Below are positions 1-64,000 of a stretch of DNA of 64,000 nt, one piece after another (within the stretch, counting starts at the first letter, position 1; every line of letters begins with the position of its first letter). Origin of the DNA: Thermocrinis minervae. GTDB taxonomy: Bacteria; Aquificota; Aquificia; Aquificales; Aquificaceae. Under the pieces are notes generated by a model. The model searched no databases. It saw only the letters and a program-made list of their open reading frames with translations, and was not told the DNA's origin. A program made the position numbers and the translations under genes. The stretch covers positions 1,082,750 to 1,146,749 of the forward strand of contig NZ_LT670846.1 of assembly GCF_900142435.1 (NCBI RefSeq). The letters run 5' to 3'.

Positions 1-1050
1 ATAACAGGTAAAAGCAGTGCGAGAAAAAGCGGCGCATTGGAAAAGGTAGTAGACTCACTAAAAAAGCACGGAGTGAAGGATGTTTTTGTTTACGAAGGAG
101 TTGAGCCTAACCCTACCAACACGCAGGTGGATGAGATAAGCAGGATAGTAGTAGAAAGAAAGATAGACCTGATCGTAGGGTTAGGTGGTGGTAGCTCCTT
201 AGACACGGCAAAGGCTGTAAGCATAGTGTCTTCCAACGAAGGATCTGCCTGGGACTATGTAAACTATCCAGAAGGTCCAAGGCTTTTGCCCTACCTCAAC
301 AGACCTACCATATGTATACCAACCACCTCAGGAACTGGTAGTGAGGTAAACAGGTACTCTGTCATCTCAAACCCAATAAGAAAGGAAAAGCTGGTCATAT
401 CTCACTCTCTGTGTTATCCAAAAGCCGCTATAGTGGATCCAGAGCTTACCGTCACCATGAGTCCCAGGCTTACGGCCACCACTGGTATAGACGCTTTCGT
501 GCATGCTCTTGAGTCCCTCACCAACAAAATGCACAACCCTCTGGCTGATGAGTTCGCCATAAGGGCTCTGAAGATAATAAAGGAGTGGTTACCCATAGCT
601 TACAGAGAACCTGAGAATATACAGGCCAGGGAGATGATGTCTTACGCCAGCATGCTCGCGGGTATAGCCATAGACAAGAAAAGGGTGGCCTTAATACACG
701 CTATGGAACATCCTGTATCCGCTCACTACCCAAGCGTAGCACATGGTGACGGTCTTGCCGCCTTGGCTTTGGCCGTGACCAAGTTCAACTATCAGGGTAA
801 CCCAAGGAAGTACGAAATTTTCGCCGAAGTGATGGGAGAAGATCCTAAGCCTCACAAAGCAGTAGATGCTGTTGAAAAGATGTTAAAGAGTGTAGATATG
901 CTCATATCCCTCAGGGACCTGGGGGTGGAGAAAGAGAAGTTAGAAAGGTTGACCGAAGACGTTTACATGCTTGCTCGTAACACCTTTAGCATAAATCCAG
1001 TAGAGCCAAGTTATGAAGACCTGCTAAAACTTTACGAGGAGGCTTTCTGA
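1..1050 (+). CDS. Iron-containing alcohol dehydrogenase, 5' end outside window
   Basis: The frame is open from base 1 and the first residues (ITGKSSARKSGALEKV) already match the conserved N-terminal part of group III iron alcohol dehydrogenases, so the true start lies upstream. The NAD-binding GGGSSLDTAK motif, the TTSGTGSE motif, and the metal-ligand segments TGIDAFVHALE (Asp and His), MEHPVSA (His) and AHGDGLA (His) are all present. The family oxidises alcohols or reduces aldehydes with NAD(P)H in the cytoplasm; the physiological substrate cannot be told from sequence. The stop codon shares one base with the uppP start (TGATG), so the two are probably co-translated. Confidence 0.93.
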   Translation: MTGKSSARKSGALEKVVDSLKKHGVKDVFVYEGVEPNPTNTQVDEISRIVVERKIDLIVGLGGGSSLDTAKAVSIVSSNEGSAWDYVNYPEGPRLLPYLNRPTICIPTTSGTGSEVNRYSVISNPIRKEKLVISHSLCYPKAAIVDPELTVTMSPRLTATTGIDAFVHALESLTNKMHNPLADEFAIRALKIIKEWLPIAYREPENIQAREMMSYASMLAGIAIDKKRVALIHAMEHPVSAHYPSVAHGDGLAALALAVTKFNYQGNPRKYEIFAEVMGEDPKPHKAVDAVEKMLKSVDMLISLRDLGVEKEKLERLTEDVYMLARNTFSINPVEPSYEDLLKLYEEAF

Positions 1051-1820
1051 TGGAGATTTCTCATGCCATTGTCTTGGGCGTAGTGGAAGGCCTTACAGAG
1101 TTCTTGCCCGTATCATCCACAGGACACCTTATACTTACGGCCCACCTCCTTGGAATCCCTCAGGACAATTTTACGAAGAGCTTTGAGATATCCATACAGT
1201 TAGGAGCCATACTGGCAGTCATGCTCCTCTACTGGAAGAAGCTACTTACAGATGTAGAAGTCATTAAGAGGGTAATCCTAGCCTTCTTACCTACAGGTAT
1301 ATTAGGCTTTCTACTGTATAAGTTCATAAAAGTTTACTTGATAGGTAATGAGCTGGTGGTTGTCCTCTCCCTCTTTTTTGGGGGCCTGTTCCTTCTCTTC
1401 GCAGACAGGTTCTGCGAAAAAAGGTGCTACCTAGATCAGATAAATAGGCTACCCTACGTCAAGGCTGTAGCCATAGGTCTCTTTCAGTCTTTAGCCATGA
1501 TACCAGGGGTATCAAGATCTGGGGCAACCATAATAGGTGGGATGTTTATGGGTCTAAACAGAAAGGAGGCAGCTGAGTTTTCCTTCCTGCTTGCCATACC
1601 CACCATGCTTATAGCCACAGCTTACGATCTTTACAAGTCCCACTCTGAGTTTGTTGTAGAAGATTACAAAATCCTGGCCATTGGTTTTTTATGCGCTTTT
1701 TTGACAGCCCTAGTGAGCGTTAAAACCTTCTTAAGGTTTATATCAAGCCACTCTTTTGTACCCTTCGGTGTCTACAGGATATTTATCTCTATAGTTTACG
1801 CCCTCTTTAAGCTACGGTAA
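1050..1820 (+). CDS. uppP: Undecaprenyl-diphosphatase UppP (BacA family)
   Basis: A 256-residue polytopic membrane protein of normal family length. It carries both UppP signatures: EGLTEFLPVSSTGHLIL near the N-terminus and PGVSRSGATI in the middle, which supply the catalytic Glu, Ser and Arg residues. It removes a phosphate from undecaprenyl diphosphate, recycling the lipid carrier for peptidoglycan and O-antigen synthesis. The start overlaps the upstream dehydrogenase stop by one base. The last 25 bases overlap the convergent membrane-protein gene on the minus strand. Confidence 0.96.
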   Translation: MEISHAIVLGVVEGLTEFLPVSSTGHLILTAHLLGIPQDNFTKSFEISIQLGAILAVMLLYWKKLLTDVEVIKRVILAFLPTGILGFLLYKFIKVYLIGNELVVVLSLFFGGLFLLFADRFCEKRCYLDQINRLPYVKAVAIGLFQSLAMIPGVSRSGATIIGGMFMGLNRKEAAEFSFLLAIPTMLIATAYDLYKSHSEFVVEDYKILAIGFLCAFLTALVSVKTFLRFISSHSFVPFGVYRIFISIVYALFKLR

Positions 1821-2914
1821 AACACAGCACGCGTAAAGAAGAGCCATACTATCACGTAAGGTACGCCAGATACGTATCTGGTTATTTCCCACGTGTCAAG
1901 GTAGAGCATTACAAACACGCATATGGGTGATATTGGCAGAAGTTTCTTTAACAACTCCTCATCCACAAGATCGCTTATGGCAAGGTTAACACCTTTCTGC
2001 TGGTACATGTTATAGACCATCCTGGGTAAGAGATGGGCAAGGCCTCCCATAAGGGTAGTTCCCACAAATCCGAACAGGAGGAGATCCATATGGTAAACGA
2101 GCATCTCTCCCACCAATCCCTTAGCAGCCATAAGAAAACCCACAAAAAGGCCAACGGGTAGGTAGAAAAGACCAAGCAAGAAGTATTTGACAACCAGAGG
2201 GATCTCCCTAGGCATACGCCTCTTTAGGAAAATCTGGGCTACCAACCATAGAAAGTAACCTGCAAAGGCAAAAACCAACAGACTAGAAAAAGCCACCAAC
2301 CTATAGTCGCCTATGTAAAAGGAAAGCAAGAAGATGGGCACTCCCAAAAGAGATAGGTAAAAAAGTCTTCTACCCTGCTTTATGTTTACTGTTTCCATAA
2401 GGAGCATGGGTACCCAAGCGTACTCCACTCCAAAGACCACGTTCATCATAAAACCTACAGTCATGCTATGGACTGCAAGGGCTTGGTGCACTATATGCAT
2501 CTCAGAAAGCAGGAAGAACAAACTTCCCAGAAAGAGATAAACACTACCCAGGAGGAGCATCCTGACCGTTATGGGTTGTAAGTTCCTAACAGAAAGAAGT
2601 ACATGTACAAAGAAAAGGCTTACTGTGATAGCATGCAGCACAGAGGCGTACAGAGCTTGCCCAGAGAGTAAAAGCACAGGAAAGGTAAGAGAAAGGGCAA
2701 ACACCAGATAAGACAGTTTAGGAAAGGCCAGGCTTCTGTTTTGGGAGTTGGGGACTATCTGGTACATGGCGGCCATTATGGCGTGGGCCATAAACCCAAA
2801 GACACCCATCTTCCAGGCTGTAGACATATCAAAAGGCTTTATAACAACCATAAGGAGAAGCTCTCCTATGGCGAGCAGGAAGAAGTAAGGCGACACCTTA
2901 GACACATAGAACAT
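1796..2914 (-). CDS. Multi-pass membrane protein, heme-copper-oxidase/NnrS-like
   Basis: A 372-residue, very hydrophobic protein with about eleven predicted membrane segments. Histidines sit at regular places in helices: HAIMAAMYQIVPN near residue 43, a central HxxxxxxxHSMTVGFMMNVVFG segment, and HMDLLLFGFVGTTLMGGLAHLLPR late in the protein. This layout resembles cytochrome oxidase subunit I-like and NnrS-type heme/copper membrane proteins, but I cannot assign a specific family or substrate. It is transcribed alone, divergently from the EamA gene and convergently into uppP. A heme-binding or NO/O2-related role is inference only. Confidence 0.7.
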   Translation of the reverse strand: MFYVSKVSPYFFLLAIGELLLMVVIKPFDMSTAWKMGVFGFMAHAIMAAMYQIVPNSQNRSLAFPKLSYLVFALSLTFPVLLLSGQALYASVLHAITVSLFFVHVLLSVRNLQPITVRMLLLGSVYLFLGSLFFLLSEMHIVHQALAVHSMTVGFMMNVVFGVEYAWVPMLLMETVNIKQGRRLFYLSLLGVPIFLLSFYIGDYRLVAFSSLLVFAFAGYFLWLVAQIFLKRRMPREIPLVVKYFLLGLFYLPVGLFVGFLMAAKGLVGEMLVYHMDLLLFGFVGTTLMGGLAHLLPRMVYNMYQQKGVNLAISDLVDEELLKKLLPISPICVFVMLYLDTWEITRYVSGVPYVIVWLFFTRAVFYRSLKRA

Positions 2915-2980
2915 AAGTTTAAACAGTAAGTAATTAGATACTGACTGTCAAGTCTTACACCCTTGATTTATACTATACGG

Positions 2981-3406
2981 GTGTACAAACCGCTCGTCCT
3001 AGCTCTCTTAGCAAGCCTAGTATGGGGAATAGCTCCCATATTCTTCAAGCTAGGTCTAAAGGAAGGTCTTCTACCCGTTCATGCCCTGGTGATCCATAAC
3101 CTGATAGCCTTCTTGAGCTCCCTAATCGTATCCCTCAAGTATCTTCATCAGTGGCAGTTTACGGTAAAGGGTTTTCTTCTAGTTGCTTTCGGTGGCTTTC
3201 TCTCTGGTTTTTTAGGTCTTCATTTCTTCTACAAAGCTCTCAAAACAGGTGATGTTTCCCTGGTTTCACCTGTTGCTTCAACCTCTCCCCTATGGGCTTC
3301 TATTTTTGCCCTCACCCTCTTACAAGAGGAGATAAACCTCCTTAAGCTCGTTGGAATTGTGCTTGTGGTATGTGGAATAGCCCTGCTGAGCTACGCTCAA
3401 AGGTAA
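2981..3406 (+). CDS. EamA/DMT-family half-size transporter
   Basis: About 141 residues with four or five membrane helices and one EamA repeat (ALLASLVWGIAPIFFKLGLKEG at the start, FLGLHFFYKALKTGDVSLVSPV in the middle). Full DMT exporters usually carry two such repeats, so this single-domain form probably works as a dimer. The GTG at 2981 is preferred because the domain begins directly after it; a TTG at 2963 would add six residues. A TATACT hexamer ends 6 nt before the GTG. Its 3' end overlaps the lnt start by 37 bp, so the two may be translationally coupled. Confidence 0.83.
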   Translation: MYKPLVLALLASLVWGIAPIFFKLGLKEGLLPVHALVIHNLIAFLSSLIVSLKYLHQWQFTVKGFLLVAFGGFLSGFLGLHFFYKALKTGDVSLVSPVASTSPLWASIFALTLLQEEINLLKLVGIVLVVCGIALLSYAQR

Positions 3407-4728
3407 AGGCCTCTCTTTTTGCTCTACTGGCCGGTTTTAGCCTTTTTCTTCCTTTTTCCAAGTATGAGCTCTGGTTTACCATGCCTGTGGGTATGTTTCT
3501 CTTACTCCTGAGGAAAGAAGGATACATATGGCTTCTGGCAGGTCTAGCTTTCTTCTTTCTATCGTTGGAGTGTGCCAGCATACCCATGGTAAAGTACGCA
3601 GGTCTAAACCCTGTAGTAGCCTACTCCCTTGTGTTCTTTTTAGCCTTTTTTCTTTCTTTACTTCAGTTTTACTTCCCTGTAAGGCTCTTCAAAAACAGGG
3701 ATGTACTTCTCATCTTAGCCTTCTGTGGCATTGAGATCCTTAGATCTTACTTCCCATACGGTGGTTTCCCCTGGCTTATCAGTGGCATAGTCCTCTCTTA
3801 CGTGCCTGTAGCTAAATACAGCCTCTACTACCTTACCGTCTACGGTGCCAGCCTAGTCCTCTGGTTTTTTGTGCTTGCCCTTCTGGGAAGAAGGTTTAAG
3901 TACGCCCTTATCCTTGTCCTTTTTCCTTTTGCCCTTGGTACAGTCCAGCTTTTAAAGCTAAACAGGGAGTATGGCAGAGGTAAGGAGTTGTACATAGCGG
4001 TGGTTCAGACGGCAGTACCACAAGATGTAAAACTAAACTGGCAGAGCTTTGAAAAGTACACTCCAGAGATACTTGCTATGGTAAAGGGTGCTGTAGAAAG
4101 AGGTGCCAAGGTGATCCTGCTTCCCGAGACAGCTCTACCCCTCTTCTTTGACTTGGAGGATCCCACCATCCAAGAGCTCTATCAGCTCTCTCAAAAGTCT
4201 GCCATTGTGTTTGGAATAGTAGATTTAAGGAATTCAAAGAACAAGGTAGAACCCTATAACTCCGTTTATCTTTTCTACAAGGGGAAGGTAGAAAACTACG
4301 ACAAAGTTAGGCTCATGCCTGTGGGTGAGTACGTTCCTTTTCCCTTTGGTTTTCTAAAGGATCTTGTACCAGCCATATCTGGCCTGGACTACCAACCTGG
4401 TAAGGAGCTAAAGCCCCTTGAGGTAGATGGTGTAAAGATGGCTACTCCCGTGTGTTTTGAGATAGCCTACTGGGATCTGGTTAAAAGGCTCTCCAGAGAT
4501 GCCAAGCTTATAGCAGTGTTAACCAACGATGGGTGGTTTGACGACAGCCAATGTGCTTCACAACATTTCAGATGGGCAGTAGTTAGAGCCCTAGAAAACG
4601 GCCTACCTGTACTCTGGGTAAACAACTCTGGTTACAGCGCCTACATAGACCACATGGGCAACGTGGTAAAACAACTGCCCTACTCCAAAAGGTCTATACT
4701 CTTTGTTCATGTCAGGATCAAAGATTAA
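3370..4728 (+). CDS. lnt: Apolipoprotein N-acyltransferase Lnt
   Basis: 452 residues. The N-terminal half is a bundle of membrane helices (about 15-195); the C-terminal half is a carbon-nitrogen hydrolase domain exposed to the periplasm. The catalytic triad is visible as Glu253 in LPETALP, Lys312 in YDKVRLMPVGEYVPFP, and Cys362 in TPVCFEIAYWD. The enzyme adds the third acyl chain to the N-terminal cysteine of lipoproteins, and several lipoproteins are encoded in this window. The start overlaps the EamA gene and the end overlaps pgsA, suggesting an EamA-lnt-pgsA operon. Confidence 0.95.
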   Translation: MWNSPAELRSKVKASLFALLAGFSLFLPFSKYELWFTMPVGMFLLLLRKEGYIWLLAGLAFFFLSLECASIPMVKYAGLNPVVAYSLVFFLAFFLSLLQFYFPVRLFKNRDVLLILAFCGIEILRSYFPYGGFPWLISGIVLSYVPVAKYSLYYLTVYGASLVLWFFVLALLGRRFKYALILVLFPFALGTVQLLKLNREYGRGKELYIAVVQTAVPQDVKLNWQSFEKYTPEILAMVKGAVERGAKVILLPETALPLFFDLEDPTIQELYQLSQKSAIVFGIVDLRNSKNKVEPYNSVYLFYKGKVENYDKVRLMPVGEYVPFPFGFLKDLVPAISGLDYQPGKELKPLEVDGVKMATPVCFEIAYWDLVKRLSRDAKLIAVLTNDGWFDDSQCASQHFRWAVVRALENGLPVLWVNNSGYSAYIDHMGNVVKQLPYSKRSILFVHVRIKD

Positions 4729-5218
4729 CTTGCTCCCTAACATCATTTCCCTTTTAAGGTTCCTGCTAAGCCCGCTTATCCTTTTGGTACCCAGAGAAAG
4801 ACTTTTTCCCTTCTTCTTGGTACTTGCCTTCTCGGACTTCCTTGATGGTTTCTTAGCCAGAAGGTTAAAGGCCGAAAGCTCCTTAGGCAGGATTTTGGAC
4901 CCTCTGGCAGACAAAGCGATGAACTTTTTTGCCCTTTATACTACAGTCTTCAAGTTTAACCTAATTCCAAGTTATATATTCTGGAGCCTTGTCCTTAGAG
5001 ATATTCTCATAGTCCTTGGTGGCCTACACATGACCATATCAAAGGGTGTGGTACCCAAAGCCAGACCACTTGGCAAGCTCACCACCTTCATGGTGTCTTT
5101 TCTGGTGGTTATTTCCCTTTTAGGATTTAACCATCCCATCTTCTATTACTTATGTCAGTTTTTTATACTAGCCTCCTTCTTAGACTACGTTTACGTATAT
5201 CTTAGGAGTTTTAGGTAG
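4709..5218 (+). CDS. pgsA: CDP-diacylglycerol-glycerol-3-phosphate 3-phosphatidyltransferase
   Basis: About 169 residues with four or five membrane helices and the full CDP-alcohol phosphotransferase signature D-G-x2-A-R-x8-G-x3-D-x3-D (DGFLARR through GRILDPLAD). It makes phosphatidylglycerol phosphate, the committed step to phosphatidylglycerol. Specificity within the CDP-alcohol phosphotransferase family is inferred from overall similarity to PgsA. The ATG at 4709 is preferred over a TTG at 4703; both lie inside the lnt 3' end. This is the last core gene before the AT-rich island. Confidence 0.9.
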   Translation: MSGSKINLLPNIISLLRFLLSPLILLVPRERLFPFFLVLAFSDFLDGFLARRLKAESSLGRILDPLADKAMNFFALYTTVFKFNLIPSYIFWSLVLRDILIVLGGLHMTISKGVVPKARPLGKLTTFMVSFLVVISLLGFNHPIFYYLCQFFILASFLDYVYVYLRSFR

Positions 5219-5237
5219 GTTTTTATTTATTTTATTT

Positions 5238-5243
5238 TATAAT
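5238..5243 (+). promoter_or_regulatory. TATAAT -10 element at the head of the island
   Basis: A perfect TATAAT lies in an AT-rich stretch just after pgsA, 27 nt before the ATG at 5271, with a strong AAAGGAGGG ribosome binding site (5255-5263) between. No convincing -35 was identified. Confidence 0.5.
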
Positions 5244-5279
5244 TTCTTTCATCCAAAGGAGGGTGTGGGTATGAGAAGA
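5243..5279 (+). repeat. QRRVWV box, copy 1
   Basis: First copy of a repeated element with core aaaggagggtgtgggtatg. In one frame it reads FIQRRVWV followed by a TGA that overlaps the next ATG. Here no effector ORF precedes it, so it may be all that remains of one. It carries the ribosome binding site of the exported-protein gene at 5271. Confidence 0.7.
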
Positions 5280-5858
5280 ATAGCGTTATTAACAGCGGTG
5301 TTGATAGTTGTTTTGGCTTTTGTTAGGGTTGGTCTTGGAGAGGATGGAATCTTCAAGTTTGAAAACGGGATATGGTATTTAGATATAGATGATAATGGCA
5401 TAAAGGATGTGGTTATCTGTGGAGAATATTTTACACCTTGGGGAGGCAATATTTATAAGGCTTGTTCTTTTTATTTGAGGACTAAAGAAGGAAAATTATT
5501 CTATATACCTATACCAGCAGAAGGTAACAAAGGGTCAGAAGTAAGTGTTTATACATACTCAAAAGTTGGTGGTTGTGGAAGTAGAATTAATAAGGAGGAA
5601 ATTACGAATCTCTCAAGCTTTAGGCTTATCAAATTAAATAGTGGTGTCTATCTAATACTTGCTAAAAAAGATTGTAAATCTATTGAAAAAATGATTAACA
5701 ATAAATGCCCTTTTAATGTTGTTATATTTAAATACGACCAAGAAGATAAAACCTTTTTAAAGTATAAAACTTATGAGTTAAATAAGCCTTATTGTGACAG
5801 TGAAGAAGTTTTTAAAAATGAGAATAAAATTCTGAAATTATTAGATGGAGGTAGATAA
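5271..5858 (+). CDS. Exported hypothetical protein of the island, candidate immunity protein
   Basis: 195 residues from the ATG at 5271, chosen because GGAGG sits 8 nt upstream; an in-frame GTG at 5265 lies too close to it. The N-terminus ([20 protein letters not shown]) is a signal peptide of the kind shared across the island, ending near GLGED. The mature part is lysine- and cysteine-rich (at least six Cys, including KVGGCGS and KKDCKS), fitting a disulfide-bonded periplasmic protein. I do not recognise a family. It lies 2 nt before an NNPGN/LysM effector gene, so a protective role is inferred from position only. Confidence 0.75.
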
Positions 5859-5860
5859 AA

Positions 5861-6706
5861 ATGGGAAGAGAAGTTGTAAAGGCAGAACAAAAAGGTAGAA
5901 GTGTCTATTACTACTATTCGGATGGAACTTATGAAATAAAAAGCGGGAATAATATTGCCATAAAGACAAACAATCCTGGAAATTTAGTTGAAGATACGCT
6001 TGAAGGTAAAAAATATGGAATCGGCGTTTATGATAGAGGTGATGGAGTTCATAAATTTGCTATATTTCCAGATTTAGAAACAGGGGAAAGAGCTTTACGG
6101 GAATACCTTTTAAGGAAATATAGAGATCAGACGATTGAAGATTTAATGTATAAATATGCTCCACCAGAGTATAACAACACAGAGGCCTATATTCAAACCA
6201 TTGAAAAGGTCGGGATTAATAGAAATTCTAAACTAAGCGATCTAAATCAAGAGCAATTTAATATTCTGGTAGATACAATAATAAAAGTAGAGTCTGGAGG
6301 TAAATTAAGGTCTATTAATTCACAAACTAATCCTATTTCTGGAGATTCTTTGTATAACTCTCTCCCCACCAACCCCCATACCTACACCGTCCAGCCAGGG
6401 GATACACTTTCAAAGATAGCAAAAAGGTATGGGTTAAGTCTTGATGAGCTAATTAAGGCAAATCCTGGGATAAAGGATCCAAATCTTATATACCCTGGGC
6501 AGAAGATAAAAATCCCTGGCTATGCAGAAAAAACTCGCTCCAATCTTAGGGAGGGCACTCGCAGAATTGACCCCCTTGTGATAGACCTTGACGGAGATGG
6601 GATAGAACTGACAGATATTAAAGACTCCACTGCCATGTTTGACATCTCTGGCTCTGGTTTTGCAAACAGGGTTTATAATCTTACTCAGAGGAGGGTGTGG
6701 GGATGA
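5861..6706 (+). CDS. Peptidoglycan-targeting effector: NNPGN muralytic domain, LysM, truncated Ca-binding module
   Basis: 281 residues without a signal peptide. Residues about 34-145 resemble the NNPGN-type domain of phage-associated peptidoglycan hydrolases (TNNPGN at 36-41, [28 protein letters not shown]). Residues 174-218 are a clear LysM peptidoglycan-binding domain ([19 protein letters not shown]). Residues 221-271 match the start of the EF-hand module in the 10202 effector ([15 protein letters not shown]), but the protein then jumps directly to the tail [10 protein letters not shown]. This looks like an internal deletion of the calcium-binding module. The stop overlaps the next ATG (ATGA). 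Muralytic activity is inferred from family resemblance. Confidence 0.82.
6521..6673 (+). repeat. Effector core repeat, copy A
   Basis: This segment encodes [11 protein letters not shown] through [14 protein letters not shown] to SGSGFANRV and is nearly identical at DNA level to 10697-10861. Copy A lacks about 12 bp (four codons) just before DPLV. It marks the shared module of the two effectors and is long enough to support homologous recombination between them. Confidence 0.9.
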
Positions 6707-6711
6707 GAAGG
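6673..6711 (+). repeat. QRRVWV box, copy 2
   Basis: The box encodes effector tail [10 protein letters not shown] and contains TATAAT at 6674-6679, exactly 23 nt before the ATG at 6703. It also holds the GAGGAGGG ribosome binding site for that gene, and the effector stop overlaps the start (ATGA). Confidence 0.8.
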
Positions 6712-7314
6712 GTATGTGAGGTATTGGCCTTTATCATATTACTTTTTTTAAATTTTTTAAACCCTCTTTATGCAGAAACCATCGAATCAGTAGGAGAAAA
6801 TACCGAACATTTAACAGAGTTTATATGTGGTAATGCTATTGTAAAAGTATTAACTCATTGTGTTTATTGTGAAGATTTACCTCCATTTTGTGTATCTGAT
6901 AAACAGTATATTGTTTTGAAAAACATTTTAAGTGATAGGAAACAAATCTTGCTCTCATCTTCTCCAACATACGCTGGAGAAAAATATGCATTTTTGAACA
7001 AAGAAAAAGTTAAAGGAAAGCGTATTTTACAGTATTTGATAGTAGAAGTAAGCTGTTACAAGGCAAAAACTGATAACAAGTATTATATTGAATTAAGTTA
7101 TTACAACGGTGGCAATTGCGAACAATGTGAATATTTTGAACTTTATAATGATGAAGGAAAGTTGATACTAACGGATAGAGAAAAAATTTTCTATAAACCT
7201 AAATCATTTCAATTTAACAAAATTTTAAAGAAATATGCCCTTGAATATAAAAAATTCAAATTAGAAGGTATAAAAAATTTGGAAATAAACCCATGCAGGA
7301 GGGATAAATCATGA
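6703..7314 (+). CDS. Exported Cys-rich protein, paralogue of the 11871 gene, candidate immunity protein
   Basis: 203 residues from the ATG at 6703, which overlaps the effector stop. A signal peptide runs to about LNPLYA. The mature protein is paralogous to the 11871 product: both share SSSPxY, a xVSCY or xVMCY strand, [16 protein letters not shown] versus YYRGGNCAECTYLEVY, and xxSDREKI or TDREKI. Several Cys pairs ([15 protein letters not shown]) suggest disulfides. It directly follows a muralytic effector and is translationally coupled to it, so a cognate periplasmic immunity role is the simplest reading, though no known family supports it. Confidence 0.8.
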
Positions 7315-7424
7315 AAAGAAAGACTCATTTTTATGAGCCTATTGATCGCACTCCAGGAAGACTTGCAGGTAATAATTTCATCCAAAGGAGGGTGTGGGTA
7401 TGGGAAAAGTGGGTAGGTTTCTAA
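7311..7424 (+). pseudogene. Effector remnant: start region fused to QRRVWV tail
   Basis: A 37-codon frame begins at an ATG overlapping the previous stop (ATGA), with GGAGGG upstream. It runs [20 protein letters not shown] and then directly into [10 protein letters not shown]. The lack of any domain between a well-initiated start and the effector tail suggests an internal deletion. The original domain is not recognisable. Unlike the other copies it reads past the next ATG, stopping about 20 nt inside the following gene. Confidence 0.5.
7371..7405 (+). repeat. QRRVWV box, copy 3
   Basis: This copy has AATAAT (one mismatch to TATAAT) at 7371-7376, 23 nt before the ATG at 7400, followed by AAAGGAGGG. 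It encodes FIQRRVWV in the remnant that begins at 7311. Confidence 0.75.
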
Positions 7425-8344
7425 CTGTATTTCTTCTTTTACTCCTTTTAACACTTTCTACTTATGTTTATGCAGAGCAAAAAGAAACAGTTAGTCTTGA
7501 GTATGTAGGAACTATAAAAAATATTCCTAATTTATATTTTGAAGAAAATCCGTTTTATCCTTCTAAACCTGTTTTGGTGTCTAAAAACTATCTGGTGGTT
7601 AATACTAAACAAGATGATAAATACGGAGTGTTTATTCTTGGTTTAGACGGTAAAATATATTTGCATAAAAAAGATGTAATTGCTACGTCTGTATCCCAAA
7701 ACAGTAGATATTTTATTTTGGAAAGTACAGATTCCAAAAAAATGAAAACAACTAAAGAATGTGAATACGGTTATGCTACGTCTATCTATATTTTTGACGC
7801 TAAAGATGTGAATAACATAAAACAAATAGCAAATTTCAAAGCATGTAGTTTTAATTATGCATTCTCTCCTAATGGAGAATACTTAGCTCTTACAGTTCCA
7901 AAAAATAACTTAAACAGAGAAGAAAATATACCATTTAAATTATTTCAACTCCACAATCTATATGTAAATGGCTGGATTAATGATGAAACTATAATAGTAA
8001 ATAAAATTATAAAGTCTAAAGGATCAATAGAAGTTGAGCCACATGGGGATTACTACTATCGTAAATTTTATTATATGGGAATTAAAAAGGGCTCACAAAT
8101 TGAATTTACATCTGGATTATTACAGATTTTACAAGTTGCAAAGGATAAACTAATTTTTAAAGATTATAACAACTGCAAACTTTTTTCTCATGATATGGGA
8201 CAAATTTTAGCATGTGCCCTGTATGTATATGATTTTCAAAAACGAAAAAAACTACTTGCTGGATATGAAAATGAGTATTATACTTTTTCGCAGCTACAGC
8301 TTTTGAGTTTAGTAATAGATGAAAAAAAGCAACAAATTGAATAA
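7400..8344 (+). CDS. Exported beta-propeller-like protein, N-terminal part (frameshifted)
   Basis: 314 residues from the ATG at 7400, with a signal peptide ending near STYVYAEQ. The mature part has repeated strands reminiscent of TolB/WD40-type propellers (YFILESTDSKK, IYIFDAKDVNNIKQIANF, YAFSPNGEYLALTVPKNN). The frame ends shortly after an A7 tract (8312-8318) in a region with no natural domain end, and the following ORF continues the same style of sequence in the +1 frame. The two are probably one gene split by one extra A. Its position behind an effector remnant suggests an orphan immunity or periplasmic sensor gene; function unknown. Confidence 0.7.
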   Translation: MGKVGRFLTVFLLLLLLTLSTYVYAEQKETVSLEYVGTIKNIPNLYFEENPFYPSKPVLVSKNYLVVNTKQDDKYGVFILGLDGKIYLHKKDVIATSVSQNSRYFILESTDSKKMKTTKECEYGYATSIYIFDAKDVNNIKQIANFKACSFNYAFSPNGEYLALTVPKNNLNREENIPFKLFQLHNLYVNGWINDETIIVNKIIKSKGSIEVEPHGDYYYRKFYYMGIKKGSQIEFTSGLLQILQVAKDKLIFKDYNNCKLFSHDMGQILACALYVYDFQKRKKLLAGYENEYYTFSQLQLLSLVIDEKKQQIE

Positions 8345-8558
8345 GCCAGCAAAAGTTTTGTTTTATAAATGGGATGATGGATTTAAATATTTAGGAGCGG
8401 TTCAATTAAGCTCAGGCTACGCTACTAAAAAGACTCTCCTTCATCCTTATATATCTCCAGATGAATCTATTGTAGCATTTCCAATCATAACAAATATTTT
8501 AAATGTTGGACCTAATTTTTACATTGATATCTATAAACTTAAAATTGAAAGGAGGTAG
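8319..8558 (+). CDS. C-terminal part of the frameshifted beta-propeller-like protein
   Basis: A 79-codon frame (VLFYKWDDGFKYLGAV, YISPDESIVAFPIITN, YIDIYKLKIERR) that continues the propeller-like pattern of the 7400 ORF in the +1 frame. SPDESIVAF parallels SPNGEYLAL in the first part. The nominal start has no ribosome binding site and overlaps the upstream frame just behind A7. I read it as the displaced 3' end of that gene, not an independent protein. Confidence 0.6.
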   Translation: MKKSNKLNKPAKVLFYKWDDGFKYLGAVQLSSGYATKKTLLHPYISPDESIVAFPIITNILNVGPNFYIDIYKLKIERR

Positions 8559-8563
8559 GAAAA

Positions 8564-8686
8564 ATGAACTACAATCCTGGACCACAATTTAGAAAAACCT
8601 CAGGTTATGGAAGGCGAATACACCCGATAACAGGCAAGCCAAATAGGTTGCTATATAATTTTACTCAAAGAAGGGTGTGGGTATGA
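8564..8686 (+). pseudogene. M23 peptidase effector remnant fused to QRRVWV tail
   Basis: A 40-codon frame with a strong AAAGGAGG site upstream. It contains SGYGRRIHPITGK, the typical opening of LytM/M23 endopeptidase domains, just before the first zinc-ligand histidine of that family. It then passes directly into NRLLYNFTQRRVWV, matching the tail of the 10202 effector. The catalytic domain has been deleted in frame, while the start signals and the TGA/ATG overlap with the next gene are intact. Confidence 0.65.
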
Positions 8687-8689
8687 AAA
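8651..8689 (+). repeat. QRRVWV box, copy 4
   Basis: This copy has TATAAT at 8654-8659, 23 nt before the ATG at 8683, and an AAAGAAGGG ribosome binding site (one change from the other copies). Its similarity to copy 5 extends upstream through taggttgc, so both derive from the same effector C-terminus. Confidence 0.8.
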
Positions 8690-9624
8690 AGGTTTTTAAA
8701 AACTTTGTTCTAACGGTTGTTTTGGTTTTGGCGTTTGTTAGAGTTGGTTTTGGGGAGGAAAAACAGGGAGGGCAAATTGAGAAAAAATACCCTCCGTATC
8801 CTGATGTATGGGAATGGATGTTCCCTATAGAGAAGGGTACATACATTGCCCCTTCCTTGATAAAATTACAAACTGGTGATTATGTAGTTATAAAAAGAAG
8901 ATTTATAGGTGCTACAATTACAAGTGAAAAAAGTATTCCAGTTGCCTGTTATCTTCTTTTTGAAAATCAACAATTACCAATGGATGAATGCGAAAAATTA
9001 CATGACTGTGCCATATACAATAAAAACTGTGATTTTCTTAAACAGAAGAATGCCAAGATTATCGAAGAGTCTTACCTTAAAGATGAATTTCCTATATACA
9101 GTGGTGACGTTATGCTTGATCTTGGTGGCATAAGCATGGGCTCTCCTAAATGCTCAATGGGATACAAATCAATTGTATTAAAGAATGTAAAAGAGAATAA
9201 AATTATCTTATCCGTTGTGCCTGTTTATCTTTATGATAAGCCTATAAAAGTATATATAAATCCTTATTGTGAATGGAATTGGGACTATAACTATAGTAAG
9301 GATTATATTCTCTCACCGATCTCATTCGGAGATGTTTTTTCGGGTATTTATCCCTTAGAAGATGGCAATTTTCTGATGAAGATTAATATGGGAAAAAGCG
9401 GTGTGTACTTTATAAGATTCGACAGTATGATGCAGACAAAAAGTTCTATAGTTGGAAGAAGAATTTTCTTCATTAAAGAGGATGAATTCAAGAAGTTAAT
9501 GTTTAAACAAGTAAATGTCCGAGAAGATGAGCTGCATCCCTATAGTGATTACGAGATATATAAGAATATTTTAAACTACATCAAATCTAAATACTTAAAA
9601 AACTCAAAAGGGGGTAAACCATGA
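8683..9624 (+). CDS. Exported hypothetical protein, candidate immunity to an M23-type effector
   Basis: 313 residues from the ATG at 8683. Its signal-peptide DNA is almost identical to that of the 11871 gene ([21 protein letters not shown] versus RNFVLTVVLVLTFIGIGFGQE), while the mature parts are unrelated. The mature protein is aromatic-rich with several Cys (MDECEKLHDC, YNKNCDF, NPYCEWNWDY). It follows the M23 remnant and overlaps the next gene (ATGA), forming a pair with the 9621 membrane protein. No family is recognised; the immunity role is inferred from context. Confidence 0.75.
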   Translation: MKKVFKNFVLTVVLVLAFVRVGFGEEKQGGQIEKKYPPYPDVWEWMFPIEKGTYIAPSLIKLQTGDYVVIKRRFIGATITSEKSIPVACYLLFENQQLPMDECEKLHDCAIYNKNCDFLKQKNAKIIEESYLKDEFPIYSGDVMLDLGGISMGSPKCSMGYKSIVLKNVKENKIILSVVPVYLYDKPIKVYINPYCEWNWDYNYSKDYILSPISFGDVFSGIYPLEDGNFLMKINMGKSGVYFIRFDSMMQTKSSIVGRRIFFIKEDEFKKLMFKQVNVREDELHPYSDYEIYKNILNYIKSKYLKNSKGGKP

Positions 9625-9649
9625 ATAACTATATGACTGAAGAAAAGCC
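9613..9649 (+). repeat. MNNYMTEEK repeat, copy 1
   Basis: A ggtaaacc leader plus the first codons of the 9621 gene, duplicated at 12499-12545 after another exported-protein gene. Confidence 0.75.
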
Positions 9650-10199
9650 AATCATGGTTTTAAAATATCAACCATTAAGAGTTATAAGTTTTATTATGTT
9701 TCTAGGAATACCTGCTATAGGAATGGGTTTTATAGGATTATTATTTATGTCTAAAGAACACTCTAAAAATCTATTTGATTACTATTTCGTAAAATATTTT
9801 GGCTCAGTTTGGATTATTATAATAGGGAGTTATTTAGTTATTGATTTAGTTAATACAGATAGGATAGAACTATATAAAAATAAGATTGTAAAGATATACC
9901 GAATACCATTGTTTAGTGATAAGAAAGAGATTTATTTAAATAATGATACTCATATCTTTATGACTTGGTCTAGTATCAGATTATACGATAAAAAGCCTAC
10001 TATTACAAATAGGATAATAAGTTTTCTTTTTATATTTTTCAGCAATGCATTTTTTATTCACATAAATAGGTTTAATAAAAAAGACCAAGAACGATTTGCT
10101 GACTTTTTATCAGAAATTTCAGGAAGGCCTAAAGAATATTTTTTGTATAGATCTGATAGCTCTATAAAACCTTTAATTATCAAAAACAAGGAGGTTTAG
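9621..10199 (+). CDS. Small membrane protein of the island (two helices)
   Basis: 192 residues. The ATG overlaps the upstream stop (ATGA). Two hydrophobic segments lie near residues 21-47 and 62-80, followed by a basic cytoplasmic-looking part (KKEIYLNNDTHIFMTWSSIRLYDKK) whose strands recall bacterial PH-like domains, and a third hydrophobic stretch near RIISFLFIFFSNAFFIHI. The family is not recognised. Its first ten or so codons recur at 12507 behind another exported-protein gene, so an exported protein plus membrane protein pair seems to be a repeating unit of the array. A membrane-located immunity function is inference. Confidence 0.72.
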   Translation: MNNYMTEEKPIMVLKYQPLRVISFIMFLGIPAIGMGFIGLLFMSKEHSKNLFDYYFVKYFGSVWIIIIGSYLVIDLVNTDRIELYKNKIVKIYRIPLFSDKKEIYLNNDTHIFMTWSSIRLYDKKPTITNRIISFLFIFFSNAFFIHINRFNKKDQERFADFLSEISGRPKEYFLYRSDSSIKPLIIKNKEV

Positions 10200-10201
10200 G
10201 T

Positions 10202-11293
10202 ATGGCAGAGCAAAGAAATAATAATCAGGAAAATATTGTGGATGCAATGAAACCTACTCCTATGGACATTCCATCAAGCTTAAACACTTTTTTATCAGCA
10301 TTAGCTGAAAAATCTCTTGATAAACTTATAGGAGAGAGTGAGCAATTTATAGATACAAGGGCATTACCGAATGCATTAGCTACTAAGTTTACTGCTATTG
10401 ATCTATTGATGACATATGTTTCTTATGAAGAAAAACTACAAGAAGGTAAGACAAAACAAGAAGCTATAGGAGAAGCTTTAGCAGAAACTTTAGGTGGAAC
10501 TTTGGGAGGAGCTGTAGGTGGATCTCTTTTTGGACCTGTTGGAGCAGTTGGAGGAGCTTATATTGTTTCACGAGTTGGTTTATTTACCTGGGATAAATTT
10601 ATGGATTTTCTTAAAGCTTTAGCGGAATGGTCGGTACAGAGGGAATCAGAAGAGTCAATCCAAACGGAAATAAACACGGAGCAGAATGTTAATTCATATG
10701 CCGAAAAAGCTCGCTCCAATCTCAGAGAAGCCACACGTATCATTCCTCTTATATTTGACCCCCTTGTGATAGACCTTGATGGAGATGGGATAGAACTGAC
10801 AGATATTAATGACTCCACTGCCATGTTTGACCTTTCTGGCTCTGGGTTTGCAAACAAAGTGGGATGGATAAGCAAGGATGATGGATTTTTGGTTTTGGAT
10901 AAAAATAACGATAACAGAATAAACGACATCTCTGAGATGTTTGGAAATGCCACTCAGTCTGGCTTTGCTATGCTTTCTCTTTATGACACAAACAGAGACG
11001 GTAGAATTGATGCCTTTGATGATGTGTTTAAGAACCTCAAAGTATGGCAGGACAAAAATGCAGACGGAAGAACTGATGAAGGAGAGCTTAGAAGCCTCTC
11101 TGAGCTTGGAATAAAATCCATAAACTTAAACACTAAAAAGACAAACATAAATCAAGGTGGAAACCAGATAACAGAGATAGGTACAGTTGAAAAGGAAGAT
11201 GGCACAAAAACGCAAGCTGGCAATGTGAATTTTGAGCTTGATAGGCTTTATAGGTTGCCATATAATTTTACTCAAAGGAGGGTGTGGGTATGA
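10202..11293 (+). CDS. Effector with glycine-zipper segment and EF-hand/RTX-like Ca-binding module
   Basis: 363 residues without a signal peptide, preceded by AAGGAGG. Residues about 90-127 form a small-residue-rich hydrophobic stretch (LGGTLGGAVGGSLFGPVGAVGG), a glycine zipper typical of membrane-inserting peptides. Residues 186-300 carry four acidic calcium-binding loops: [40 protein letters not shown] and DKNADGRTDEGEL. This module is known from large RTX/hemolysin-type secreted proteins. The C-terminus is YNFTQRRVWV. The stop overlaps the LprI-like gene start. Secretion by a type I system and pore formation are plausible but unproven, and no secretion genes are nearby. Confidence 0.8.
   Translation: MAEQRNNNQENIVDAMKPTPMDIPSSLNTFLSALAEKSLDKLIGESEQFIDTRALPNALATKFTAIDLLMTYVSYEEKLQEGKTKQEAIGEALAETLGGTLGGAVGGSLFGPVGAVGGAYIVSRVGLFTWDKFMDFLKALAEWSVQRESEESIQTEINTEQNVNSYAEKARSNLREATRIIPLIFDPLVIDLDGDGIELTDINDSTAMFDLSGSGFANKVGWISKDDGFLVLDKNNDNRINDISEMFGNATQSGFAMLSLYDTNRDGRIDAFDDVFKNLKVWQDKNADGRTDEGELRSLSELGIKSINLNTKKTNINQGGNQITEIGTVEKEDGTKTQAGNVNFELDRLYRLPYNFTQRRVWV
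10697..10861 (+). repeat. Effector core repeat, copy B
   Basis: The long copy of the shared effector core (see 6521-6673), encoding YAEKARSNLRE to SGSGFANKV. It continues into an intact EF-hand module, which copy A lacks. Confidence 0.9.
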
Positions 11294-11299
11294 GAAGGG
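11261..11299 (+). repeat. QRRVWV box, copy 5
   Basis: TATAAT at 11261-11266 lies 23 nt before the ATG at 11290, with AAAGGAGGG between. It encodes the intact effector tail YNFTQRRVWV, whose stop overlaps the next start. Confidence 0.85.
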
Positions 11300-11721
11300 T
11301 TTTTAAAAGCCTGGTGTTAGTGTTTGTTTTGGTTTTTGTTTTTGTTGTGGTTAGCTTTAGTGAAGAAAAACAAGAAAAGCATCCTATTGATGTATGGCTT
11401 GAAAAATGTATAGAGAAAGATTCTTCAACTGCTGAAATGATAAACTGCTCCAATAAAGCTTATGAAATGTGGGATAAAGAGCTCAATAGAGTATATCAAG
11501 AACTTATGAAAAAGCTTTCTCCAGAAGAAAAGGAATTACTTAAAGAAAGCCAAAGGCAATGGCTTAAGTTCAGAGATGCAGAGTTTAGGTTTATAAATCA
11601 AATATATGGATATGAAGGTGGTTTTTATCATACACAAAGAATAGGTAGCAAAATTGACTTGGTTAGAGAGAGAGTTTTACATCTATTGGATTATCTAAAA
11701 GAAAAAATGATTTCTAATTAA
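11290..11721 (+). CDS. LprI-family (DUF1311) lysozyme-inhibitor-like exported protein
   Basis: 143 residues from the ATG at 11290. A signal peptide occupies residues 1 to about 24. The mature part is an LprI/DUF1311 domain: Cys40 and Cys53 frame the conserved MINCSNKAYEMWDKELNRVY, followed by SQRQWLKFRDAEFRF. Members of this family include periplasmic or surface inhibitors of lysozyme, giving a functional argument that these exported genes protect against muralytic effectors. It is translationally coupled to the 10202 effector and followed by a GH108 muramidase remnant. Whether it inhibits either is not shown by the sequence. Confidence 0.9.
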   Translation: MRRVFKSLVLVFVLVFVFVVVSFSEEKQEKHPIDVWLEKCIEKDSSTAEMINCSNKAYEMWDKELNRVYQELMKKLSPEEKELLKESQRQWLKFRDAEFRFINQIYGYEGGFYHTQRIGSKIDLVRERVLHLLDYLKEKMISN

Positions 11722-11733
11722 GGAGGCATAGCC

Positions 11734-11826
11734 ATGGATGTATTCATGATGGCTCTTAAGTTTACAAAAAAGGCTGAAGGGGGATATGTAAATGATCCTG
11801 ATGATCCGGGTGGTCCTACGAAATAA
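11734..11826 (+). pseudogene. GH108 muramidase remnant (N-terminal 30 codons)
   Basis: A 30-codon frame with AAGGAGG upstream. It contains the opening of the glycosyl hydrolase 108 family, FTKKAEGGYVNDPDDPGG, including the catalytic-type Glu of the EGGY motif, then stops after PTK. The next 44 nt hold no continuation of the family. Another effector truncated to its start region, directly before an exported-protein gene. Confidence 0.65.
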
Positions 11827-11870
11827 AGATTTGATTATTAATGGACAAGGAAAGTTAGGAAGATATTGGT

Positions 11871-12503
11871 ATGAGAAGGGTTTTTAGAAACTTTGTTCTA
11901 ACGGTTGTTTTGGTTTTGACATTTATCGGGATTGGCTTTGGGCAGGAAAACCTAAAACCAAGAATAGATTATCAAGTAGTAAAAAGATTAGATTGTAAAC
12001 ACCTTAAAGTAACTCTAACTACTCACTGTCTCATTGAGGTTATGAATTCGGCATACAGAACATGTTTAGCAGATGATCAATATGTCCTTATAACAAATGA
12101 AAAAGAAAGCAAAAAACTAATAAACTCATCATCACCTAAATACAGCTTTGATATGTTTTCTGAATTTGTAGACGAAAATGAAGATATTGTTAATAAGAAG
12201 TTAAAGGATAAAAAAGTTTTAGATTATGAAATTTCAGAAGTGATGTGTTATACGGATAAAAAAGGGAAACCATACATAGGACTTGAGTATTACAGAGGAG
12301 GTAACTGTGCAGAGTGTACATACTTAGAAGTTTACGATGAATTTGGCAATCTTGTCATTTCAGATAGAGAGAAAATATCGCTAAGTAGAAAGAATCTTCC
12401 TTATAGTGAATATCATACTAAATTGAGACAAATTGCAAAAAATACAAAAAATAAAATGAAAAAGCTCGGTTTAGTAAAAGTTAAGAGTATAGAAGGGAGG
12501 TAA
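11871..12503 (+). CDS. Exported Cys-rich protein, paralogue of the 6703 gene, candidate immunity protein
   Basis: 210 residues; signal peptide MRRVFRNFVLTVVLVLTFIG. The mature domain is paralogous to the 6703 product, with aligned TTHC, SSSPKY, EVMCY, YYRGGNCAECTYLEVYDEFGN and SDREKI. The gene lacks the QRRVWV box of the other copies; its ribosome site is a weaker AGGAAG at 11857-11862. Two members behind two different hydrolases (NNPGN/LysM and GH108) suggest that this family protects against glycan-strand-cleaving enzymes, an inference from synteny only. Confidence 0.8.
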   Translation: MRRVFRNFVLTVVLVLTFIGIGFGQENLKPRIDYQVVKRLDCKHLKVTLTTHCLIEVMNSAYRTCLADDQYVLITNEKESKKLINSSSPKYSFDMFSEFVDENEDIVNKKLKDKKVLDYEISEVMCYTDKKGKPYIGLEYYRGGNCAECTYLEVYDEFGNLVISDREKISLSRKNLPYSEYHTKLRQIAKNTKNKMKKLGLVKVKSIEGR

Positions 12504-12506
12504 ACC

Positions 12507-12632
12507 ATGAATAACTATATGACAGAAGAAAAGCTAATCGCGGTTACGCCGCAGGCTTGTAAGACACTCTTTTATTATCTGTTCTTCCAGGATTTCGTAC
12601 AGGTCCAATATGTGAGTTCTCCTACCTTCTAG
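12507..12632 (+). pseudogene. Truncated copy of the 9621 membrane-protein gene
   Basis: The ggtaaaccatg leader and first codons (MNNYMTEEK) repeat those of the 9621 gene. Similarity ends near 12545; the frame then reads antisense through the selA remnant to a TAG at 12630. This marks the right-hand junction of the island with older chromosome. Confidence 0.6.
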
Positions 12633-12761
12633 TATCTCTTTCCTGAAGCTTTCCAACACTTTCCTGGCAGCGCTCTTTATGTAAACTTCTGGGTATTTGT
12701 CTCTGTACCTTTCTACGAGCTTTAATACTTGGGGCAGTTCCTTCAACAGTTCCTTTTTCAT
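12534..12761 (-). pseudogene. selA: selA 5' remnant (selenocysteine synthase N-terminal domain)
   Basis: A 75-codon frame starting MKKELLKELPQVLKLVERYR, with IKSAARKVLESFRKEILEGR and ending SLRRNRD. This resembles the N-terminal domain of L-seryl-tRNA(Sec) selenium transferase, where LRR is normally followed by the conserved VINATG motif opening the PLP domain. Here the sequence changes to island DNA at that point (near 12545), so the PLP domain is missing and the gene cannot make a working enzyme. The identity call rests on about 70 residues. It is divergent from the COG2187 kinase gene. Confidence 0.55.
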
Positions 12762-12764
12762 GTG

Positions 12765-12770
12765 TATAAT
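12765..12770 (+). promoter_or_regulatory. TATAAT -10 element for the COG2187 kinase gene
   Basis: A perfect TATAAT ends 9 nt before the GTG at 12780, implying a leaderless or nearly leaderless transcript. On the other strand TAACAT (12774-12769) is placed similarly for selA. Confidence 0.55.
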
Positions 12771-12779
12771 GTTAGCACC

Positions 12780-13742
12780 GTGGGGCTCATAGAGTACCTA
12801 AGCAGAGATCTTGGGGCAAAGGTAGTCCAAACCCACGCAAGCTGGGTGCTAATAACTCCGGACGTGGTCTACAAGATAAAAAAGCCTGTAAACTTTGGAT
12901 TCCTAGATTACTCTACCCTTGAGAAGAGAAAGGAAAATTGCCAAAAGGAGGTGATCCTAAACAGGAGGCTATGCCCTAACATCTACCTGGGGGTTGTTCC
13001 CATCAGCTTGGTAGACGGCAGGTACATGCTGGAGGATGACTCAAACGTGGTGGAGTATGCGGTCAAGATGAAGAGGATCCCAGAGGATAGCCTTCTTATA
13101 AACAGACTTCCAAGAACTACGCAGGAAGATGTAAGGATGGTGGCAAGGCTTTTGGTGGACTTCCATGCAAAGGCTGAAAGGAGGGACGAATGGGGAAGGC
13201 TTGAGGTGATGGAGTTTAACACGGATGAGAACTTTGTGCAAACGGAGAAGTACGTGGGCATAACCATAGAAAGAGAGGCATACAACTACATAAAAAAGAG
13301 GGTGGAGGAGTTTTACACTAAATACGAGGATATCTTTGAGAAGAGAATAAGGGAGGGCAAGATAAGGGATGGTCATGGGGATATAAGACTTGAGCACATA
13401 GCTTTTTTGAAAGAAGGGGTGTGCATATTTGACTGCATAGAGTTCAACGACAGGTTTAGGTGCGGAGATGTGATAAACGACATGTGCTTCCTCTCCATGG
13501 AGCTTGATTTTTACTCAAGGAGAGACCTATCGGAAGCATACGAAGAGGAGTACAAAAAACTTTCCAAGGATGAAGACTTTGACCTGCTTTTGAACTTCTT
13601 CAAAAGCTACAGAGCGTATGTAAGGGGAAAGGTCTACAGCTTCATGCTGGATGATCCACAGGTGGAGGATAAGGAAAAGTACAGGGACCTAGCCAGGAAG
13701 ATGTTTGCCCTCAGCCTGGAGTACACCAAGAGGATGCCCTAA
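12780..13742 (+). CDS. COG2187 aminoglycoside-phosphotransferase-fold kinase
   Basis: About 320 residues from the GTG at 12780. Upstream in-frame starts would place the TATAAT inside the gene. The protein-kinase-like fold is seen in VYKIKKPVNFGFLDYSTLEKR (nucleotide-binding Lys), DGHGDIRLEHI (catalytic loop, HGD) and IFDCIEFNDRFRCGDVINDMCFL (metal-binding region). This fits the COG2187 family of uncharacterised small-molecule kinases, often annotated as aminoglycoside phosphotransferase family; the substrate is unknown. The stop overlaps the convergent TPR lipoprotein gene by 4 bp. Confidence 0.85.
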   Translation: MGLIEYLSRDLGAKVVQTHASWVLITPDVVYKIKKPVNFGFLDYSTLEKRKENCQKEVILNRRLCPNIYLGVVPISLVDGRYMLEDDSNVVEYAVKMKRIPEDSLLINRLPRTTQEDVRMVARLLVDFHAKAERRDEWGRLEVMEFNTDENFVQTEKYVGITIEREAYNYIKKRVEEFYTKYEDIFEKRIREGKIRDGHGDIRLEHIAFLKEGVCIFDCIEFNDRFRCGDVINDMCFLSMELDFYSRRDLSEAYEEEYKKLSKDEDFDLLLNFFKSYRAYVRGKVYSFMLDDPQVEDKEKYRDLARKMFALSLEYTKRMP

Positions 13743-14260
13743 TCCAACCACCTGAGGGTTATTTCATAACCGCCCCTTACCCTGTAGCGGTTTTCCTCAA
13801 TGTAGACAACCAAGGGGTTGTTAGGATCGATGGCCTTTGCCTTCTCTACGTAGTATCTACCCTCTGCATACCTCCCTGAAAGGATGAGGGTAAGACCTAT
13901 GGTAGCGTAGACCCTGGATGTCCATGTTCTGTTGGGTGAATACCTTACTGCTGCAAAGAATCTATCATTGGCATCCGAGTAGTATCCACACATTCCTTGA
14001 GCTACACCTAGCCAGTAGAGAGCTTCAAAGTTCTCTGGGTTCTTCCTGAGAGACTTTTCAAACTCATGGATGGCCTGTTTGCAGTGACCCTTCCTAAGCT
14101 GCTTTTTGCCATTCTCCAGATTTTTGTCTGAGGCTACTATAGGCCCTGGTGGACGGCCTGTAGGTTGGGTAGGTTCGTCAGATACCACTACAGCGGTGCT
14201 GGTGCATGAAAAAAGAGCAAGCCCTAAAGATGCAAGCCCTATGGCGGCTTTTTTACCCAT
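13739..14260 (-). CDS. TPR-repeat lipoprotein
   Basis: 173 residues with a lipoprotein signal peptide ending LALFSC, lipidated at Cys19. A Pro/Thr-rich linker follows (TQPTGRPPGPI), then tetratricopeptide repeats from about residue 50 (GKKQLRKGHCKQAIHEFEKSLRKNPENFEALYWLG; later YAEGRYYVEKAKAIDPNNPLVV). TPR lipoproteins act as scaffolds on the inner face of the outer membrane or in the periplasm; the partner is unknown. A TAGAAT element (14274-14269) lies 8 nt upstream of the start, divergent from the ychF promoter. Confidence 0.82.
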   Translation of the reverse strand: MGKKAAIGLASLGLALFSCTSTAVVVSDEPTQPTGRPPGPIVASDKNLENGKKQLRKGHCKQAIHEFEKSLRKNPENFEALYWLGVAQGMCGYYSDANDRFFAAVRYSPNRTWTSRVYATIGLTLILSGRYAEGRYYVEKAKAIDPNNPLVVYIEENRYRVRGGYEITLRWLD

Positions 14261-14290
14261 GAGGGTATATTCTAAGCTGGAAGATGAAAT

Positions 14291-14296
14291 TATAAT
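14291..14296 (+). promoter_or_regulatory. TATAAT -10 element for ychF
   Basis: A perfect TATAAT ends 9 nt before the ychF ATG at 14306, and no Shine-Dalgarno sequence fits between. Confidence 0.55.
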
Positions 14297-14305
14297 TAAA
14301 AGTTT

Positions 14306-15412
14306 ATGGGTTACAGCTGCGGTATAGTGGGACTACCAAACGTAGGCAAGTCTACTCTTTTTAACGCCATAACTCAGACGGCAAAGGCTCAAGCTGCAAA
14401 CTACCCCTTTTGTACCATAGAGCCTAACGTGGGAGTGGTGGCAGTTCCTGACGAGAGGCTATACACCATAGCCAAGCTGGAGAGGTCTCAAAAGATTACT
14501 CCTACCTTTATGGAGTTTGTGGACATAGCTGGTCTGGTAAGGGGTGCAAGCAAGGGAGAAGGCCTGGGAAACCAGTTTTTGGCCCACATAAGAGAAGTGG
14601 ACGCCATAGCCCAGGTGCTAAGGTGCTTTAAAGACGAAGATGTGGTGCACGTAGAGGGTTCTGTGGATCCCATTAGGGATGCCCAGATAGTGGAGCTGGA
14701 GCTCATAGCCAAGGATCTGGAGACCGTGGAGAAGAGGCTTGAAAAAGTAGAAAAGATGGCAAGGATAGGAGATAAGAAGGCCAAAGAGGAACTTGAAAAG
14801 CTTTTGGCCATAAAGGATGTCCTTGAGAACATGGTACCGCTCATAAGAAAGTACAGGGATCTCGGTCAGGAAGTAGTAGATTATGCAAGGAAGAATCTCT
14901 TTTTGCTTACAGTAAAGCCTATGATGTACGTGGCTAACGTGGACGAGGAGTCTTTGAGTTCTCCAAACGAACACTTAAAGAGGCTGATAGAATACGCCCG
15001 GGGTATAGGCGTGCCCGTAGTGGTCATATGTGCAAAGCTTGAAGCCGAGCTCATAGCCTTAGAGGAGGAAGAGAGGAAGGAGCTCCTTAAGGCCTATGGA
15101 CTTGAGGAGCCGGGACTTAACAAGCTCGTGAGGGAAGGCTACAAGCTCTTGGACCTTATTACCTTCTTCACAGCAGGTGAGAAGGAAACCAGGGCCTGGA
15201 CTGTGAAGAAGGGTACAAAGGCACCGCAGGCAGCTGGTAAGATTCACTCTGACATGGAGAGGGGTTTTATAGCCGCAGAAGTGATAAACTACGAGGACTA
15301 CATAAAGGTAGGCTCTTTAGCAAAGGCCAAGGAGATGGGTCTTGTAAGGTTAGAAGGAAAGGACTACCAAATACAGGACGGAGATATTGTTTACTTTAGG
15401 TTTAACGTATAG
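14306..15412 (+). CDS. ychF: YchF/OLA1-family P-loop NTPase
   Basis: 368 residues, standard for YchF. Walker A GLPNVGKST and the G3 motif DIAGL are clear. The central coiled coil (about 130-170, KRLEKVEKMARIGDKKAKEELEKL) and the C-terminal TGS-type domain (TFFTAGEKETRAWTVKKG; IHSDMERGFIAAEVI) follow in order. YchF binds ribosomes, prefers ATP to GTP and is linked to translation and oxidative-stress control. mutL starts 2 nt after its stop. Confidence 0.96.
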   Translation: MGYSCGIVGLPNVGKSTLFNAITQTAKAQAANYPFCTIEPNVGVVAVPDERLYTIAKLERSQKITPTFMEFVDIAGLVRGASKGEGLGNQFLAHIREVDAIAQVLRCFKDEDVVHVEGSVDPIRDAQIVELELIAKDLETVEKRLEKVEKMARIGDKKAKEELEKLLAIKDVLENMVPLIRKYRDLGQEVVDYARKNLFLLTVKPMMYVANVDEESLSSPNEHLKRLIEYARGIGVPVVVICAKLEAELIALEEEERKELLKAYGLEEPGLNKLVREGYKLLDLITFFTAGEKETRAWTVKKGTKAPQAAGKIHSDMERGFIAAEVINYEDYIKVGSLAKAKEMGLVRLEGKDYQIQDGDIVYFRFNV

Positions 15413-15414
15413 CC

Positions 15415-16683
15415 GTGTTTGTCAGAGAGCTTTCGCCTGAGGTAATAAGTAGGATATCAGCAGGGGAGGTGCTGGAAGGGCCAACCGACTGTGTCAAAGA
15501 GCTCATAGAGAACTCTTTGGATGCCAACGCTAGCAGGGTAAAGGTGGAGATAGTAAAGGGAGGCAAAAGATACATATCCGTGCTTGATGACGGCACGGGG
15601 ATACACCCTGAAGACCTACCCTTGGTCATAAGGAATCACACGACAAGTAAGATAGCAAGCTTTGAAGATATCTTCAAAATTCCTTACTATGGCTTTAGGG
15701 GTGAAGCCCTTCACTCTATAGCCAGCGTGAGCAGGCTGGTTATAAGGTCTAAGCATTACACACAGGAAGTCTGCTACGAGCTTAAGGCTGAAGGTGGTAG
15801 AGTCTGCTACGTGAGACCTTCAGCATGTTCAGCAGGAACTCAGGTAGAGGTCTACGACCTTTTTTACAACCTTCCAGTAAGGCGTAAGTTCCTCAGAAAG
15901 GAGGACACAGAGAGGAAGAAGATAGTAGAGCTCATAAAGGTTTATGCCATGGCAAGGCCTGATGTAAGCTTTGAGCTTATATCCGACGGTAAGAGGGTAC
16001 TCTTCCTACCGAGGGCCAACAGCTACAGGGAAAGACTTGAGGAACTGTTTGGGGAAAGGTTCGAAGAACGTCTGGTGGAGGATCAGTACATAAGGGTCAG
16101 AAGCTTGATATCCGTGGAACCTTCAAAGGCTCAGGTCTACTTCTTTGTAAACTCGAGACCTGTCTACAACAGAGAGCTTTTGGAGTTCATAAGAGGGAGG
16201 GCAGGAAAGGCGAAGGTGGTCATCTTTCTAGAGGTTCCACCCTACCTGGTAGACACAAACGTCCATCCCAAAAAGAGGGAAGTAAAGTTCTACAAAGAAG
16301 GCATCATAAAAGAACTCATCTCAGAAGCCTTTGAAAGAAAGCACACATCTGTACTGGCACAGCCCAAGGAGAGGTACGGGGAGAAGTTTGAGGTACTCGG
16401 TTCCATAGATGACACCATAGCTGTAGTGAGGATAGGAGACTTTATATACTTCTTTGATCAGCACCTTTTGTCCGAAAGGGAAAATTACGAGAAGGGTATG
16501 GTAGAGGATATGGCATGCAGAAGCTCCATAAAGGCTGGCCATAAACTTACAAAGCAACAGATTGAAAGTCTTGTAAAGAAGTGGTTCTCCTTTGAGAATA
16601 AGGAAACATGCCCACACGGAAGACCCCTTTATTACCGCATATACATAGGTGATGTATACAAGAAGTTAGGGAGGTCCTTCTGA
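15415..16683 (+). CDS. mutL: DNA mismatch repair protein MutL
   Basis: 422 residues with a GTG start. The N-terminal GHKL ATPase is complete ([32 protein letters not shown]). The short C-terminal domain keeps the nuclease motif in the form [12 protein letters not shown] (usual DQHA-x2-E-x4-E, with Leu for Ala) and a CPHGRP motif, so it should be a nicking endonuclease as in MutH-less bacteria. The short total length fits the compact MutL of Aquificales, where the linker is reduced. It shares a base with hisF (TGATG). Confidence 0.95.
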
Positions 16684-17438
16684 TGCTAGCAAAAAGGATT
16701 ATACCCTGTCTGGACATAGACAAGGGAAGAGTGGTCAAAGGAGTAAGGTTTGTAGACTTGGTGGATGCCGGAGACCCGGTAGAAAACGCAAGGGCCTACG
16801 AGGAACAAGGAGCTGACGAGCTCGTCTTCTTGGACATAACCGCCTCTGCGGAACAGAGAGACATAATACTCCATGTGGTCAAAGCTGTAGCTGAACAAGT
16901 CTTCATGCCCTTCACGGTAGGTGGTGGTGTAAGGACATTGGAGGATATAAGAAGACTCTTAGAGGCAGGAGCCGACAAGGTTTCCATAAACACTGCTGCA
17001 GTGCAGAACCCATCGTTGGTGTACGAAGCAGCCAAGAGGTTCGGCTCTCAATGTATAGTGGTGGCCATAGATGCAAAGAGAAGTCAAAAAGGATGGGAAG
17101 TGTACATAAAAGGTGGAAGGGTACCAACGGGTATAGATGCTGTGGAGTGGGCAAAGAAGGTAGAAAGCCTGGGTGCTGGTGAAATACTCTTGACATCCAT
17201 GGACAAGGATGGGACCAAGTCGGGTTATGACGTAGAGCTTACAAGAAGCGTAGCCCAGGCTGTTAACATACCAGTCATAGCTTCAGGCGGTGCCGGTTCT
17301 CTAGAACACTTCTACGAGGTATTTACAGAAGGTATGGCTGATGCTGCACTTGCAGCATCCCTATTTCACTTTAGAGAACTAAGCATACCACAGGTTAAAG
17401 AGTATTTAAAAGCTAAAGGCGTACCAGTGAGGGTGTAG
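16683..17438 (+). CDS. hisF: Imidazole glycerol phosphate synthase subunit HisF
   Basis: 251 residues, a standard-length TIM-barrel cyclase. [15 protein letters not shown] with catalytic Asp11, DITASAE, the phosphate-binding GGGVRT and SGGAG loops, and [11 protein letters not shown] (second catalytic Asp) are all present. Together with HisH it makes imidazole glycerol phosphate and AICAR in histidine synthesis. It is the second gene of a mutL-hisF pair with TGATG overlap; no other his genes are in the window. Confidence 0.97.
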
Positions 17439-17440
17439 AT

Positions 17441-17446
17441 TATAAT
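17441..17446 (+). promoter_or_regulatory. TATAAT -10 element for the 17455 gene
   Basis: A perfect TATAAT ends 8 nt before the ATG at 17455, directly after the hisF stop. Confidence 0.55.
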
Positions 17447-17454
17447 CAATCCCT

Positions 17455-17913
17455 ATGGAAAGAGTTTACAGCATAGAGGAGAAGGTTAGACTCATCGTGG
17501 AAGAATTTTTTGATGACATAAAAGCAAAGGAGCCCTTTTATTCCTGTCTAGATGACTACAGCTTCAGACTAAAAGCAAAGCTTTCTGAGCTTTTGACTCA
17601 GCTCATGCCAGATTACGAAAGTGCCAACAGGAGCTTTGACAGTGCCCTCCTCGGAATATACACCTATTTGGAGAAGCGTATAAACGTAGCAAACTTAGAA
17701 GACAGGGAAGAGCTAGAGAGGCTCATAAAAGCCCTAGAAGAGACCAACAGAGTACTCATGAGCTTTATGTACGACGAGAGGATAAAGGACAAGGGCACCC
17801 TTTCAAAGGTAGCTGGAAGTATAAGGGACTGGGCTGAAGCACTAAGCGTGGAGTTCAAAAGGAAGTTTTCCAGCTTTTGGACAAAATTAAAATCTCTCTT
17901 TGGAAAACGCTAG
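17455..17913 (+). CDS. Hypothetical helical protein
   Basis: 152 residues, charged and almost entirely predicted helical (MERVYSIEEKVRLIVEEFFDDIK; EDREELERLIKALEETNRVLMSFMYDER), with a basic C-terminus KLKSLFGKR. There is no signal peptide, membrane segment or recognised domain. The TATAAT placed as in neighbouring genes, and pdxA starting at the very next base after its stop, support it as a real gene in a 17455-pdxA-lapA operon. Confidence 0.75.
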   Translation: MERVYSIEEKVRLIVEEFFDDIKAKEPFYSCLDDYSFRLKAKLSELLTQLMPDYESANRSFDSALLGIYTYLEKRINVANLEDREELERLIKALEETNRVLMSFMYDERIKDKGTLSKVAGSIRDWAEALSVEFKRKFSSFWTKLKSLFGKR

Positions 17914-18879
17914 ATGCTAAAGATAGGCATAACCATAGGAGATCCGGCGGGTGTTGGACCTGAGCTTATAGTAAGACTTGGTGACCATCTTTCAAAGGAT
18001 AGAGCTTATGTAATCTACGGAGAGGAGAAGATAATCCGTCTTGCTAGAAGTCTGTTTAATCCGAGCTTTGAATACGAGGTGATCCAACTTCCAGAAGATA
18101 TAAAGGATCCAGGTGTATACCTTATAGACCTAAACATAAGCCAGACGGACAGACCTCTTCCCTCACACGTATCTGGCATAGTTGCCATTGGATACCTGGG
18201 CAGGGCTGTAGTAGACTTAGTTTACGGAAAGATAGACGGTCTTGTCACCATGCCCATAAGCAAGTTCTGGGCTAAGATGGCGGGCTTTGCCTTTGAAGGG
18301 CAGACGGAGTTTATAACGAGCTCCTTCCGGGTAAAGGATTACGCCATGATGATGTACTCTTCAAAGGTTAAGGTGGTCCTCCTTTCTACCCACGTACCCT
18401 TATCTGAAGCCATAAAGCAAGTTACCAAGGAAAACATAAACAAGAAGGTAAAGCTTGTAAGCTCCGAGTACAAAAGGCTCTTTGGGAAGGAACCATCCAT
18501 AGGTGTGCTTGGTCTTAACCCACACGCTGGGGAAGGTGGTCAGATAGGCAACGAGGAGCTTGAACACATATATCCAGCAATAGAAGAACTCAAGATGGAA
18601 GGCTACATGGTAGAAGGTCCTCTGTCCCCTGACACAGCGTTTATGAAAGCCTCCGAGTACGACCTTTTCCTCTGCATGTACCACGATCAGGGGCTTATAC
18701 CCTTCAAGCTCTTAGCCTTTGATGAGGGTGTAAACTTGACCCTTGGCATACCAAAGGTGAGAACATCGCCAGACCACGGTACGGCTTACGACATAGCCTG
18801 GAAGGGCATAGCCAACCTTGGACCATCGGTGAGTGCCCTTCATCTCTGCGAAAAGCTATCGGAAGGTGCAGCATCATGA
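17914..18879 (+). CDS. pdxA: 4-hydroxythreonine-4-phosphate dehydrogenase PdxA
   Basis: 321 residues of normal length. The opening GITIGDPAGVGPELIVR and the metal-binding MYHDQGLIPFKLL are PdxA hallmarks, together with GLNPHAGEGG and a late SPDHGTAYDIAWKG segment. It oxidises 4-phosphohydroxy-L-threonine with NAD in DXP-dependent pyridoxal phosphate synthesis, which uses the product of dxs, also in this window (47455). It starts immediately after the upstream stop; the stop overlaps the lapA-like start (ATGA). Confidence 0.95.
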   Translation: MLKIGITIGDPAGVGPELIVRLGDHLSKDRAYVIYGEEKIIRLARSLFNPSFEYEVIQLPEDIKDPGVYLIDLNISQTDRPLPSHVSGIVAIGYLGRAVVDLVYGKIDGLVTMPISKFWAKMAGFAFEGQTEFITSSFRVKDYAMMMYSSKVKVVLLSTHVPLSEAIKQVTKENINKKVKLVSSEYKRLFGKEPSIGVLGLNPHAGEGGQIGNEELEHIYPAIEELKMEGYMVEGPLSPDTAFMKASEYDLFLCMYHDQGLIPFKLLAFDEGVNLTLGIPKVRTSPDHGTAYDIAWKGIANLGPSVSALHLCEKLSEGAAS

Positions 18880-19100
18880 AAGCTTTTCTACAAATAGCTT
18901 TGCTGTTTGCTATGTTAACCGTTGTAGGGTGGCTCATATACCTAAACCAAGGGAGTGTCTCCCTCGTCCTAACCCCACCGGTGGGTGGAGTCTACTACGT
19001 TACTAATCCTCTGCCCCTCGGGCTTTTCCTTGTGATAGCCTTCTTAATAGGTCTCTTACTGGGCTACCTGATAAGGCTCCTACAGGACATATTTAAGTGA
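18876..19100 (+). CDS. LapA-domain small membrane protein
   Basis: 74 residues with two membrane helices (about 5-24 and 48-70) separated by a short loop, and the [12 protein letters not shown] and [11 protein letters not shown] features of the LapA/YciS family. In enterobacteria LapA partners with LapB in control of lipopolysaccharide synthesis. Here it is coupled to pdxA by an ATGA overlap and no LapB is adjacent, so the role is tentative. Confidence 0.75.
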
Positions 19101-19116
19101 GACTATATTTAAACGG

Positions 19117-21063
19117 ATGGCAAACAGACTTATAAACGCAAAGAGTCCATACCTTAGGAAGTCTGCCCACCAGCCTGTAGACTGGTACGAGTGGTCGGAA
19201 GAGGCTTTTAGGAAAGCAAAGGAGGAAGACAAGCCTATACTCCTCTCCATAGGTGGTGTTTGGTGCCACTGGTGTCACGTGATGGCCCATGAGAGTTTTG
19301 AAAACCCAGAAATAGCCAAGATAATAAACGAGAACTTTGTGGCCATAAAGGTAGACAGGGATGAAAGACCAGACATAGACAGAAGGTACCAGGAGGTGGT
19401 CTTTGCCCTCACAGGCTCCGGAGGATGGCCACTCACAGTTTTTCTAACACCTGACGGTGAGGCTTTCTTCGGTGGCACCTACTTTCCACCCGAGGACAGA
19501 TGGGGAAGACCAGGCTTTAAAAGCATACTCCTTAGGATTGCCCAACTGTGGAAAGAAGACAGACAAAGGATACTAAAGTCTGCCCAGCACATATTCCAAA
19601 CCTTACAGACTTACAGCACATCAAGCCACAAGGATCATGTTGATGAGGACCTTTTGGAAAGGGGTATATCGTCCCTTCTAACGGCCATAGACTATCAGTA
19701 CGGTGGTATAGGTTCCGCTCCCAAGTTTCACCATGCTAAGGGCTTTGAGCTGCTCATCTACCACTACTATTTCACCAAAAACGAGCTTATACGAAGGGCA
19801 GTAGAGATTTCTTTGGATGCCATGGCAAAGGGAGGAGTCTACGATCATTTGCTCGGTGGTTTCTTTAGGTACTCCACAGACGACCTATGGAGGGTACCTC
19901 ACTTTGAGAAGATGCTTTACGACAACGCAGAGCTCCTAAAGCTTTACTCCATGGCATATCAAGTATTTGGTAAGGATCTCTATAGGTACGTAGCTGAAGG
20001 GATAGTAAGGTACTACAGAGAAGAAGCTTCAGACCCAGAAGGTGGTTTCTACGCTTCCCAAGATGCAGACATTGGCACTTTGGACGAGGGTGGCTATTAC
20101 ACTTTCTCCCTGAAGGAGCTTTCTCAGTTCCTAACGGAAGAGGAACTAAAGGTGGCAAGCCTTTACTTTGACATAGGACCAAAAGGAGAGATGCACCACG
20201 ATCCTTCAAAGAACGTCCTTTTTATAGCCATGTCGGAGGAGGAAATAGCCAGCTTTTTGGGGAAACCTGTGGAGGAGGTAAAAGGACTCCTCAAATCCGC
20301 AAGGGAGAAGATGCTAGACTACAGAAGGAGGACAAGAGAAAGACCCTTCATAGACACTACCATTTACACCAACTACAACGGGCTTATGCTCTCAGGAATG
20401 GCGTACTACTATAAGGTCTTTAAAGATTCTTGGGCCTTGGACATCTCTGTTAAGACTGCCGACCGTGTACTGTCAGAACTCTACGACGGAAAAAGGCTCA
20501 TGCACACCCACGGTGTAGAAGGCTTTTCTGAGGACTACATCTTCTTGGCTATGGGTCTGCTGGACCTCTACGAGATCTCAAGAAGAGAAGAGTACCTGCA
20601 AGCAGCAATAAACATCGCAAACACAGCTATAGAACTCTTTTGGGATCCACAGGGCTGGGGCTTCTACGATACTATCCCCAAGGGTGAAGGATTGCTGAAG
20701 GTACCCTCAAAGCCTGTTAACGACTCGCCTACCCAGTCAGTTAACGGTACGGCTCCTTATTTACTAATGACCCTTTACTCTTTGACAGGTGAAGAAAGGT
20801 ACATGGACTACGCGGAGAAGACCCTTCAGGCTTTTTCCAGGCTCGTCAGAGAAGCTCCCATGATCTCTCACTCTTACCTTATAAGCCTCTATGCTTACCT
20901 TAAGGGCATGTGTAAAGTAGAGACCTCGGAAAGGTGGGAGGAATGTCTTAGTGCTTTTAGACCCTTTAAGTTTGTGAAGTTCTCGCCCGTGGAGGGTATA
21001 GTGGCATGTGTGGGTACAAGCTGCAGGAGGATAGAGGACTGCCAGGAATTGACCAGCTTATGA
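19117..21063 (+). CDS. DUF255 thioredoxin-domain protein (YyaL/spermatogenesis-associated-20 family)
   Basis: 648 residues. The N-terminal thioredoxin-fold domain (1 to about 160) has [23 protein letters not shown], the redox motif CHWC inside [15 protein letters not shown], and [13 protein letters not shown]. The rest is a six-hairpin (alpha/alpha)6 barrel similar to glycosidases and N-acylglucosamine epimerases ([27 protein letters not shown]). The family is widespread and its biochemical role is not established. TATATT at 19104-19109 ends 7 nt before the ATG. Confidence 0.93.
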
Positions 21064-21090
21064 ATATCATACCCATTTGATAGCCTTTGA

Positions 21091-22982
<1,892 letters not shown>

Positions 22983-22984
22983 AT

Positions 22985-23464
22985 CTATATACACCTCTGC
23001 TCCTTTAGGTAATCCATAAGCTTTTTCTTTTCAAACTCTTGAGCCTTTACGTAGTTAACCACACATGTAAGCGTCTTGGGAGGAACGTAACCAGGGACCT
23101 GCAGCACAACTCTACCCTCCTTGTTGTAGAAAATTATGTGAGGGTAGGACCTGACGCCGAGTATATCAACCAGCTTGTCCTCCGTGGTGGTCATCTCCTT
23201 GCCATCGAGCTTTATGAAGACTGGTGCATTGCTTTCAGCCAATACTCTGTATACATCCATATCCTTGAGCGTCTGTATAAGCTCCTGGTTAGTTTTCAGA
23301 TCCTTGTCAAGCTGTTTGCAGTATATGCAGCCCTGGCTTTCTACTATAAGCATGGCATAGTCCTTTCGAGGTATAAGGCTCTTTGACTCAGAACTTGCAG
23401 ACTTTCCCTTCTGACAGGAAGTAAGCATCAAGACAAAAAGGATTAAAAACATAAGCCTTTTCAT
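22985..23464 (-). CDS. Thioredoxin-fold lipoprotein
   Basis: 159 residues with a lipoprotein signal (MLTSC, Cys17) and a thioredoxin fold. It has redox-active CIYC at residues 46-49 in VESQGCIYCK and the cis-Pro strand YPHIIFYNKEGRVV. A third Cys pair region (TCVV, QRC) lies near the C-terminus. It resembles SoxW/DsbD-gamma-type periplasmic reductases; the partner is unknown. A TATTTT-like -10 lies 7 nt upstream of the start, overlapping the -10 of the divergent macro-domain gene. Confidence 0.85.
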   Translation of the reverse strand: MKRLMFLILFVLMLTSCQKGKSASSESKSLIPRKDYAMLIVESQGCIYCKQLDKDLKTNQELIQTLKDMDVYRVLAESNAPVFIKLDGKEMTTTEDKLVDILGVRSYPHIIFYNKEGRVVLQVPGYVPPKTLTCVVNYVKAQEFEKKKLMDYLKEQRCI

Positions 23465-23470
23465 AGGAAA

Positions 23471-23476
23471 TAAAAT
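23471..23476 (+). promoter_or_regulatory. TAAAAT -10 element for the macro-domain gene
   Basis: TAAAAT ends 8 nt before the ATG at 23485. The same bases read in reverse give TATTTT (23477-23472), 7 nt before the lipoprotein start at 23464. Confidence 0.45.
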
Positions 23477-23484
23477 ATAGACTC

Positions 23485-23973
23485 ATGCGTATAGAGGTGT
23501 TGCCCGGGAGTTTGCTTGAAGTGGATGTAGACCTCATAGTAAACCCTGCCAACTCTTATGGGTACATGGGAGGAGGAGTAGCGGGGGTCATAAAGAGGTT
23601 TGGGGGTGAGCAGATAGAGAAGGAAGCTATGGCCAAGGCCCCTATAAAGGTAGGCAGTGCTGTGATAACTACTGCAGGAAAGCTTCCCTTCAAAGGAGTG
23701 GTTCATGCACCTACCATGGAAGAACCTGCCATGGAGACCACTCCAGAAAAAGTTAGACTAGCCGTCAGAGCGGCACTTGAACTCGCAGACAGCTTAAATT
23801 ATACGAGCATAGCCTTTCCCGGTATGGGTACAGGAGTGGGAAGGCTTCCACATAAGGTGGCTGCCCAGGTTATGCTTGACGAGATAAAGTCCTTTAAACC
23901 CAAAAACCTCAAAAGAGTAGTGCTCGTGGACATAGACGAAAGGATGATTGAGGCCTGGAAAGAGTATCTATGA
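23485..23973 (+). CDS. Macro-domain protein (ADP-ribose-binding fold)
   Basis: 162 residues, a single macro domain. VDLIVNPANSYGYMGGGVAGVI is the conserved ADP-ribose pocket, followed by GSAVITTAGKLPFKGVVHAPT and FPGMGTGVGRLPHKVAAQVM. Macro domains bind or hydrolyse ADP-ribose and its esters. The start lies 8 nt after TAAAAT and the stop overlaps pabB (ATGA). The link to folate synthesis is positional only. Confidence 0.93.
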   Translation: MRIEVLPGSLLEVDVDLIVNPANSYGYMGGGVAGVIKRFGGEQIEKEAMAKAPIKVGSAVITTAGKLPFKGVVHAPTMEEPAMETTPEKVRLAVRAALELADSLNYTSIAFPGMGTGVGRLPHKVAAQVMLDEIKSFKPKNLKRVVLVDIDERMIEAWKEYL

Positions 23974-25028
23974 AGCTTATCCTTTCTGGCCTCTTCTGTG
24001 GACAAAGAGGTCTGTGGGAGCTAGACGTGTTAGATGTACACTTCTTTGATTCTCTCAAGGATTTGCCAGACGAGGATGGCTTTTTTGTACTCTCCTACGA
24101 TCTATCCTCTGAAACCTTAGGTCTCAGGCTAAAAAGCTCTTCTTTACCTGCGATAGTCTTTGTCAAAGTAGGACAGGTCAAGAGGTGGATGGGTACAGAG
24201 GGAAGCTACAAACTTCGTTTTGTTGGCTCTTCCCTCTCCAGAGAGGAGTACATGCATAGGGTTCTTCTGATAAAGAAGCACATAGAGGATGGGACCGTAT
24301 ACCAACTTAACCTCACAAACAGGTTTGACTTTGAGTTTGAGGGCTCAATCCTTTCCCTCTTTTGGGACTACTACAGAAGGCAACCTACACCTTATTCCTT
24401 CTTTTTAGACTGCGAAGACTTCTTCGTGGTGAGTGGTTCCATGGAGCTTTTCCTAAGGAAAAGGTTTGAAAAGATAGTAAGTAGGCCCATAAAGGGTACC
24501 TCTAAAGATCTAAGGTCTCTACTTGAAAGCGAAAAGGATAAGGCGGAAAACCTTATGATCACAGACATGATGAGGAACGACCTTGGCAGGATAGCAAAGC
24601 CGGGAAGCGTAAAGGTAAAAAGGCTCTTTAGGGTACAAAGATACACTACCCTCTTTCAGATGTACTCAGAGGTACAAGCCGAGACCAAAGCATGCTTCAA
24701 AGACATACTTATGGCCACATTCCCACCTGCCTCCGTGACGGGTGCTCCTAAGGTTAAAGCTGCAGAGGTTATAGATACATTAGAACCACACCCACGTGGC
24801 TACTACTGTGGATGTGCCGGATTCAAGAAAGGACAGGACTTTACCCTATGTGTACTCATCAGGACAGCTATAGGTGACAAAGACAGGATAAGCTACTATG
24901 CTGGTGCTGGCATAGTTGCAGATTCAGATCCGCAGAAAGAATGGCAGGAGGTAATCCTCAAAACCAAGGCCTTTTATTCAGAACAAGCCTCTACCACCCG
25001 TGGATATACCCTTCAACCTCAGTTCTAG
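23970..25028 (+). CDS. pabB: Aminodeoxychorismate synthase component I
   Basis: 352 residues. The chorismate-binding domain fills the C-terminal two thirds: GTVYQLNLTNRF, GSMELFLR, PIKGTSKD, LMITDMMRNDLGRIA, PPASVTGAPKVKA and a final YYAGAGIVADSDP. The short N-terminal part and PIKGT (PabB-type Lys) rather than PIAGT (TrpE-type) favour PabB over anthranilate synthase. It makes 4-amino-4-deoxychorismate for p-aminobenzoate and folate. Its 3' end overlaps pilT, transcribed in the opposite direction, by 51 bp. Confidence 0.9.
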   Translation: MKLILSGLFCGQRGLWELDVLDVHFFDSLKDLPDEDGFFVLSYDLSSETLGLRLKSSSLPAIVFVKVGQVKRWMGTEGSYKLRFVGSSLSREEYMHRVLLIKKHIEDGTVYQLNLTNRFDFEFEGSILSLFWDYYRRQPTPYSFFLDCEDFFVVSGSMELFLRKRFEKIVSRPIKGTSKDLRSLLESEKDKAENLMITDMMRNDLGRIAKPGSVKVKRLFRVQRYTTLFQMYSEVQAETKACFKDILMATFPPASVTGAPKVKAAEVIDTLEPHPRGYYCGCAGFKKGQDFTLCVLIRTAIGDKDRISYYAGAGIVADSDPQKEWQEVILKTKAFYSEQASTTRGYTLQPQF

Positions 25029-26075
25029 GTCTGTAGGTCTGCTTGCATACCTTACAGCTGTAGGCAAGTCTATAAGTCCCTTTCTGTAGAGTTCTTCTAA
25101 GTGCTGGTCAAAGGTCTGAGTCCCGTAGACGGTTTTGCCCTTCTCCATGAGACCTGGTATCTCATCCAAACGGGTAGGATCTATGATGCACTCCTTTATG
25201 GATGGTGTGTTTATAAGGACTTCTACTGCTGGAATGACCCCACTCCCATCGGCCTTAGGCAAAAGTCTTTGGGAGAATATGGCCACCAGAGTCTCGGCGA
25301 GCTGTAGCCTTATCTGCTCTCTAACCTCAAGGTTGAACATGCTTATGAGCCTGTTTATAGTCTCTTTGGCGTCCAAAGTGTGGAGTGTGGAGAGGACTAA
25401 GTGACCCGTCTCGGCCGCCTGAAGGGCTATCTGAGCAGTCTCTGGATCCCTTATCTCACCCACCATTATCACGTCAGGGTCTTCTCTGAGAGCCGCCCTA
25501 AGACCTTTTGCGAAGGAGCTCGTGTCTATACCCACTTCCCTTTGGATTATGAAAGACTTTTTATCGGTAAACAGATATTCTATGGGTTCCTCTATGGTGA
25601 CTATAACATTATCCCTCGTGGAGTTTATCGTATCTATCATGGCGGCAAGGGTTGTAGACTTCCCAGAGCCCGTAGGTCCTGTGACAAGGATAAGTCCTTT
25701 AGTGTTCTCCAGGGCCACACGTCTAACAACCTCAGGAAGGTTTAAGGATTCAAAGGGTGGCACAGAGTAAGGAACAACTCTCAGAGCCATGCCAAAGCTT
25801 GCCCTCTGTTTATAGACGTTTACCCTGAAACGTGCCACACCAGGTAAAGAGTAGGAGACGTCCGTCTCACCATACTCCTCAAACTCTGCCAGCTTTCTCC
25901 TGTTGCGTTCCAAAACCTCTTTTAGGAACAGCTCCATATGTTTTTCTTCTAAGACTGGAAAATCATCCAACCTCTTTAACTGCTTTTTTACCCTTATTAC
26001 TGGAGCACTACCTACCCTCAGGTGTATGTCAGAAGCTCCAAGCTCTATGGCTCTTTTAAGTATCAGTTGTAGCAA
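24978..26075 (-). CDS. pilT: PilT-type twitching motility ATPase
   Basis: 365 residues. A PAS-like N-terminal domain ([16 protein letters not shown]) precedes the secretion ATPase core: Walker [17 protein letters not shown], the Asp box VTIEEPIEY, Walker [20 protein letters not shown] and the His box [11 protein letters not shown]. The retraction ATPase depolymerises type IV pili. It could equally be a PilU-like paralogue, since the C-terminus lacks an obvious AIRNLIRE motif. It overlaps recA by 20 bp upstream, suggesting a gatC-recA-pilT transcript. Confidence 0.92.
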
Positions 26076-27054
26076 GACCAGCTACCTCCCTTACTTTTCT
26101 TTCTATCTCCTTTGCAAGCTCTGGGTTGTCCTCTAAAAACTTCTTAACTTGCTCCTTGCCCTGACCCAACTTTACATCACCGTAGCTGTACCAAGAACCA
26201 CTCTTGGAGAGTATTCCGAGGTTTACCGCCACGTCTATAAGGTCGCAGAGCTTACATATGCCTTCGCCGTACAGAACATCAAACTCAGCCTCCTGGAAGG
26301 GAGGAGCTAACTTGTTCTTGACTATCTTCACCCTAACTCTGCTCCCAGACCTTTCACCACCGTCCTTTATCTCGCCTACTCTCCTTACGTCAAGCCTCAT
26401 ATCTGCGAAGAACTTTAGAGCCCTTCCTCCTGGTGTGGTCTCTGGGTTTCCAAACATAACTCCTATCTTTTCTCTGAGCTGGTTTATAAAGATAAGTGCC
26501 GTGTTAGTCTTGTAGACTATACCTTTTAACTTTCTCAGTGCTTGGGACATGAGCCTTGCCTGCTTACCTACATGAGCTTCTCCTATCTCACCTTCTAGCT
26601 CATCCTTTGGAACGAGAGCTGCCACAGAGTCTACGACTATAACGTCAACAGCTCCGCTACTTGCTAGACTTTCGGCTATCTCCAAAGCTTGTTCTCCATA
26701 GTCAGGTTGAGATATGTAGAGGTTTTCTACGTCCACGCCTATCTTTTGAGCATACTTAGGATCAAGGGCATGCTCTGCGTCTATGAAAACGGCCACACCC
26801 CCCATCTTTTGGGCTTCTGCTATTATATGTAAGGCAAGTGTAGTTTTACCGGAAGATTCTGGACCAAATATTTCTATAACCCTACCCTTAGGTATTCCAC
26901 CCACACCCGTGGCTATGTCTAAGGCGAGGGACCCTGTGGGTATGGCGTCTACCTTGACTTTTTCTACCTTCTTCAAAGGCATTATGGAGCCTTTACCGAA
27001 CTTCTTCTCTATGACCGATATTACCGACTCTAAGGCTTTCTTTTTTTCTTCCAT
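26056..27054 (-). CDS. recA: Recombinase RecA
   Basis: 332 residues. Walker [16 protein letters not shown], the [11 protein letters not shown] strand, L1/L2 region [28 protein letters not shown] and the C-terminal domain are present. The acidic tail of mesophilic RecAs is short here, as common in thermophiles. It catalyses strand exchange and SOS activation. gatC ends 1 nt upstream and pilT starts within its 3' end. Confidence 0.98.
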
Positions 27055-27055
27055 A

Positions 27056-27325
27056 CTACACCTCCACTATACGTGGCACTACGAAGAACCCTTGCTCTAC
27101 CTGCGGTCCGTTCATGAGAGCTTCTTCTTGGGTCAACCCTTTCACAGGCACGTCGTCTCTCATGGGAGTCCCTTCAAGGTCAATACCGTATGGTTCCACA
27201 TCTTTGGTGTCTACCTCCTTAAGTTGGTCCACGAAAGCCAGTATCTTTGCAAACTGCTCCTCAAGGATATTTTTCTCTTCTTCTCCAAGCTTTAGACGGG
27301 CCAGATAGGCTATTTTATCCACCAT
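27056..27325 (-). CDS. gatC: Asp-tRNA(Asn)/Glu-tRNA(Gln) amidotransferase subunit C
   Basis: 89 residues from the second of two adjacent ATGs, chosen because TAAAAT (27338-27333) then lies 7 nt upstream as in other genes here. [17 protein letters not shown], the [19 protein letters not shown] helix-linker and the C-terminal [10 protein letters not shown] match GatC, which stabilises the GatA/GatB complex. With AspRS in the window (52949) this fits tRNA-dependent Asn or Gln formation. Confidence 0.95.
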
Positions 27326-27366
27326 CATCTTAATTTTAAATTTAGTCTGGAGAAAAAACTAATTTC

Positions 27367-27678
27367 CTAAGTGGTGGTGTCAAGTGATACATGTTTTGTA
27401 GATATGCTAAGGTCGCCATAAAGCTTAGGATAATATTGATAGATCCTTTCAAACTCTTTAGCTTGCTCTTCCTGCCCAAGGGCTAGGTTAAGCAGATAAA
27501 GAAGGTAGTACTTCTCATAAGAATCTGGAGCAAGCATAAGCCACTTGGTAGCCTCTAGGTACTTAAACTCTGTGATGTACCTTAAGCCTATATGGAAGGG
27601 ATCCTTTTTATCCTTGAGGTCTTCTTTGGTAAGCCTCTTGCCCTTTTCCTCAAGGACTATCCTAAAGGCTACCCTCAT
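27367..27678 (-). CDS. Hypothetical TPR-like protein downstream of DUF3501
   Basis: 103 residues, helical, with a single TPR-like unit (KYLEATKWLMLAPDSYEKYYLLYLLNLALGQEEQAKEFERIYQYYP). The family is not recognised. Its start overlaps the DUF3501 stop by 4 bp, so it is the last gene of a rubrerythrin-DUF3501 cluster. Confidence 0.65.
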   Translation of the reverse strand: MRVAFRIVLEEKGKRLTKEDLKDKKDPFHIGLRYITEFKYLEATKWLMLAPDSYEKYYLLYLLNLALGQEEQAKEFERIYQYYPKLYGDLSISTKHVSLDTTT

Positions 27679-28262
27679 TCACTCTCTAAGTCTTTTATAA
27701 GCTCCTCTTTTACCTTTTGAGGTACCTCAGCCTCTGCCTTATAGTTGGGATGGTCTATGTAAACCCTTATGGGCATCTTTTTAAAGTCTTCCTTCTGTTC
27801 ATCTGTCAGAGTTAGCTTCAAGAAGTGTACTACAGCCGTCTTGCCATATTCATAATCCTTTTCACTTCTTTCGTCAGCCACAGCTTTGATGATATGCTTC
27901 CCACCTATGTCAAAGTAAAGGCTATCGTGTATTCCCACTAGTTTTGGAAGCATCTGCTTTCTTTCGTTTTCATCAGGTATTTCTATGAACATTGTTATGG
28001 AAAGCTGGTTCTTTTCTGGTATAAGCTCGTTGTAGATCTCTATCTCCTGCTGAATCTCTTCCTCTTTTACCATCCTTTCTGTTCTTATCATCTCCTGTAT
28101 TTGAAACCAAACGGTTTGAGTGTTTTCAAACACGAGGTGTACCAAAGGTCCTACGAAGAGCCTTCTATTCTTTTTAAGCTCTATTATTTCCTTTCTCTTC
28201 TCTTCTCTTACCTTCTCGTACTCGTATATGTTTAGTATGTCCTCTCTTGTAACTTTTCGCAT
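27675..28262 (-). CDS. DUF3501 family protein
   Basis: 195 residues. The opening VTREDILNIYEYEKVREEKRKEIIELKKNRRLFVGP and the pattern ENTQTVWFQIQEMIRTERM with YNELIPEKNQ match the DUF3501 family, whose biochemical role is unknown. In many bacteria this family sits next to rubrerythrin and an Fe-S/FAD-linked protein. Here rubrerythrin is directly upstream and the Fe-S partner is absent, so the protein is probably part of a peroxide or metal-linked stress response. Confidence 0.85.
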   Translation of the reverse strand: MRKVTREDILNIYEYEKVREEKRKEIIELKKNRRLFVGPLVHLVFENTQTVWFQIQEMIRTERMVKEEEIQQEIEIYNELIPEKNQLSITMFIEIPDENERKQMLPKLVGIHDSLYFDIGGKHIIKAVADERSEKDYEYGKTAVVHFLKLTLTDEQKEDFKKMPIRVYIDHPNYKAEAEVPQKVKEELIKDLESE

Positions 28263-28290
28263 GCTATAGGTCTCCCTTCAAAGAGCTTAA

Positions 28291-28308
28291 AGGGCCCCGA
28301 GGGGGCCT
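28291..28308 (-). terminator. GC-rich hairpin between rubrerythrin and DUF3501
   Basis: An imperfect GC-rich inverted repeat (AGGCCCCC facing GGGGCCCT on the minus strand) with a very short loop lies in the 51-bp gap. There is no real T-run after it, so it may act as a partial terminator or a processing site that lets rubrerythrin be expressed above DUF3501. Confidence 0.4.
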
Positions 28309-28313
28309 ACGGA

Positions 28314-28745
28314 TTAGCCCTTGAGGCTCTCTAGAGCCTTTTGGAACCTTCCGGCATGGGATTTTTCTGCCCTTGCCAGGGTCTCAAACCACTCAGCTAT
28401 GTCATCAAAGCCTTCTTCCCTGGCTATCTTGGCAAAACCTGGGTACATCTCTGTGTACTCGTAGGTTTCACCGGCTATGGCAGCCTCGAGGTTCTGCTCC
28501 ATAGTACCTATGGGCTTGCCTGTTGCAGGGTCTCCACCGCCGTACTTTTCAAGGAACTCAAGGTGTCCAAAAGCGTGACCTGTTTCACCCTCGGCAGTTT
28601 CTCTGAATATGTTGGCTATGTCTGGATAACCCTCTATATCTGCCTTACGGGCAAAGTAGAGATACCTCCTATTTGCCTGAGACTCGCCTGCAAAGGCATG
28701 CTTGAGACACTCAAGTGTCTTTGTGCCAGCCAAGCTCTTGCTCAT
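28314..28745 (-). CDS. Rubrerythrin, diiron domain only
   Basis: 143 residues comprising the ferritin-like four-helix domain with both ExxH sites: [48 protein letters not shown] and [14 protein letters not shown]. The C-terminal rubredoxin domain of classical rubrerythrins is missing, giving a sulerythrin-like or short form common in thermophiles. It reduces peroxide in the cytoplasm. An AAGGAGG site precedes the ATG. It is the first gene of the DUF3501 cluster. Confidence 0.95.
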
Positions 28746-28801
28746 GGTTCATACCTCCTTAAAATTTTTGTTGTCTTTTATTATATGCAAACTCTTCTCA
28801 T

Positions 28802-28831
28802 TTGTCAAGAGGTCCTGTGAAGGTTTATAAT
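28802..28831 (+). promoter_or_regulatory. Promoter of the PepSY gene
   Basis: TTGTCA (28802-28807) and TATAAT (28826-28831) are spaced by 18 bp, the best -35/-10 pair seen outside the island. An SD-containing leader (GGTGGAGG at 28839-28845) follows. Confidence 0.6.
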
Positions 28832-28852
28832 CTTTTCGGTGGAGGGAAAAGC

Positions 28853-29101
28853 ATGAAGGCAGTCTTTATCTGCTTAGCTTTGGTCTATTTTACCTTCGCT
28901 GTGGAGTGCAATCCTTCTATAAACATGGAGCAAGCTATAAACGCCGCCAAGCAGTTTGTGGGAGAGGTCCACTCGGTAAAGCTCAGGAAGTCTTACAAGA
29001 CGGGAGAGTGTTACTACTCGGTAAGCGGTAGCCAAGGTAGTGCCATCATAGATGCCAACACGGGGAAGCTCGTCAGGTTTTACTCAAAGAAAGGTCGGTA
29101 A
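28853..29101 (+). CDS. Small exported PepSY-domain protein
   Basis: 82 residues from the ATG at 28853, chosen because GGTGGAGG sits just upstream and a signal peptide begins there (MKAVFICLALVYFTFA). The mature part is one PepSY domain (MEQAINAAKQFVGEVHSVKLRK; CYYSVSGSQGSAIIDANTGKLVRFY). PepSY domains inhibit proteases or act in periplasmic sensing. It stands alone with its own promoter. Its 3' end overlaps pgl on the other strand by 29 bp. Confidence 0.8.
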   Translation: MKAVFICLALVYFTFAVECNPSINMEQAINAAKQFVGEVHSVKLRKSYKTGECYYSVSGSQGSAIIDANTGKLVRFYSKKGR

Positions 29102-29705
29102 AGATTAAAACCTTCCTGGTAGTTTTTATGCGCGTAGCCGGCATTGGAACACCGGAGAGGAGTTTTTCCAGAACCTTCTTCTTTTCCTCTCCCTTTACGA
29201 AGAAGGCCACTTGACAGGAGGAGCTTATGTATTCGTAGGTGAGGCTCACACCCCATAAGCCATCAGGCCTCTTGCTTATACAAACCTTAGGTGTTATGTA
29301 CCTGCAGGGGATACCTTCAAAGAGGGATGCAGTGTGACCATCTTCCCCTACACCTAAAAGCACAAAGTCTAACCTCTCTGGTAAGAGCCTGGAGTACTCT
29401 AAGGCACAACTCTCTAGGTCCTTGGATAGATCTGGACAGATGAGTTTACCTTTTATCCTTTGGCTTATGGCCCTACAGTTACTCTTCTCGTAAGAGTACC
29501 TTTCGTCTGTAAGGTAGAGGTTTATTCTTTCCCAATCCAAAGCAAGCATGCTGTAAAGGTCGAGGGGTGTTTTCCCTCCTGCCAGAGCTACACGGAACCT
29601 CCCATGCCTCTGTATAAAAACGGAGCTTAGCCTCCTTATGTACCTATGGAGCAGATCCTCTACGTTCTTTATGGGAAAGACTCTATACAAACCACTCCCT
29701 TCCAT
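29073..29705 (-). CDS. pgl: 6-phosphogluconolactonase
   Basis: 210 residues. Sugar-phosphate isomerase-like fold with the conserved ALAGGKTPLDLY, INLYLTDERYSYEKSNCR (DER) and FVLLGVGEDGHTASLFEG motifs. It hydrolyses 6-phosphogluconolactone. Its 5' end overlaps the zwf 3' end by 23 bp, so the first two steps of the oxidative pentose phosphate pathway are made together. Confidence 0.94.
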   Translation of the reverse strand: MEGSGLYRVFPIKNVEDLLHRYIRRLSSVFIQRHGRFRVALAGGKTPLDLYSMLALDWERINLYLTDERYSYEKSNCRAISQRIKGKLICPDLSKDLESCALEYSRLLPERLDFVLLGVGEDGHTASLFEGIPCRYITPKVCISKRPDGLWGVSLTYEYISSSCQVAFFVKGEEKKKVLEKLLSGVPMPATRIKTTRKVLIFTDLSLSKT

Positions 29706-30999
29706 CTTTTTTCAGAAGGTCCCACGCTTCCTTAGGACACCACGAACCTACAGGATAAGTTATAGGATCCTTAGGAAAGTCTAGTAACGGCTCTACTACC
29801 TTCCACATGGTCTCCACCTCATCGTATCTCATGAAGAGGGTCTGATCACCCCTGAAGAGATCAACAAGAAGGCTTTCGTAAGGTTCTTTGTTCTCCACTT
29901 CCGTGTCAAACACTATCTGCCTTTCCACAGGACAAACTATGAACCTGTCAGCAAGAGGTCTTAGCTCTAGGTAGAGGACTATTTTGTTTTCTGGAGCTAC
30001 TTCAAACACTATCCTGTTCTGCCTAGGCTCACAGTCAAGTAGGCTTATAAAGCTCTTGGGTATCTCCTTAAAGACCACCGTTATACGGGTGAGCTTTCTG
30101 GCCAAGGCCTTGCCTGTCATAAGGTAGAAGGGTACACCCTGCCAGCGGAGGTTATCTATGTAGAGCTTTAGAGCTACAAAGGTCTCTGCCTTTCCCTTGT
30201 AGCCTTCATACCTTCCAAAAACCACCTCCCGTGGGTCTATCTGCCTTATGGATCTTAGTACCTTAACTTTTTCGTCCCTTATGCTCTCTGGTTCCATACA
30301 ACAAGGTGGCTCCATGGCCACGAAGGAAAGCATCTGAAGCATGTGATTCTGAAGCATGTCCCTGACAGCTCCAGTGGTCTCGTAGAAAGCTTCCCTTCCT
30401 TCTACACCCTTGTCCTCTAAAGCCAGTACTTGAACATGGTCTACAAAGTTCTTGTTCCATACACCTTCAAAGATGCTGTTGGAAAACCTAAGGGAAAATA
30501 TGTTCTGTATGGTATGTTTCCCCAAGAAGTGGTCTATCCTAAATACCTCTTCCTCTACAAAGTACCTCCTTAGAAGCTCGTTGAGTCTTACAGCACTTGC
30601 GTAGTCTTTCCCGAAAGGCTTCTCTACGACTATCCTCCTTGGGTTTTCGAAGTTCCTGAGGAGTACTCCAAGACCCCTGATGGTATCCTCAAAGAGTTCT
30701 GGAGAAAGAGCCAGGTAGAAGATAAGTCCTTGGCCCTTGTGTTCCTGTAAGATCCTACCAAGCTCCTTGTATGAGTTAGGATCTTTTACGTCAAAGGGTA
30801 CATACTTACACAGGGCTCTAAACTCTGGTCTGAAGGAGTTTAATTTTTCTTCCCATTGGGTAGTCTTTGTCCTCGCCAGCGCGTATACTCCTGAAAGGTT
30901 TCTAAAAAGGCCACTAGTGTAAAGCTTTTCCAAAGCTGGAAGGAGCTTGTTCCTTGCCAAATCTCCCGTACCACCTATCACGAAGAATGCCCAGAGCAT
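29683..30999 (-). CDS. zwf: Glucose-6-phosphate 1-dehydrogenase
   Basis: 438 residues, a little shorter than enterobacterial Zwf. The nucleotide motif GGTGDLARNKLLPAL, VVEKPFGKDYASA and the substrate-binding RIDHFLGKHTIQNI identify it. It oxidises glucose-6-phosphate, producing NADPH. A TATATT-like -10 (31012-31007) lies 7 nt upstream of its start, in the 17-bp gap shared with the divergent dapF. Confidence 0.95.
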   Translation of the reverse strand: MLWAFFVIGGTGDLARNKLLPALEKLYTSGLFRNLSGVYALARTKTTQWEEKLNSFRPEFRALCKYVPFDVKDPNSYKELGRILQEHKGQGLIFYLALSPELFEDTIRGLGVLLRNFENPRRIVVEKPFGKDYASAVRLNELLRRYFVEEEVFRIDHFLGKHTIQNIFSLRFSNSIFEGVWNKNFVDHVQVLALEDKGVEGREAFYETTGAVRDMLQNHMLQMLSFVAMEPPCCMEPESIRDEKVKVLRSIRQIDPREVVFGRYEGYKGKAETFVALKLYIDNLRWQGVPFYLMTGKALARKLTRITVVFKEIPKSFISLLDCEPRQNRIVFEVAPENKIVLYLELRPLADRFIVCPVERQIVFDTEVENKEPYESLLVDLFRGDQTLFMRYDEVETMWKVVEPLLDFPKDPITYPVGSWCPKEAWDLLKKDGREWFV

Positions 31000-31016
31000 C
31001 CTTTAAAATATACAAG

Positions 31017-31856
31017 ATGGAAATAGCAAAGTACCAAGGATCTGGTAACGACTTTATACTGATAGACAACAGGGATGGTAAGGTCTACACCCTTCTGGAT
31101 AAGCTGGGAATAACGATAAAGGACTTCGTGGTGAAGGTCTGTACCTTCCACACAGGCGTTGGTGCCGATGGACTCATACTCATAGAGGAACCAAAGGATA
31201 GAGAAAACGACTTTAGCTGGCAGTTCTTCAACTCGGATGGCTCTGTAGCCGAGATGTGCGGCAACGGCTCTAGGTGTGCCGTGAGGTTTGCCTATGAAAA
31301 GGGCATATGTAAAGAAGAGGTTAAGTTTGAAACCTTGGCCGGCATAATAAAGGCTTACGTTAAGGAAGGTGGAAAGGTAGTAAAGGTAAAGCTCACTAAA
31401 CCCAAGGATTACAGAAAGGTAAGCCTTGAGGTGGATGGACTTAAGTTAGATGGTAGCTTTATAAACACGGGAGTGCCCCACTTCGTGGCAAAGGTGGATA
31501 ACTTGGAAAACTTTCCTGTGGTCAAGTACGGAAGGCTCATAAGGTTCCACAAAGAGTTTGAACCAAAAGGAACGAACGTAAACTTTATAGAACCTCTGGA
31601 TGATCAAACTATACGCATAAGAACATACGAAAGAGGAGTAGAAAGTGAGACCCTTGCATGCGGGACTGGTGCTACAGCCTCCGCTTTGATCTCTTACATG
31701 GAAGGCTATGTCAATAAAAGACCAGTTAAGGTTATAACGAAAGGTGGTGAGGTTTTGTTAGTGGATTTTGATGACAAGATGGAGGAAGTTTACCTAGAAG
31801 GTAGGGTAGTCAAAGTATTTGAAGGAGTACTAAGCTACGAGATACTGGATGTTTAG
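31017..31856 (+). CDS. dapF: Diaminopimelate epimerase
   Basis: 279 residues from the ATG at 31017, the usual DapF length; an upstream in-frame start would put the gene inside zwf. KYQGSGNDFILIDNR, MCGNGSRCAVRFA and ETLACGTGATASA hold the two catalytic cysteines. It interconverts LL- and meso-diaminopimelate for peptidoglycan and lysine. TAAAAT at 31004-31009 lies 7 nt before the start. murC begins within its last codons. Confidence 0.96.
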   Translation: MEIAKYQGSGNDFILIDNRDGKVYTLLDKLGITIKDFVVKVCTFHTGVGADGLILIEEPKDRENDFSWQFFNSDGSVAEMCGNGSRCAVRFAYEKGICKEEVKFETLAGIIKAYVKEGGKVVKVKLTKPKDYRKVSLEVDGLKLDGSFINTGVPHFVAKVDNLENFPVVKYGRLIRFHKEFEPKGTNVNFIEPLDDQTIRIRTYERGVESETLACGTGATASALISYMEGYVNKRPVKVITKGGEVLLVDFDDKMEEVYLEGRVVKVFEGVLSYEILDV

Positions 31857-33210
31857 GGAACGCATAAGACGGATACACTTCGTAGGCATTGGTGGTATAG
31901 GCATGAGCGGTATAGCCCATGTCCTCCTTGACATGGGCTACGAGGTCAGTGGCTCAGACCTCAAAGAGAACAAAAACATACAACTGCTAAAAGAAAAGGG
32001 CTGTAAAGTCTACATAGGCCACAGGGAGGAAAACGTAGGTGACGCTCAGGTGGTGGTCTACTCCTCGGCAGTACCTAAGGACAACCCCGAGATAGTCAAG
32101 GCTAGAAGCCTTGGCATCCCTGTTATACCAAGGGGGGAGATGCTGGCAGAGCTCTTCAAACTCATGGAAGGCATAGCCGTATGCGGGTCGCACGGCAAGA
32201 CTACCACTACATCTATGATAGCCCATGTAGTACACGAGCATGGGTTCGACCCTACCGTCATAATAGGTGGTATACTTCAGAGGTTTGGAAGCAACGCCAA
32301 ACTTGGAAAGGACAAGCTCATAATATCCGAGGCGGACGAGAGCGATGGATCTTTCCTGAAGATCCTTCCTACAGTGGCAGTAATCACCAACATAGACAAA
32401 GAACACATAGGCTACTACAGAGACCTAGAAGACATAAAGGAGGCCTTCTTTAAGTTCGCTGAAAGCGTGCCTTTCTATGGCTTCTGTGTAGTAAACGTAG
32501 ACGATGAAAACTCAAGGCACATAGTAGAGGGATGTTCCAAGAGAGTGGTAACCTACGGTATAGAAAGGGATGCTCAGGTGATGGCCAGAGATCTTAAGCT
32601 CTCCGATGGATGCTACAGCTACGAGCTCGTGGTAGAAGGAAGAGCGTGGGGAAGGGTAAAGCTTTCTGTACCTGGGCTTCACAATGTATACAATTCTCTG
32701 GCAAGTGTGTGCGTTGCATGGCAGATGGGTATAGACTTTGACACCATAGCTAAGGCCCTTTCCACTTTCAAGAACGCAGAGAGGAGATTAGAGCTGAAGG
32801 GCTTTTACAGAAACGTACCCGTCTACGACGATTATGGCCACCATCCCACAGAGATAAAGGCAACACTAAAGGCCATAAAGGACCTCTATCCAGACAAAAA
32901 GCTCCTTCTCGTGTTTCAACCTCACAGGTATTCGAGAACTTATCACCTCTTTGAGGATTTTGCGAAGGTGTTAAGACAGGCTGATGAGTGTGTGCTCACG
33001 GACATATACCCTGCAGGTGAGGAAAATACCTATGGCGTCTCTGGTGAGGAGCTTGCCAAAAAATCCGGCTGTCTTTTTGTCAGAGACAAAGCGGAGCTTT
33101 TTGAATACCTTAAAGACAGAGTTAACGATGCTCATGTGCTTCTCTTCATGGGTGCTGGTCCCATAGGCAGGTGGTGTGAGGAATTTTTGAATGAGGGGAA
33201 TATCGGGTAA
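31849..33210 (+). CDS. murC: UDP-N-acetylmuramate-L-alanine ligase MurC
   Basis: 453 residues. The nucleotide-binding HFVGIGGIGMSGIAHVLL opening, the ATP loop CGSHGKTTTTSMIAHV, EADESDGSF and DDYGHHPTEI are MurC hallmarks. It adds L-Ala to UDP-MurNAc. It overlaps dapF by 8 bp and recJ by 20 bp, so dapF-murC-recJ-DUF2227 is one translationally linked run. Confidence 0.97.
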   Translation: MFRERIRRIHFVGIGGIGMSGIAHVLLDMGYEVSGSDLKENKNIQLLKEKGCKVYIGHREENVGDAQVVVYSSAVPKDNPEIVKARSLGIPVIPRGEMLAELFKLMEGIAVCGSHGKTTTTSMIAHVVHEHGFDPTVIIGGILQRFGSNAKLGKDKLIISEADESDGSFLKILPTVAVITNIDKEHIGYYRDLEDIKEAFFKFAESVPFYGFCVVNVDDENSRHIVEGCSKRVVTYGIERDAQVMARDLKLSDGCYSYELVVEGRAWGRVKLSVPGLHNVYNSLASVCVAWQMGIDFDTIAKALSTFKNAERRLELKGFYRNVPVYDDYGHHPTEIKATLKAIKDLYPDKKLLLVFQPHRYSRTYHLFEDFAKVLRQADECVLTDIYPAGEENTYGVSGEELAKKSGCLFVRDKAELFEYLKDRVNDAHVLLFMGAGPIGRWCEEFLNEGNIG

Positions 33211-34807
33211 GGAATGGGTCTTCTTATGGGAGGAGATAGAACCACCACAAGAGTGGGTAGAAAGGTATGGAAAGTTAGGTGCTCAAATACTAGCGAACAG
33301 AGGACTAAAGCCAGAAGATTTATCCAAAAACCTTTCTGACCTCCTTGAGTACTCAAAGCTTGAACACATAAAAAGAGCCGCGGACGTCATAGCATGGGCC
33401 ATAAAGAACGGTAAGAGGATAGTCTTGTTTGGAGACTATGACGTAGACGGCATCACCAGCTGTGCCCTCCTGCACAGGGTTATAAAGAAGCTAGGTGGTA
33501 AGGTGATCTCTGTAACACCCAACAGGAGCACAGGCTACGGTCTTAGCAAGGACCTAGTACAGAAGCTAAACCATTATGCGGACTTAGTGGTGACTTTAGA
33601 CAACGGAACCACAGCCATAGAGGAGTTGAGCCTGGCAAAGGTACCCGTCCTAGTTCTTGACCATCACAACCCACGGGAGGACGTAAACTATCAAAACCTT
33701 TCCGAAAAGGTACTCCTTGTGAATCCAAAGTTGCTGGATATAGAGGAGCTTAAGGTGGTATCTACAGCTGCCCTGTCTATGCTTTTGTCCTACAGACTCA
33801 TAGGTGACGACCTTATGGATTACCTTTATCTGCCAGCCCTCAGCACTGTAGCAGACGCTATGGAGTTGGTAGGTCTAAACAGACCCCTTGTACTTGAAGG
33901 TATAAAGTCCCTCAAGGAAACACTTAGGAAAGAAGGACACTACGGCATAAAGGAGCTTCTTAAGGTATTGAAGGACCAGGAGAACATCACAGTAAAGGAT
34001 CTAAGCTTCTACCTTGTACCGAGGCTAAACGCTCCTGGAAGATTACACCGTGCAGAACTCTCCCTAAAGCTTCTTCTAGAGGATAGAGAAAAAGAAGCAG
34101 CAAGATTAGTGAGGCAAGTAGAAAGCATAAACCTTAAAAGAAGACAACTACAAGAGATCCTAGTCAACAAAGCTCTGAAAAAAGTAGAGATGTATCAAAC
34201 GGAAAGACACTTTATAGTGCTCAAGACAAGGCCCGAGTACATAGGGTTAGCTGGTATAGTAGCCGGTAGAGTGGCCAACGCGTATTCCAAACCGTGCGCA
34301 GTCTTCGCTGTAGGCAAAGAAGAAGCAACCGCATCCGTAAGGGGTACACCTGAGGTAGAAGTTTACAACCCACTCTCTCAACTTTCTCACATGTACCTAA
34401 AGTGGGGTGGTCATGCCTATGCCATGGGTTTAACAATATGGAGTAAGGACCTACAAGAGTTTGAGACCAAGGCCAACGAGATCTTCTCCCAGGTTCCAAG
34501 GAAAACTCCCACCATACACGTAGATGCCTACCTGCCCCTAAGGGACCTTTCACAGGAACATATTAGACTGATTGAAAGTCTGGAGCCTTTTGGGGTTGGC
34601 TTTGAAGAACCCATATTCCTCTCTGAGGAGCTCACCATCAGCAACATAAAAGTTACAGGTTACGGCTGTTTTGTAGATACTAAGGAGGGATATTCTTTCT
34701 ACTGTGCTAACCAAAACCTTGTGGAGAAGTTAAGGGTTGGTAGGGCTAGGGTTTTGTACAGCCTCAGCAGGAAAAAACACGAGCTTGTAGATCTAGCATG
34801 GCTCTGA
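33191..34807 (+). CDS. recJ: Single-stranded-DNA exonuclease RecJ
   Basis: 538 residues. DHH-family phosphoesterase with GDYDVDGITSCALL, VVTLDNGT, LDHHNP and a DHHA1 domain with the GGHAYAMGL motif. It degrades ssDNA 5' to 3' in RecF-type recombination, repair and mismatch repair, where it could act after MutL. Start inside murC; end overlaps the next gene by 10 bp. Confidence 0.95.
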   Translation: MRGISGKEWVFLWEEIEPPQEWVERYGKLGAQILANRGLKPEDLSKNLSDLLEYSKLEHIKRAADVIAWAIKNGKRIVLFGDYDVDGITSCALLHRVIKKLGGKVISVTPNRSTGYGLSKDLVQKLNHYADLVVTLDNGTTAIEELSLAKVPVLVLDHHNPREDVNYQNLSEKVLLVNPKLLDIEELKVVSTAALSMLLSYRLIGDDLMDYLYLPALSTVADAMELVGLNRPLVLEGIKSLKETLRKEGHYGIKELLKVLKDQENITVKDLSFYLVPRLNAPGRLHRAELSLKLLLEDREKEAARLVRQVESINLKRRQLQEILVNKALKKVEMYQTERHFIVLKTRPEYIGLAGIVAGRVANAYSKPCAVFAVGKEEATASVRGTPEVEVYNPLSQLSHMYLKWGGHAYAMGLTIWSKDLQEFETKANEIFSQVPRKTPTIHVDAYLPLRDLSQEHIRLIESLEPFGVGFEEPIFLSEELTISNIKVTGYGCFVDTKEGYSFYCANQNLVEKLRVGRARVLYSLSRKKHELVDLAWL

Positions 34808-35286
34808 GTCGTTCCCACGATCTTATAAATCTTATGCTTCTTGTGCCCACGCTCTACTTTGTGCCTAGAGAGTTCTACCTTCCCTTCGCAACCGGTTACC
34901 TTATAGGCACTTTCCTTCTCTCACCAGACTTGGATCTAAAACATTCTAAGCCTTCTAAAAGATGGAAGGTTTTTAGGTATCTTTGGAGACCCTACCAAAG
35001 TAAATCGAAGCACAGGGGAATTTCGCACGTACCCATAGTAGGTACCTTTATCAGGATTGCGTACCTTGTACTTGCAGTCTTCCTTCTGTTCCAGGCCTTT
35101 GTCTTATTACTTCACTACGTGGATCCCAGTTTGGAGGTTTTCCTTACAAAGGTAGACATGATAGGGCTTCTACAAGAGCTTATGTACAGAGAAGAAAGCT
35201 TTTACTTCTTACTCGGTCTTATCCTGTCAGAGGTGTTCCACGTGTTGATCGACCTTATCAGCAGTTTTTTAAAAGGGTATCTTTAG
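34798..35286 (+). CDS. DUF2227 putative metal-binding membrane protein
   Basis: 162 residues with three or four membrane helices. The segment GTFLLSPDLDLKHSKPSKRWKVFRYLWRPYQ followed by HRGISHVPIVGT carries Asp and His residues typical of DUF2227, which resembles the YdjM/membrane-bound metal-hydrolase-like group. The function is unknown. It overlaps recJ by 10 bp and its 3' end touches the leuS-beta stop on the opposite strand. Confidence 0.8.
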   Translation: MALSRSHDLINLMLLVPTLYFVPREFYLPFATGYLIGTFLLSPDLDLKHSKPSKRWKVFRYLWRPYQSKSKHRGISHVPIVGTFIRIAYLVLAVFLLFQAFVLLLHYVDPSLEVFLTKVDMIGLLQELMYREESFYFLLGLILSEVFHVLIDLISSFLKGYL

Positions 35287-36143
35287 ATGACCAGGCTGAG
35301 AAGCTTTCCCTTGACGTAAAAAACCTTCTTTATGGGCTTGCCTTGGACGTAAGAAGAGATTTTAGGATCTTTTAAAGCTACGTCTAACACCTCCTCCTGG
35401 GAAGCTTCTGGATGAACTGTTATGTGGGACCTCACCTTTCCGTTTACCTGAACAGGTATCTCTATGGCTTCTGTCCGTAGGGCCTCTGGGTCTACCTCGG
35501 GAAACGGATAGAAGACCATTGGCTTCTCGTTACCAAGCTTCTGCCAGAGCTCCTCGCATACGTGAGGAGTTATAGGATAGAGCATAAAAAGGACAATTTC
35601 AAAGGCTTCCCTCAAGACCATAGGGTTTTTCTCTTCTTCCTTTAGATCTGAAAGCTCGCCCACCAGCTGCATTATGGCGGCTATGGCTGTGTTGAAGGAG
35701 AATTCTTCCATGTCTTTCAAATACTTTTGAAGAGTCTGATGGGTTTTCCTCCTTACTTCCCTTGCCTTTCCTTGAACTTTTGAGAGCTCTTCCTTTGATA
35801 CTCTGACGTCCTTTATGAGATCAAGGTTCTTGTGAAACAGCTCCCACAGTCTGTTTAAAAACCTGTATGCCCCCCTTAAACCTTCCTCTGTCCACTCAAA
35901 GTCCTTCTCAACAGGACCAGCGAAAAGTATGTAGAGTCTTACCGTATCTGCACCATACCTCTGTATGGTTTCCTCTGGATCCACTGTGTTGGCCTTAGAC
36001 TTGGACATCTTTGCAGGTTCACCTATACGTGATTCTATGATTCTTAAAAGATCGTCGTTAGACAAATCCAACTTTTCAAGCAAAAACTTTACGTTATCAC
36101 CTACGGATATGAAGTTCTCCTTTAGAAACTCTCCTATCTTCAT
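35283..36143 (-). CDS. leuS: Leucyl-tRNA synthetase beta subunit (split LeuRS)
   Basis: 286 residues that correspond to only the C-terminal part of LeuRS: the class I signature KMSKSKANTVDPEE (around residue 45), the anticodon-binding helical domain (GAYRFLNRLWELFHKN, ITPHVCEELWQKLG) and the C-terminal domain (VQVNGKVRSHI). The HIGH motif and CP1 editing domain are not here. In Aquifex aeolicus LeuRS is a heterodimer of separate alpha and beta chains, with beta of about this size, so this is a natural subunit and not a broken gene. The alpha gene must lie outside the window. Confidence 0.95.
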   Translation of the reverse strand: MKIGEFLKENFISVGDNVKFLLEKLDLSNDDLLRIIESRIGEPAKMSKSKANTVDPEETIQRYGADTVRLYILFAGPVEKDFEWTEEGLRGAYRFLNRLWELFHKNLDLIKDVRVSKEELSKVQGKAREVRRKTHQTLQKYLKDMEEFSFNTAIAAIMQLVGELSDLKEEEKNPMVLREAFEIVLFMLYPITPHVCEELWQKLGNEKPMVFYPFPEVDPEALRTEAIEIPVQVNGKVRSHITVHPEASQEEVLDVALKDPKISSYVQGKPIKKVFYVKGKLLSLVI

Positions 36144-36153
36144 CGAAGATATT

Positions 36154-36402
36154 TTATTCTAAACCTGCCAACCACTTGGAGACAAGCTCTACCTCCATAT
36201 CAGAAAGACCCTTACCCCATGGACATCTCTTGGCTAGCTCTGCAACTTCTTGAGGCTTACCCTTGTACTTCTGCTTTAGAAGACTCACTGGCTTTTGACT
36301 CTTCTCTGTATGACACCTGAGACACTGGCTTTCAAAAAGGGCCTGACCTTCTGACTCTGCAAATACAATACTGGCCATCAGTAGTATCAATAGGTTACCC
36401 AT
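36154..36402 (-). CDS. Small periplasmic c-type cytochrome
   Basis: 82 residues with a signal peptide (MGNLLILLMASIVFA) and one heme c motif CLRCH at 27-31. A Met in GLSDMEVELVSKWL is in the right place for the sixth ligand of a class I monoheme cytochrome. TATATT (36415-36410) lies 7 nt before the start, so it has its own promoter between rnr and leuS-beta. The electron partners are unknown. Confidence 0.85.
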   Translation of the reverse strand: MGNLLILLMASIVFAESEGQALFESQCLRCHTEKSQKPVSLLKQKYKGKPQEVAELAKRCPWGKGLSDMEVELVSKWLAGLE

Positions 36403-36417
36403 ATGGTTAAATATAGG

Positions 36418-38463
36418 TTAGACTAACACGAGCTCCAGTTTACCTCTCTCCTCGTCCACTGCCACTACTTTGACCCTTACTACATCCCCAAGCCTGTAAA
36501 CCTTTCCCGTCCTAACACCTACGAACCTATGAGCTGGCTCGTCGTATATGTATTCATCATCTGTAAGGTCCGATATCTTTACGAGCCCCTCAACCAAATA
36601 TTCCTTTATCTCTACGAAGAAGCCGGCAGGTATAAGCCCTGTTATTATTCCTTCAAACACCTCTCCCACATGTGCCTTCATATAACGCGCCTTGAGGAGG
36701 TCTATGGCCGTCCTTTCTACCTCTTCCGCTAGCCATTCTCTCATGGAAAGATACTGTCCCATCTGCTCTAATTCCTCTATATCGTAGGTGGGCTCCCTTC
36801 CCATAAGGGAGTCTTTTAGGAGTCTGTGAACCACTATGTCCGGGTACCTCCTTATGGGTGATGTGAAGTGTGCGTAATGTTCAGAGGCGAGGCCAAAGTG
36901 TCCAAGGTTGTGTGGGCTGTATACGGCCCTCTTCATGCTACGGAGGGTTAAAAACCTCACAAGGTTCTCTTCAGGCCTTCCCTCAAAATACTCTATTATC
37001 TTCTGGAAGAACCTGGGCTCTAAAGAAAAACCCTTGGTTTTGTAACCAAGACCGTTTAGTATCTCCAAGAGGTTTTCCACCTTTTCAGGATCTGGCTTTT
37101 CATGTACTCTGTAAAGGCATGGATAACCAGCATTTTCTAGGTGCATGGCAACGGTCTCGTTGGCGCTTACCATGAACTGTTCTATTATCCTATGTGCCAC
37201 GTGCCTCTCGTAAGGGATTATGGCCGTAGGTTCTCCATACTCATCTACTATGAGTTCCACCTCTGGTAGGTCAAAGTCTATGCTACCTAGTTCCCATCTC
37301 TTTTTAGAGAGTATTCTGTAAAGGTCTTCCATAAGCCTAAGATGCTCTACAAACCCGGGATACTTGTTTTCGAGTGCTGGATCGCCCACTATCAAGGAAA
37401 GGGCTTCGTTGTAAGTTAACCTTGCCTTACTCTTTATAACACTTTCATACAGATCATAATCGAGAAGTCTTCCTTTTAGGTCAAAGGTCATCTGACATGT
37501 AAAGGCGAGTCTATCTTCGTTGGGCTTTAGGCTGCACAGGTCGGCAGATAGTCTCTCGGGTAACATGTGAAGAGCCCTATCAGGTAAATAGAAGGTAAAA
37601 CCCCTCCTGTATGCCTCCTTGTCTATCTCCGAACCGAGTTTTACAAAATACGTTACGTCAGCTATATGAACCCATAACCTGAACCTCTCCTGATCTATCT
37701 TCTCTATGGCTACCGCATCGTCAAAGTCTCTTGCCCTTTCTGGGTCTATGGTAAAGCATACCTGATCCCTTAGGTCCCTTCTGTCTTCCTTTATAAGGAT
37801 GGTAAGAGACTCTGCCTCTTTCTTTACAGCTGGTGGGTAATCTGTTGGAAGCTCGTACTTCCTGATGAGAAGCTCCACTATTAGAGATCTCTCAGAAGGA
37901 TGACCTAGAACTTCCTTTATCCTTCCTATGGCTGGATTTCCCTTGGAAGGGTAGCTTATGATCTCTACTACCACATAGGTACCATCCTTTAGCTTATTCC
38001 TATCTTTCTTTACAAGAACTATCTTGTGGAAGGAGTTTTCATCCACGGGTATGGCGTACATACCCTCAATCTTGCACACTATATCTTTCTTGGCTCTCTT
38101 TAGTATCTTGAGTACCCTTACCTCTTTCTTACCCTTGTACTCTACCACCTTTGCCTTTATAACGTCACCCGAGAAGAGCTTTTGCATCTCAAAGGGTGGT
38201 ATGTAGATATCCTTCTGACCTTCTCCTACGTGTAGAAAGCCAAAACCTGCCGGAAAAGCTATGACCGTACCCTTAACTATAGGTTCGCTGGCCAGTACAT
38301 ATCTACCTTTTACCACTTGAAGCAGATGTTTCTTCTTTAAGTTCCTGAGTGCTTTTTTTAGAGCCTTGAGCTGTTTTTTTTCCAGACCAAGCCTTTGGGC
38401 TATCTCCATAAAGTGAAGAGGCCTTTTGGCCTTTTTAAAGAGTTCAAGGATGAGATCTTCCAT
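36418..38463 (-). CDS. rnr: Ribonuclease R
   Basis: 681 residues. An N-terminal winged helix (LILELFKKAKRPLHFMEIAQRLGL), cold-shock domains (KGTVIAFPAGFGFLHV), the catalytic RNB domain with IDPERARDFDDAVAIE, SPIRRYPDIVVHRLL, and a C-terminal S1 domain (GEVFEGIITGLIPAGFFVEI) are in order. It degrades structured RNA 3' to 5'. The start overlaps the speE stop by one base, forming the speE-rnr end of an operon. Confidence 0.95.
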   Translation of the reverse strand: MEDLILELFKKAKRPLHFMEIAQRLGLEKKQLKALKKALRNLKKKHLLQVVKGRYVLASEPIVKGTVIAFPAGFGFLHVGEGQKDIYIPPFEMQKLFSGDVIKAKVVEYKGKKEVRVLKILKRAKKDIVCKIEGMYAIPVDENSFHKIVLVKKDRNKLKDGTYVVVEIISYPSKGNPAIGRIKEVLGHPSERSLIVELLIRKYELPTDYPPAVKKEAESLTILIKEDRRDLRDQVCFTIDPERARDFDDAVAIEKIDQERFRLWVHIADVTYFVKLGSEIDKEAYRRGFTFYLPDRALHMLPERLSADLCSLKPNEDRLAFTCQMTFDLKGRLLDYDLYESVIKSKARLTYNEALSLIVGDPALENKYPGFVEHLRLMEDLYRILSKKRWELGSIDFDLPEVELIVDEYGEPTAIIPYERHVAHRIIEQFMVSANETVAMHLENAGYPCLYRVHEKPDPEKVENLLEILNGLGYKTKGFSLEPRFFQKIIEYFEGRPEENLVRFLTLRSMKRAVYSPHNLGHFGLASEHYAHFTSPIRRYPDIVVHRLLKDSLMGREPTYDIEELEQMGQYLSMREWLAEEVERTAIDLLKARYMKAHVGEVFEGIITGLIPAGFFVEIKEYLVEGLVKISDLTDDEYIYDEPAHRFVGVRTGKVYRLGDVVRVKVVAVDEERGKLELVLV

Positions 38464-39305
38464 CAGGGATTGTACTCTCCGGAGAGGACCTTTTGATAGA
38501 AGCTTTTAGGTAAAAAGGCGTATCTGTGCATGTCTTCTGAGTAGAGTTTAGCCTGTACACTCACCGGTCTTTTTGGCTCTCTTGGATCATGGACCTTTGA
38601 ACCTACTGACATGGTCCACCAGTAACCCGCATACCCTGGTATGACTGCCGTGTACATATCTACTATGGGAAATACTTTGTGCAACGACTTTTGGACCCTT
38701 CTTACTATCTCTATGTGATAGTGAAGGGACTCAGTTTGACCCACGTAGATACCATCATCCTTGAGGGCGTTGTATACGTATCTAAAGAACTCTTCTGTGG
38801 TTAGCACATGGGCAAAGCCAACAGGATCTGTGGAGTCTACGATTATCACGTCAAACTCCTTCTCACAGTCTTGTATGTACTTGTAACCATCCTCGTTGAG
38901 AACCAACACTCTGGGGTCCTGGAAGGCTACCGACATGGTAGGGAAAAACCTCTTGGAAACTTCTATGACCTCTTTGTCTATGTCTACAAGGACAGCCCTC
39001 TTTACCTCAGGATGCTTTAATACTTCCCTTAGGACTCCACCGTCTCCTCCACCTATGATGAGAACATCCTGTGGGTTTGGATGGGCGTAGAGGGGCACAT
39101 GGGCCATAAACTCGTGGTATATGTACTCAAACCTTTCATCGCACTGGGCCACCCCATCAAGCACTAGGACTTTTCCGAAAAAGGGACTTTCCAGCACCAT
39201 TATCTCCTGGAACTGACTCTTACCCTGGTAAAGCACTTGGCTGACTGGATAAACATGCCTGATGGGTGCGTAAGGATCCCTTTCAATGAAGAACACGTCC
39301 ACCAT
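38463..39305 (-). CDS. speE: Spermidine synthase (polyamine aminopropyltransferase)
   Basis: 280 residues. GGGDGGVLREVLKHPEVKRAVLVDID is the dcSAM-binding motif, followed by VIIVDSTDPVGFA with the catalytic Asp. In thermophiles this enzyme family also makes longer polyamines, so the exact substrate (putrescine or agmatine) is uncertain. A GAGGTGG site precedes the ATG; lpxA ends 23 nt upstream. Confidence 0.94.
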   Translation of the reverse strand: MVDVFFIERDPYAPIRHVYPVSQVLYQGKSQFQEIMVLESPFFGKVLVLDGVAQCDERFEYIYHEFMAHVPLYAHPNPQDVLIIGGGDGGVLREVLKHPEVKRAVLVDIDKEVIEVSKRFFPTMSVAFQDPRVLVLNEDGYKYIQDCEKEFDVIIVDSTDPVGFAHVLTTEEFFRYVYNALKDDGIYVGQTESLHYHIEIVRRVQKSLHKVFPIVDMYTAVIPGYAGYWWTMSVGSKVHDPREPKRPVSVQAKLYSEDMHRYAFLPKSFYQKVLSGEYNP

Positions 39306-39328
39306 CTCTAGCCACCTCTAAGTTTATT

Positions 39329-40117
39329 TTATGCCTTTGCGTCCCTAGCCACCCCTCTTCTGCTGTTTTTTATAAACTCTACGAACTTTACCACCTCTGG
39401 GTAGTGTCCAAGCTCATCAAGTACCTTTTGCAGTGCATCTTTCTTTAACATGCCGCTACGGAATACTATCCTGTAAGCTTTTTTGATGGCAGCTATAACA
39501 TCCTTGCTAAAGCCTCTCCTTTCTAAACCTATCGTGTTCACGCCATACAGAAGGGCATGCTGTCCTGAAGCCCTTGTGTAGGGTGGTATGTCCAGAGAAA
39601 CACCCGAGAGGCCACCTACCATGGCGTACGCCCCCACTCTAGACCATTGATGAACTGCCGAGAGACCACCTATGAAAGCGTACTCCCCTACCTCCACATG
39701 ACCACCCAAGGTGGCACAGTTGGCCATTATAACGCCTCTTCTCACAATACAGTCGTGAGCTACGTGAGAGTAAGCCATAAGCATCACGTCGTCCTCGACG
39801 ATGGTCTTCATCTTGTCCAGGGCTGTACCCCTGTGTATGGTCACGTACTCCCTTATTATCACCCTGTTTCCTATTATTACCTCCGAGTCTTCTCCTGCGT
39901 ACCTAAGATGTTGAGGCTCCTCTCCTATTATTGCTCCGTCAAAGATCTTACAGTCTTGGCCTATGGTTACCCTACCTTTTAGACTCACCCTTGGACCTAT
40001 CTTTGTACCACTACCTATGACTATCCTACCTTCAAGCACACAGTAGGGACCTATTTCTACATCTTCACCGAGCTCTATGTCTCCCATTAGGATAGCTGTA
40101 GGATGCACCTTAGCCAT
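39329..40117 (-). CDS. lpxA: UDP-N-acetylglucosamine acyltransferase LpxA
   Basis: 262 residues, a standard left-handed parallel beta-helix of hexapeptide repeats (VEIGPYCVLEGRIVIGSGTKIGPRV). The catalytic His is in MLMAYSHVAHDC, and GGLSAVHQWSRVG is family-specific. It attaches the first acyl chain of lipid A, which shows an LPS-bearing outer membrane. It overlaps cinA by 8 bp. Confidence 0.96.
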   Translation of the reverse strand: MAKVHPTAILMGDIELGEDVEIGPYCVLEGRIVIGSGTKIGPRVSLKGRVTIGQDCKIFDGAIIGEEPQHLRYAGEDSEVIIGNRVIIREYVTIHRGTALDKMKTIVEDDVMLMAYSHVAHDCIVRRGVIMANCATLGGHVEVGEYAFIGGLSAVHQWSRVGAYAMVGGLSGVSLDIPPYTRASGQHALLYGVNTIGLERRGFSKDVIAAIKKAYRIVFRSGMLKKDALQKVLDELGHYPEVVKFVEFIKNSRRGVARDAKA

Positions 40118-40784
40118 TGCTTACATACTCCTTCAGGAGAAAGAGAGCCCATTGAGTGGAAAGGAACCTGTTTTGGTTTCTGCTTTTCTTAAAGACAAAA
40201 GACCACACTTTCACTTCTCTGTCTGAGCCTATGCCTATGTAGGTAAGGCCAACAGGCTTTTCCTTCGTGCCACCGGTAGGTCCGGCTATACCCGTTATGG
40301 ATACGCTCACATCTGCATCTGTTTCCTCAAGAACAGATATGCACATGGCTCTGCACACTTCCTCCGAAACAGCCCCGTACTTTTTTAAGAGCTCCTCCTC
40401 AACGCTTAGCAGTTTTGTTTTCAGGTCATTAGAGTATACCACAAACCCACCCAGGAAGAAGGATGAGGCACCCTCCACGTTCACCAGTCTGGCCGAAAGA
40501 AGCCCAGCCGTGCAGCTCTCTGCTACAGCGAGTTTAACACCTCTCCTTTTAAGTATCCTGGCTACTACTTCTTCGAGCTCTAACCAACTTTCAGCGTACA
40601 CATACTTTCCCAAAGACTTAAGTATCCTTTCCTTTTCGCCTTCATTCCTCGGGAAGAAGTCCACACCACCTATCCACACTCTATGCGGTACGTCCTTAGG
40701 GTAATCCTCACACCCAAAAGTTCTTATCACATAATCCCCTTTTCTTCTCCTTGAGCATACGGAGACTATCACAGCTTTTCCCAC
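40110..40784 (-). CDS. CinA-family nicotinamide-nucleotide amidohydrolase
   Basis: 224 residues. The C-terminal deamidase domain is clear: VKLAVAESCTAGLLSARLVNVEGASSFFLGGFVVYSN and SITGIAGPTGGTKEKPVGLTYIG. The first 70 or so residues (IRTFGCEDYPKDVPHRVWIGGVDFFPR) are all that remains of the N-terminal region and too short for a COG1058 pyrophosphatase domain, so it is closer to stand-alone PncC with a short extension. It would convert NMN to nicotinate mononucleotide. Confidence 0.88.
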   Translation of the reverse strand: MGKAVIVSVCSRRRKGDYVIRTFGCEDYPKDVPHRVWIGGVDFFPRNEGEKERILKSLGKYVYAESWLELEEVVARILKRRGVKLAVAESCTAGLLSARLVNVEGASSFFLGGFVVYSNDLKTKLLSVEEELLKKYGAVSEEVCRAMCISVLEETDADVSVSITGIAGPTGGTKEKPVGLTYIGIGSDREVKVWSFVFKKSRNQNRFLSTQWALFLLKEYVSNG

Positions 40785-42262
40785 CTATGGTAGGGCTTTT
40801 TTAGAAAGGCATTGGGAGAAACTCCAGGGTCAAAGGGTTGAAACTCCTCATAGGAGTAGGGAATAAATACAACCCCTGGAGCTATGTTGGGCGTTGTCTG
40901 TAAAGGAAGGTTTGCATCACCTATGGTTATATTCTCTTTTAGCCCAAGCTTCTTGTAGGTAGAAGGATGTATGTACGCCTTCTGCTTTCTTTCCATCTCG
41001 TGGAGCCATGGGTACCAATGACCCAAGTCCTCCACGAGAGTGTTCTCTGTATGCACGTACACACCACCTTTTATATCTTCCGGTTCTATCTCTAGGTCTT
41101 CTATGCTTGCAGGTTCAAAATACAAACTCTGTACATCTATGTTTGTTATCTCTTTAAGAAGCTCGTAAAGGCTGTAACCTTCTCCATCCAAAACCCTGTC
41201 TGACCTTACCCTGTAGCTGTACGCATGCCTGTAGATGGTAAAAATCCTCTCGGTAAAGTTTTTAGCAGGTATCACCATGTTGGAGTTGTTTACGCTGTAA
41301 TCTGGGAAAAGAGAAAGACTCACTGTAAATCTTAGGTCTTTAAGAACCTCCTTGGGTAAGAGTTTTAACAGGTTCCCCACCACAAATATAAGGTCGTAAT
41401 CTGTGTTAAACTCAGACAGTTCCTTAGCTGGATATGGCATGATATCGCCCACAAAGCTGTAGGAGACTCCAAACCTTTTCCTGAGGTTCTTGACGAGGTT
41501 GAGCACCCTGTTTCTGAAGGGAGAAAGGAGGAGATGACTGCCTACCAAAAGTAGGGAATCTCTAAGGAGGTATAAAAACCTTTTGAGTTCTTTTATCTCT
41601 TGATCTGTATCCTCCGGCTCCAGGAGCTTCTCCAGAAAGGTCAAAGACTCTGCAGGGTTAAGAAGGAACCTTTTTTTGGCCTTAGCGCAGACAGTCTCAT
41701 ACCTGGAGGAAAAGCAATAGAGTATGCTTCCCTTCTCTACGGCGTCCACCAGGAATCTCGTAGCCATAACGTCCGAGAATACAGGCTCTGCCTCGAGGGA
41801 GATTATGAGCTTTTTATCCTTCCAGTGAACAAAATCAACGGTGGAGGGCTTGAAGTTCACAACGGGCGCATCTACGTATACGTCTCCCAGCTCCTTGGCT
41901 ATAAGGTAGTCCTCTAGGCTTGTATGCCTACCGAGCAAAAAGGCTATCTTTCCCCTTAACTTTTCTTTCAAGATACCCAGCGTTTCCTCTTTCGTGATCC
42001 TTTTGAACTGTCCCGAATCCTTTAGGTAGAAGTCTTTTAGCCTAAAGGGGTTTGATGGAGTCTCTTGGATGTAGGCTATCCCTTTGGTGCATAAGCTTCC
42101 CATTCCTCTTTCGTCGGCAGGATGCCCGTAAAGGTCTACTATCTTTCCATCCTTTAGATAGGCTATGTACGCACAGGAACATCCGCATCCAGCGCAGAAG
42201 CCTACCTTTTGCTCGTCAAAGCCCTTGGCTGTCAGGGGAATAGCAGTCGGCTGTAAGTTCAT
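40769..42262 (-). CDS. Compact molybdopterin-oxidoreductase-like Fe-S protein
   Basis: 497 residues. The N-terminal Fe4S4 motif is intact: Cys23, Cys26 and Cys30 in GFCAGCGCSCAY and Cys58 in GSLCTKG, spacing as in formate dehydrogenase and NuoG-type proteins. The C-terminal part (HPSTYKKLGLKENITIGDANLPLQTTPNIAPGVVFIPYS) matches the molybdopterin-dinucleotide-binding barrel. The middle is much shorter than in active enzymes (often 650 residues or more), and I see no obvious Cys/Sec/Ser metal ligand. It may be a NuoG-like or FwdB-like electron-transfer subunit. TATAAT (42277-42272) lies 9 nt upstream. Confidence 0.75.
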   Translation of the reverse strand: MNLQPTAIPLTAKGFDEQKVGFCAGCGCSCAYIAYLKDGKIVDLYGHPADERGMGSLCTKGIAYIQETPSNPFRLKDFYLKDSGQFKRITKEETLGILKEKLRGKIAFLLGRHTSLEDYLIAKELGDVYVDAPVVNFKPSTVDFVHWKDKKLIISLEAEPVFSDVMATRFLVDAVEKGSILYCFSSRYETVCAKAKKRFLLNPAESLTFLEKLLEPEDTDQEIKELKRFLYLLRDSLLLVGSHLLLSPFRNRVLNLVKNLRKRFGVSYSFVGDIMPYPAKELSEFNTDYDLIFVVGNLLKLLPKEVLKDLRFTVSLSLFPDYSVNNSNMVIPAKNFTERIFTIYRHAYSYRVRSDRVLDGEGYSLYELLKEITNIDVQSLYFEPASIEDLEIEPEDIKGGVYVHTENTLVEDLGHWYPWLHEMERKQKAYIHPSTYKKLGLKENITIGDANLPLQTTPNIAPGVVFIPYSYEEFQPFDPGVSPNAFLKKPYHRWEKL

Positions 42263-42270
42263 GAAAAAAG

Positions 42271-42534
42271 GATTATAACACGGTCTACCTCTTACTACAG
42301 CCCCGTCTTACGAAGGGCTTGAGCTTGGTGTAAGCTATTCCTTCCAACACTATAAGTTCAAAGAGTTCAGCGAGCCTGTAAGGATAGGCTCAAGTATTGT
42401 GAACGTATCCCGCAACGGGAACTATCTTCCGTACATACCAATTTGATCAGAGGTACGCAGTAGAAGTCACAAAGGATGTAGCTACTGCTACCAATCTGAT
42501 GCTTAGGGTAAGCTACAACTTCCAAGATGGGTAG
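42271..42534 (+). pseudogene. Degraded outer-membrane beta-barrel C-terminus
   Basis: Two frameshifts must be repaired to read a coherent product of about 87 residues: NTVYLLLQPRLTKGL, then ELGVSYSFQHYKFKEFSEP, RIGSSIVNVSRNG, and TIFRTYQFDQRYAVEV to LMLRVSYNFQDG. Alternating hydrophobic strands and the terminal YNF are typical of porin C-terminal strands. No start is present; the sequence begins in the promoter of the divergent molybdopterin-type gene, which suggests a deletion junction. This accounts for the whole 298-bp gap between 42262 and 42561. Confidence 0.55.
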
Positions 42535-42560
42535 ATACGGCAGGCCTTATAGCCCTTCTG

Positions 42561-43013
42561 ATGGCCATCTTCTTAGTGCTTTCCTTGGTTTACGTAAGTT
42601 TTAAAGCTATAGCCTACATGCTCAAGATGGACGTTAAAAGGGTATTCATAACTCTCGGTTATGCCTTTGCACCACTGATGATAGTGGGAAGCCTTTCTCA
42701 TATCCTTGAGTTCTTCTTTATAGAGTACTATAGCAATCTAGTAAATGGCTTTTCTCAAGCCTTTTCTTTAGGAATTTGGGTAGAACCTTTGGCAAAGAGA
42801 GGAGAGCCCTGGCTTGCGGTGTTCAGAGCTTTCCCCTTCATAGCAGGCTTTTGGAGCCTGTACATACTCTGGAAAAGGGTAAACCTTCTCACACAGGAAA
42901 AAAGGCTTATTGTGTACCTCCTTGCCAGCTTGCTACCCGTGGTATACATACTACTGTCACTCATCACACTCATAGTCATGATGTTGTTCCCTCCGCACCA
43001 TCATCACCATTAG
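42561..43013 (+). CDS. Multi-pass membrane protein ending in five histidines, possibly N-truncated
   Basis: 150 residues with four membrane helices and HILEFFFIEYYSNLVNGF in the middle. The C-terminus is LFPPHHHHH, a natural polyhistidine tail. No ribosome site or good promoter precedes the ATG. The frame is open back to 42507 (LPRWVDTAGLIALL), so the gene may have lost its 5' end when the neighbouring porin fragment was joined to it. The family is uncertain; metal-binding by the His tail is a guess. Confidence 0.6.
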   Translation: MAIFLVLSLVYVSFKAIAYMLKMDVKRVFITLGYAFAPLMIVGSLSHILEFFFIEYYSNLVNGFSQAFSLGIWVEPLAKRGEPWLAVFRAFPFIAGFWSLYILWKRVNLLTQEKRLIVYLLASLLPVVYILLSLITLIVMMLFPPHHHHH

Positions 43014-43018
43014 GGTTT

Positions 43019-43024
43019 TATAAT
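43019..43024 (+). promoter_or_regulatory. TATAAT -10 element for proB
   Basis: A perfect TATAAT ends 8 nt before the proB ATG at 43033. Confidence 0.55.
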
Positions 43025-43032
43025 CCTCTCTC

Positions 43033-44097
43033 ATGCTACTCATAGTGAAGATAGGTTCCAACCTAATACAGACAGAGCAAGGAGACATAGACTTAGAGTT
43101 CATCTCCAGACTGGCTAGAGAGGTAAAAGTCCTTAAAAGCCAAGGAGACAAAGTTCTCATAGTTTCCTCGGGTGCCGTCCTGTGTGGTATAAAAAAACTA
43201 GGTCTCTCCAAAAAGCCAGAAGATCTAACCACAAAACAAGCCTTGGCTGGTATAGGACAGGCGTACCTTATGAGGATCTATGACTCTACCTTCTCCAACT
43301 ACGGGCTTGTTGTGGCTCAAGTGCTCTTGACCAACGATGTCTTTAAGGACCCTGTAAAGTTCCAGAGTGCTAAAAACACCCTTGAGAAGATGCTAGAACT
43401 CTCAGTAGTTCCCATCATCAATGAAAACGACACAGTGGCCATATCGGAGCTCATCTTCGGAGACAACGACTTTTTAGCTGTTTACACTGCCTTCATGATG
43501 GAGGCAAACTTGATAGTCCTCTACTCTTCCGCGGGCGGGCTTCTTGATCACGAAGGGATGGTAATCCCAGAGATTAAGGATGTAGGTCAAGCCATGGTCT
43601 ACATAAGGAAGGAAAAGAGCATGTATGGAAGTGGTGGAATGTACAGCAAGCTGAGTGCCAGCGCCATAGCCAGTTCCCTGGGTATACCTGTCTTCATAAC
43701 AGGCAAAAGCCAGAGCCTGCTGGACGTAGTAAATAACAACGCTGTGGGTACCCTCATAAAGCCTTCGACCAAACCCCTAAAGCACAGTAAACGTCTTATG
43801 GCCATGATGGAGGAGACAAGGGGAGCCGTGTACATAGACGAGGGAGCTTACAGGGCTCTAAAGGAGGGTAAAAGCCTCCTTCCTGCAGGTATAAAGAGGG
43901 TAGAAGGATACTTCCAAAGGGGAGACCTCGTAAGCGTGAAGCTGCTGGATGGTATGCTCGTAGGCAAAGGCAGGGTAAACTTCTCCTCCGAGGAGTTAAG
44001 TAGAGTAATGGGAATGAAAGGAGAAGAAGTCAAAAAAGCCCTGAACACTCAAAAAGAAGAGGCTATACACAGGGACAAGCTTGTTATCTTCTTTTAG
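43033..44097 (+). CDS. proB: Glutamate 5-kinase
   Basis: 354 residues: an amino-acid kinase domain (LIVKIGSNLI, VLIVSSGAVLCGIKKLGL, PIINENDTVAISELIFGDND, KSMYGSGGMYSKLSASAIA) followed by a PUA domain from about residue 265 (GAVYIDEGAYRALKEGKSLLPAGIKRVEG). It makes glutamyl-5-phosphate for proline. Its 3' end overlaps the CoA-binding gene on the other strand by 4 bp. Confidence 0.96.
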   Translation: MLLIVKIGSNLIQTEQGDIDLEFISRLAREVKVLKSQGDKVLIVSSGAVLCGIKKLGLSKKPEDLTTKQALAGIGQAYLMRIYDSTFSNYGLVVAQVLLTNDVFKDPVKFQSAKNTLEKMLELSVVPIINENDTVAISELIFGDNDFLAVYTAFMMEANLIVLYSSAGGLLDHEGMVIPEIKDVGQAMVYIRKEKSMYGSGGMYSKLSASAIASSLGIPVFITGKSQSLLDVVNNNAVGTLIKPSTKPLKHSKRLMAMMEETRGAVYIDEGAYRALKEGKSLLPAGIKRVEGYFQRGDLVSVKLLDGMLVGKGRVNFSSEELSRVMGMKGEEVKKALNTQKEEAIHRDKLVIFF

Positions 44098-44516
44098 AGG
44101 TAGCCCGCTTCTACACCTATGCACGCATCCCAGATGAACCTTATTCTGTCTTTGTACTTTTCTATTACCTCAAGGTTCTCAGAACCAGGTTGGAACCATA
44201 CACATTTAGCGTTAAGCTCTATAGCCTTTTGAACAATAGGCTCCACCTGGGAAGGGTTCCTAAAAACGTTCACTATGTCTATAGATTCCGGGACCTCATC
44301 CATGGAAGAAAGAACCTTTATACCCAGTATTTCCTTCCCAGCGTACATGGGGTTGACAAAGTAAACCCTCTTGTCTTTTGCCTTCTGTAGGAGCCTCTCG
44401 CTTACGTAGTAAGAAGGCCTTTCTGGCTTATCGGATATGCCTACTACAACTATCACCCTGGCATCTTTTAAAGTTTCAAAAGCTTCATCTCTGTGTGGAT
44501 GCTCAAACCTCGCCAT
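44094..44516 (-). CDS. CoA-binding domain protein (YccU family)
   Basis: 140 residues from the ATG at 44516 (MARFEHPHRDEAFETL). This start is preferred over 44534 because it places a minus-strand TATAAT (44528-44523) 6 nt upstream. It is a Rossmann-type CoA-binding fold like that of succinyl-CoA synthetase: VIVVVGISDKPERPSYYVSE, VYFVNPMYAGKEILG, DIVNVFRNPSQVEPIV and CVWFQPGSEN. The precise role of the stand-alone family is unknown. Confidence 0.88.
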   Translation of the reverse strand: MARFEHPHRDEAFETLKDARVIVVVGISDKPERPSYYVSERLLQKAKDKRVYFVNPMYAGKEILGIKVLSSMDEVPESIDIVNVFRNPSQVEPIVQKAIELNAKCVWFQPGSENLEVIEKYKDRIRFIWDACIGVEAGYL

Positions 44517-44518
44517 GC

Positions 44519-44528
44519 TATAATTATA
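44519..44528. promoter_or_regulatory. Shared symmetric -10 (TATAATTATA) between the CoA-binding gene and yebC
   Basis: TATAAT on the plus strand (44519-44524) ends 8 nt before the yebC ATG. ATTATA (44523-44528) gives TATAAT on the minus strand, 6 nt before the other ATG. The two hexamers overlap by two bases. Confidence 0.5.
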
Positions 44529-44532
44529 AACC

Positions 44533-45282
44533 ATGGCAGGTCACAGCCACTGGGCTCAGATAAAGCACAAGAAGGCCAAGATAGACGCCCAAAGGGGTAA
44601 GATATTCAGCAAGATAATAAGGGAGATAACGGTAGCTGTCAGAGAAGGAGGTCCAAACCCAGACAACAACCCAAGACTTAGAAACGCCATAGAGAACGCC
44701 AAAAAGGTCAACATGCCCATGGAAACCATAGAAAGGGCTATAAAGAAAGGAGCTGGAGAGCTCAGCGGAGAATCTTATGAAGAGGTAGTCTACGAAGGTT
44801 ACGGACCCGGTGGTGTAGCCATAATGGTGTTTGCCTTAACAGACAATCGTAACAGAACTACCTCCGAAGTTAGGCACGTGTTTACAAAGCATGGAGGCAA
44901 CCTAGGCTCCTCTGGTTGCGTATCCTATATGTTTGAAAGGGTAGGATACATAGAGGTCCCTAAGGATGCCATAAGTGAGGAAGAACTATACGAGAAGGCC
45001 ATAGAGGCAGGAGCAAAAGACGTAGAGGTAGGTTCAGAATACTACATAGTTTACACAGAACCAGAGGAGTTTTACGAAGTTAAAGAAAGATTAGCTTCTG
45101 CGGGGGTTCCTATAGAGAGCGCAGAGCTTACCTATAAGCCGAACGTGACTACAAGGGTTGAAGATCCAGAGACTGTTAAAAAGCTTCTAAAGCTTATGGA
45201 AGCCCTTGACGAACTTGACGACGTGCAAAAGGTCATTTCCAACTTTGACGTGCCAGAGGAAATACTAAAACAGGTGGTATGA
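44533..45282 (+). CDS. YebC/PmpR family protein
   Basis: 249 residues, normal length. The highly conserved MAGHSHWAQIKHKKAKIDAQRGKIFSKIIREI opening, AKKVNMPMETIERAIKKG, YEGYGPGGVAIMV and NLGSSGCVSYMFER segments identify the family. Long annotated as a transcription regulator, bacterial YebC has more recently been linked to resolving ribosome stalls at proline stretches. It overlaps ridA by ATGA. Confidence 0.95.
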   Translation: MAGHSHWAQIKHKKAKIDAQRGKIFSKIIREITVAVREGGPNPDNNPRLRNAIENAKKVNMPMETIERAIKKGAGELSGESYEEVVYEGYGPGGVAIMVFALTDNRNRTTSEVRHVFTKHGGNLGSSGCVSYMFERVGYIEVPKDAISEEELYEKAIEAGAKDVEVGSEYYIVYTEPEEFYEVKERLASAGVPIESAELTYKPNVTTRVEDPETVKKLLKLMEALDELDDVQKVISNFDVPEEILKQVV

Positions 45283-45659
45283 AAAGACAAGTCTACACGC
45301 CTAATGCTCCCAAACCTGTAGGCCCTTACTCTCAAGCCGTAGTTTACAGGGACCTTATCTTTCTCTCGGGTCAGATAGGTATAGATCCTACCACAGGTAA
45401 TCTGAAAGAAGGTCTCAAAGAGCAGTTTTTGCAGTGTCTAAAGAACGTAGAGAGTATACTCAGCGAGGTAGGCTCCAGCAAAGAAAAGATACTCAGGGTA
45501 GTGATATACCTAACGGACTTGGATCAGTTTAAACTCGTAAACGAGGTCTATGAGGAGTTCTTCAGGGACGTGGAGGTAAAACCAGCAAGGACTACAGTAG
45601 GAGTAGATAGACTACCTTTGAATGCATTCGTTGAAGTAGAAGTAACCGCACATCTTTGA
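45279..45659 (+). CDS. RidA family enamine/imine deaminase
   Basis: 126 residues. YTPNAPKPVGPYSQAVVYRDLIFLSGQIGIDPTTG and the C-terminal RTTVGVDRLPLNAFVEVEVTA with the catalytic Arg match RidA. It clears reactive 2-aminoacrylate-type intermediates produced by PLP enzymes; thrC lies close by on the other strand. Confidence 0.95.
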   Translation: MKRQVYTPNAPKPVGPYSQAVVYRDLIFLSGQIGIDPTTGNLKEGLKEQFLQCLKNVESILSEVGSSKEKILRVVIYLTDLDQFKLVNEVYEEFFRDVEVKPARTTVGVDRLPLNAFVEVEVTAHL

Positions 45660-45670
45660 ATCTTTTGGTT

Positions 45671-45676
45671 TATAAT
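45671..45676 (+). promoter_or_regulatory. TATAAT -10 element for tRNA-Lys
   Basis: A perfect TATAAT lies 13 nt before the mature 5' end of tRNA-Lys, which allows a short 5' leader. Confidence 0.55.
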
Positions 45677-45689
45677 TATTATTCTGTTA

Positions 45690-45762
45690 GGGCTGGTAGC
45701 TCAGCTGGCAGAGCAACGGACTCTTAATCCGTGGGTCGCGGGTTCGACTCCCGCCCAGCCCA
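45690..45762 (+). tRNA. tRNA-Lys (anticodon CTT)
   Basis: The 7-bp acceptor GGGCTGG/CCAGCCC, D-arm (TAGCTCAGCTGGCAGAGCA), anticodon stem ACGGA/TCCGT with loop CTCTTAA (anticodon CTT), and T-arm GCGGGTTCGACTCCCGC all fold. Discriminator base A; CCA is not encoded. 73 nt. Confidence 0.97.
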
Positions 45763-45768
45763 TTCCAT

Positions 45769-46179
45769 TCATTGAACTATAAGCCCGGGTCCAGACCTTA
45801 TTAGCTTTCCGTTCTCAAACAGGTAGGAGGAAGGCAGGTAAACAATAGGATAGTAGTCGTTGAACTTGATAGCTGGATCCACTAATGTCAGGAAGTTAGG
45901 TCTTATACCGAGCTGTTTGTAGCTCTCCTTTACCTCATCGGGCGTCATACCCACGGCATAAGAGATGACCGTGTATTTACTTACCAGACGAGGAAGTTCC
46001 TTAAGATCCCTAGAGTGCCCAGAGCAAGTTCTACTCCAGACATAGATGAGCACCTTACCGCGAGAGTAATCAGATAGGTTTACCTTCTCATTGTCTAAGG
46101 TATATACCTCTATGCTAGGAAGGCCTGACCTTTGGAAGCAAGAAAGGATAAGCAGGAAAAGTAAAAGTAACCTTTTCAA
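45769..46179 (-). CDS. Thioredoxin/TlpA-like lipoprotein with degenerate redox motif
   Basis: 136 residues with a lipoprotein signal (LILSC, Cys14). The thioredoxin-like fold is recognisable (IEVYTLDNEKVNLSDYSRGKVLIYVWSRTCSGHSRDLKELPRL, SYLFENGKLIRSGPG), but the active site reads CSGH, so the second Cys of CxxC is replaced by His. A one-Cys peroxiredoxin-like or copper-binding role is possible. Its start overlaps the thrC stop by 4 bp. Confidence 0.78.
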   Translation of the reverse strand: MKRLLLLFLLILSCFQRSGLPSIEVYTLDNEKVNLSDYSRGKVLIYVWSRTCSGHSRDLKELPRLVSKYTVISYAVGMTPDEVKESYKQLGIRPNFLTLVDPAIKFNDYYPIVYLPSSYLFENGKLIRSGPGLIVQ

Positions 46180-47408
46180 TCTACCCTCGCGAGTATCTTC
46201 TCCCTAAAGTCTGCCAGGGTAGGCTTTATACGCACCGTATGGTGAAGATGTCCTTCTAACACCTCCATGGTCTTATAACCATTACCCGTTATGTAGACAA
46301 CCACCACCTCGTCTGGTTTAAAAGCACCCCTTTGAGCTAGCTTCTTGAGGACAGCTATAGTAGTCCCACCAGCTGTCTCAGTAAAGATACCTTCCGTCTC
46401 GGCCAGCAGCTTTATACCCTCTATGATCTCCTCGTCTGTGGCTGTTTCCCAGTCTCCATTGCTTTCTCTAGTTACCTGAAGGGCGTACATGCCATCTGCT
46501 GGGTTACCTATGGCTATAGATTTGGCTATGGTGTTGGGTTTTACTGGTATTATGAAATCCCTTCCTTCCTTCCAAGCTTTTGCTATGGGTGAGCATCCCT
46601 CAGCCTGAGCCCCATAAACCCTCGTGTTCATGCTATCTATAAGCCCTACTTTTACCAACTCCTTTAGCCCTTTCCATATCTTGGTGATCAAAGAACCAGA
46701 GGCAGCAGGTGCTACCACAGCATCTGGTGCCCTCCATCCTAACTGCTCCACTACCTCAAAGGCTAAGGTCTTGGATCCTTCCGCATAGAAAGGTCTTACG
46801 TTGATGTTTACGAAGGCCCAAGGAAGCTCGTTGGCTATCTCAGAGCAAAGTCTGTTAACATCGTCGTAGGTACCCTCTACAGCTACCACCGTGGGTTTAA
46901 AAACTAAGCTACCGTATATCTTCTGAGACTCCAAGTTTGCAGGTATGAAGACATAACAGTTCATACCAGACTGGGCTGCATGAGCGGAGACGGAATTAGC
47001 CAGATTGCCCGTAGAAGCGCATGCTACTGTATCAAATCCAAACTCCTTGGCCTTTGAAATGGCTACTGCTACCACCCTATCCTTAAAGGACAGGGTAGGA
47101 TGGTTTACAGAATCGTCCTTTATGTAAAGGTTTTTAAGCCCTAAGATAGCTCCCAAGTTTTCCGCCTTGCGAAGGGGCGTAAATCCTGCAGTAAGACCTA
47201 CGGTGGGCTCTTCCACAGGTAGCAGATCTATGTATCTCCACAAACTCTTTGGACCCTTTTCTATCTTCTCTCTGCTTATGTTTTTCCTTATCTCTTCGTA
47301 GTCGTAGACTACTTCTAGAGGTCCAAAGCAGAGCTCGCACACGTGTATGGGCTCTATAGGGTATTCCTTTCCACACTCTCTACACTTAAGGGCCTTTACC
47401 TTAGCCAT
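46176..47408 (-). CDS. thrC: Threonine synthase
   Basis: 410 residues. The N-terminus has a zinc-ribbon-like pair CRECGKEYPIEPIHVCELC typical of class II threonine synthases, followed by the PLP lysine in SFKDRVVAVAISKA, CASTGNLANSVSAHAA and a C-terminal ETAGGTTIAVLKKL. It converts O-phosphohomoserine to threonine. TATAAT (47422-47417) lies 8 nt before the start. Confidence 0.94.
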   Translation of the reverse strand: MAKVKALKCRECGKEYPIEPIHVCELCFGPLEVVYDYEEIRKNISREKIEKGPKSLWRYIDLLPVEEPTVGLTAGFTPLRKAENLGAILGLKNLYIKDDSVNHPTLSFKDRVVAVAISKAKEFGFDTVACASTGNLANSVSAHAAQSGMNCYVFIPANLESQKIYGSLVFKPTVVAVEGTYDDVNRLCSEIANELPWAFVNINVRPFYAEGSKTLAFEVVEQLGWRAPDAVVAPAASGSLITKIWKGLKELVKVGLIDSMNTRVYGAQAEGCSPIAKAWKEGRDFIIPVKPNTIAKSIAIGNPADGMYALQVTRESNGDWETATDEEIIEGIKLLAETEGIFTETAGGTTIAVLKKLAQRGAFKPDEVVVVYITGNGYKTMEVLEGHLHHTVRIKPTLADFREKILARVD

Positions 47409-47440
47409 AGGTTATTATTATAAGTTCCAGGTTCCAAACG

Positions 47441-47446
47441 TATATT
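47441..47446 (+). promoter_or_regulatory. TATATT -10 element for dxs
   Basis: TATATT ends 8 nt before the dxs ATG, mirroring the thrC element at 47417-47422 on the other strand. Confidence 0.45.
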
Positions 47447-47454
47447 AAAAGATT

Positions 47455-49332
47455 ATGCTGGAAAGGTATGAGATCCTCAAAAACTACCTGGGACCTATAG
47501 ACCTTAGACATATGTCCTATCAAGAGCTGGAAAAGCTTGCCGAAGAGGTAAGGGATTACATTCTAGAGGTGACGGCCAAGAACGGCGGGCATGTAGCGCC
47601 CAGCTTGGGTGTGGTAGAACTAACCATAGCCCTTCTGAGGATCTTTGATCCCCCAAAGGATGTGATAGTTTGGGATATAGGGCATCAAGCTTATCCCTGG
47701 AAGATACTCACGGACAGGAAGGAGAAGTTCTCCACCCTAAGACAGTACGGCGGTATATCGGGCTTTCTCAGGAGGGAAGAAAGCCTTTACGATGCCTTTG
47801 GAGCAGGGCATAGCTCCACATCCATAAGCGCAGCCTTGGGCTTTAGGAAAGCTATGGACCTCTTGGGTCAAGATGGTTATGTAGTTGCCGTAATAGGCGA
47901 TGGTGCCATGACTGCAGGTATGGCCTACGAAGCCCTCAACAACGCAGGACATCTAAGACCTAACAGGTTCATCGTCATACTCAACGACAACGAGATGTCC
48001 ATATCTCCCAACGTGGGAGCCATATCCACGTACCTTAGCAGGATAATAAGCGGTGAGTTTGTGCAACATGCAAGGCAGAAGGTTAAAAAGCTATTAGAAC
48101 ACATAAAACCAGCAGATAGGATAGCCAAGCTTACTGAGGAGTTCCTAAAAGGCCTCATATCGCCCGGAGTGATCTTCGAAGAGCTTGGCTTCAACTACAT
48201 AGGACCTATAAACGGTCATGATCTTAGGGCTTTAGAGCAGACCTTGAAGAACGTCAAACACATTGAGGGTCCAGTACTCCTTCACGTGTACACAAAGAAG
48301 GGTAAGGGTTACAAGCCTGCCGAGAACGACCCCGTAACCTGGCACGGAGTTGCCCCCTACAAGAGAGAATCAGGAGAGTTTATAAAGAAGCCTTCACCAC
48401 CCACATGGACTTCCGTGTTTTCAAAGGCTATAGTTGAACTCGCCCAGATGGAGCCAAGACTGGTGGTGATAACCCCAGCCATGAGGGAAGGCTCGGGTCT
48501 TGTAGAGTTCAGCCAAAAGTTCCCGGACAGGTTCTTTGATGTGGGTATAGCAGAGCAGCATGCCTGCACCTTCGCCGCAGGCCTTGCTGCCCAGGGTCTA
48601 AAACCTGTGGCATGCTATTACTCTACCTTCCTACAGAGAGCTTACGACCAAGTAATACATGATGTAGCCCTTCAGAACCTTCACGTAGTGTTTGCCATAG
48701 ACAGAGGTGGGCTTGTGGGAGACGACGGACCAACACATCATGGAGTGTTTGACCTTTCTTACCTTAGATGTATACCCAACATGGTGGTGTGCGCTCCCAA
48801 AGATGAACAGGAGCTTAGGGATCTTCTGTACACTGCTGTCATGCATCACTCAGGCCCAATAGCTGTAAGGTATCCAAGGGGACCCGCATACGGAGTTCCT
48901 ACTGAAGGCTTTAAGGAGATACCCATAGGAAGCTGGGAAGAGCTTGTGGAAGGTCAGGACGTTGTAGTCCTGGCAGTAGGTTATCCAGTCTATCAAGCTC
49001 TTAAGGCTTCCGAGGACCTGTACAAGCTCGGTATAAAGGTGGGTGTTATCAACGCGCGTTTTGTTAAACCTATGGACGAAAGGCTTTTGGATAGTCTGGC
49101 AGGCAGGTACGACCTTTTCATAACCGTTGAGGACAACACGGTGGTGGGTGGCTTTGGTTCAGGAGTGCTTGAGTACTTTGCCAGGAAGGGTATACAGAAG
49201 AGAGTTATAACCTTAGGAGTGCCAGATAGGTTTATAGAACATGGAAATCAAAACCTTCTCAGAAGTTTAGTAGGTATAGATGCGGAAGGTATAAAGAAGG
49301 TTATCCTAGAAGCCGTTAAGAGTAAAGCTTGA
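47455..49332 (+). CDS. dxs: 1-deoxy-D-xylulose-5-phosphate synthase
   Basis: 625 residues, full length. DIGHQAYPWKILTDR, the thiamine-binding GDGAMTAGMAYEALNNAG with NDNEMSISPNVGA, the transketolase domain with DVGIAEQHACTFAAGLA, and a C-terminal domain (INARFVKPMDE). It makes DXP for isoprenoids (ispE is next but one) and for pyridoxal phosphate (pdxA). Confidence 0.98.
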   Translation: MLERYEILKNYLGPIDLRHMSYQELEKLAEEVRDYILEVTAKNGGHVAPSLGVVELTIALLRIFDPPKDVIVWDIGHQAYPWKILTDRKEKFSTLRQYGGISGFLRREESLYDAFGAGHSSTSISAALGFRKAMDLLGQDGYVVAVIGDGAMTAGMAYEALNNAGHLRPNRFIVILNDNEMSISPNVGAISTYLSRIISGEFVQHARQKVKKLLEHIKPADRIAKLTEEFLKGLISPGVIFEELGFNYIGPINGHDLRALEQTLKNVKHIEGPVLLHVYTKKGKGYKPAENDPVTWHGVAPYKRESGEFIKKPSPPTWTSVFSKAIVELAQMEPRLVVITPAMREGSGLVEFSQKFPDRFFDVGIAEQHACTFAAGLAAQGLKPVACYYSTFLQRAYDQVIHDVALQNLHVVFAIDRGGLVGDDGPTHHGVFDLSYLRCIPNMVVCAPKDEQELRDLLYTAVMHHSGPIAVRYPRGPAYGVPTEGFKEIPIGSWEELVEGQDVVVLAVGYPVYQALKASEDLYKLGIKVGVINARFVKPMDERLLDSLAGRYDLFITVEDNTVVGGFGSGVLEYFARKGIQKRVITLGVPDRFIEHGNQNLLRSLVGIDAEGIKKVILEAVKSKA

Positions 49333-49338
49333 TAAGGT

Positions 49339-49414
49339 TGGCTGGGGTGCCTGGATTCGAACCAGGAGCCCCCGGATCCAAAGTCCGGTGCTCTGCCAGT
49401 TGAGCTACACCCCA
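49339..49414 (-). tRNA. tRNA-Gln (anticodon TTG)
   Basis: On the minus strand: acceptor TGGGGTG/CACCCCA with discriminator G and an encoded CCA, D-arm TAGCTCAACTGGCAGAGCA, anticodon stem CCGGA/TCCGG with loop CTTTGGA (anticodon TTG), and T-arm CCTGGTTCGAATCCAGG. 76 nt. Its first 10 bases overlap the ispE stop region. Confidence 0.97.
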
Positions 49415-50217
49415 GGCCAACTCTTTACTTCAAACACCTGCCAACCTCTCAGTTGGCATCCCTTCATGACTTCTTCAGTGGCCCTTCCCACGTAGAACAC
49501 GCAGGAACCAGAGCCACTCACCATAGGCCTTAAACCCAAACTTTCCAAAAATCTAAAGCACTCACCCACTACTGGGAAGGCTTCACATGCTAACCTTCCC
49601 AGTTCGTTGGACAGCAAGCTAAAATCTCCTTCCCTTAGTCTATTTAATATTTTATCGACATCCACATGGCTTGTCAAGTTCTCTTCCCTTACTAGGGAGT
49701 ATACCTTTGCCGTAAATACAGGTTGGTTTGGATAAACAACCGTAAAGGTAAAGGGTGGAAGATCCACCGGCATTATCTTCTCTCCTCTTCCGCTACTTAC
49801 GGCACTACCACCCTTTATGAAGAAGGGTGCATCCGAGGAAACCTTAGAGGCTATTTCCATCAAGGCACCTTCGTCCAGAGGCTCTCCTAGAAGCCTGTTT
49901 ACCTCCCTGAGGACCGTTCCCACGTTGGAAGATCCGCCACCCAGCCCACTACCCACGGGTATGCGCTTGTTTATGTGAACCTTCAACTCTATAGGTTTTC
50001 CCAACAGTCTTTCAAGATGAAGCAAGGCTTTGTAGACCAAGTTTTCCTCTTGTGGTATACCTATGTTCGTGCTCACAGAGAGGGGACCTTCCTCTATGTA
50101 TATCTCGTCAAAGAGGTCAACAGTCTGCATTATGGTCAGTATCTCGTGATAGCCATCGTCTCGCTTCCCCAGTATCCAAAGTCCGAGGTTTACCTTAGCA
50201 GGAGACAAAAAGATCAT
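49405..50217 (-). CDS. ispE: 4-diphosphocytidyl-2-C-methyl-D-erythritol kinase
   Basis: 270 residues. GHMP kinase with SPAKVNLGLWILGKRDDGYHEI, the ATP loop PVGSGLGGGSSNVGTVL and the C-terminal MVSGSGSCVFYVG. It phosphorylates CDP-methylerythritol in the DXP pathway started by dxs nearby. The last codons (SWPGV, TAG) lie inside tRNA-Gln, so the mRNA must either be read before tRNA processing or lose its end. Confidence 0.96.
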   Translation of the reverse strand: MIFLSPAKVNLGLWILGKRDDGYHEILTIMQTVDLFDEIYIEEGPLSVSTNIGIPQEENLVYKALLHLERLLGKPIELKVHINKRIPVGSGLGGGSSNVGTVLREVNRLLGEPLDEGALMEIASKVSSDAPFFIKGGSAVSSGRGEKIMPVDLPPFTFTVVYPNQPVFTAKVYSLVREENLTSHVDVDKILNRLREGDFSLLSNELGRLACEAFPVVGECFRFLESLGLRPMVSGSGSCVFYVGRATEEVMKGCQLRGWQVFEVKSWPGV

Positions 50218-50234
50218 GTTTTATTATTTTACCA

Positions 50235-51272
50235 ATGTCCAAACTATTAGACAGATACATTCTGAAAAACTACCTGCTTGTGCTTGTTCTTGTAAATCTA
50301 GTGCTTGTAAGTATAACTGTGGCTTACTCTTTTGCCGAGGTTTCTGTAGGATTTAAGGAAAAGTCTTTGAAGATCTTTTTTATGTACTCTTTGAACCTAG
50401 TGCCCCTAGCCTTTCTTTACCTACTTCCCATAAGCTCAAGTTTTGCTTTGGTTGTAGTCTTTAGGAGGCTGATGCTGAAAAACATAGACAGATTAGTTCA
50501 GAGCTTTGGTATATCTCCACTTAGGATGTCTGCAAGTATTTTACTTTTGTCTTTAGCTATAGGAGGCATAAACCTCCTTCTCAGTGATAGCTTCTATCCA
50601 AAGAGGAAGGAACTTCTTTACACGCTTGAAAAATCGTACAAGAAAAGTCAAGAAACTTACATTGGTATCCTCAAAGACTTTTGGTTCACTATAGAGAAAG
50701 ACGGAATAACCTTTGTAAATCTGGGATACGCTGACCTCAAAAAGGGGTATGTGGCCAACTATCTGTCCTTTAGGATAGATAAAGGTAGTTTCGTTCAGGT
50801 GGTGAAGGCTAAGGAGGGCCATTGGGAAGGTAACAGGGTAAGGCTTTCTCATGTAAGTTTTTGGGATGGTAAAGAGGTAAAAAGGCTTGATGAATACCAG
50901 GAGACGGTCATAGACATAAGGGAAGCAAAGCCTTACAGTCGTAAGCTTGATTTTATGAGCTTTGGGGACATTCTTATCCTCTATAAACTTAGCAGGACTC
51001 TAGGTATGAACACACAGCTCTACCTTTACGAATTCCTAAAAAGGCTCTTTACAGCCTTTAGCACTATGCTTGTGATTCCTGTTGTCATATACCAATTCTT
51101 GAGAAAGAGGAGCGTAAGCCTTGGGCTTTTCCTGGCAGTAGGTTATTCCCTACTTGTATGGTTGGCCATGGGCCTCTTGGGATCCTTTGCCTATGCACCC
51201 CTACTGCTATTGCTTATGACCGCGTACAGTCTAAAAGCTCTTTACAATCTTGGCAAAGGAATCAGGGTTTAG
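50235..51272 (+). CDS. LptF/LptG family LPS-export permease
   Basis: 345 residues, YjgP/YjgQ fold: membrane helices at about 10-35, 50-75 and 95-120, a periplasmic beta-jellyroll (about 135-235, KDFWFTIEKDGITFVNLGYAD), then three more helices. It is one half of the LptB2FG ABC transporter that extracts LPS for the LptA bridge encoded at 57785. Whether this is F or G cannot be decided. TATTAT ends 7 nt before the ATG. Its 3' end overlaps tpiA by 42 bp. Confidence 0.88.
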   Translation: MSKLLDRYILKNYLLVLVLVNLVLVSITVAYSFAEVSVGFKEKSLKIFFMYSLNLVPLAFLYLLPISSSFALVVVFRRLMLKNIDRLVQSFGISPLRMSASILLLSLAIGGINLLLSDSFYPKRKELLYTLEKSYKKSQETYIGILKDFWFTIEKDGITFVNLGYADLKKGYVANYLSFRIDKGSFVQVVKAKEGHWEGNRVRLSHVSFWDGKEVKRLDEYQETVIDIREAKPYSRKLDFMSFGDILILYKLSRTLGMNTQLYLYEFLKRLFTAFSTMLVIPVVIYQFLRKRSVSLGLFLAVGYSLLVWLAMGLLGSFAYAPLLLLLMTAYSLKALYNLGKGIRV

Positions 51273-51971
51273 ACTAGCGGTACCTACCAAAAGCCCATCT
51301 ATATCGGGCATCTTCATAAACTCGGATGCGTTCTCTGGATTTACACTACCACCGTACAGGACCCTAAACTTGCCTTCAGATTTAGGAGCAATGGAGTGTA
51401 TGAGATCTTTTATAAACCTGTGAACTACTTGGGCATCTTCGGGTGTGGCTGGATTTCCACTTCCTATGGCCCATACAGGCTCATAGGCTATGTCTATTTG
51501 GTCCACGTACTCTTCCACTCCACTCAAAGCAAGCCTTATCTGCGTCTCCACCACCTTAAAGGTCAGGTTTGCTTCCCTTTCTTCTAACCTCTCCCCTACA
51601 CAAAGAATAGGCCTTACACCTTTTTTTAAACAAGCTACTACTTTCCTGTTTATGAGTTCATCACTCTCACCGAATATCCACCTTCTTTCAGAATGTCCTA
51701 CGATGACGTAAGAAACATCTAGGTCTACCAACATGTCCAAAGATACTTCTCCTGTAAAAGCTCCCTTATCTTCGTAATGACAGTTTTGAGCTCCAAGCTT
51801 AACATTGGTGTTTTCAAGGAGTTCCTTTGCAACACATAAAGAGGTGAAAGGTGGAAATAGGACTATCTCCCTGTCCTTTACCCCTTCCACCAAGGGCAAG
51901 AACTTGTTTATGTACTCCCTCGTGTCCTTCGTTGTTTTGTTCATCTTCCAGTTGGCACAAATTAGCTTCAT
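51231..51971 (-). CDS. tpiA: Triosephosphate isomerase
   Basis: 246 residues with all catalytic segments: CANWKMNK (Lys), VIVGHSERR (His), AYEPVWAIGSG (Glu) and the phosphate loop LYGGSVNPENA. It interconverts DHAP and GAP. galE ends 9 nt upstream, and the 3' end runs 42 bp into the LptF/G gene. Confidence 0.97.
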   Translation of the reverse strand: MKLICANWKMNKTTKDTREYINKFLPLVEGVKDREIVLFPPFTSLCVAKELLENTNVKLGAQNCHYEDKGAFTGEVSLDMLVDLDVSYVIVGHSERRWIFGESDELINRKVVACLKKGVRPILCVGERLEEREANLTFKVVETQIRLALSGVEEYVDQIDIAYEPVWAIGSGNPATPEDAQVVHRFIKDLIHSIAPKSEGKFRVLYGGSVNPENASEFMKMPDIDGLLVGTASLNPDSFAKIVKSF

Positions 51972-51980
51972 AGGAATATT

Positions 51981-52952
51981 TTACTGTTTCCTTTCCCACT
52001 CCCAAGCTGTCTTGACTATGGTATAGATGTCGTCATACTTTGGTTTAAAAGAGGTTTTCTGAAGTATCTTGCTGTTATCAGCTATAAGCATGGGTGGATC
52101 TCCTTCTCTCCTTGGGCCGTACTTGACTTCAAAGTCAACACCAGTAACCTCCTTTACAACCTTCACTATCTCGAGAACGCTGTAACCCCTCCCATAACCA
52201 ACGTTGAAGACATCGCTCTGGCCACCTTTCATAAGGTATTCGAGCACGTCCAAGTGTGCTTGAACTAGGTCCATGACATGTATGTAGTCCCTTATGGCAG
52301 TTCCATCTTTTGTCGGATAGTCCGTTCCGTAAACTTCAAGGTATGGAATCTCTCCTTTTGCTGCTTTGAGAGCCCTCAGGATGAGGTGAGTGGGGTTTTT
52401 GCTCACCTGCCCTATCTTACCCTCTGGATCTGCTCCTGCAACGTTGAAGTATCTAAGTATGGCGTACTTTATGGGATAACCCGAGGCCCTGAGGTCTATT
52501 AGAGCTCTCTCGCAGAAGAGTTTGCTCCAACCGTAGGGGTTTATGGGTACTGTGGGGTCCTCTTCCTTTACGGGTACCTTCTGAGCAATGCCGTACACGG
52601 CTGCTGTAGAAGACAGGATAAAATATCCAATCCCAAGCTTTTTAACAGCCTTAAGAAGGTTTAGAGTGCCGCAGAAATTGTTTTCGTAGTACAGGATAGG
52701 TTCCTTTACACTTTCTTCCACGGAGACCTTGGCTGCAAAATGCATCACCACGTCTGGCATAAAGTCTCTTAAAGTCTTCTCTAGAAGTTCGTAGTCTAGA
52801 AGGTCACCTACAACCAGATGTCCGTAGAGAACAGCTTCTTTCCTTCCGTTGGAGAGGTTATCATAAGTAAGCACCTCAAAGCCCTTTTCTCCAAGGAGCT
52901 TTACCATGTGTGACCCTATGTAACCTGCACCACCTGTTACAAACACCCTCAT
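51981..52952 (-). CDS. galE: UDP-glucose 4-epimerase
   Basis: 323 residues of the extended SDR family: FVTGGAGYIGSHMVKLL, LSSTAAVYG and the catalytic NPYGWSKLFCER (YxxxK). NVGYGRGYSVLEIV and PRREGDPPMLIAD are typical of GalE. It supplies UDP-galactose for LPS or capsule. The start overlaps the aspS stop (ATGA). Confidence 0.94.
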   Translation of the reverse strand: MRVFVTGGAGYIGSHMVKLLGEKGFEVLTYDNLSNGRKEAVLYGHLVVGDLLDYELLEKTLRDFMPDVVMHFAAKVSVEESVKEPILYYENNFCGTLNLLKAVKKLGIGYFILSSTAAVYGIAQKVPVKEEDPTVPINPYGWSKLFCERALIDLRASGYPIKYAILRYFNVAGADPEGKIGQVSKNPTHLILRALKAAKGEIPYLEVYGTDYPTKDGTAIRDYIHVMDLVQAHLDVLEYLMKGGQSDVFNVGYGRGYSVLEIVKVVKEVTGVDFEVKYGPRREGDPPMLIADNSKILQKTSFKPKYDDIYTIVKTAWEWERKQ

Positions 52953-54751
52953 TCCAACACCTTTATATGTACTTCTTTAAGTTGCTTTGGAGAAACATAA
53001 TCAGGTGCTCCTGTAAGAAGACATATACCCTTCTGGGTCTTGGGAAAGGCTATTACGTCCCTTATAGAGTCTAGTCCTCTCATGAGGGCTACAAGCCTGT
53101 CAAGACCAAATGCGAAACCACCGTGTGGTGGAGCCCCGTACCTGAGAGCGTTCAGAAGGAAGCCAAACTTCTCCTGAGCCTCAAGTTCAGAAATACCCAA
53201 CAGCTTAAATATCTTGTCCTGCAGCTCCAAGCTGTGTATCCTGATGGATCCACCACCTATCTCATAGCCGTTGATGACCAAATCGTATGCTCTTGACCTT
53301 ATCTGGGATATTATCCTTTTCTTCTCATCGAGGTTTTCTTCTTTAAGGGCTTTGTCTATAAGCTCTTCGTGTCCTTCCTTTGGAGCTGTGAAAGGATGAT
53401 GGACAGAGACGAACCTTTTCTCCTCTTCATCCCACTCTAGCAAGGGGAAGTCTACTACCCAAAACACGTCAAACCCAGAGTTGTTTATGAGGTTGTACTT
53501 TTTAGCTATGTGTAACCTGAGGTTTCCAAGTATCCTGTAGACCTCTTCCCTTTTACCAGCCGAAAAGAAAACCACATCCTTAGGCTCTAGGTTTAACCTC
53601 TGTCTTAGACCCTCTATTTCCTGCTGCGAGAAGAACTTCACTATGGGTGAGTTTAATCTGTCTGCTTCTACTTTTATCCAAGCTAAGCCTTTTGCACCTA
53701 GGGTCTGTACATAGTTTACAAGCTCGTCTATCTGGCTCCTGGTAAGGTCGCTGGACTTGAAATTTATGGCCTTTATGACACCTCCATCCTCCAGAACACT
53801 TCTAAAGACTTTAAACTCTGTGTTCTTGAAAATATCGCTTAGTTCTACTAGGTTTAGGTCAAACCTCCTGTCAGGTTTGTCGGAGCCATACTTTTCCATG
53901 GCCTCCTCATAAGAGAGCCTGTCAAAGGGTCTTTTTAGCTTTATTCCTAATAGGTTTTCGAATAGGTCGCATACGAGTTCCTCCACAACCTGCATCACAT
54001 CTTCTTCTTCCACAAAGGACATCTCAAAGTCTATCTGAGTAAACTCGGGCTGTCTGTCTGCTCTCAGGTCTTCGTCTCTAAGACACTTGACAATCTGGAA
54101 GTACCTGTCAAAACCTGCCACCATGAGTATCTGTTTAAATAGCTGGGGTGACTGGGGAAGGGCGTAGAATTTGCCGGGGTGTAACCTTGATGGTACTATG
54201 AAGTCTCTAGCTCCTTCTGGAGTGGACTTGGTCAGAAAGGGAGTTTCTATCTCTATAAAGCCTTTCTCATCAAAGAAGCGTCTAACTCTCTGATAAACCT
54301 TATGTCTAAAGAGGAGGTTCTCCTTCATGCTCTCCCTTCTGAGGTCTAGGTACCTGTACCTGAGCTTTACCTCTTCAGACACGGGAGTTTCTTCATCCAC
54401 TGGGAAGGGAAGCACATCGCTCGTGTTGAAGACGGCGATTTTCTCTGCCTCAACCTCGTAGTATCCTGTTTTTAGGTTGGGGTTCTCAGTGCCTGGTGGT
54501 CTTCTTCTAACTGTACCTACAACGCCTATGACATATTCACTCCTTAGCCTGTCTGCTATCTCGTAAGCCTCTGGATTCTTCTGTTCCTCAACGACTACCT
54601 GGACTATACCTTCCCTGTCCCTTAGATCTATGAATACCACCCCTCCGTGGTTTCTAACCCTGTGAACCCAACCGTTTAGGACTACCTTCTTCCCTAGATG
54701 CTCCTCCGATATGTGACCGCAGTATACCGTCCTCTTAAACTCCTTTAGCAT
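52949..54751 (-). CDS. aspS: Aspartyl-tRNA synthetase
   Basis: 600 residues from the ATG at 54751; a TTG at 54757 would add two residues. Bacterial-type class II enzyme: OB-fold anticodon domain (VVLNGWVHRVRNHGGVVFIDLRDREGIVQVV), motif 2 (FRDEDLRADRQPEFTQID), the GAD insertion, and motif 3 (GFAFGLDRLVALM). With GatC present it may be non-discriminating and charge tRNA-Asn as well. Confidence 0.96.
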   Translation of the reverse strand: MLKEFKRTVYCGHISEEHLGKKVVLNGWVHRVRNHGGVVFIDLRDREGIVQVVVEEQKNPEAYEIADRLRSEYVIGVVGTVRRRPPGTENPNLKTGYYEVEAEKIAVFNTSDVLPFPVDEETPVSEEVKLRYRYLDLRRESMKENLLFRHKVYQRVRRFFDEKGFIEIETPFLTKSTPEGARDFIVPSRLHPGKFYALPQSPQLFKQILMVAGFDRYFQIVKCLRDEDLRADRQPEFTQIDFEMSFVEEEDVMQVVEELVCDLFENLLGIKLKRPFDRLSYEEAMEKYGSDKPDRRFDLNLVELSDIFKNTEFKVFRSVLEDGGVIKAINFKSSDLTRSQIDELVNYVQTLGAKGLAWIKVEADRLNSPIVKFFSQQEIEGLRQRLNLEPKDVVFFSAGKREEVYRILGNLRLHIAKKYNLINNSGFDVFWVVDFPLLEWDEEEKRFVSVHHPFTAPKEGHEELIDKALKEENLDEKKRIISQIRSRAYDLVINGYEIGGGSIRIHSLELQDKIFKLLGISELEAQEKFGFLLNALRYGAPPHGGFAFGLDRLVALMRGLDSIRDVIAFPKTQKGICLLTGAPDYVSPKQLKEVHIKVLE

Positions 54752-54768
54752 AAACAACTATTTTACCC

Positions 54769-54870
54769 TTACTCCTCCTGTAGAAGGTAGTCAAAGTGTA
54801 CAGTGTGCGCCTTACCTGATTTGTCAGTAATGTAGACGTTTATGGAGTACAGACCCTTCAGGTTATACAT
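54769..54870 (-). other. 33-codon ORF or gene remnant between aspS and cimA
   Basis: A minus-strand frame MYNLKGLYSINVYITDKSGK to HFDYLLQEE with no ribosome binding site. The pattern G-x-Y-x-I-x-V-x-I-T-D-x-x-G-K resembles the final strands of YtkA/FixH-like or Ig-like exported domains, so it may be the 3' end of a lost gene. It occupies the whole gap between aspS and cimA. Confidence 0.35.
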
Positions 54871-54879
54871 AAAAGCTCG

Positions 54880-56463
54880 TTATGTTAGGCCTTCCTCTTC
54901 ATCCTTCAAAAGCTTGTAAACGAGGCTGTCAGTTAGAGCTATCCAGGAGGCCTCTATGATGTTTTCAGAGACTCCTACAGTTCCCCACTTCCTTCTGCCG
55001 TCTGTGGACTCTATGAGCACTCTGACCTTAGCGGATGTCCCTTCAGATTCGTTGACTATCCTAACCTTGTAGTCTATAAGATGGACCTCCCTTAAGTTGG
55101 GATAGAATTCCTCAAGAGCCTTGCGTAAGGCTCTGTCTAAGGCGCTAACTGGACCGTTTCCTAAGGCTGCTGTGTGCTCTTTTACACCTTCTACGATAAG
55201 CCTCACGGTTGCTTCTGACACGGGTTTATCGTCTGTGTGCCTTTTGGCTATGAGGACTCTGTAAGCATCAAAATCAAAATAGTTCTTGACGAGCCCAAAG
55301 TGTCTTTTACACAGAAGCTCCAAGGAGGCTTCTGCAGCTTCAAAATGATAGCCTTCCTTTTCAAGCTCTTTTATCTTCTCTACTAGCTTGAGTAGTTCCG
55401 GCGAGTTCTCATCTACCTTTATACCGAACTCTTCAAGCTTGTGTTTGAGGTTGCTCCTGCCAGCCATGTCAGATACAGTTATCTTTCTCCTGTTTCCTAC
55501 CAAGGATGGGTCTATGTGTTCGTATGTTTCGCTCCTCTTTAGCACTGCAGAAGCATGTACTCCCGCCTTGTGAGTAAAGGCACTGTCTCCTACGTAGGGC
55601 ATGTTCTTGGGTAGGGGCATGTTGGCCAGCTCTGACACAAACCTTGCTAACTCTGTGAGCTTCTTTAGGTTTTCTTCTCCTACCACCCTAAAGCCCAGCT
55701 TAAGCTGGAGGTTTGGAATTATGGAGCAGAGGTTGGCGTTCCCAGTTCTCTCTCCTATACCGTTTATGGTTCCATGGACCTGTCTTGCTCCAGCCAGTAC
55801 TGCCATTACTGAATTGGCCACGGCACAGTCTGAGTCGTTATGAGCATGTATGCCCACTTTTGCACTCGGAAAGCTCTCAAGAACCTTTTTGGTTATCTCA
55901 TACACTTCATGGGGAAGGCACCCACCGTTGGTATCACAAAGGATTACCCAGTCAGCACCCCCGTCAAGGGCAGCCTTTAGCACTTGCATAGCATACTCAG
56001 GGTTGTTCTTGTACCCATCAAAGAAGTGTTCTGCGTCGAATATGACCTCTTGGAAGTAATTCTTAAGGTAGCTGACGGTCTCATAAACCATCTGTAGGTT
56101 TTCCTCAAGGCTTGTTTTGAGAGCTTCTGTCACATGAAAGTCCCAACTCTTGCCAAATATGGTTACCACGGGAGCACCTGACCTTATGAGATTCTCCACC
56201 TGTGGGTCCTCGTTTACCTTCTTGCCTGGCCTTCTTGTAGCACCAAAGGCTACCACTTTGGCATGCCTTAGCTTTATCTTCTTTATCTTTTCAAAGAAGA
56301 GGGTATCCTTTGGGTTGGAACCTGGCCATCCACCCTCTATATAATCCACTCCAAACTCATCCAGCTTTTGAGCTATACGGAGCTTGTCTTCCAGGGAAAA
56401 GTTCACTCCTTCTGCCTGGGATCCATCCCTGAGCGTGGTGTCGTATATGTAAACTTTCTCCAT
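54880..56463 (-). CDS. cimA: (R)-citramalate synthase
   Basis: 527 residues. HMGL-like TIM barrel with [21 protein letters not shown], the metal ligands in [13 protein letters not shown] and [15 protein letters not shown], followed by a LeuA-type allosteric domain. The family is CimA (pyruvate plus acetyl-CoA to citramalate, the threonine-independent route to isoleucine) rather than isopropylmalate synthase, judged from [12 protein letters not shown] and the overall length. Confidence 0.92.
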
Positions 56464-56482
56464 AGTTTAAGAAAGATATACC

Positions 56483-57517
56483 CTAATCGGCGTAATACTC
56501 CCTGAATGCTATCCAGGTTTTTGGTATAAGGGTTTCAAGGTTTTCCCAGGTTTTCAAAAGCTTTCTCTTGCTTGCTGCCCTGCTTAAGGAATCTCCAAAG
56601 ATATCTTTGGCCATCTCTTCGTAAGTTTCAAGGCTATCCTCTAACAGTGCCCGTGCTAGCATGCTGCCAGAGATTACGGCGTTTGCTATACCCCCTCCAG
56701 TTATAGGATGACAAAAGCCACCGGCATCCCCTATAAGGGCTATCCTTTCCCTTACCACGTCCAAAAGACCGTCGGCGGGTATCCAGCCTCCTGTAGCTTT
56801 CACAGGTTCTCCTTCAATAAGGCCCTGACTCATAAGCTCATTCACAAATAGGTTTAGGACTTTGGTGGGGTTTAGCTTGTAGTCTACGTCCACTCCCACA
56901 CCCACGTTAGCCAGATTTCCTTTAGGGAACACCCAACCGTAACCGCCAGGTATATAGTCCCTGAAGAATACAAGGAGGTCTTCAACAGGCTGAGTCAATC
57001 GGTAGGTCCTTTGGGCTGTTGTGAGGTAATTTCTTACACTCTGACCTGATAGCTTGGCCACTTTGGACCTTGCTCCATCAGCACCCACGAGCACGTCTGC
57101 CTTCACCTTGAAGGTTTCTCTAGTGTCTACATTCTGGCAGATGTAGTATCCGTCCTCTACATCTAAGAAGAGGGTCCTGAGACTGTAAACAGCACCGTGG
57201 GACTGAGCAAGTTGTGCTATGTTGTAATCAAACACTTCTCTATCAAGAACAAAACCCTCAGAGGGCATTACAACTACCTCACCCCAAGGCGTGTAGTGGA
57301 CCATGTCTTTAACCTTCTGTACTACAGAACCATCCGAGAAAAACTCTTCGTAAAGGTACTTTAGCTGCAAAGGTACAAACTCGGCACACTGCACCGGAGT
57401 CCCTATCCTCCTCTTGAAGTCCACCACGAGCACGCTGGCACCAGACTTGGCCATCAGGTAGGCAAAGGTAGAGCCAGCAGGTCCACCACCAACTACAAGA
57501 AAGTCAAACTTCTTCAT
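56483..57517 (-). CDS. Geranylgeranyl-reductase-family FAD oxidoreductase
   Basis: 344 residues. N-terminal FAD motif FLVVGGGPAGSTFAYLMAKSGASVLVVD, PVQCAEFVP (conserved Cys region), DVLVGADGARSKVAKL and ALIGDAGGFCHPITGGGIANAV are typical of the geranylgeranyl reductase family. It may saturate isoprenoid chains of lipids or quinones, fitting the isoprenoid and menaquinone genes around. Overlaps the HU gene by 14 bp. Confidence 0.9.
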   Translation of the reverse strand: MKKFDFLVVGGGPAGSTFAYLMAKSGASVLVVDFKRRIGTPVQCAEFVPLQLKYLYEEFFSDGSVVQKVKDMVHYTPWGEVVVMPSEGFVLDREVFDYNIAQLAQSHGAVYSLRTLFLDVEDGYYICQNVDTRETFKVKADVLVGADGARSKVAKLSGQSVRNYLTTAQRTYRLTQPVEDLLVFFRDYIPGGYGWVFPKGNLANVGVGVDVDYKLNPTKVLNLFVNELMSQGLIEGEPVKATGGWIPADGLLDVVRERIALIGDAGGFCHPITGGGIANAVISGSMLARALLEDSLETYEEMAKDIFGDSLSRAASKRKLLKTWENLETLIPKTWIAFREYYAD

Positions 57518-57788
57518 CTTTTAATCCTTTAAAAAACTTTTTAGAAGGCTTGAAAACTATAAGGTACCTTCCGTCTACGTAGGACTCAACACCCGTCTTT
57601 GGGTTTTTGTAAAATCTGCCTTTTCTGTACTTAAGATAGAAAGTTCCAAAACCCCTTATCTCCAATCTTTTGTGTTCTACGAGACACTCCATTAGGCTGT
57701 CTATGAAGTTGTCAAGTATGTAGGAAGCCTCTCCTCTGGAGAGGTTAAACTTTCCCGCGAGCTTCTTTATTAGGTCTGCCCTTTTCAT
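57504..57788 (-). CDS. HU/IHF family DNA-binding protein
   Basis: 94 residues, the size of HU. MKRADLIKKLAGKFNLSRGEASYILDNFIDSLMECL dimerisation helices and RLEIRGFGTFYLKYRKGR with the beta-arm region NPKTGVESYVDGR, with KPSKKFFKGL at the end. IHF-like features (FYKNPKTG) are seen but HU and IHF cannot be separated. It lies between lptA and a flavoprotein with 4- and 14-bp overlaps. Confidence 0.93.
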   Translation of the reverse strand: MKRADLIKKLAGKFNLSRGEASYILDNFIDSLMECLVEHKRLEIRGFGTFYLKYRKGRFYKNPKTGVESYVDGRYLIVFKPSKKFFKGLKDEEV

Positions 57789-58225
57789 CTTCCTTCCTTT
57801 TCTATGTAGAAGGTTCTTACCTTTCTGCCTTTCCCCTCAGCTACAGCTCTGTCCTCTTTTTTGTAGTAAACTATCTGGTCTCCTTCCACGAAGTTCTGTC
57901 CCTCTTCCACCCTGGCGTTTCCTATAAGCTTGACGATCTCCTTCTGCAAATCGTATTCAGCCTTGTCTGCCTTTGCTCTTCTGATGCCCTCTACGTAATG
58001 TACGTTTCCCTCTGCCACTATGTACTTGGCCTTTTTGTTCTCATCGAGGAAAACAATAACCTTATCAGCGGTAAGCACTCCGTTACCTCTCGTAACCTTC
58101 ACATGTCCTGTGTAGATAAGCTTGTCTTTTTCGTAGGTAAGTTGGTCAGATTCCACCAGTATGGGGGTCTTTTGCTGAGCTAAAGCGAACACTACGAATA
58201 GAAATACGTATAGAATTATTCTCAT
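57785..58225 (-). CDS. lptA: LPS-transport periplasmic protein LptA
   Basis: 146 residues with a signal peptide (MRIILYVFLFVVFALA) and an OstA-like beta-jellyroll (PILVESDQLTYEKDKLIYTGHVKVTRGNGVLTADKVIVF; VEGDQIVYYKKEDRAVAEG). It forms the periplasmic bridge carrying LPS to the outer membrane. Overlaps lptC and the HU gene by 4 bp each. Confidence 0.9.
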   Translation of the reverse strand: MRIILYVFLFVVFALAQQKTPILVESDQLTYEKDKLIYTGHVKVTRGNGVLTADKVIVFLDENKKAKYIVAEGNVHYVEGIRRAKADKAEYDLQKEIVKLIGNARVEEGQNFVEGDQIVYYKKEDRAVAEGKGRKVRTFYIEKEGR

Positions 58226-58719
58226 TCTAGTCTTACCTCCGCCTTTTTGAGGTCTACACTAAGAGGTCTGAAGTTAATAGTATAACCCCTGCCCTTTATG
58301 GTCCTTCCCTCCTCTACTATGGTTATCTCTCCATCCCCCCAAACCTTACCTTCCTTTAAGTCGATGTGAGCATTTTCAGTTCTCATAAGAGTGTCCTTAG
58401 AGTGGTATTCCACCTCTCCTATCAAGGTTCCTTGTCCAGAAAGCCTGTCCAGTACAGCCCTTTGGGTTTTTATTACAAAATCCTGTGAGTAAAGGGAAGC
58501 TTTATCAAACACTAGAATGTCCTGCACCAAGTAGAGCTTTTCCCCTTCTATTGTCCACTCAAGACCTTTGTTCCCATAGGTCTTTATCTGGACGTTCTCT
58601 ATGTAACCCATCTCTTGTTCTTCCAACTTTTGTACCTGCAGACTGTAACTCTCTATCCTTTTGGATATGAATAGAAACAAGCCTAGGAGAGAAAGTGCAA
58701 AAAGAAGATACTTTACCAT
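58222..58719 (-). CDS. lptC: LPS export protein LptC
   Basis: 165 residues. One N-terminal membrane helix (LLFALSLLGLFLFISKR) and a periplasmic jellyroll (NVQIKTYGNKGLEWTIEGEKLYLVQDI; VWGDGEITIVEEGRTIKGRGY). It passes LPS from LptFG to LptA. The gene lies in the usual kdsC-lptC-lptA order with short overlaps. Confidence 0.9.
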   Translation of the reverse strand: MVKYLLFALSLLGLFLFISKRIESYSLQVQKLEEQEMGYIENVQIKTYGNKGLEWTIEGEKLYLVQDILVFDKASLYSQDFVIKTQRAVLDRLSGQGTLIGEVEYHSKDTLMRTENAHIDLKEGKVWGDGEITIVEEGRTIKGRGYTINFRPLSVDLKKAEVRLE

Positions 58720-59231
58720 GCTTGCATTATGCTGTCCAGCTGACCTCTTAGCTCTAGCAGGAACTCCACAGCTTCCCTTACGGCACCCTCTCCACCCTTA
58801 CTCTTCGTGGTGTAAAGGCACAGCTTTTTTACTGCGTCTGGAGCGTCAGCCACTGCCATAGGAAAACCCACAAGTCTGAGTATGGGTATGTCCACATAGT
58901 CATCTCCTATGTAAGCAACTTCTTCAAGTGTCAGCCCTTTCCTTTGTAATATCCCTTCAAGTACTGGTAGCTTGTCAAAAACTCCAAGATGGACTTCATC
59001 TACTGAGAGCTCCTCAAGCCTGCGTAAGAGTGCCCCAGATCTCCTGCCGGATATGACACCTGTTAGTATACCCACCTTTTGTAAAAGTTTTATGGCAAGT
59101 CCATCCTTTACATGGAAAACCTTTATCTCTTCACCATCTTTCGTGTAGTAGAGCTTTCCATCCGTAAGAACACCGTCAACATCCATAAGGAAGAGCTTAA
59201 TCTTCTTGGCTCTATAGCTTAGGTCTACCAC
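58713..59231 (-). CDS. kdsC: 3-deoxy-D-manno-octulosonate 8-phosphate phosphatase KdsC
   Basis: 172 residues with a GTG start. HAD-type phosphatase of the Kdo8P class: LFLMDVDGVLTDGKLYY, GVISGRRSGALLRR and EVAYIGDDYVDIPILRLVGFPMAVADA. It completes Kdo synthesis for the LPS inner core. A minus-strand TATAAT (59246-59241) lies 9 nt upstream. Confidence 0.95.
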   Translation of the reverse strand: MVDLSYRAKKIKLFLMDVDGVLTDGKLYYTKDGEEIKVFHVKDGLAIKLLQKVGILTGVISGRRSGALLRRLEELSVDEVHLGVFDKLPVLEGILQRKGLTLEEVAYIGDDYVDIPILRLVGFPMAVADAPDAVKKLCLYTTKSKGGEGAVREAVEFLLELRGQLDSIMQAW

Positions 59232-59240
59232 AGGCTTAAA

Positions 59241-59248
59241 ATTATAAT
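59241..59248. promoter_or_regulatory. Symmetric -10 (ATTATAAT) shared by kdsC and the 59258 transcript
   Basis: The plus-strand TATAAT (59243-59248) ends 9 nt before the ATG at 59258. The minus-strand TATAAT (59246-59241) ends 9 nt before the kdsC GTG. Confidence 0.5.
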
Positions 59249-59257
59249 TAGGTTAAG

Positions 59258-59401
59258 ATGTTGGAGCTAAAGGTAGAAAGTGGTCTTCTAAAAACCATAA
59301 AAGGTTCCTTAAGAGCATCAGATAAGGACTTTATGGGTGAAGAGGAGAGCAAGGAACTACGGCTCTCCCAAATACCGCCTGCTGGGGTTGGGAGAGTCTA
59401 A
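59258..59401 (+). CDS. Possible 47-residue leader ORF upstream of mqnE
   Basis: An ATG correctly placed 9 nt after a perfect TATAAT opens a 47-codon frame (MLELKVESGLLKTIKGSLRA to IPPAGVGRV). The family is not recognised. Its last third overlaps strong inverted repeats (59344-59398), so it could be a leader peptide, the remnant of a gene, or a chance frame in a structured leader. Confidence 0.35.
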   Translation: MLELKVESGLLKTIKGSLRASDKDFMGEEESKELRLSQIPPAGVGRV

Positions 59402-59456
59402 GGGCGGAATACAAATACCCCAGCACCCAAGCTGTACAGTTCTGTATGGCTTGGGT
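59344..59456 (+). ncRNA. Candidate structured leader RNA of mqnE
   Basis: Several exact complementarities lie here. Helix A: 59361-59370 with 59389-59398 (10 bp). Helix B: 59380-59388 in the loop of A with 59417-59425 (9 bp), making an H-type pseudoknot. Helix C: CCGCC 59375-59379 with GGCGG 59403-59407. Hairpin D: 59425-59438 with 59443-59456 (14 bp with two G-U, GTTC loop). Helix A competes with 59344-59350 pairing to 59362-59368. The element does not match a riboswitch class I know. Confidence 0.45.
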
Positions 59457-59472
59457 AGTAGGCTATTTTGCC

Positions 59473-60567
59473 ATGATAGCGCATGTGAAGGATAAAAACC
59501 TTAGACGGATAGGAGAGAAGGTCCTTGAGGGTAAAAGGATAAGCCCTGAAGAAGGGCTTTACCTGTTTGAAAGGGCAAGTTTGCCTTTCCTGGGATACCT
59601 AGCTGAGTACGTAAACAGGAAGAAAAACTCTAACTTTGCCTTCTTCATAGTTAACAGGCAGATAAACCCCACCAACGTGTGTATATACCAGTGTAACTTC
59701 TGTGCCTTTGGAGTGACCAAGTCAGACCCAAGAGCCTACGAGATGACCCTAGAGGAGATCCTCAAAAAGGTCGAGGACACATACCTGCAGGGTGGTAGAG
59801 AAGTCCACATAGTAGGTGGTATCCCACCACACTGGAAGTACGAGGATTACATAAACCTTGTAAGAATCATAAAGGAGCGATTTCCCCAGATGCATATAAA
59901 GGCATGGACAGCCATAGAGATACACCACATGTCCAAGATATCCGGTAAAAGCTACAGAGACATCCTCCTTGAGCTGAAAGAGGCAGGTCTTTCTGCTCTA
60001 CCTGGTGGTGGTGGTGAGATCTTCTCTCCTAGGGTAAGGAACATAATAGCACCCTACAAGGCTAACGCAGAACAGTACCTTGAGGTACATAGAACGGCGC
60101 ACGAGCTTGGTATTCCAACCAACGCCACCATGCTCTATGGGCACGTAGAGACCTACGAAGATCGTATAGACCACATGGAAAGGTTAAGAAGGCTTCAGGA
60201 CGAGACAGGAGGCTTTCAGGTCTTTATACCCTTGGCTTACTGGCCGGAGGGAACTAGGCTAGGTGGCAAGAGGACTTCCTCTGTGGATGACCTTAAAACT
60301 ATAGCCGTATCGCGCATATACCTGGACAACTTTCCTCACATAAAGGCTTACTGGGTTACATTGGGTGAGAAGATAGCCCAGATAGCTCTAAACTTCGGTG
60401 CAGATGACCTTGACGGTACCATAGGAGAGGAAAAAATAGTACACTCGGCAGGTACCAAGTCAGCGTACCAACACTCCAAGGAGAAGCTCATAGAGCTCAT
60501 AAGAGGTGCTGGTAAGATCCCCGTGGAGAGGGACACCTTCTACAATCCTGTAGCTATCTTCTCGTAA
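59473..60567 (+). CDS. mqnE: Aminofutalosine synthase MqnE
   Basis: 364 residues from the ATG at 59473; an in-frame ATG at 59446 lies inside a 14-bp hairpin and adds nine residues that do not look conserved. The radical SAM motif is CIYQCNFCAF (CxxxCxxC) with INPTNV before it, plus GGIPPHWKYEDY and LPGGGGEIFSPRVR, which favour MqnE over MqnC. It makes aminofutalosine in the futalosine route to menaquinone-type quinones. Confidence 0.92.
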   Translation: MIAHVKDKNLRRIGEKVLEGKRISPEEGLYLFERASLPFLGYLAEYVNRKKNSNFAFFIVNRQINPTNVCIYQCNFCAFGVTKSDPRAYEMTLEEILKKVEDTYLQGGREVHIVGGIPPHWKYEDYINLVRIIKERFPQMHIKAWTAIEIHHMSKISGKSYRDILLELKEAGLSALPGGGGEIFSPRVRNIIAPYKANAEQYLEVHRTAHELGIPTNATMLYGHVETYEDRIDHMERLRRLQDETGGFQVFIPLAYWPEGTRLGGKRTSSVDDLKTIAVSRIYLDNFPHIKAYWVTLGEKIAQIALNFGADDLDGTIGEEKIVHSAGTKSAYQHSKEKLIELIRGAGKIPVERDTFYNPVAIFS

Positions 60568-61625
60568 ATGCTGTTAAAAAGAAGCATACCCCTCTCTGTG
60601 AGCCTGATCCTCCCACCCTCGTGGACGAAAAACTCCATAAGCTCTTCGGGTATGTAAGTTTTGTAGTCTTCAGGAACTCCCAAGCTGGTTCTAAGAGCTA
60701 CAAAGAGATAATCTTTGACGAGCTCCTTACCTTCAAGCACTTCCCTTTGGTAGATGGGTCTTTCTCCTTCAAGGATCTTCTGCCTATAAAGGTTTATGTT
60801 TTTCGTGTTCCCCCATCTTACATTTTTTGCAAAGCTCCATGCAGAAACACCCAGCCCTAAAAACTCTCCATGGGTCCAGTATAGGATGTTATGTTTGCAC
60901 TCGTATCCCGGCAGTGCATAGTTGGATATTTCATAGTGTACAAAGCCAAAGGCAGAGAGTCTTTCGCTTATGGTCATAAACATATCCGCAAGAAGATCAG
61001 CATCTGGAAGGCTTATCCTGCCTTCCGAGTACATGTGTCCAAGGATAGTATCCTCGTAAGGTGTGAGCATGTAGAAGGATGCATGCTTTACAGGTAGAGA
61101 GAGAACAAAGCTTATGTCCTCTTCCAAGTCTTTAAGGGTTTGGCCCTCGTAGCCGTATATGATGTCTACGCTTATGTTCTCAAAACCTGCCTTGTGTGCC
61201 TGTTCCACAGCTTTTATTACGTCTGAAGGTTCATGTCTCCTCCCCAAGGCAGAAAGCCCCTTTTTGGTGAAACTCTGGGCACCTATGCTAAGCCTGTTAA
61301 AACCTATATCCAAAAGCTCTCTGTAGTCATCATAAGAGTAGTCCTCTGGATTGCATTCAATGGATACCTCAACTACCCTAGAAAGGTCTACCAGTTTAGA
61401 GAGCTTTTCAAAGAAGCTTTTGTACCAGGAGGGTTTTATCAAGGATGGAGTGCCACCGCCAAAGTACACAGTCCTTAAAGAAAACTCAAGGTCGGAGTAG
61501 AGTTGGATCTCTTTAAGTATCAGATCTAGATACTCTTCCTGTGGTTCTAGCACGAAGGAAACAAAGTCACAGTAAAAACACTTGTAGTGGCAGAAGGGTA
61601 CGTGTATGTACAGACCTTCTATCAA
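60540..61625 (-). CDS. hemW: HemW-like radical SAM heme chaperone
   Basis: 361 residues. The radical SAM motif is in HVPFCHYKCFYCDF (CxxxCxxC); TVYFGGGTPSLI and FNRLSIGAQSF follow, with a C-terminal HemN-type domain (YEISNYALPGYECKHNILYW). Lack of the extra N-terminal region of HemN and the sequence style favour HemW, a heme-binding protein, over true coproporphyrinogen dehydrogenase. Its 3' end overlaps mqnE by 28 bp. Confidence 0.88.
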   Translation of the reverse strand: MIEGLYIHVPFCHYKCFYCDFVSFVLEPQEEYLDLILKEIQLYSDLEFSLRTVYFGGGTPSLIKPSWYKSFFEKLSKLVDLSRVVEVSIECNPEDYSYDDYRELLDIGFNRLSIGAQSFTKKGLSALGRRHEPSDVIKAVEQAHKAGFENISVDIIYGYEGQTLKDLEEDISFVLSLPVKHASFYMLTPYEDTILGHMYSEGRISLPDADLLADMFMTISERLSAFGFVHYEISNYALPGYECKHNILYWTHGEFLGLGVSAWSFAKNVRWGNTKNINLYRQKILEGERPIYQREVLEGKELVKDYLFVALRTSLGVPEDYKTYIPEELMEFFVHEGGRIRLTERGMLLFNSIYEKIATGL

Positions 61626-62893
61626 GCTTTTACTCTTTTCCTATAAGCCTCAACCTCCTCTGGGAACTTTTCCATGACCTGTTTTATCAGCCTGCCTGCC
61701 ACGGCACCGAGTCCACATATGGAAGTAGGTTGTATGTGCCTGTTGACGAATATGAAGCCTTCCCAGTCTTCTTCTGTAGCCTCTCCCTTTAGGATCTTTT
61801 TCAAAAGGTGTTCTTGTTCGTGGGTTCCTACTCTGCATGGAGTACACTGCCCACAGCTCTCATGAGCATAGAACTCGGCTATTTTGTAGCAAGCCTCCAT
61901 AAGGTCATCATCCTCGGTGAGAACTATGACAGTACCAGTTCCACCAAAGCCAAAGGGAGAGTAGTCCATGGGAGTGTCAAGCTCGTCCGCCGAAAAAGCA
62001 TCCAGAGCTCCAGAGAATACGGCCTTTACCTTCTTGTTTCCTATGGTTCCACCAGCGTACTTGAAGATAACCTCTCGTAGAGTTGTGTTCATGGGAAGCT
62101 CGTAGACACCAGGCTTCTTGACCTTTCCGCTTATGGGGAAAAGCTTAGGGCCTGGATAGTCACTTGGCCCTATGTACTTGTAGTTCTCCCAGCCCATGCT
62201 CACTATGAAGGGTATGTTACACAGAGTTTCCACGTTGTTGACCACCGTAGGCCTTCCCCAGAGTCCATGCTGCACCGGATAAGGAGGCTTTATCCTGGGA
62301 AAGCCCCTCTTACCTTCTAAGGACTCTATAAGAGCACTCTCCTCACCACAGATGTAAGCACCTGCTCCTCTGGCTACGTATATCTCAAGGTCAAAACCGC
62401 TGCCCAAGATGTTCTTACCCAGAAAACCGTACCTTTTTGCCTCCTCTATAGCATTCCTAAGTATGTAGTAACCGGCTGGATACTCACCCCTAATGTATAT
62501 GAAGGCTTCGTTAGCACCTATGGCGTAGGCAGATATGATCATACCTTCTATTAGCAGGTGGGGATCTCTCTCTATAAGCACCCTGTCTTTGAAAGTACCT
62601 GGTTCAGACTCGTCCGCGTTGCATACGAGATACCTGGGTGCCGGGTTGGCTACAGCAAAACGCCACTTTTTTCCCGTTGGAAATCCTGCACCACCACGGC
62701 CCCTAAGATCGCTTTTTTCTACGTGCTCTATTATCTCCTCAGGCTTCATACTGAGGGCCTTCTCTAAGGCCTTGTACCCTCCGTCGGCCAGATACTCCTC
62801 TATGGTATGAGTCTTTGGCTTTTTGGCCCTCTTTAGCAGCATGTTAAGAGCAGTTTCTGCGTAGATGTTAAGTATATTTGGAAAGGATCTCAT
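61622..62893 (-). CDS. nuoF: NADH-quinone oxidoreductase subunit F
   Basis: 423 residues from the ATG at 62893, chosen because AAGGAG sits a few bases upstream; an ATG at 62914 would add seven. LRGRGGAGFPTGKKW and GEYPAGYY form the FMN/NADH site, ICGEESALIESLEG follows, and ESCGQCTPCRVGT gives the N3 cluster ligands. It is the NADH-binding subunit of complex I. The gene starts inside the nuoE 3' end. Subunit G is not adjacent downstream. Confidence 0.96.
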   Translation of the reverse strand: MRSFPNILNIYAETALNMLLKRAKKPKTHTIEEYLADGGYKALEKALSMKPEEIIEHVEKSDLRGRGGAGFPTGKKWRFAVANPAPRYLVCNADESEPGTFKDRVLIERDPHLLIEGMIISAYAIGANEAFIYIRGEYPAGYYILRNAIEEAKRYGFLGKNILGSGFDLEIYVARGAGAYICGEESALIESLEGKRGFPRIKPPYPVQHGLWGRPTVVNNVETLCNIPFIVSMGWENYKYIGPSDYPGPKLFPISGKVKKPGVYELPMNTTLREVIFKYAGGTIGNKKVKAVFSGALDAFSADELDTPMDYSPFGFGGTGTVIVLTEDDDLMEACYKIAEFYAHESCGQCTPCRVGTHEQEHLLKKILKGEATEEDWEGFIFVNRHIQPTSICGLGAVAGRLIKQVMEKFPEEVEAYRKRVKA

Positions 62894-63332
62894 GGAGCTT
62901 CTCCTTACTTTCAAATTTATAGGTGTCGTTGTCTACCATAAAGACGGGTGCCTCGGAGCATCCTCCGATACACTGCACCCCAATGAGCTTGAACCTTCCA
63001 TCAGGAGTAACCTCACCAAAGTCTACCTTGAGTATCTCCTTCAGAGCATCTATCAACCTTTTGTTACCCATAAGATGGCATACCACGCTTACACATACCC
63101 TTATCCTGTGCCTAGCAGGAATACCCCTGTCAAACATATCGTAAAAGGCAACCACGTTCTCCACGTGGTTTTGAGGAACCTCGAGGAGCTGTGCAAGCTC
63201 TTTTATGGCAAACTCGGGTATGTTCCCGTAGTAATCTTGGATCTCGTGAAGACACAGGAGTACAGACTGCTCTTTCCTGGGAAAGTAGTTTATATGCTCC
63301 TGAAGTTTCTTCAGTAAGGCCTCATCAAGCAT
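62868..63332 (-). CDS. nuoE: NADH-quinone oxidoreductase subunit E
   Basis: 154 residues. Thioredoxin-like [2Fe-2S] ferredoxin with ligands in CVSVVC and GVQCIGGCSEAP (CxxxC), preceded by the helical domain (ALLKKLQEHINYFPRKEQSVLLCLHEIQDYYGNIPEFAI). It pairs with NuoF. TATAAT (63345-63340) lies 7 nt before the ATG. Confidence 0.96.
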   Translation of the reverse strand: MLDEALLKKLQEHINYFPRKEQSVLLCLHEIQDYYGNIPEFAIKELAQLLEVPQNHVENVVAFYDMFDRGIPARHRIRVCVSVVCHLMGNKRLIDALKEILKVDFGEVTPDGRFKLIGVQCIGGCSEAPVFMVDNDTYKFESKEKLHEILSKYT

Positions 63333-63339
63333 AGATTTA

Positions 63340-63345
63340 ATTATA
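63340..63345 (-). promoter_or_regulatory. TATAAT -10 element for nuoE-nuoF
   Basis: A perfect minus-strand TATAAT ends 7 nt before the nuoE start. Confidence 0.55.
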
Positions 63346-63357
63346 AACCCTGTGGGG

Positions 63358-63363
63358 TATAAT
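63358..63363 (+). promoter_or_regulatory. TATAAT -10 element for gmk
   Basis: A perfect TATAAT ends 9 nt before the gmk ATG at 63373. Confidence 0.55.
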
Positions 63364-63372
63364 AGTGTAAAG

Positions 63373-64000
63373 ATGGGAAATCTTTACGTTCTTTCTGCAC
63401 CTTCTGGTGCAGGTAAAACAACTATAGCCAAAAAGCTCCTAGAATCCGTAAAACGCTTAGATAGGGCTATAACTGCAACTACAAGGGAAAGGCGAGCTGG
63501 TGAAAAACACGGCGTTGACTACTACTTTATGTCAAAGGAGGAGTTTGAAAAGCATATAAAAGAGGGTAACTTCTTGGAATACGCCATCGTGTACGGAAAC
63601 TACTACGGAACACCTATCTGGGAGGTAGAAAGGATTCTAAAAGAGGGTAAAGACTGCTTGCTTGTTATAGACGTTCAGGGTGCAAGGTCCGTAAAGGAAA
63701 AGTTTAAGGATAGCGTTCTTATCTTTGTGTTGCCTCCTTCCCTTGAAGAGTTAGAAAGGCGCATAAAATCAAGAAGTCACAGGGACAAAAACATAGAGGA
63801 GCGCTTGAAGTCTGTAGAGGAGGAGATAGCCTGCAGCAGATTTTTTGACTATCTAGTGGTCAACGAATTTCTGGACGAAACGGTAGACACCATAAGGAAC
63901 ATCATCCTCTCCCACAGACATTCGAGAGAAGCATTTTTAGAAAACATCCAAGACTACGTACATGATGAAAGGTTAAGGTATATAATACTTAACTCTGAGT
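63373..64000 (+). CDS. gmk: Guanylate kinase, 3' end outside window
   Basis: 209 codons are open from the ATG to the window edge. LYVLSAPSGAGKTTIAKKL is the P-loop; TATTRERRAGEKHGVDYYF and FLEYAIVYGNYYGTP form the GMP site; SRSHRDKNIEERL is the lid. It phosphorylates GMP to GDP. At 209 residues the frame is near or slightly beyond the usual family length, so the stop should lie just past the edge. Confidence 0.95.
   Translation, partial: MGNLYVLSAPSGAGKTTIAKKLLESVKRLDRAITATTRERRAGEKHGVDYYFMSKEEFEKHIKEGNFLEYAIVYGNYYGTPIWEVERILKEGKDCLLVIDVQGARSVKEKFKDSVLIFVLPPSLEELERRIKSRSHRDKNIEERLKSVEEEIACSRFFDYLVVNEFLDETVDTIRNIILSHRHSREAFLENIQDYVHDERLRYIILNSE

Follow-up and report, generated by a model that had tools for sequence, protein, structure and literature searches.

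An AT-rich island of FrpC-type effector genes and stubs beside exported candidate immunity genes in Thermocrinis minervae

The window analyzed here is a 64,000-nucleotide stretch of the Thermocrinis minervae genome. Positions 5219-12545 form an AT-rich island, with a GC content of 0.325, against 0.459 for the window outside it, in agreement with the AT-rich block of a preliminary description. The left neighbor is a CDP-alcohol phosphatidyltransferase gene, as expected of the pgsA assigned earlier. The truncated selA proposed for the other flank was not confirmed, as the best Pfam match of this 75-amino-acid ORF has an E-value of only 0.15. Besides six exported genes (one split) and one gene for a membrane protein, the island contains five genes or gene stubs of effectors. 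The exported genes described earlier were all recovered, at 5271, 6703, 7400 (split), 8683 and 11871, with the LprI homologue at 11290 and the membrane protein at 9621, signal peptides and the membrane nature of mem4 being assigned from sequence and hydrophobicity; the earlier observation as a whole is confirmed. The stub at 7311-7424 and the mem4-like start at 12507-12545 are additions to it. The features are as follows.

5242..5281, + strand: leader copy 1, with ribosome-binding site and start (repeat comparison, pattern count)
5271..5858, + strand: imm1, exported and CarG-like, a candidate immunity protein for eff1 (Pfam, below cut-off)
5861..6706, + strand: eff1, NNPGN hydrolase-like domain, LysM and SPM broken off after 34 positions (Pfam, PHROG endolysin match, SPM profile)
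6674..6713, + strand: leader copy 2 (repeat comparison, pattern count)
6703..7314, + strand: imm2, exported protein that aligns with its paralogue imm6 at 33% identity (homology)
7311..7424, + strand: 37-amino-acid stub, probably the beginning of an effector gene that continues into the following leader (read from the sequence)
7371..7410, + strand: leader copy 3 (repeat comparison, pattern count)
7400..8558, + strand: imm3, exported protein, split, with ORFs ending at 8344 and 8558 (ORF list, Pfam)
8564..8686, + strand: M23 peptidase effector stub (similarity to a G051 ORF)
8654..8693, + strand: leader copy 4 (repeat comparison, pattern count)
8683..9624, + strand: imm4, exported protein (ORF list, Pfam)
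9621..10199, + strand: mem4, membrane protein and candidate for immunity to eff4 (homologues upstream of SPM effectors)
10202..11293, + strand: eff4, glycine-zipper-like N-terminus and near-complete SPM, no RTX (homology, profile)
10757..11251, + strand: FrpC-type self-processing module (SPM) within eff4, Asp-Pro at its start (profile)
11261..11300, + strand: leader copy 5 (repeat comparison, pattern count)
11290..11721, + strand: homologue of the lysozyme inhibitor LprI, a candidate for immunity to GH108 (Pfam E 1.4e-22)
11734..11826, + strand: GH108 muramidase effector stub (PF05838, homology)
11871..12503, + strand: imm6, exported protein, paralogue of imm2 (homology)
12507..12545, + strand: beginning of a second mem4-like gene, truncated; the island's right edge (repeat comparison)

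The leader motif covers the ribosome-binding site and signal peptide. Its pattern, RAGGGTGTGGGNATG, occurs five times in the 1.37-Mb genome, each time inside the island, and neither the pattern on the reverse strand nor a reversed control pattern gave any match in that genome. The recurrence of the leader in the island exceeds chance. A promoter scan found 28 sites, compared with 33.8 in shuffled sequences (terminators, 3 versus 3.3), so no promoter role is claimed for the leader.

The C-terminal module common to eff1 and eff4 (92% DNA identity over 111 nucleotides) is, by homology, the SPM of FrpC. The profile is covered almost completely in eff4 (1-165), which has the Asp-Pro at the start, and over 34 positions in eff1, with no RTX repeats after either copy. 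The sharing of this module, given earlier as EF-hand/RTX-like, is confirmed; the FrpC SPM has EF-hand-like calcium sites (PMC7078468), but the window copies have no RTX repeats. The positions of FrpC D478 and D579 are aligned with Asn in eff4; a double Asn change in FrpC lowers cleavage, but does not abolish it. Both eff1 and eff4 retain toxin domains and lack a secretion part, and the other three effectors are stubs. The GH108 stub matches PF05838 above cut-off (E 2.5e-6). The M23 stub (28 amino acids) has no Pfam match itself, but is 76% identical over 25 amino acids to a G051 ORF that scores above the M23 cut-off. Remnants of both hydrolases, as first proposed, are present.

The match of imm1 to the CarG-like family (E 9.6e-6, 26.2 bits) is below the cut-off of 28, whereas that of its homologue L139 is above. 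For imm3, Pfam matches are weak and only to WD40/propeller-like families (E 0.03 and worse), and imm4 has no relatives in 136 Aquificota genomes. Both L033 and the G051 array have a mem4 homologue immediately 5' of an SPM effector. AlphaFold2 modeling of imm1 from one sequence gave a mean pLDDT of 44, too low for a fold search. PADLOC returned one weak match on the island, between LprI and ZorB (E 0.001).

A profile search of the host genome found neither HlyB nor HlyD over the curated cut-off, the HlyB search covering G000 only. Of two further marks of FrpC-type effectors, RTX repeats are thus missing from the window copies and a dedicated type I exporter over cut-off from the genome. Exporters or effectors of an unrecognized kind may have been missed.

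In many relatives, the gene order is a small immunity-like gene followed by a gene encoding a variable N-terminal toxin, the SPM and RTX repeats. The toxin domains at the N-termini of these proteins are varied, which supports the layout of variable N-terminus and shared C-terminus recognized from the window alone. One genome (G067) carries a lipase-SPM-RTX gene and also a row of OEP/HlyB/HlyD type, and in Sulfuricurvum HlyB and HlyD score over cut-off within the SPM gene cluster. A tight upstream ORF precedes 50 of 74 SPM genes, leaving 24 without one, compared with 83 of the 233 genes used as controls (p 1.8e-6). Such an ORF has a hydrophobic N-terminus in 29/74 versus 16/233 cases (p 3e-10); a looser first threshold gave 39/74, and the control was computed at the stricter threshold only. 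Imm11 was recognized in 6 of 53 ORFs upstream of SPM genes. The same scan matched LprI and the CarG-like family, but the first match is the L083 gene, which had been added to the set, and the second is imm1; neither counts as independent evidence. The Asp before the proline is absent from 21 of 80 SPM copies.

Judged by similarity, two pairs from the window recur elsewhere with both partners conserved. In a Nitrospirae metagenome-assembled genome, an LprI homologue (50%, E 8e-42) accompanies a GH108 gene (55% over 29 amino acids, E 2e-5; Pfam E 4.5e-27), and in L033 a mem4 homologue (30%, E 1e-15) accompanies a glycine-zipper domain (30%, E 1e-17). Two other candidate pairings were rejected. 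For imm3-M23, the effectors match, but the proteins encoded upstream show no significant similarity: imm3 against those of L026 and L083 gave phmmer E-values of 2.9 and 2.1 (first direction tried, 23-protein set), and the latter two resemble each other weakly (E 0.08-0.18; BLASTP 0.048). For imm1-NNPGN, the effectors share 28% over 144 amino acids (E 2e-5), whereas the immunity proteins reach E 0.04 at best.

Truncated cassettes elsewhere suggest a polarity. In 30 genomes, the open frame is below 800 amino acids for 22 SPM copies. For eleven of these, the same contig holds a copy of at least 1000 amino acids no more than 15 kb away, and every one of the eleven is 5' of the nearest such copy, on its strand; the other 11 comprise a second cluster of three in G164 and eight isolated copies. 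The full-length gene measures about 32 kb in G139 and G141, so that the 3' side could not reveal a copy, and in G156 (four copies) it runs off the contig, where a 3' copy could not be seen. Two G147 copies have a full-length gene on either side, and are 5' of the nearer one and 3' of the more distant one. G147, G161 and G164 contribute one straightforward copy each, three in all. Because few loci could show otherwise, the rule that truncated cassettes are 5' of full-length genes is suggestive.

Four other Aquificota genomes (G054, G099, G101 and G103) contain co-oriented exported genes from three of the window's immunity families without any SPM. Like that of the window, these are co-oriented arrays of short candidate immunity genes, as expected of orphan immunity, and co-oriented arrays share leaders (in this comparison the imm1 leader was taken 3 nucleotides off the true start). 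No HlyD over cut-off was found in these four genomes or in three further LprI-bearing ones (0/7). Exported relatives without effectors, which the preliminary description had named as evidence against itself, thus exist for the CarG-like, LprI and imm2/imm6 families; they speak against obligatory pairing, yet fit the orphan-immunity prediction. In seven of eight gene pairs from the SPM-free arrays, dN/dS is 0.14-0.46 with bootstrap intervals below 1; the LprI pair (0.64, interval up to 1.38) is uninformative. The eight pairs are mutually non-independent and all come from genomes other than the window's. Maintenance does not extend to all genes, since several are truncated or split: propeller-like genes (G101, G103), a CarG-like b gene (G054), imm2/6 family members (G054, G099) and LprI (G101). 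Among the 136 Aquificota genomes, the CarG-like family is found in 5, imm2/6 in 5, LprI in 8 and imm4 in 1. No description of such arrays was found among open-licence PMC papers.

The island is probably an SPM-RTX effector/immunity array that has decayed and is retained chiefly for its immunity genes, in the manner of acquired interbacterial defense. Its anatomy and homologies, the two conserved pairs, the absence of an exporter over cut-off and the purifying selection on SPM-free relatives form the basis of this reading; recombination, SPM activity and present protection are steps that we infer. The ancestor would have been an antibacterial system of the FrpC kind. In the intact form, the first gene would encode a small immunity protein, exported or in the membrane, and the next a large secreted effector with variable N-terminal toxin, SPM and RTX repeats. 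The effector would leave through a type I exporter and fold in external calcium, after which the SPM might cleave its own Asp-Pro bond, so that the toxin is freed or linked to lysine. Cassettes of immunity and toxin may have been swapped by recombination at the leader and SPM, leaving truncated cassettes behind. The array would then have lost its RTX ends and, as far as tested, its exporter, its effectors becoming truncated or stubs. Most likely, it now serves as an orphan-immunity array that would block neighbors' SPM-RTX toxins in the periplasm or inner membrane. Points against are that imm1-eff1 and imm3-M23 appear conserved on the effector side only, and that imm4 has no detectable relative.

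Among the alternatives, it is unlikely that the island is a neutral relic of horizontally acquired DNA, with both halves functionless and the immunity genes merely still unbroken. Low GC, the stubs, one split immunity gene and truncated or split genes in related arrays would fit, but five of the six exported genes and mem4 have open frames, compared with two of the five effectors, and related genes in SPM-free genomes are under purifying selection. Less likely again is the original proposal of a working armory, in which eff1 and eff4 exit by an unrecognized route and kill neighbors. Their frames are open, with intact N-terminal domains, an Asp-Pro and candidate immunity genes immediately 5'. 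However, both frames end inside the next leader and three of five effectors are stubs; the missing RTX ends and the lack of HlyB and HlyD over cut-off, which make the window copy unlike a working armory, rule it out as the main reading. What survives of the proposal is the effector/immunity relationship itself, favored by the two conserved pairs, the upstream-gene enrichment and Imm11. It is improbable that the exported proteins serve the host's own envelope, for example in controlling its own hydrolases, with the effector neighbors secondary. The LprI and CarG-like family names carry other annotated roles, and relatives occur without effectors; against this stand the patchy distribution, the co-oriented arrays with common leaders and the cognate pairs elsewhere. 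A prophage lysis module or its debris, also named at the outset as a possible refutation, is very improbable: the eff1 N-terminus matches an endolysin family (E 2e-16), the GH108 stub is also endolysin-like, the SPM matches a phage family labeled protease (E 8e-27) and LprI one of unknown function, but no similar DNA exists among 50,697 phage records, structural and packaging genes are absent from the island, and the SPM is typical of type I-secreted proteins.

The array for which we propose an orphan-immunity role resembles FrpD-FrpC of Neisseria meningitidis in its exported upstream protein, N-terminal domain, Asp-Pro and homologous SPM; the likeness is one of gene order and SPM homology, as the imm1 model is too poor for comparison with the FrpD fold. 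It differs in lacking the RTX part and a recognized exporter and in its toxins, which are peptidoglycan hydrolases and a glycine-zipper protein. For the natural role of FrpC, FrpD and the SPM, adhesion and virulence have been proposed (PMC7078468), and a 2019 hypothesis, in passages of PMC6759196, makes FrpC an antibacterial effector and FrpD its immunity protein. Acquired interbacterial defense (rAID) arrays of Bacteroidales, as outlined in parts of PMC12247911, likewise have co-oriented short orphan-immunity genes and a conserved intergenic motif. In contrast, the window array would target type I-secreted SPM-RTX toxins rather than T6SS, its proteins are exported, its motif spans the ribosome-binding site and signal peptide, and effector remains are present. 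A tyrosine recombinase is a further mark of the rAID form. CDI/Rhs systems, according to portions of PMC3150448, also attach variable toxin and immunity modules to a constant part for secretion and carry orphan modules next to the full-length gene. However, their C-terminal toxin and downstream immunity gene are not seen here; in SPM systems the constant part is C-terminal, the toxin N-terminal, the immunity-like gene first and, in a limited test, truncated cassettes are 5'. Polymorphic toxin systems surveyed in 2012 (PMC3482391) share modular toxins with immunity genes, and Imm11 is upstream of some SPM genes; passages of that survey mention type I secretion for RTX toxins, but its text contains neither FrpC nor T1SS as terms.

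Tentatively, and with somewhat less than even confidence, FrpC-type SPM-RTX proteins might be widespread type I-secreted polymorphic antibacterial toxins, with N-terminal toxin, a leading immunity gene and truncated cassettes on the 5' side of the full-length gene. On this view, FrpD confers immunity, clip-and-link would release or anchor toxins, and some thermophilic Aquificota would have made such loci into exported orphan-immunity arrays, whose shared leader and signal peptide would capture new immunity domains. The joining of SPMs to peptidoglycan hydrolases, and a lysozyme-inhibitor homologue beside a muramidase, point to bacterial targets, and the cassettes supply concrete candidate toxin/immunity pairs. 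If the SPM-free arrays protect their hosts, orphan immunity would reach type I-secreted toxins and hot-spring bacteria, possibly through a new capture of immunity genes behind a resident leader.

The island of AT-rich DNA at window 5219-12545, in the single-contig 1.37-Mb genome of Thermocrinis minervae, is best read as an effector/immunity array whose offensive part is lost and whose protective genes remain, derived from a system with RTX effectors that carry the self-processing module (SPM) of Neisseria meningitidis FrpC. GC content is 0.325 within the island and 0.459 in the remainder of the window. The island runs from a pgsA-like gene, found where the preliminary description placed pgsA, to about 12545; the truncated selA proposed there (window 12534-12761, - strand, a 75-aa ORF) lacks Pfam support. 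All island genes lie on the + strand and can be divided into six units.

Units of the island (imm, exported candidate immunity gene; mem, membrane candidate immunity gene; eff, effector gene)
Unit 1, + strand: imm1 (CarG-like) and eff1 (NNPGN hydrolase-like domain, LysM, partial SPM)
Unit 2, + strand: imm2 and a stub
Unit 3, + strand: imm3 (split) and an M23 stub
Unit 4, + strand: imm4, mem4, and eff4 (glycine-zipper-like N-terminus, SPM)
Unit 5, + strand: LprI (lysozyme-inhibitor homologue) and a GH108 stub
Unit 6, + strand: imm6 (imm2 paralogue) and the truncated start of a further mem4-like gene

The C-terminal part of eff4 corresponds to the SPM of FrpC (6sjw, E 2.7e-27), which is described as folding with calcium, cleaving an Asp-Pro bond, and being able to link the freed aspartyl to lysine (PMC7078468). 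Both window copies, the only two in the genome, retain Asp-Pro, and the module is near-complete only in eff4. Alignment with FrpC places Asn at the eff4 positions of D478 and D579, a double change that in FrpC reduces cleavage but does not abolish it (PMC7078468). The EF-hand/RTX-like C-terminal module earlier assigned to both effectors is indeed common to them and is the FrpC SPM, but RTX repeats are absent from both copies. The glycine-zipper-like stretch of eff4 is encoded by five copies of a 12-nt repeat (window 10459-10518). The SPM at window 10757-11230 also matches PHROG 3677, labeled 'protease' (E 8e-27), so some phage proteins may bear SPMs under that label.

A scan of species genomes yielded at least 250 SPM relatives, and 80 loci were kept for analysis. 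Among the matches listed, to which all counts in this paragraph refer, a frequent layout is a small gene followed by one that encodes a variable N-terminus, then the SPM and RTX repeats; the variable N-terminus and shared C-terminal module proposed for the island are therefore the layout of many relatives. When SPM genes with a closed 5' end were compared with other genes of the same loci, a same-strand upstream ORF (90 aa or longer, no more than 60 nt away) preceded 50 of 74 SPM genes versus 83 of 233 controls, and one with a hydrophobic N-terminus preceded 29 of 74 versus 16 of 233. In 59 of 80, the residue before the SPM proline is Asp. With 24 of 74 genes lacking such an upstream gene and 21 of 80 lacking this Asp, the class is heterogeneous. 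Pfam searches of 77 N-terminal regions found RTX repeats (10), Mbeg1-like (6), class 3 lipase (4), AHH nuclease (3), and RHS repeats (3), with single matches to glucosaminidase, M23, phage lysozyme, transglycosylase, and others; 53 upstream ORFs gave Imm11 (6), propeller-like (2), and HlyC acyltransferase (1).

Among the matches listed, L083, a locus of a Nitrospirae MAG, most resembles the island.

Cassettes of L083
Exported gene and NNEGN effector with partial SPM
Membrane gene and effector with partial SPM
LprI and GH108 effector with SPM
Exported 377-aa protein and M23 effector with SPM and RTX (effector gene cut by the contig end)

The GH108 and M23 domains are Pfam-confirmed. Both partners match the window for the LprI/GH108 pair, as they do for the membrane protein/glycine-zipper pair of another locus, L033; the NNPGN and M23 cassettes match on the effector side only. 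In a Sulfuricurvum MAG, genes for the type I exporter proteins HlyB (894 bits; cut-off 725.55) and HlyD (339 bits; cut-off 208.65) and an outer-membrane efflux gene lie inside an SPM gene cluster. This cluster (exporter genes at L191:13015-16436 and L193:4646-5959) has two SPM genes of full length and several that are truncated.

SPM matches occur in 20 of the 136 Aquificota genomes searched. Copies at least 55% identical are confined to T. minervae, G051, and G067, and the remainder are 31-43% identical: one per genome in 17 genomes beyond the array-type copies, or 18 with one G067 copy. The two inspected (L008:1015-1974 and L029:5595-6566) stand outside arrays and encode separate proteins of roughly 320 aa whose C-terminus is SPM-like but diverged. 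In G067, a single open frame joins a lipase-like N-terminus to the SPM, a linker, and RTX repeats; a different contig carries, in a row, genes for an outer-membrane efflux protein, a C39/ABC transporter, and HlyD, the last scoring over the cut-off. G051 has a decayed array resembling that of the window. Its longer SPM (L026:10473-10961) has lost the initial Asp-Pro and so should not self-process. HlyD over the cut-off is absent from G051, and the best T. minervae matches reach 217 of 725.55 bits for HlyB and 67 of 208.65 bits for HlyD.

A near-constant leader with a ribosome-binding site and start codon opens five of the six units. Its pattern occurs five times genome-wide, always within the island, and never in controls, and two copies are 80% alike over 132 nt, reaching into the signal peptide. 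Mean identity is 0.68 between leaders of unrelated window genes (14 pairs), 0.58 between window leaders and those of homologous genes in other genomes (19 pairs), and 0.56 in shuffles (P = 1.5e-5, in a calculation that ignores gene sharing between pairs). Because unrelated window leaders are more alike than those of homologues, the leader follows the array and not the immunity domain, which suggests that new immunity domains may be captured behind a resident leader.

Relatives of imm1 (E ≤0.001) are found, among the 136 genomes, only in T. minervae, G054, G099, G101, and G103, and the imm2/imm6 profile matches the identical set. LprI relatives, some fragmentary or weak, occur in seven other genomes, and imm4 relatives in none of the 136. 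In G054, G099, G101, and G103, immunity-family genes are co-oriented with additional small exported genes. The SPM search had no match in these four genomes, and their array stretches gave no match to the window and L083 effector domains, a comparison limited to known effector domains. HlyD exceeds the cut-off in none of seven genomes (these four and three further LprI-bearing ones). Judged by ORF length, propeller-like genes (G101, G103) and CarG-like b (G054) are split, and imm2/6 members (G054, G099), LprI (G101), and one 398-aa-family member (G054) are short. An ORF judged by eye to be transposase-like (L143:3558-4145) adjoins the G054 array and is a possible transfer vehicle.

Eight gene pairs, not mutually independent and all from genomes other than that of the window, gave dN/dS values of 0.23, 0.14, and 0.21 (CarG-like a), 0.16 (CarG-like b), 0.15 (an unnamed 196-aa family), 0.19 and 0.46 (imm2/6), and 0.64 (LprI, bounds up to 1.38); the intervals of seven of these non-independent pairs exclude 1. 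The neighboring yardstick gene, which we take to be feoB, gave 0.10 and 0.11. Orphan immunity predicts that such genes are kept without SPM effectors or an exporter, and a private envelope function predicts this equally.

Of 22 short SPM copies in 30 whole genomes, 11 stand no more than 15 kb from a full-length copy, in every case 5' of the nearest one relative to its strand; only three of the 11 are free of limits (a 3' side unable to show a copy, or a copy between two full-length genes). In CDI loci, by contrast, orphan modules are described downstream (PMC3150448). The position of the truncated SPM cassettes is suggestive of a mirror image of that arrangement, as would be expected with a C-terminal constant part. 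In each of two Sphingobium loci (L042, G139:C47; L045, G141:C56), the SPM gene has an open frame of about 10,700 aa that includes a further SPM far downstream, and a truncated SPM copy lies 5' of it.

Bacteroidales are known to carry orphan immunity arrays (PMC12247911), and FrpC and FrpD, its exported partner encoded upstream, have been hypothesized to be toxin and immunity protein (PMC6759196). As far as our literature search shows, three points are new: the association of the SPM with muralytic cassettes whose inhibitors match, the probable mirrored order of truncated and full-length genes, and the Aquificota arrays that have a shared leader but no SPM.

Follow-up and report, generated by a model that had tools for sequence, protein, structure and literature searches.

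Loss of selenocysteine (Sec) has happened many times in bacteria. In Yersinia pestis CO92/Mediaevalis, selB carries a frameshift, selA, selC and selD are present and formate dehydrogenase O contains a UGA codon, a situation interpreted as a very recent loss of Sec decoding (PMC1273633). In Helicobacter pylori, the PLP catalytic part of SelA is kept under purifying selection and the tRNA-binding N-terminal domain is lost (PMC4607533); in orphan SelD organisms, selD persists without other working selenium-use genes (PMC5029168). The case reported here, of which no published description was found in the literature searched, concerns Thermocrinis minervae (Aquificaceae), in which a stretch of 64,000 nucleotides (hereafter the window) contains the 5' part of selA joined to an A+T-rich island. 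At a probability of about 0.9, this joint belongs to a fossil of the Sec-decoding trait in a genome that recently stopped using selenium.

As in Yersinia pestis, selC, selD and a selenoprotein gene with a UGA codon persist although a machinery gene is broken; unlike in that organism, where selA is present, selA, selB, fdhA and mnmH have all been cut by deletions, and the stranded UGA is that of selD itself rather than that of formate dehydrogenase. Yersinia pestis CO92 is thus an earlier stage of the same process. Helicobacter pylori likewise holds a partial SelA in a lineage without Sec decoding and selenouridine, but as a mirror image: the catalytic part is kept there, and only the N-terminal domain and selC are kept here. 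The orphan SelD organisms share with this genome a selD without other working selenium-use genes, and differ from it in that its selD is the undecodable UGA (Sec) form and remains of the partner genes are still visible.

Table 1. Features of the selA locus (positions in the window) and selenium-related genes elsewhere in the genome (positions on the single contig, prefixed C1).
Feature	Position	Strand	Basis
A+T-rich island with cassette genes (LysM protein, RTX-like calcium-binding protein, LprI-family protein, signal-peptide proteins)	5242..12545	+	G+C (44-47% in the flanks), repeats, Pfam
Intact paralogue of the MNNYMTEEK gene that is cut at the joint, 192 aa, without Pfam match	9621..10199	+	
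Truncated MNNYMTEEK gene copy	12508..12633	+	sequence; 70-nt repeat
75-aa ORF (selA relic plus island-derived codons)	12534..12761	-	ORF list
Island-derived tail of the 75-aa ORF (codons N-R-D and stop)	12534..12545	-	sequence; 70-nt repeat ends at 12545
Junction of island cassette gene and selA	12545..12546	.	repeat end meets start of SelA similarity
selA relic, codons 1-72, tRNA-Sec-binding N-terminal domain without catalytic domain	12546..12761	-	tblastn/phmmer/alignment
Promoter-like site TCAACA-16-TATAAT	12743..12770	+	consensus scan, 10/12 positions
Conserved kinase-like gene, transcribed away from the selA relic, start codons 18 bp apart	12780..13742	+	
selB remnant	C1:433721-434304		
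fdhA (Sec formate dehydrogenase) remnant	C1:533301-533599		
selC (tRNA-Sec), intact	C1:533609-533704		
selD	C1:622652-623554	-	
mnmH (selenouridine synthase, ybbB) relic	C1:643881-644436		

Residues 1-72 of the 75-aa ORF match SelA of 12 genomes of the family at 38-56% identity (best E = 7e-24, or 1e-23 in a separate comparison with relatives), share their start methionine with the relatives' SelA in the alignment and, in a phmmer search of the PDB, retrieve SelA 3w1h at E = 1.7e-11. This similarity runs as far as SLRR, and in all six aligned relatives the VINATG motif follows directly. On the island side of the joint, a direct repeat of 70 nt at 80% identity (9590-9659 and 12476-12545) duplicates the MNNYMTEEK leader, and its last similar base directly adjoins SelA sequence, so that about 13 leader codons are fused to antisense selA in a 41-codon chimeric ORF; G+C steps at the same place from 26-41% in the island to 43-47% in the flank. 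An earlier note, made from the letters of the window, had claimed the SelA match up to SLRR, the switch to island sequence exactly before VINATG and the duplicated leader at the joint, and the searches bear it out on each. Against Pfam, the 75 residues give no SelA match, and a scan of the genome with PF12390 returns a single unrelated weak match, located elsewhere; the Pfam models used miss the SelA N-terminal domain of the relic. An assembly error at the joint is argued against by the one-contig genome, rated 100% complete, and by the agreement of relics at three other places.

The remaining selenium genes were sought in the whole genome (1,367,821 bp, 1.37 Mb) and in 40 relatives, 41 genomes altogether. 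A search of this complete genome yields no candidate for the SelA catalytic core, which is intact in 12 of the 40 relatives; the fragment is a relic and not a working SelA, and the second selA elsewhere that had been offered as an alternative is excluded. The selB remnant consists of an N-terminal piece of about 75 residues (71-77% identical to relatives) and a C-terminal piece of about 115 residues (58-60%), lying in different frames with about 385 codons deleted, and no SelB above the cut-off occurs in the genome. A stump of ~100 codons represents fdhA, made of three collapsed pieces that correspond to residues ~134-160, ~187-198 and ~321-408 of a relative's frame; whether formate dehydrogenase uses UGA or Cys, a comparison that the note had proposed, can be read from the relatives: the five that match in full (~1020 aa) each have one UGA. 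The mnmH relic shows a stop as well as frameshifts and an internal deletion, and the loss of selenium use therefore extends from the Sec pathway to selenouridine. There is no match in the genome to SepSecS (PF05889, archaeal-type Sec synthesis), and the best match to YqeB (TIGR03309, selenium-cofactor trait) reaches 23.3 bits, with the cut-off at 220. That the bacterial Sec pathway has been lost, as had been deduced from the selA locus, is thus supported by the absent SelA core, the internally deleted selB, the fdhA stump and the lack of SepSecS.

Two components persist, which the note had listed for a search without foreseeing their survival. Directly downstream of the fdhA stump, selC scores 73.6 bits against a cut-off of 47, has the anticodon TCA (ARAGORN: tca), shows no evident damage in the alignment and keeps G73, a requirement of tRNA-Sec (PMC5330540). 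The selD frame reads MELLRLVRASG-UGA-AAKVGPADLEK... and stays open for 329 codons beyond the UGA; its product is 55-66% identical to the UGA-SelD of relatives, and a SECIS-like hairpin, GGUCC-GGC-GGACC, is present behind the UGA. With selA and selB reduced to fragments, no known decoder is left for this UGA. The first in-frame alternative start is a GTG four codons past the UGA, and a SelD begun there should be inactive, as it would lose the Sec position and the adjacent Lys (C17 and K20 in E. coli SelD). The intact selC and the open selD frame, both directly observed, could also mean retained function.

Genomes with a strong selC are the 12 with selA and this one, which makes it the only one among the 41 searched with selC but without selA. 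Aquificaceae with an intact Sec trait (G002, G005, G008, G010, G016, G022 and others) have the same genes, among them tRNA-Sec, selD with UGA in an SGU motif and, in those checked, UGA-containing fdhA. Their selA is intact throughout, as is selB in all but the draft G005, while only selC and the selD frame survive in the present genome. G005, a draft of 60 contigs, has selA, selC, UGA-selD and UGA-fdhA and no selB match over the cut-off, which may reflect a gap in the assembly or a further case of incipient Sec loss. Three genomes of one genus (G001, G011 and G019) have selD without selA; in G001 and G011 the selD UGA is replaced by Cys and mnmH is present, an orderly way to lose Sec yet keep selenouridine.

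The age of the loss was gauged by a divergence ratio, the mean distance between this genome and its relatives divided by the mean distance among the relatives. The ratio is 1.01 for selA, 1.13 and 0.96 for the N- and C-terminal pieces of selB and 1.08 for selD, compared with 1.12 for the kinase-like gene used as control; the fdhA relic, at 1.28, is more diverged than the other relics, in a value that includes misaligned ends. Since the relics are no more divergent than a live control gene, the loss is recent, and, with ratios near that of the control, the surviving pieces have not drifted. Decay has so far proceeded by deletion and not by point mutation, except in mnmH with its frameshifts and stop.

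The kinase-like gene beside the relic, which we take to be COG2187-like, carries an HGD motif, was found in 30 of the 41 genomes and has no match in Pfam or NCBIfam. It adjoins selA in this genome only and stands at none of the relatives' selA loci examined, which rules out that the relic was carried along with this neighbour. One possible, if rather doubtful, reason for the survival of the selA 5' end, compatible with the recent loss favored here, is that it carries the promoter of this divergent gene: the promoter-like site partly overlaps the first selA codons, points at the kinase-like gene and lies 10 bp upstream of its start. The site is, however, a consensus match, of which the scan gave four in the region where shuffled sequence would be expected to give 1.3, and it could explain no more than ~20 bases at the start of the relic.

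The island itself contains a 40-nt repeat, CAAAGGAGGGTGTGGGTATGAGAAG, at 5242-5281, 6674-6713, 7371-7410, 8654-8693 and 11261-11300, in each place bridging a gene end (QRRVWV) and the beginning of the following signal-peptide gene; it looks like a recombination seam in a cassette array of secreted-protein modules, and the left island edge is one of its five sites. A further truncated cassette is the short frame MDVFMMALKFTKKAEGGYVNDPDDPGGPTK (window 11730-11870), which stops after ~30 codons and presumably resembles the beginning of a lysozyme of the glycosyl hydrolase 108 type. A related cassette cluster exists in G008, a genome of the same family (G008:C1:1287000-1306000, at about 9200-11000 within that stretch), with an RTX-like protein 61% identical, an LprI-like gene and an MNNYMTEEK-like gene; it adjoins a gyrB-like gene.

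Insertion of the island into selA, destroying the gene and thereby triggering the loss of the other selenium genes, would explain why the island edge falls within selA and coincides with the jump in G+C. Such an event predicts the missing ~380 selA codons on the far side of the island, and they are found neither at its left edge nor anywhere in the genome; moreover, the last island gene is truncated at the very same point, and selB, fdhA and mnmH carry deletions of their own without island sequence. We consider this course of events unlikely. The proposal in the note that the island replaced the catalytic part of selA thus finds only partial support, and is weakened by the cut through the island's last gene and by the lack of a selA 3' piece at the other edge. 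As the 3' part is missing from the island gene and from selA alike at one joint, it is simpler to assume that one deletion brought the two convergent genes together, and this fits better than an island insertion; an insertion followed by a deletion may fit the joint equally well. The loss need not stem from the island at all, because the deletions that removed selB, fdhA and mnmH are separate ones and have no island close to them. In the intact loci of relatives, a comparison with which the note had suggested, selA lies between genes that, from reading of the sequences, we take to be polX-like and engB in a Hydrogenobacter-like relative, and beside selB in others. Gene order around selA is not conserved among the relatives, and the state before the deletion is thus not reconstructable.

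Could the relic instead be a small tRNA-Sec-binding protein with a new role, paired with the intact tRNA-Sec? The 75-aa fragment ends exactly at a domain boundary, it is through its N-terminal domain that SelA binds the D-arm and T-loop of tRNA-Sec (PMC4607533), selC is intact and the fragment is no more diverged than live genes. The same facts are, however, explained by a recent loss, the selB, fdhA and mnmH fragments follow no domain logic and the last three residues of the fragment derive from the island, so that we regard this role as very improbable. Equally remote is a retained RNA-protein pair of SelA N-domain and tRNA-Sec without Sec, and/or a reading of the selD UGA by Ser-charged tRNA-Sec, either of which would constitute a new use for an orphaned UGA-reading tRNA. 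That Sec decoding still works through other components and SelD is made, as an intact selC and a selD frame with UGA and hairpin might suggest, is hardly credible given the absence from the genome of a SelA core, a SelB above cut-off and SepSecS and the destruction of the clients fdhA and mnmH.

Under the preferred reading of a recently lost trait, the ancestor would have had selA, selB, selC, UGA-selD, a Sec formate dehydrogenase and a selenouridine synthase, like the relatives. The need for formate dehydrogenase would have gone, and then, or at that time, fdhA, selB, mnmH and selA would have lost their middles or ends to deletions. At the selA locus, a single deletion probably took the 3' part of the last island gene on the plus strand together with that of its convergent neighbour selA on the minus strand, leaving 72 selA codons. 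tRNA-Sec and selD, which are probably without function, would have yet to decay; with its UGA undecodable by any known bacterial route, SelD would end after 11 residues. From these remains we infer an order of events, and the pattern suggests that client enzyme, elongation factor, synthase and selenouridine enzyme decay first, by deletion, and the tRNA and selD last.

In summary, this genome is a well-preserved case of a known and ordinary evolutionary process, caught at an informative stage; what sets it apart is that almost all selenium-use genes can still be seen together as remains, and that the UGA within selD leaves this gene stranded. A selenophosphate synthetase can thus be stranded by a UGA codon of its own gene, the organism is a natural setting for a UGA-reading tRNA that lacks its elongation factor, and selC or selD alone is an unsafe marker of selenium use.
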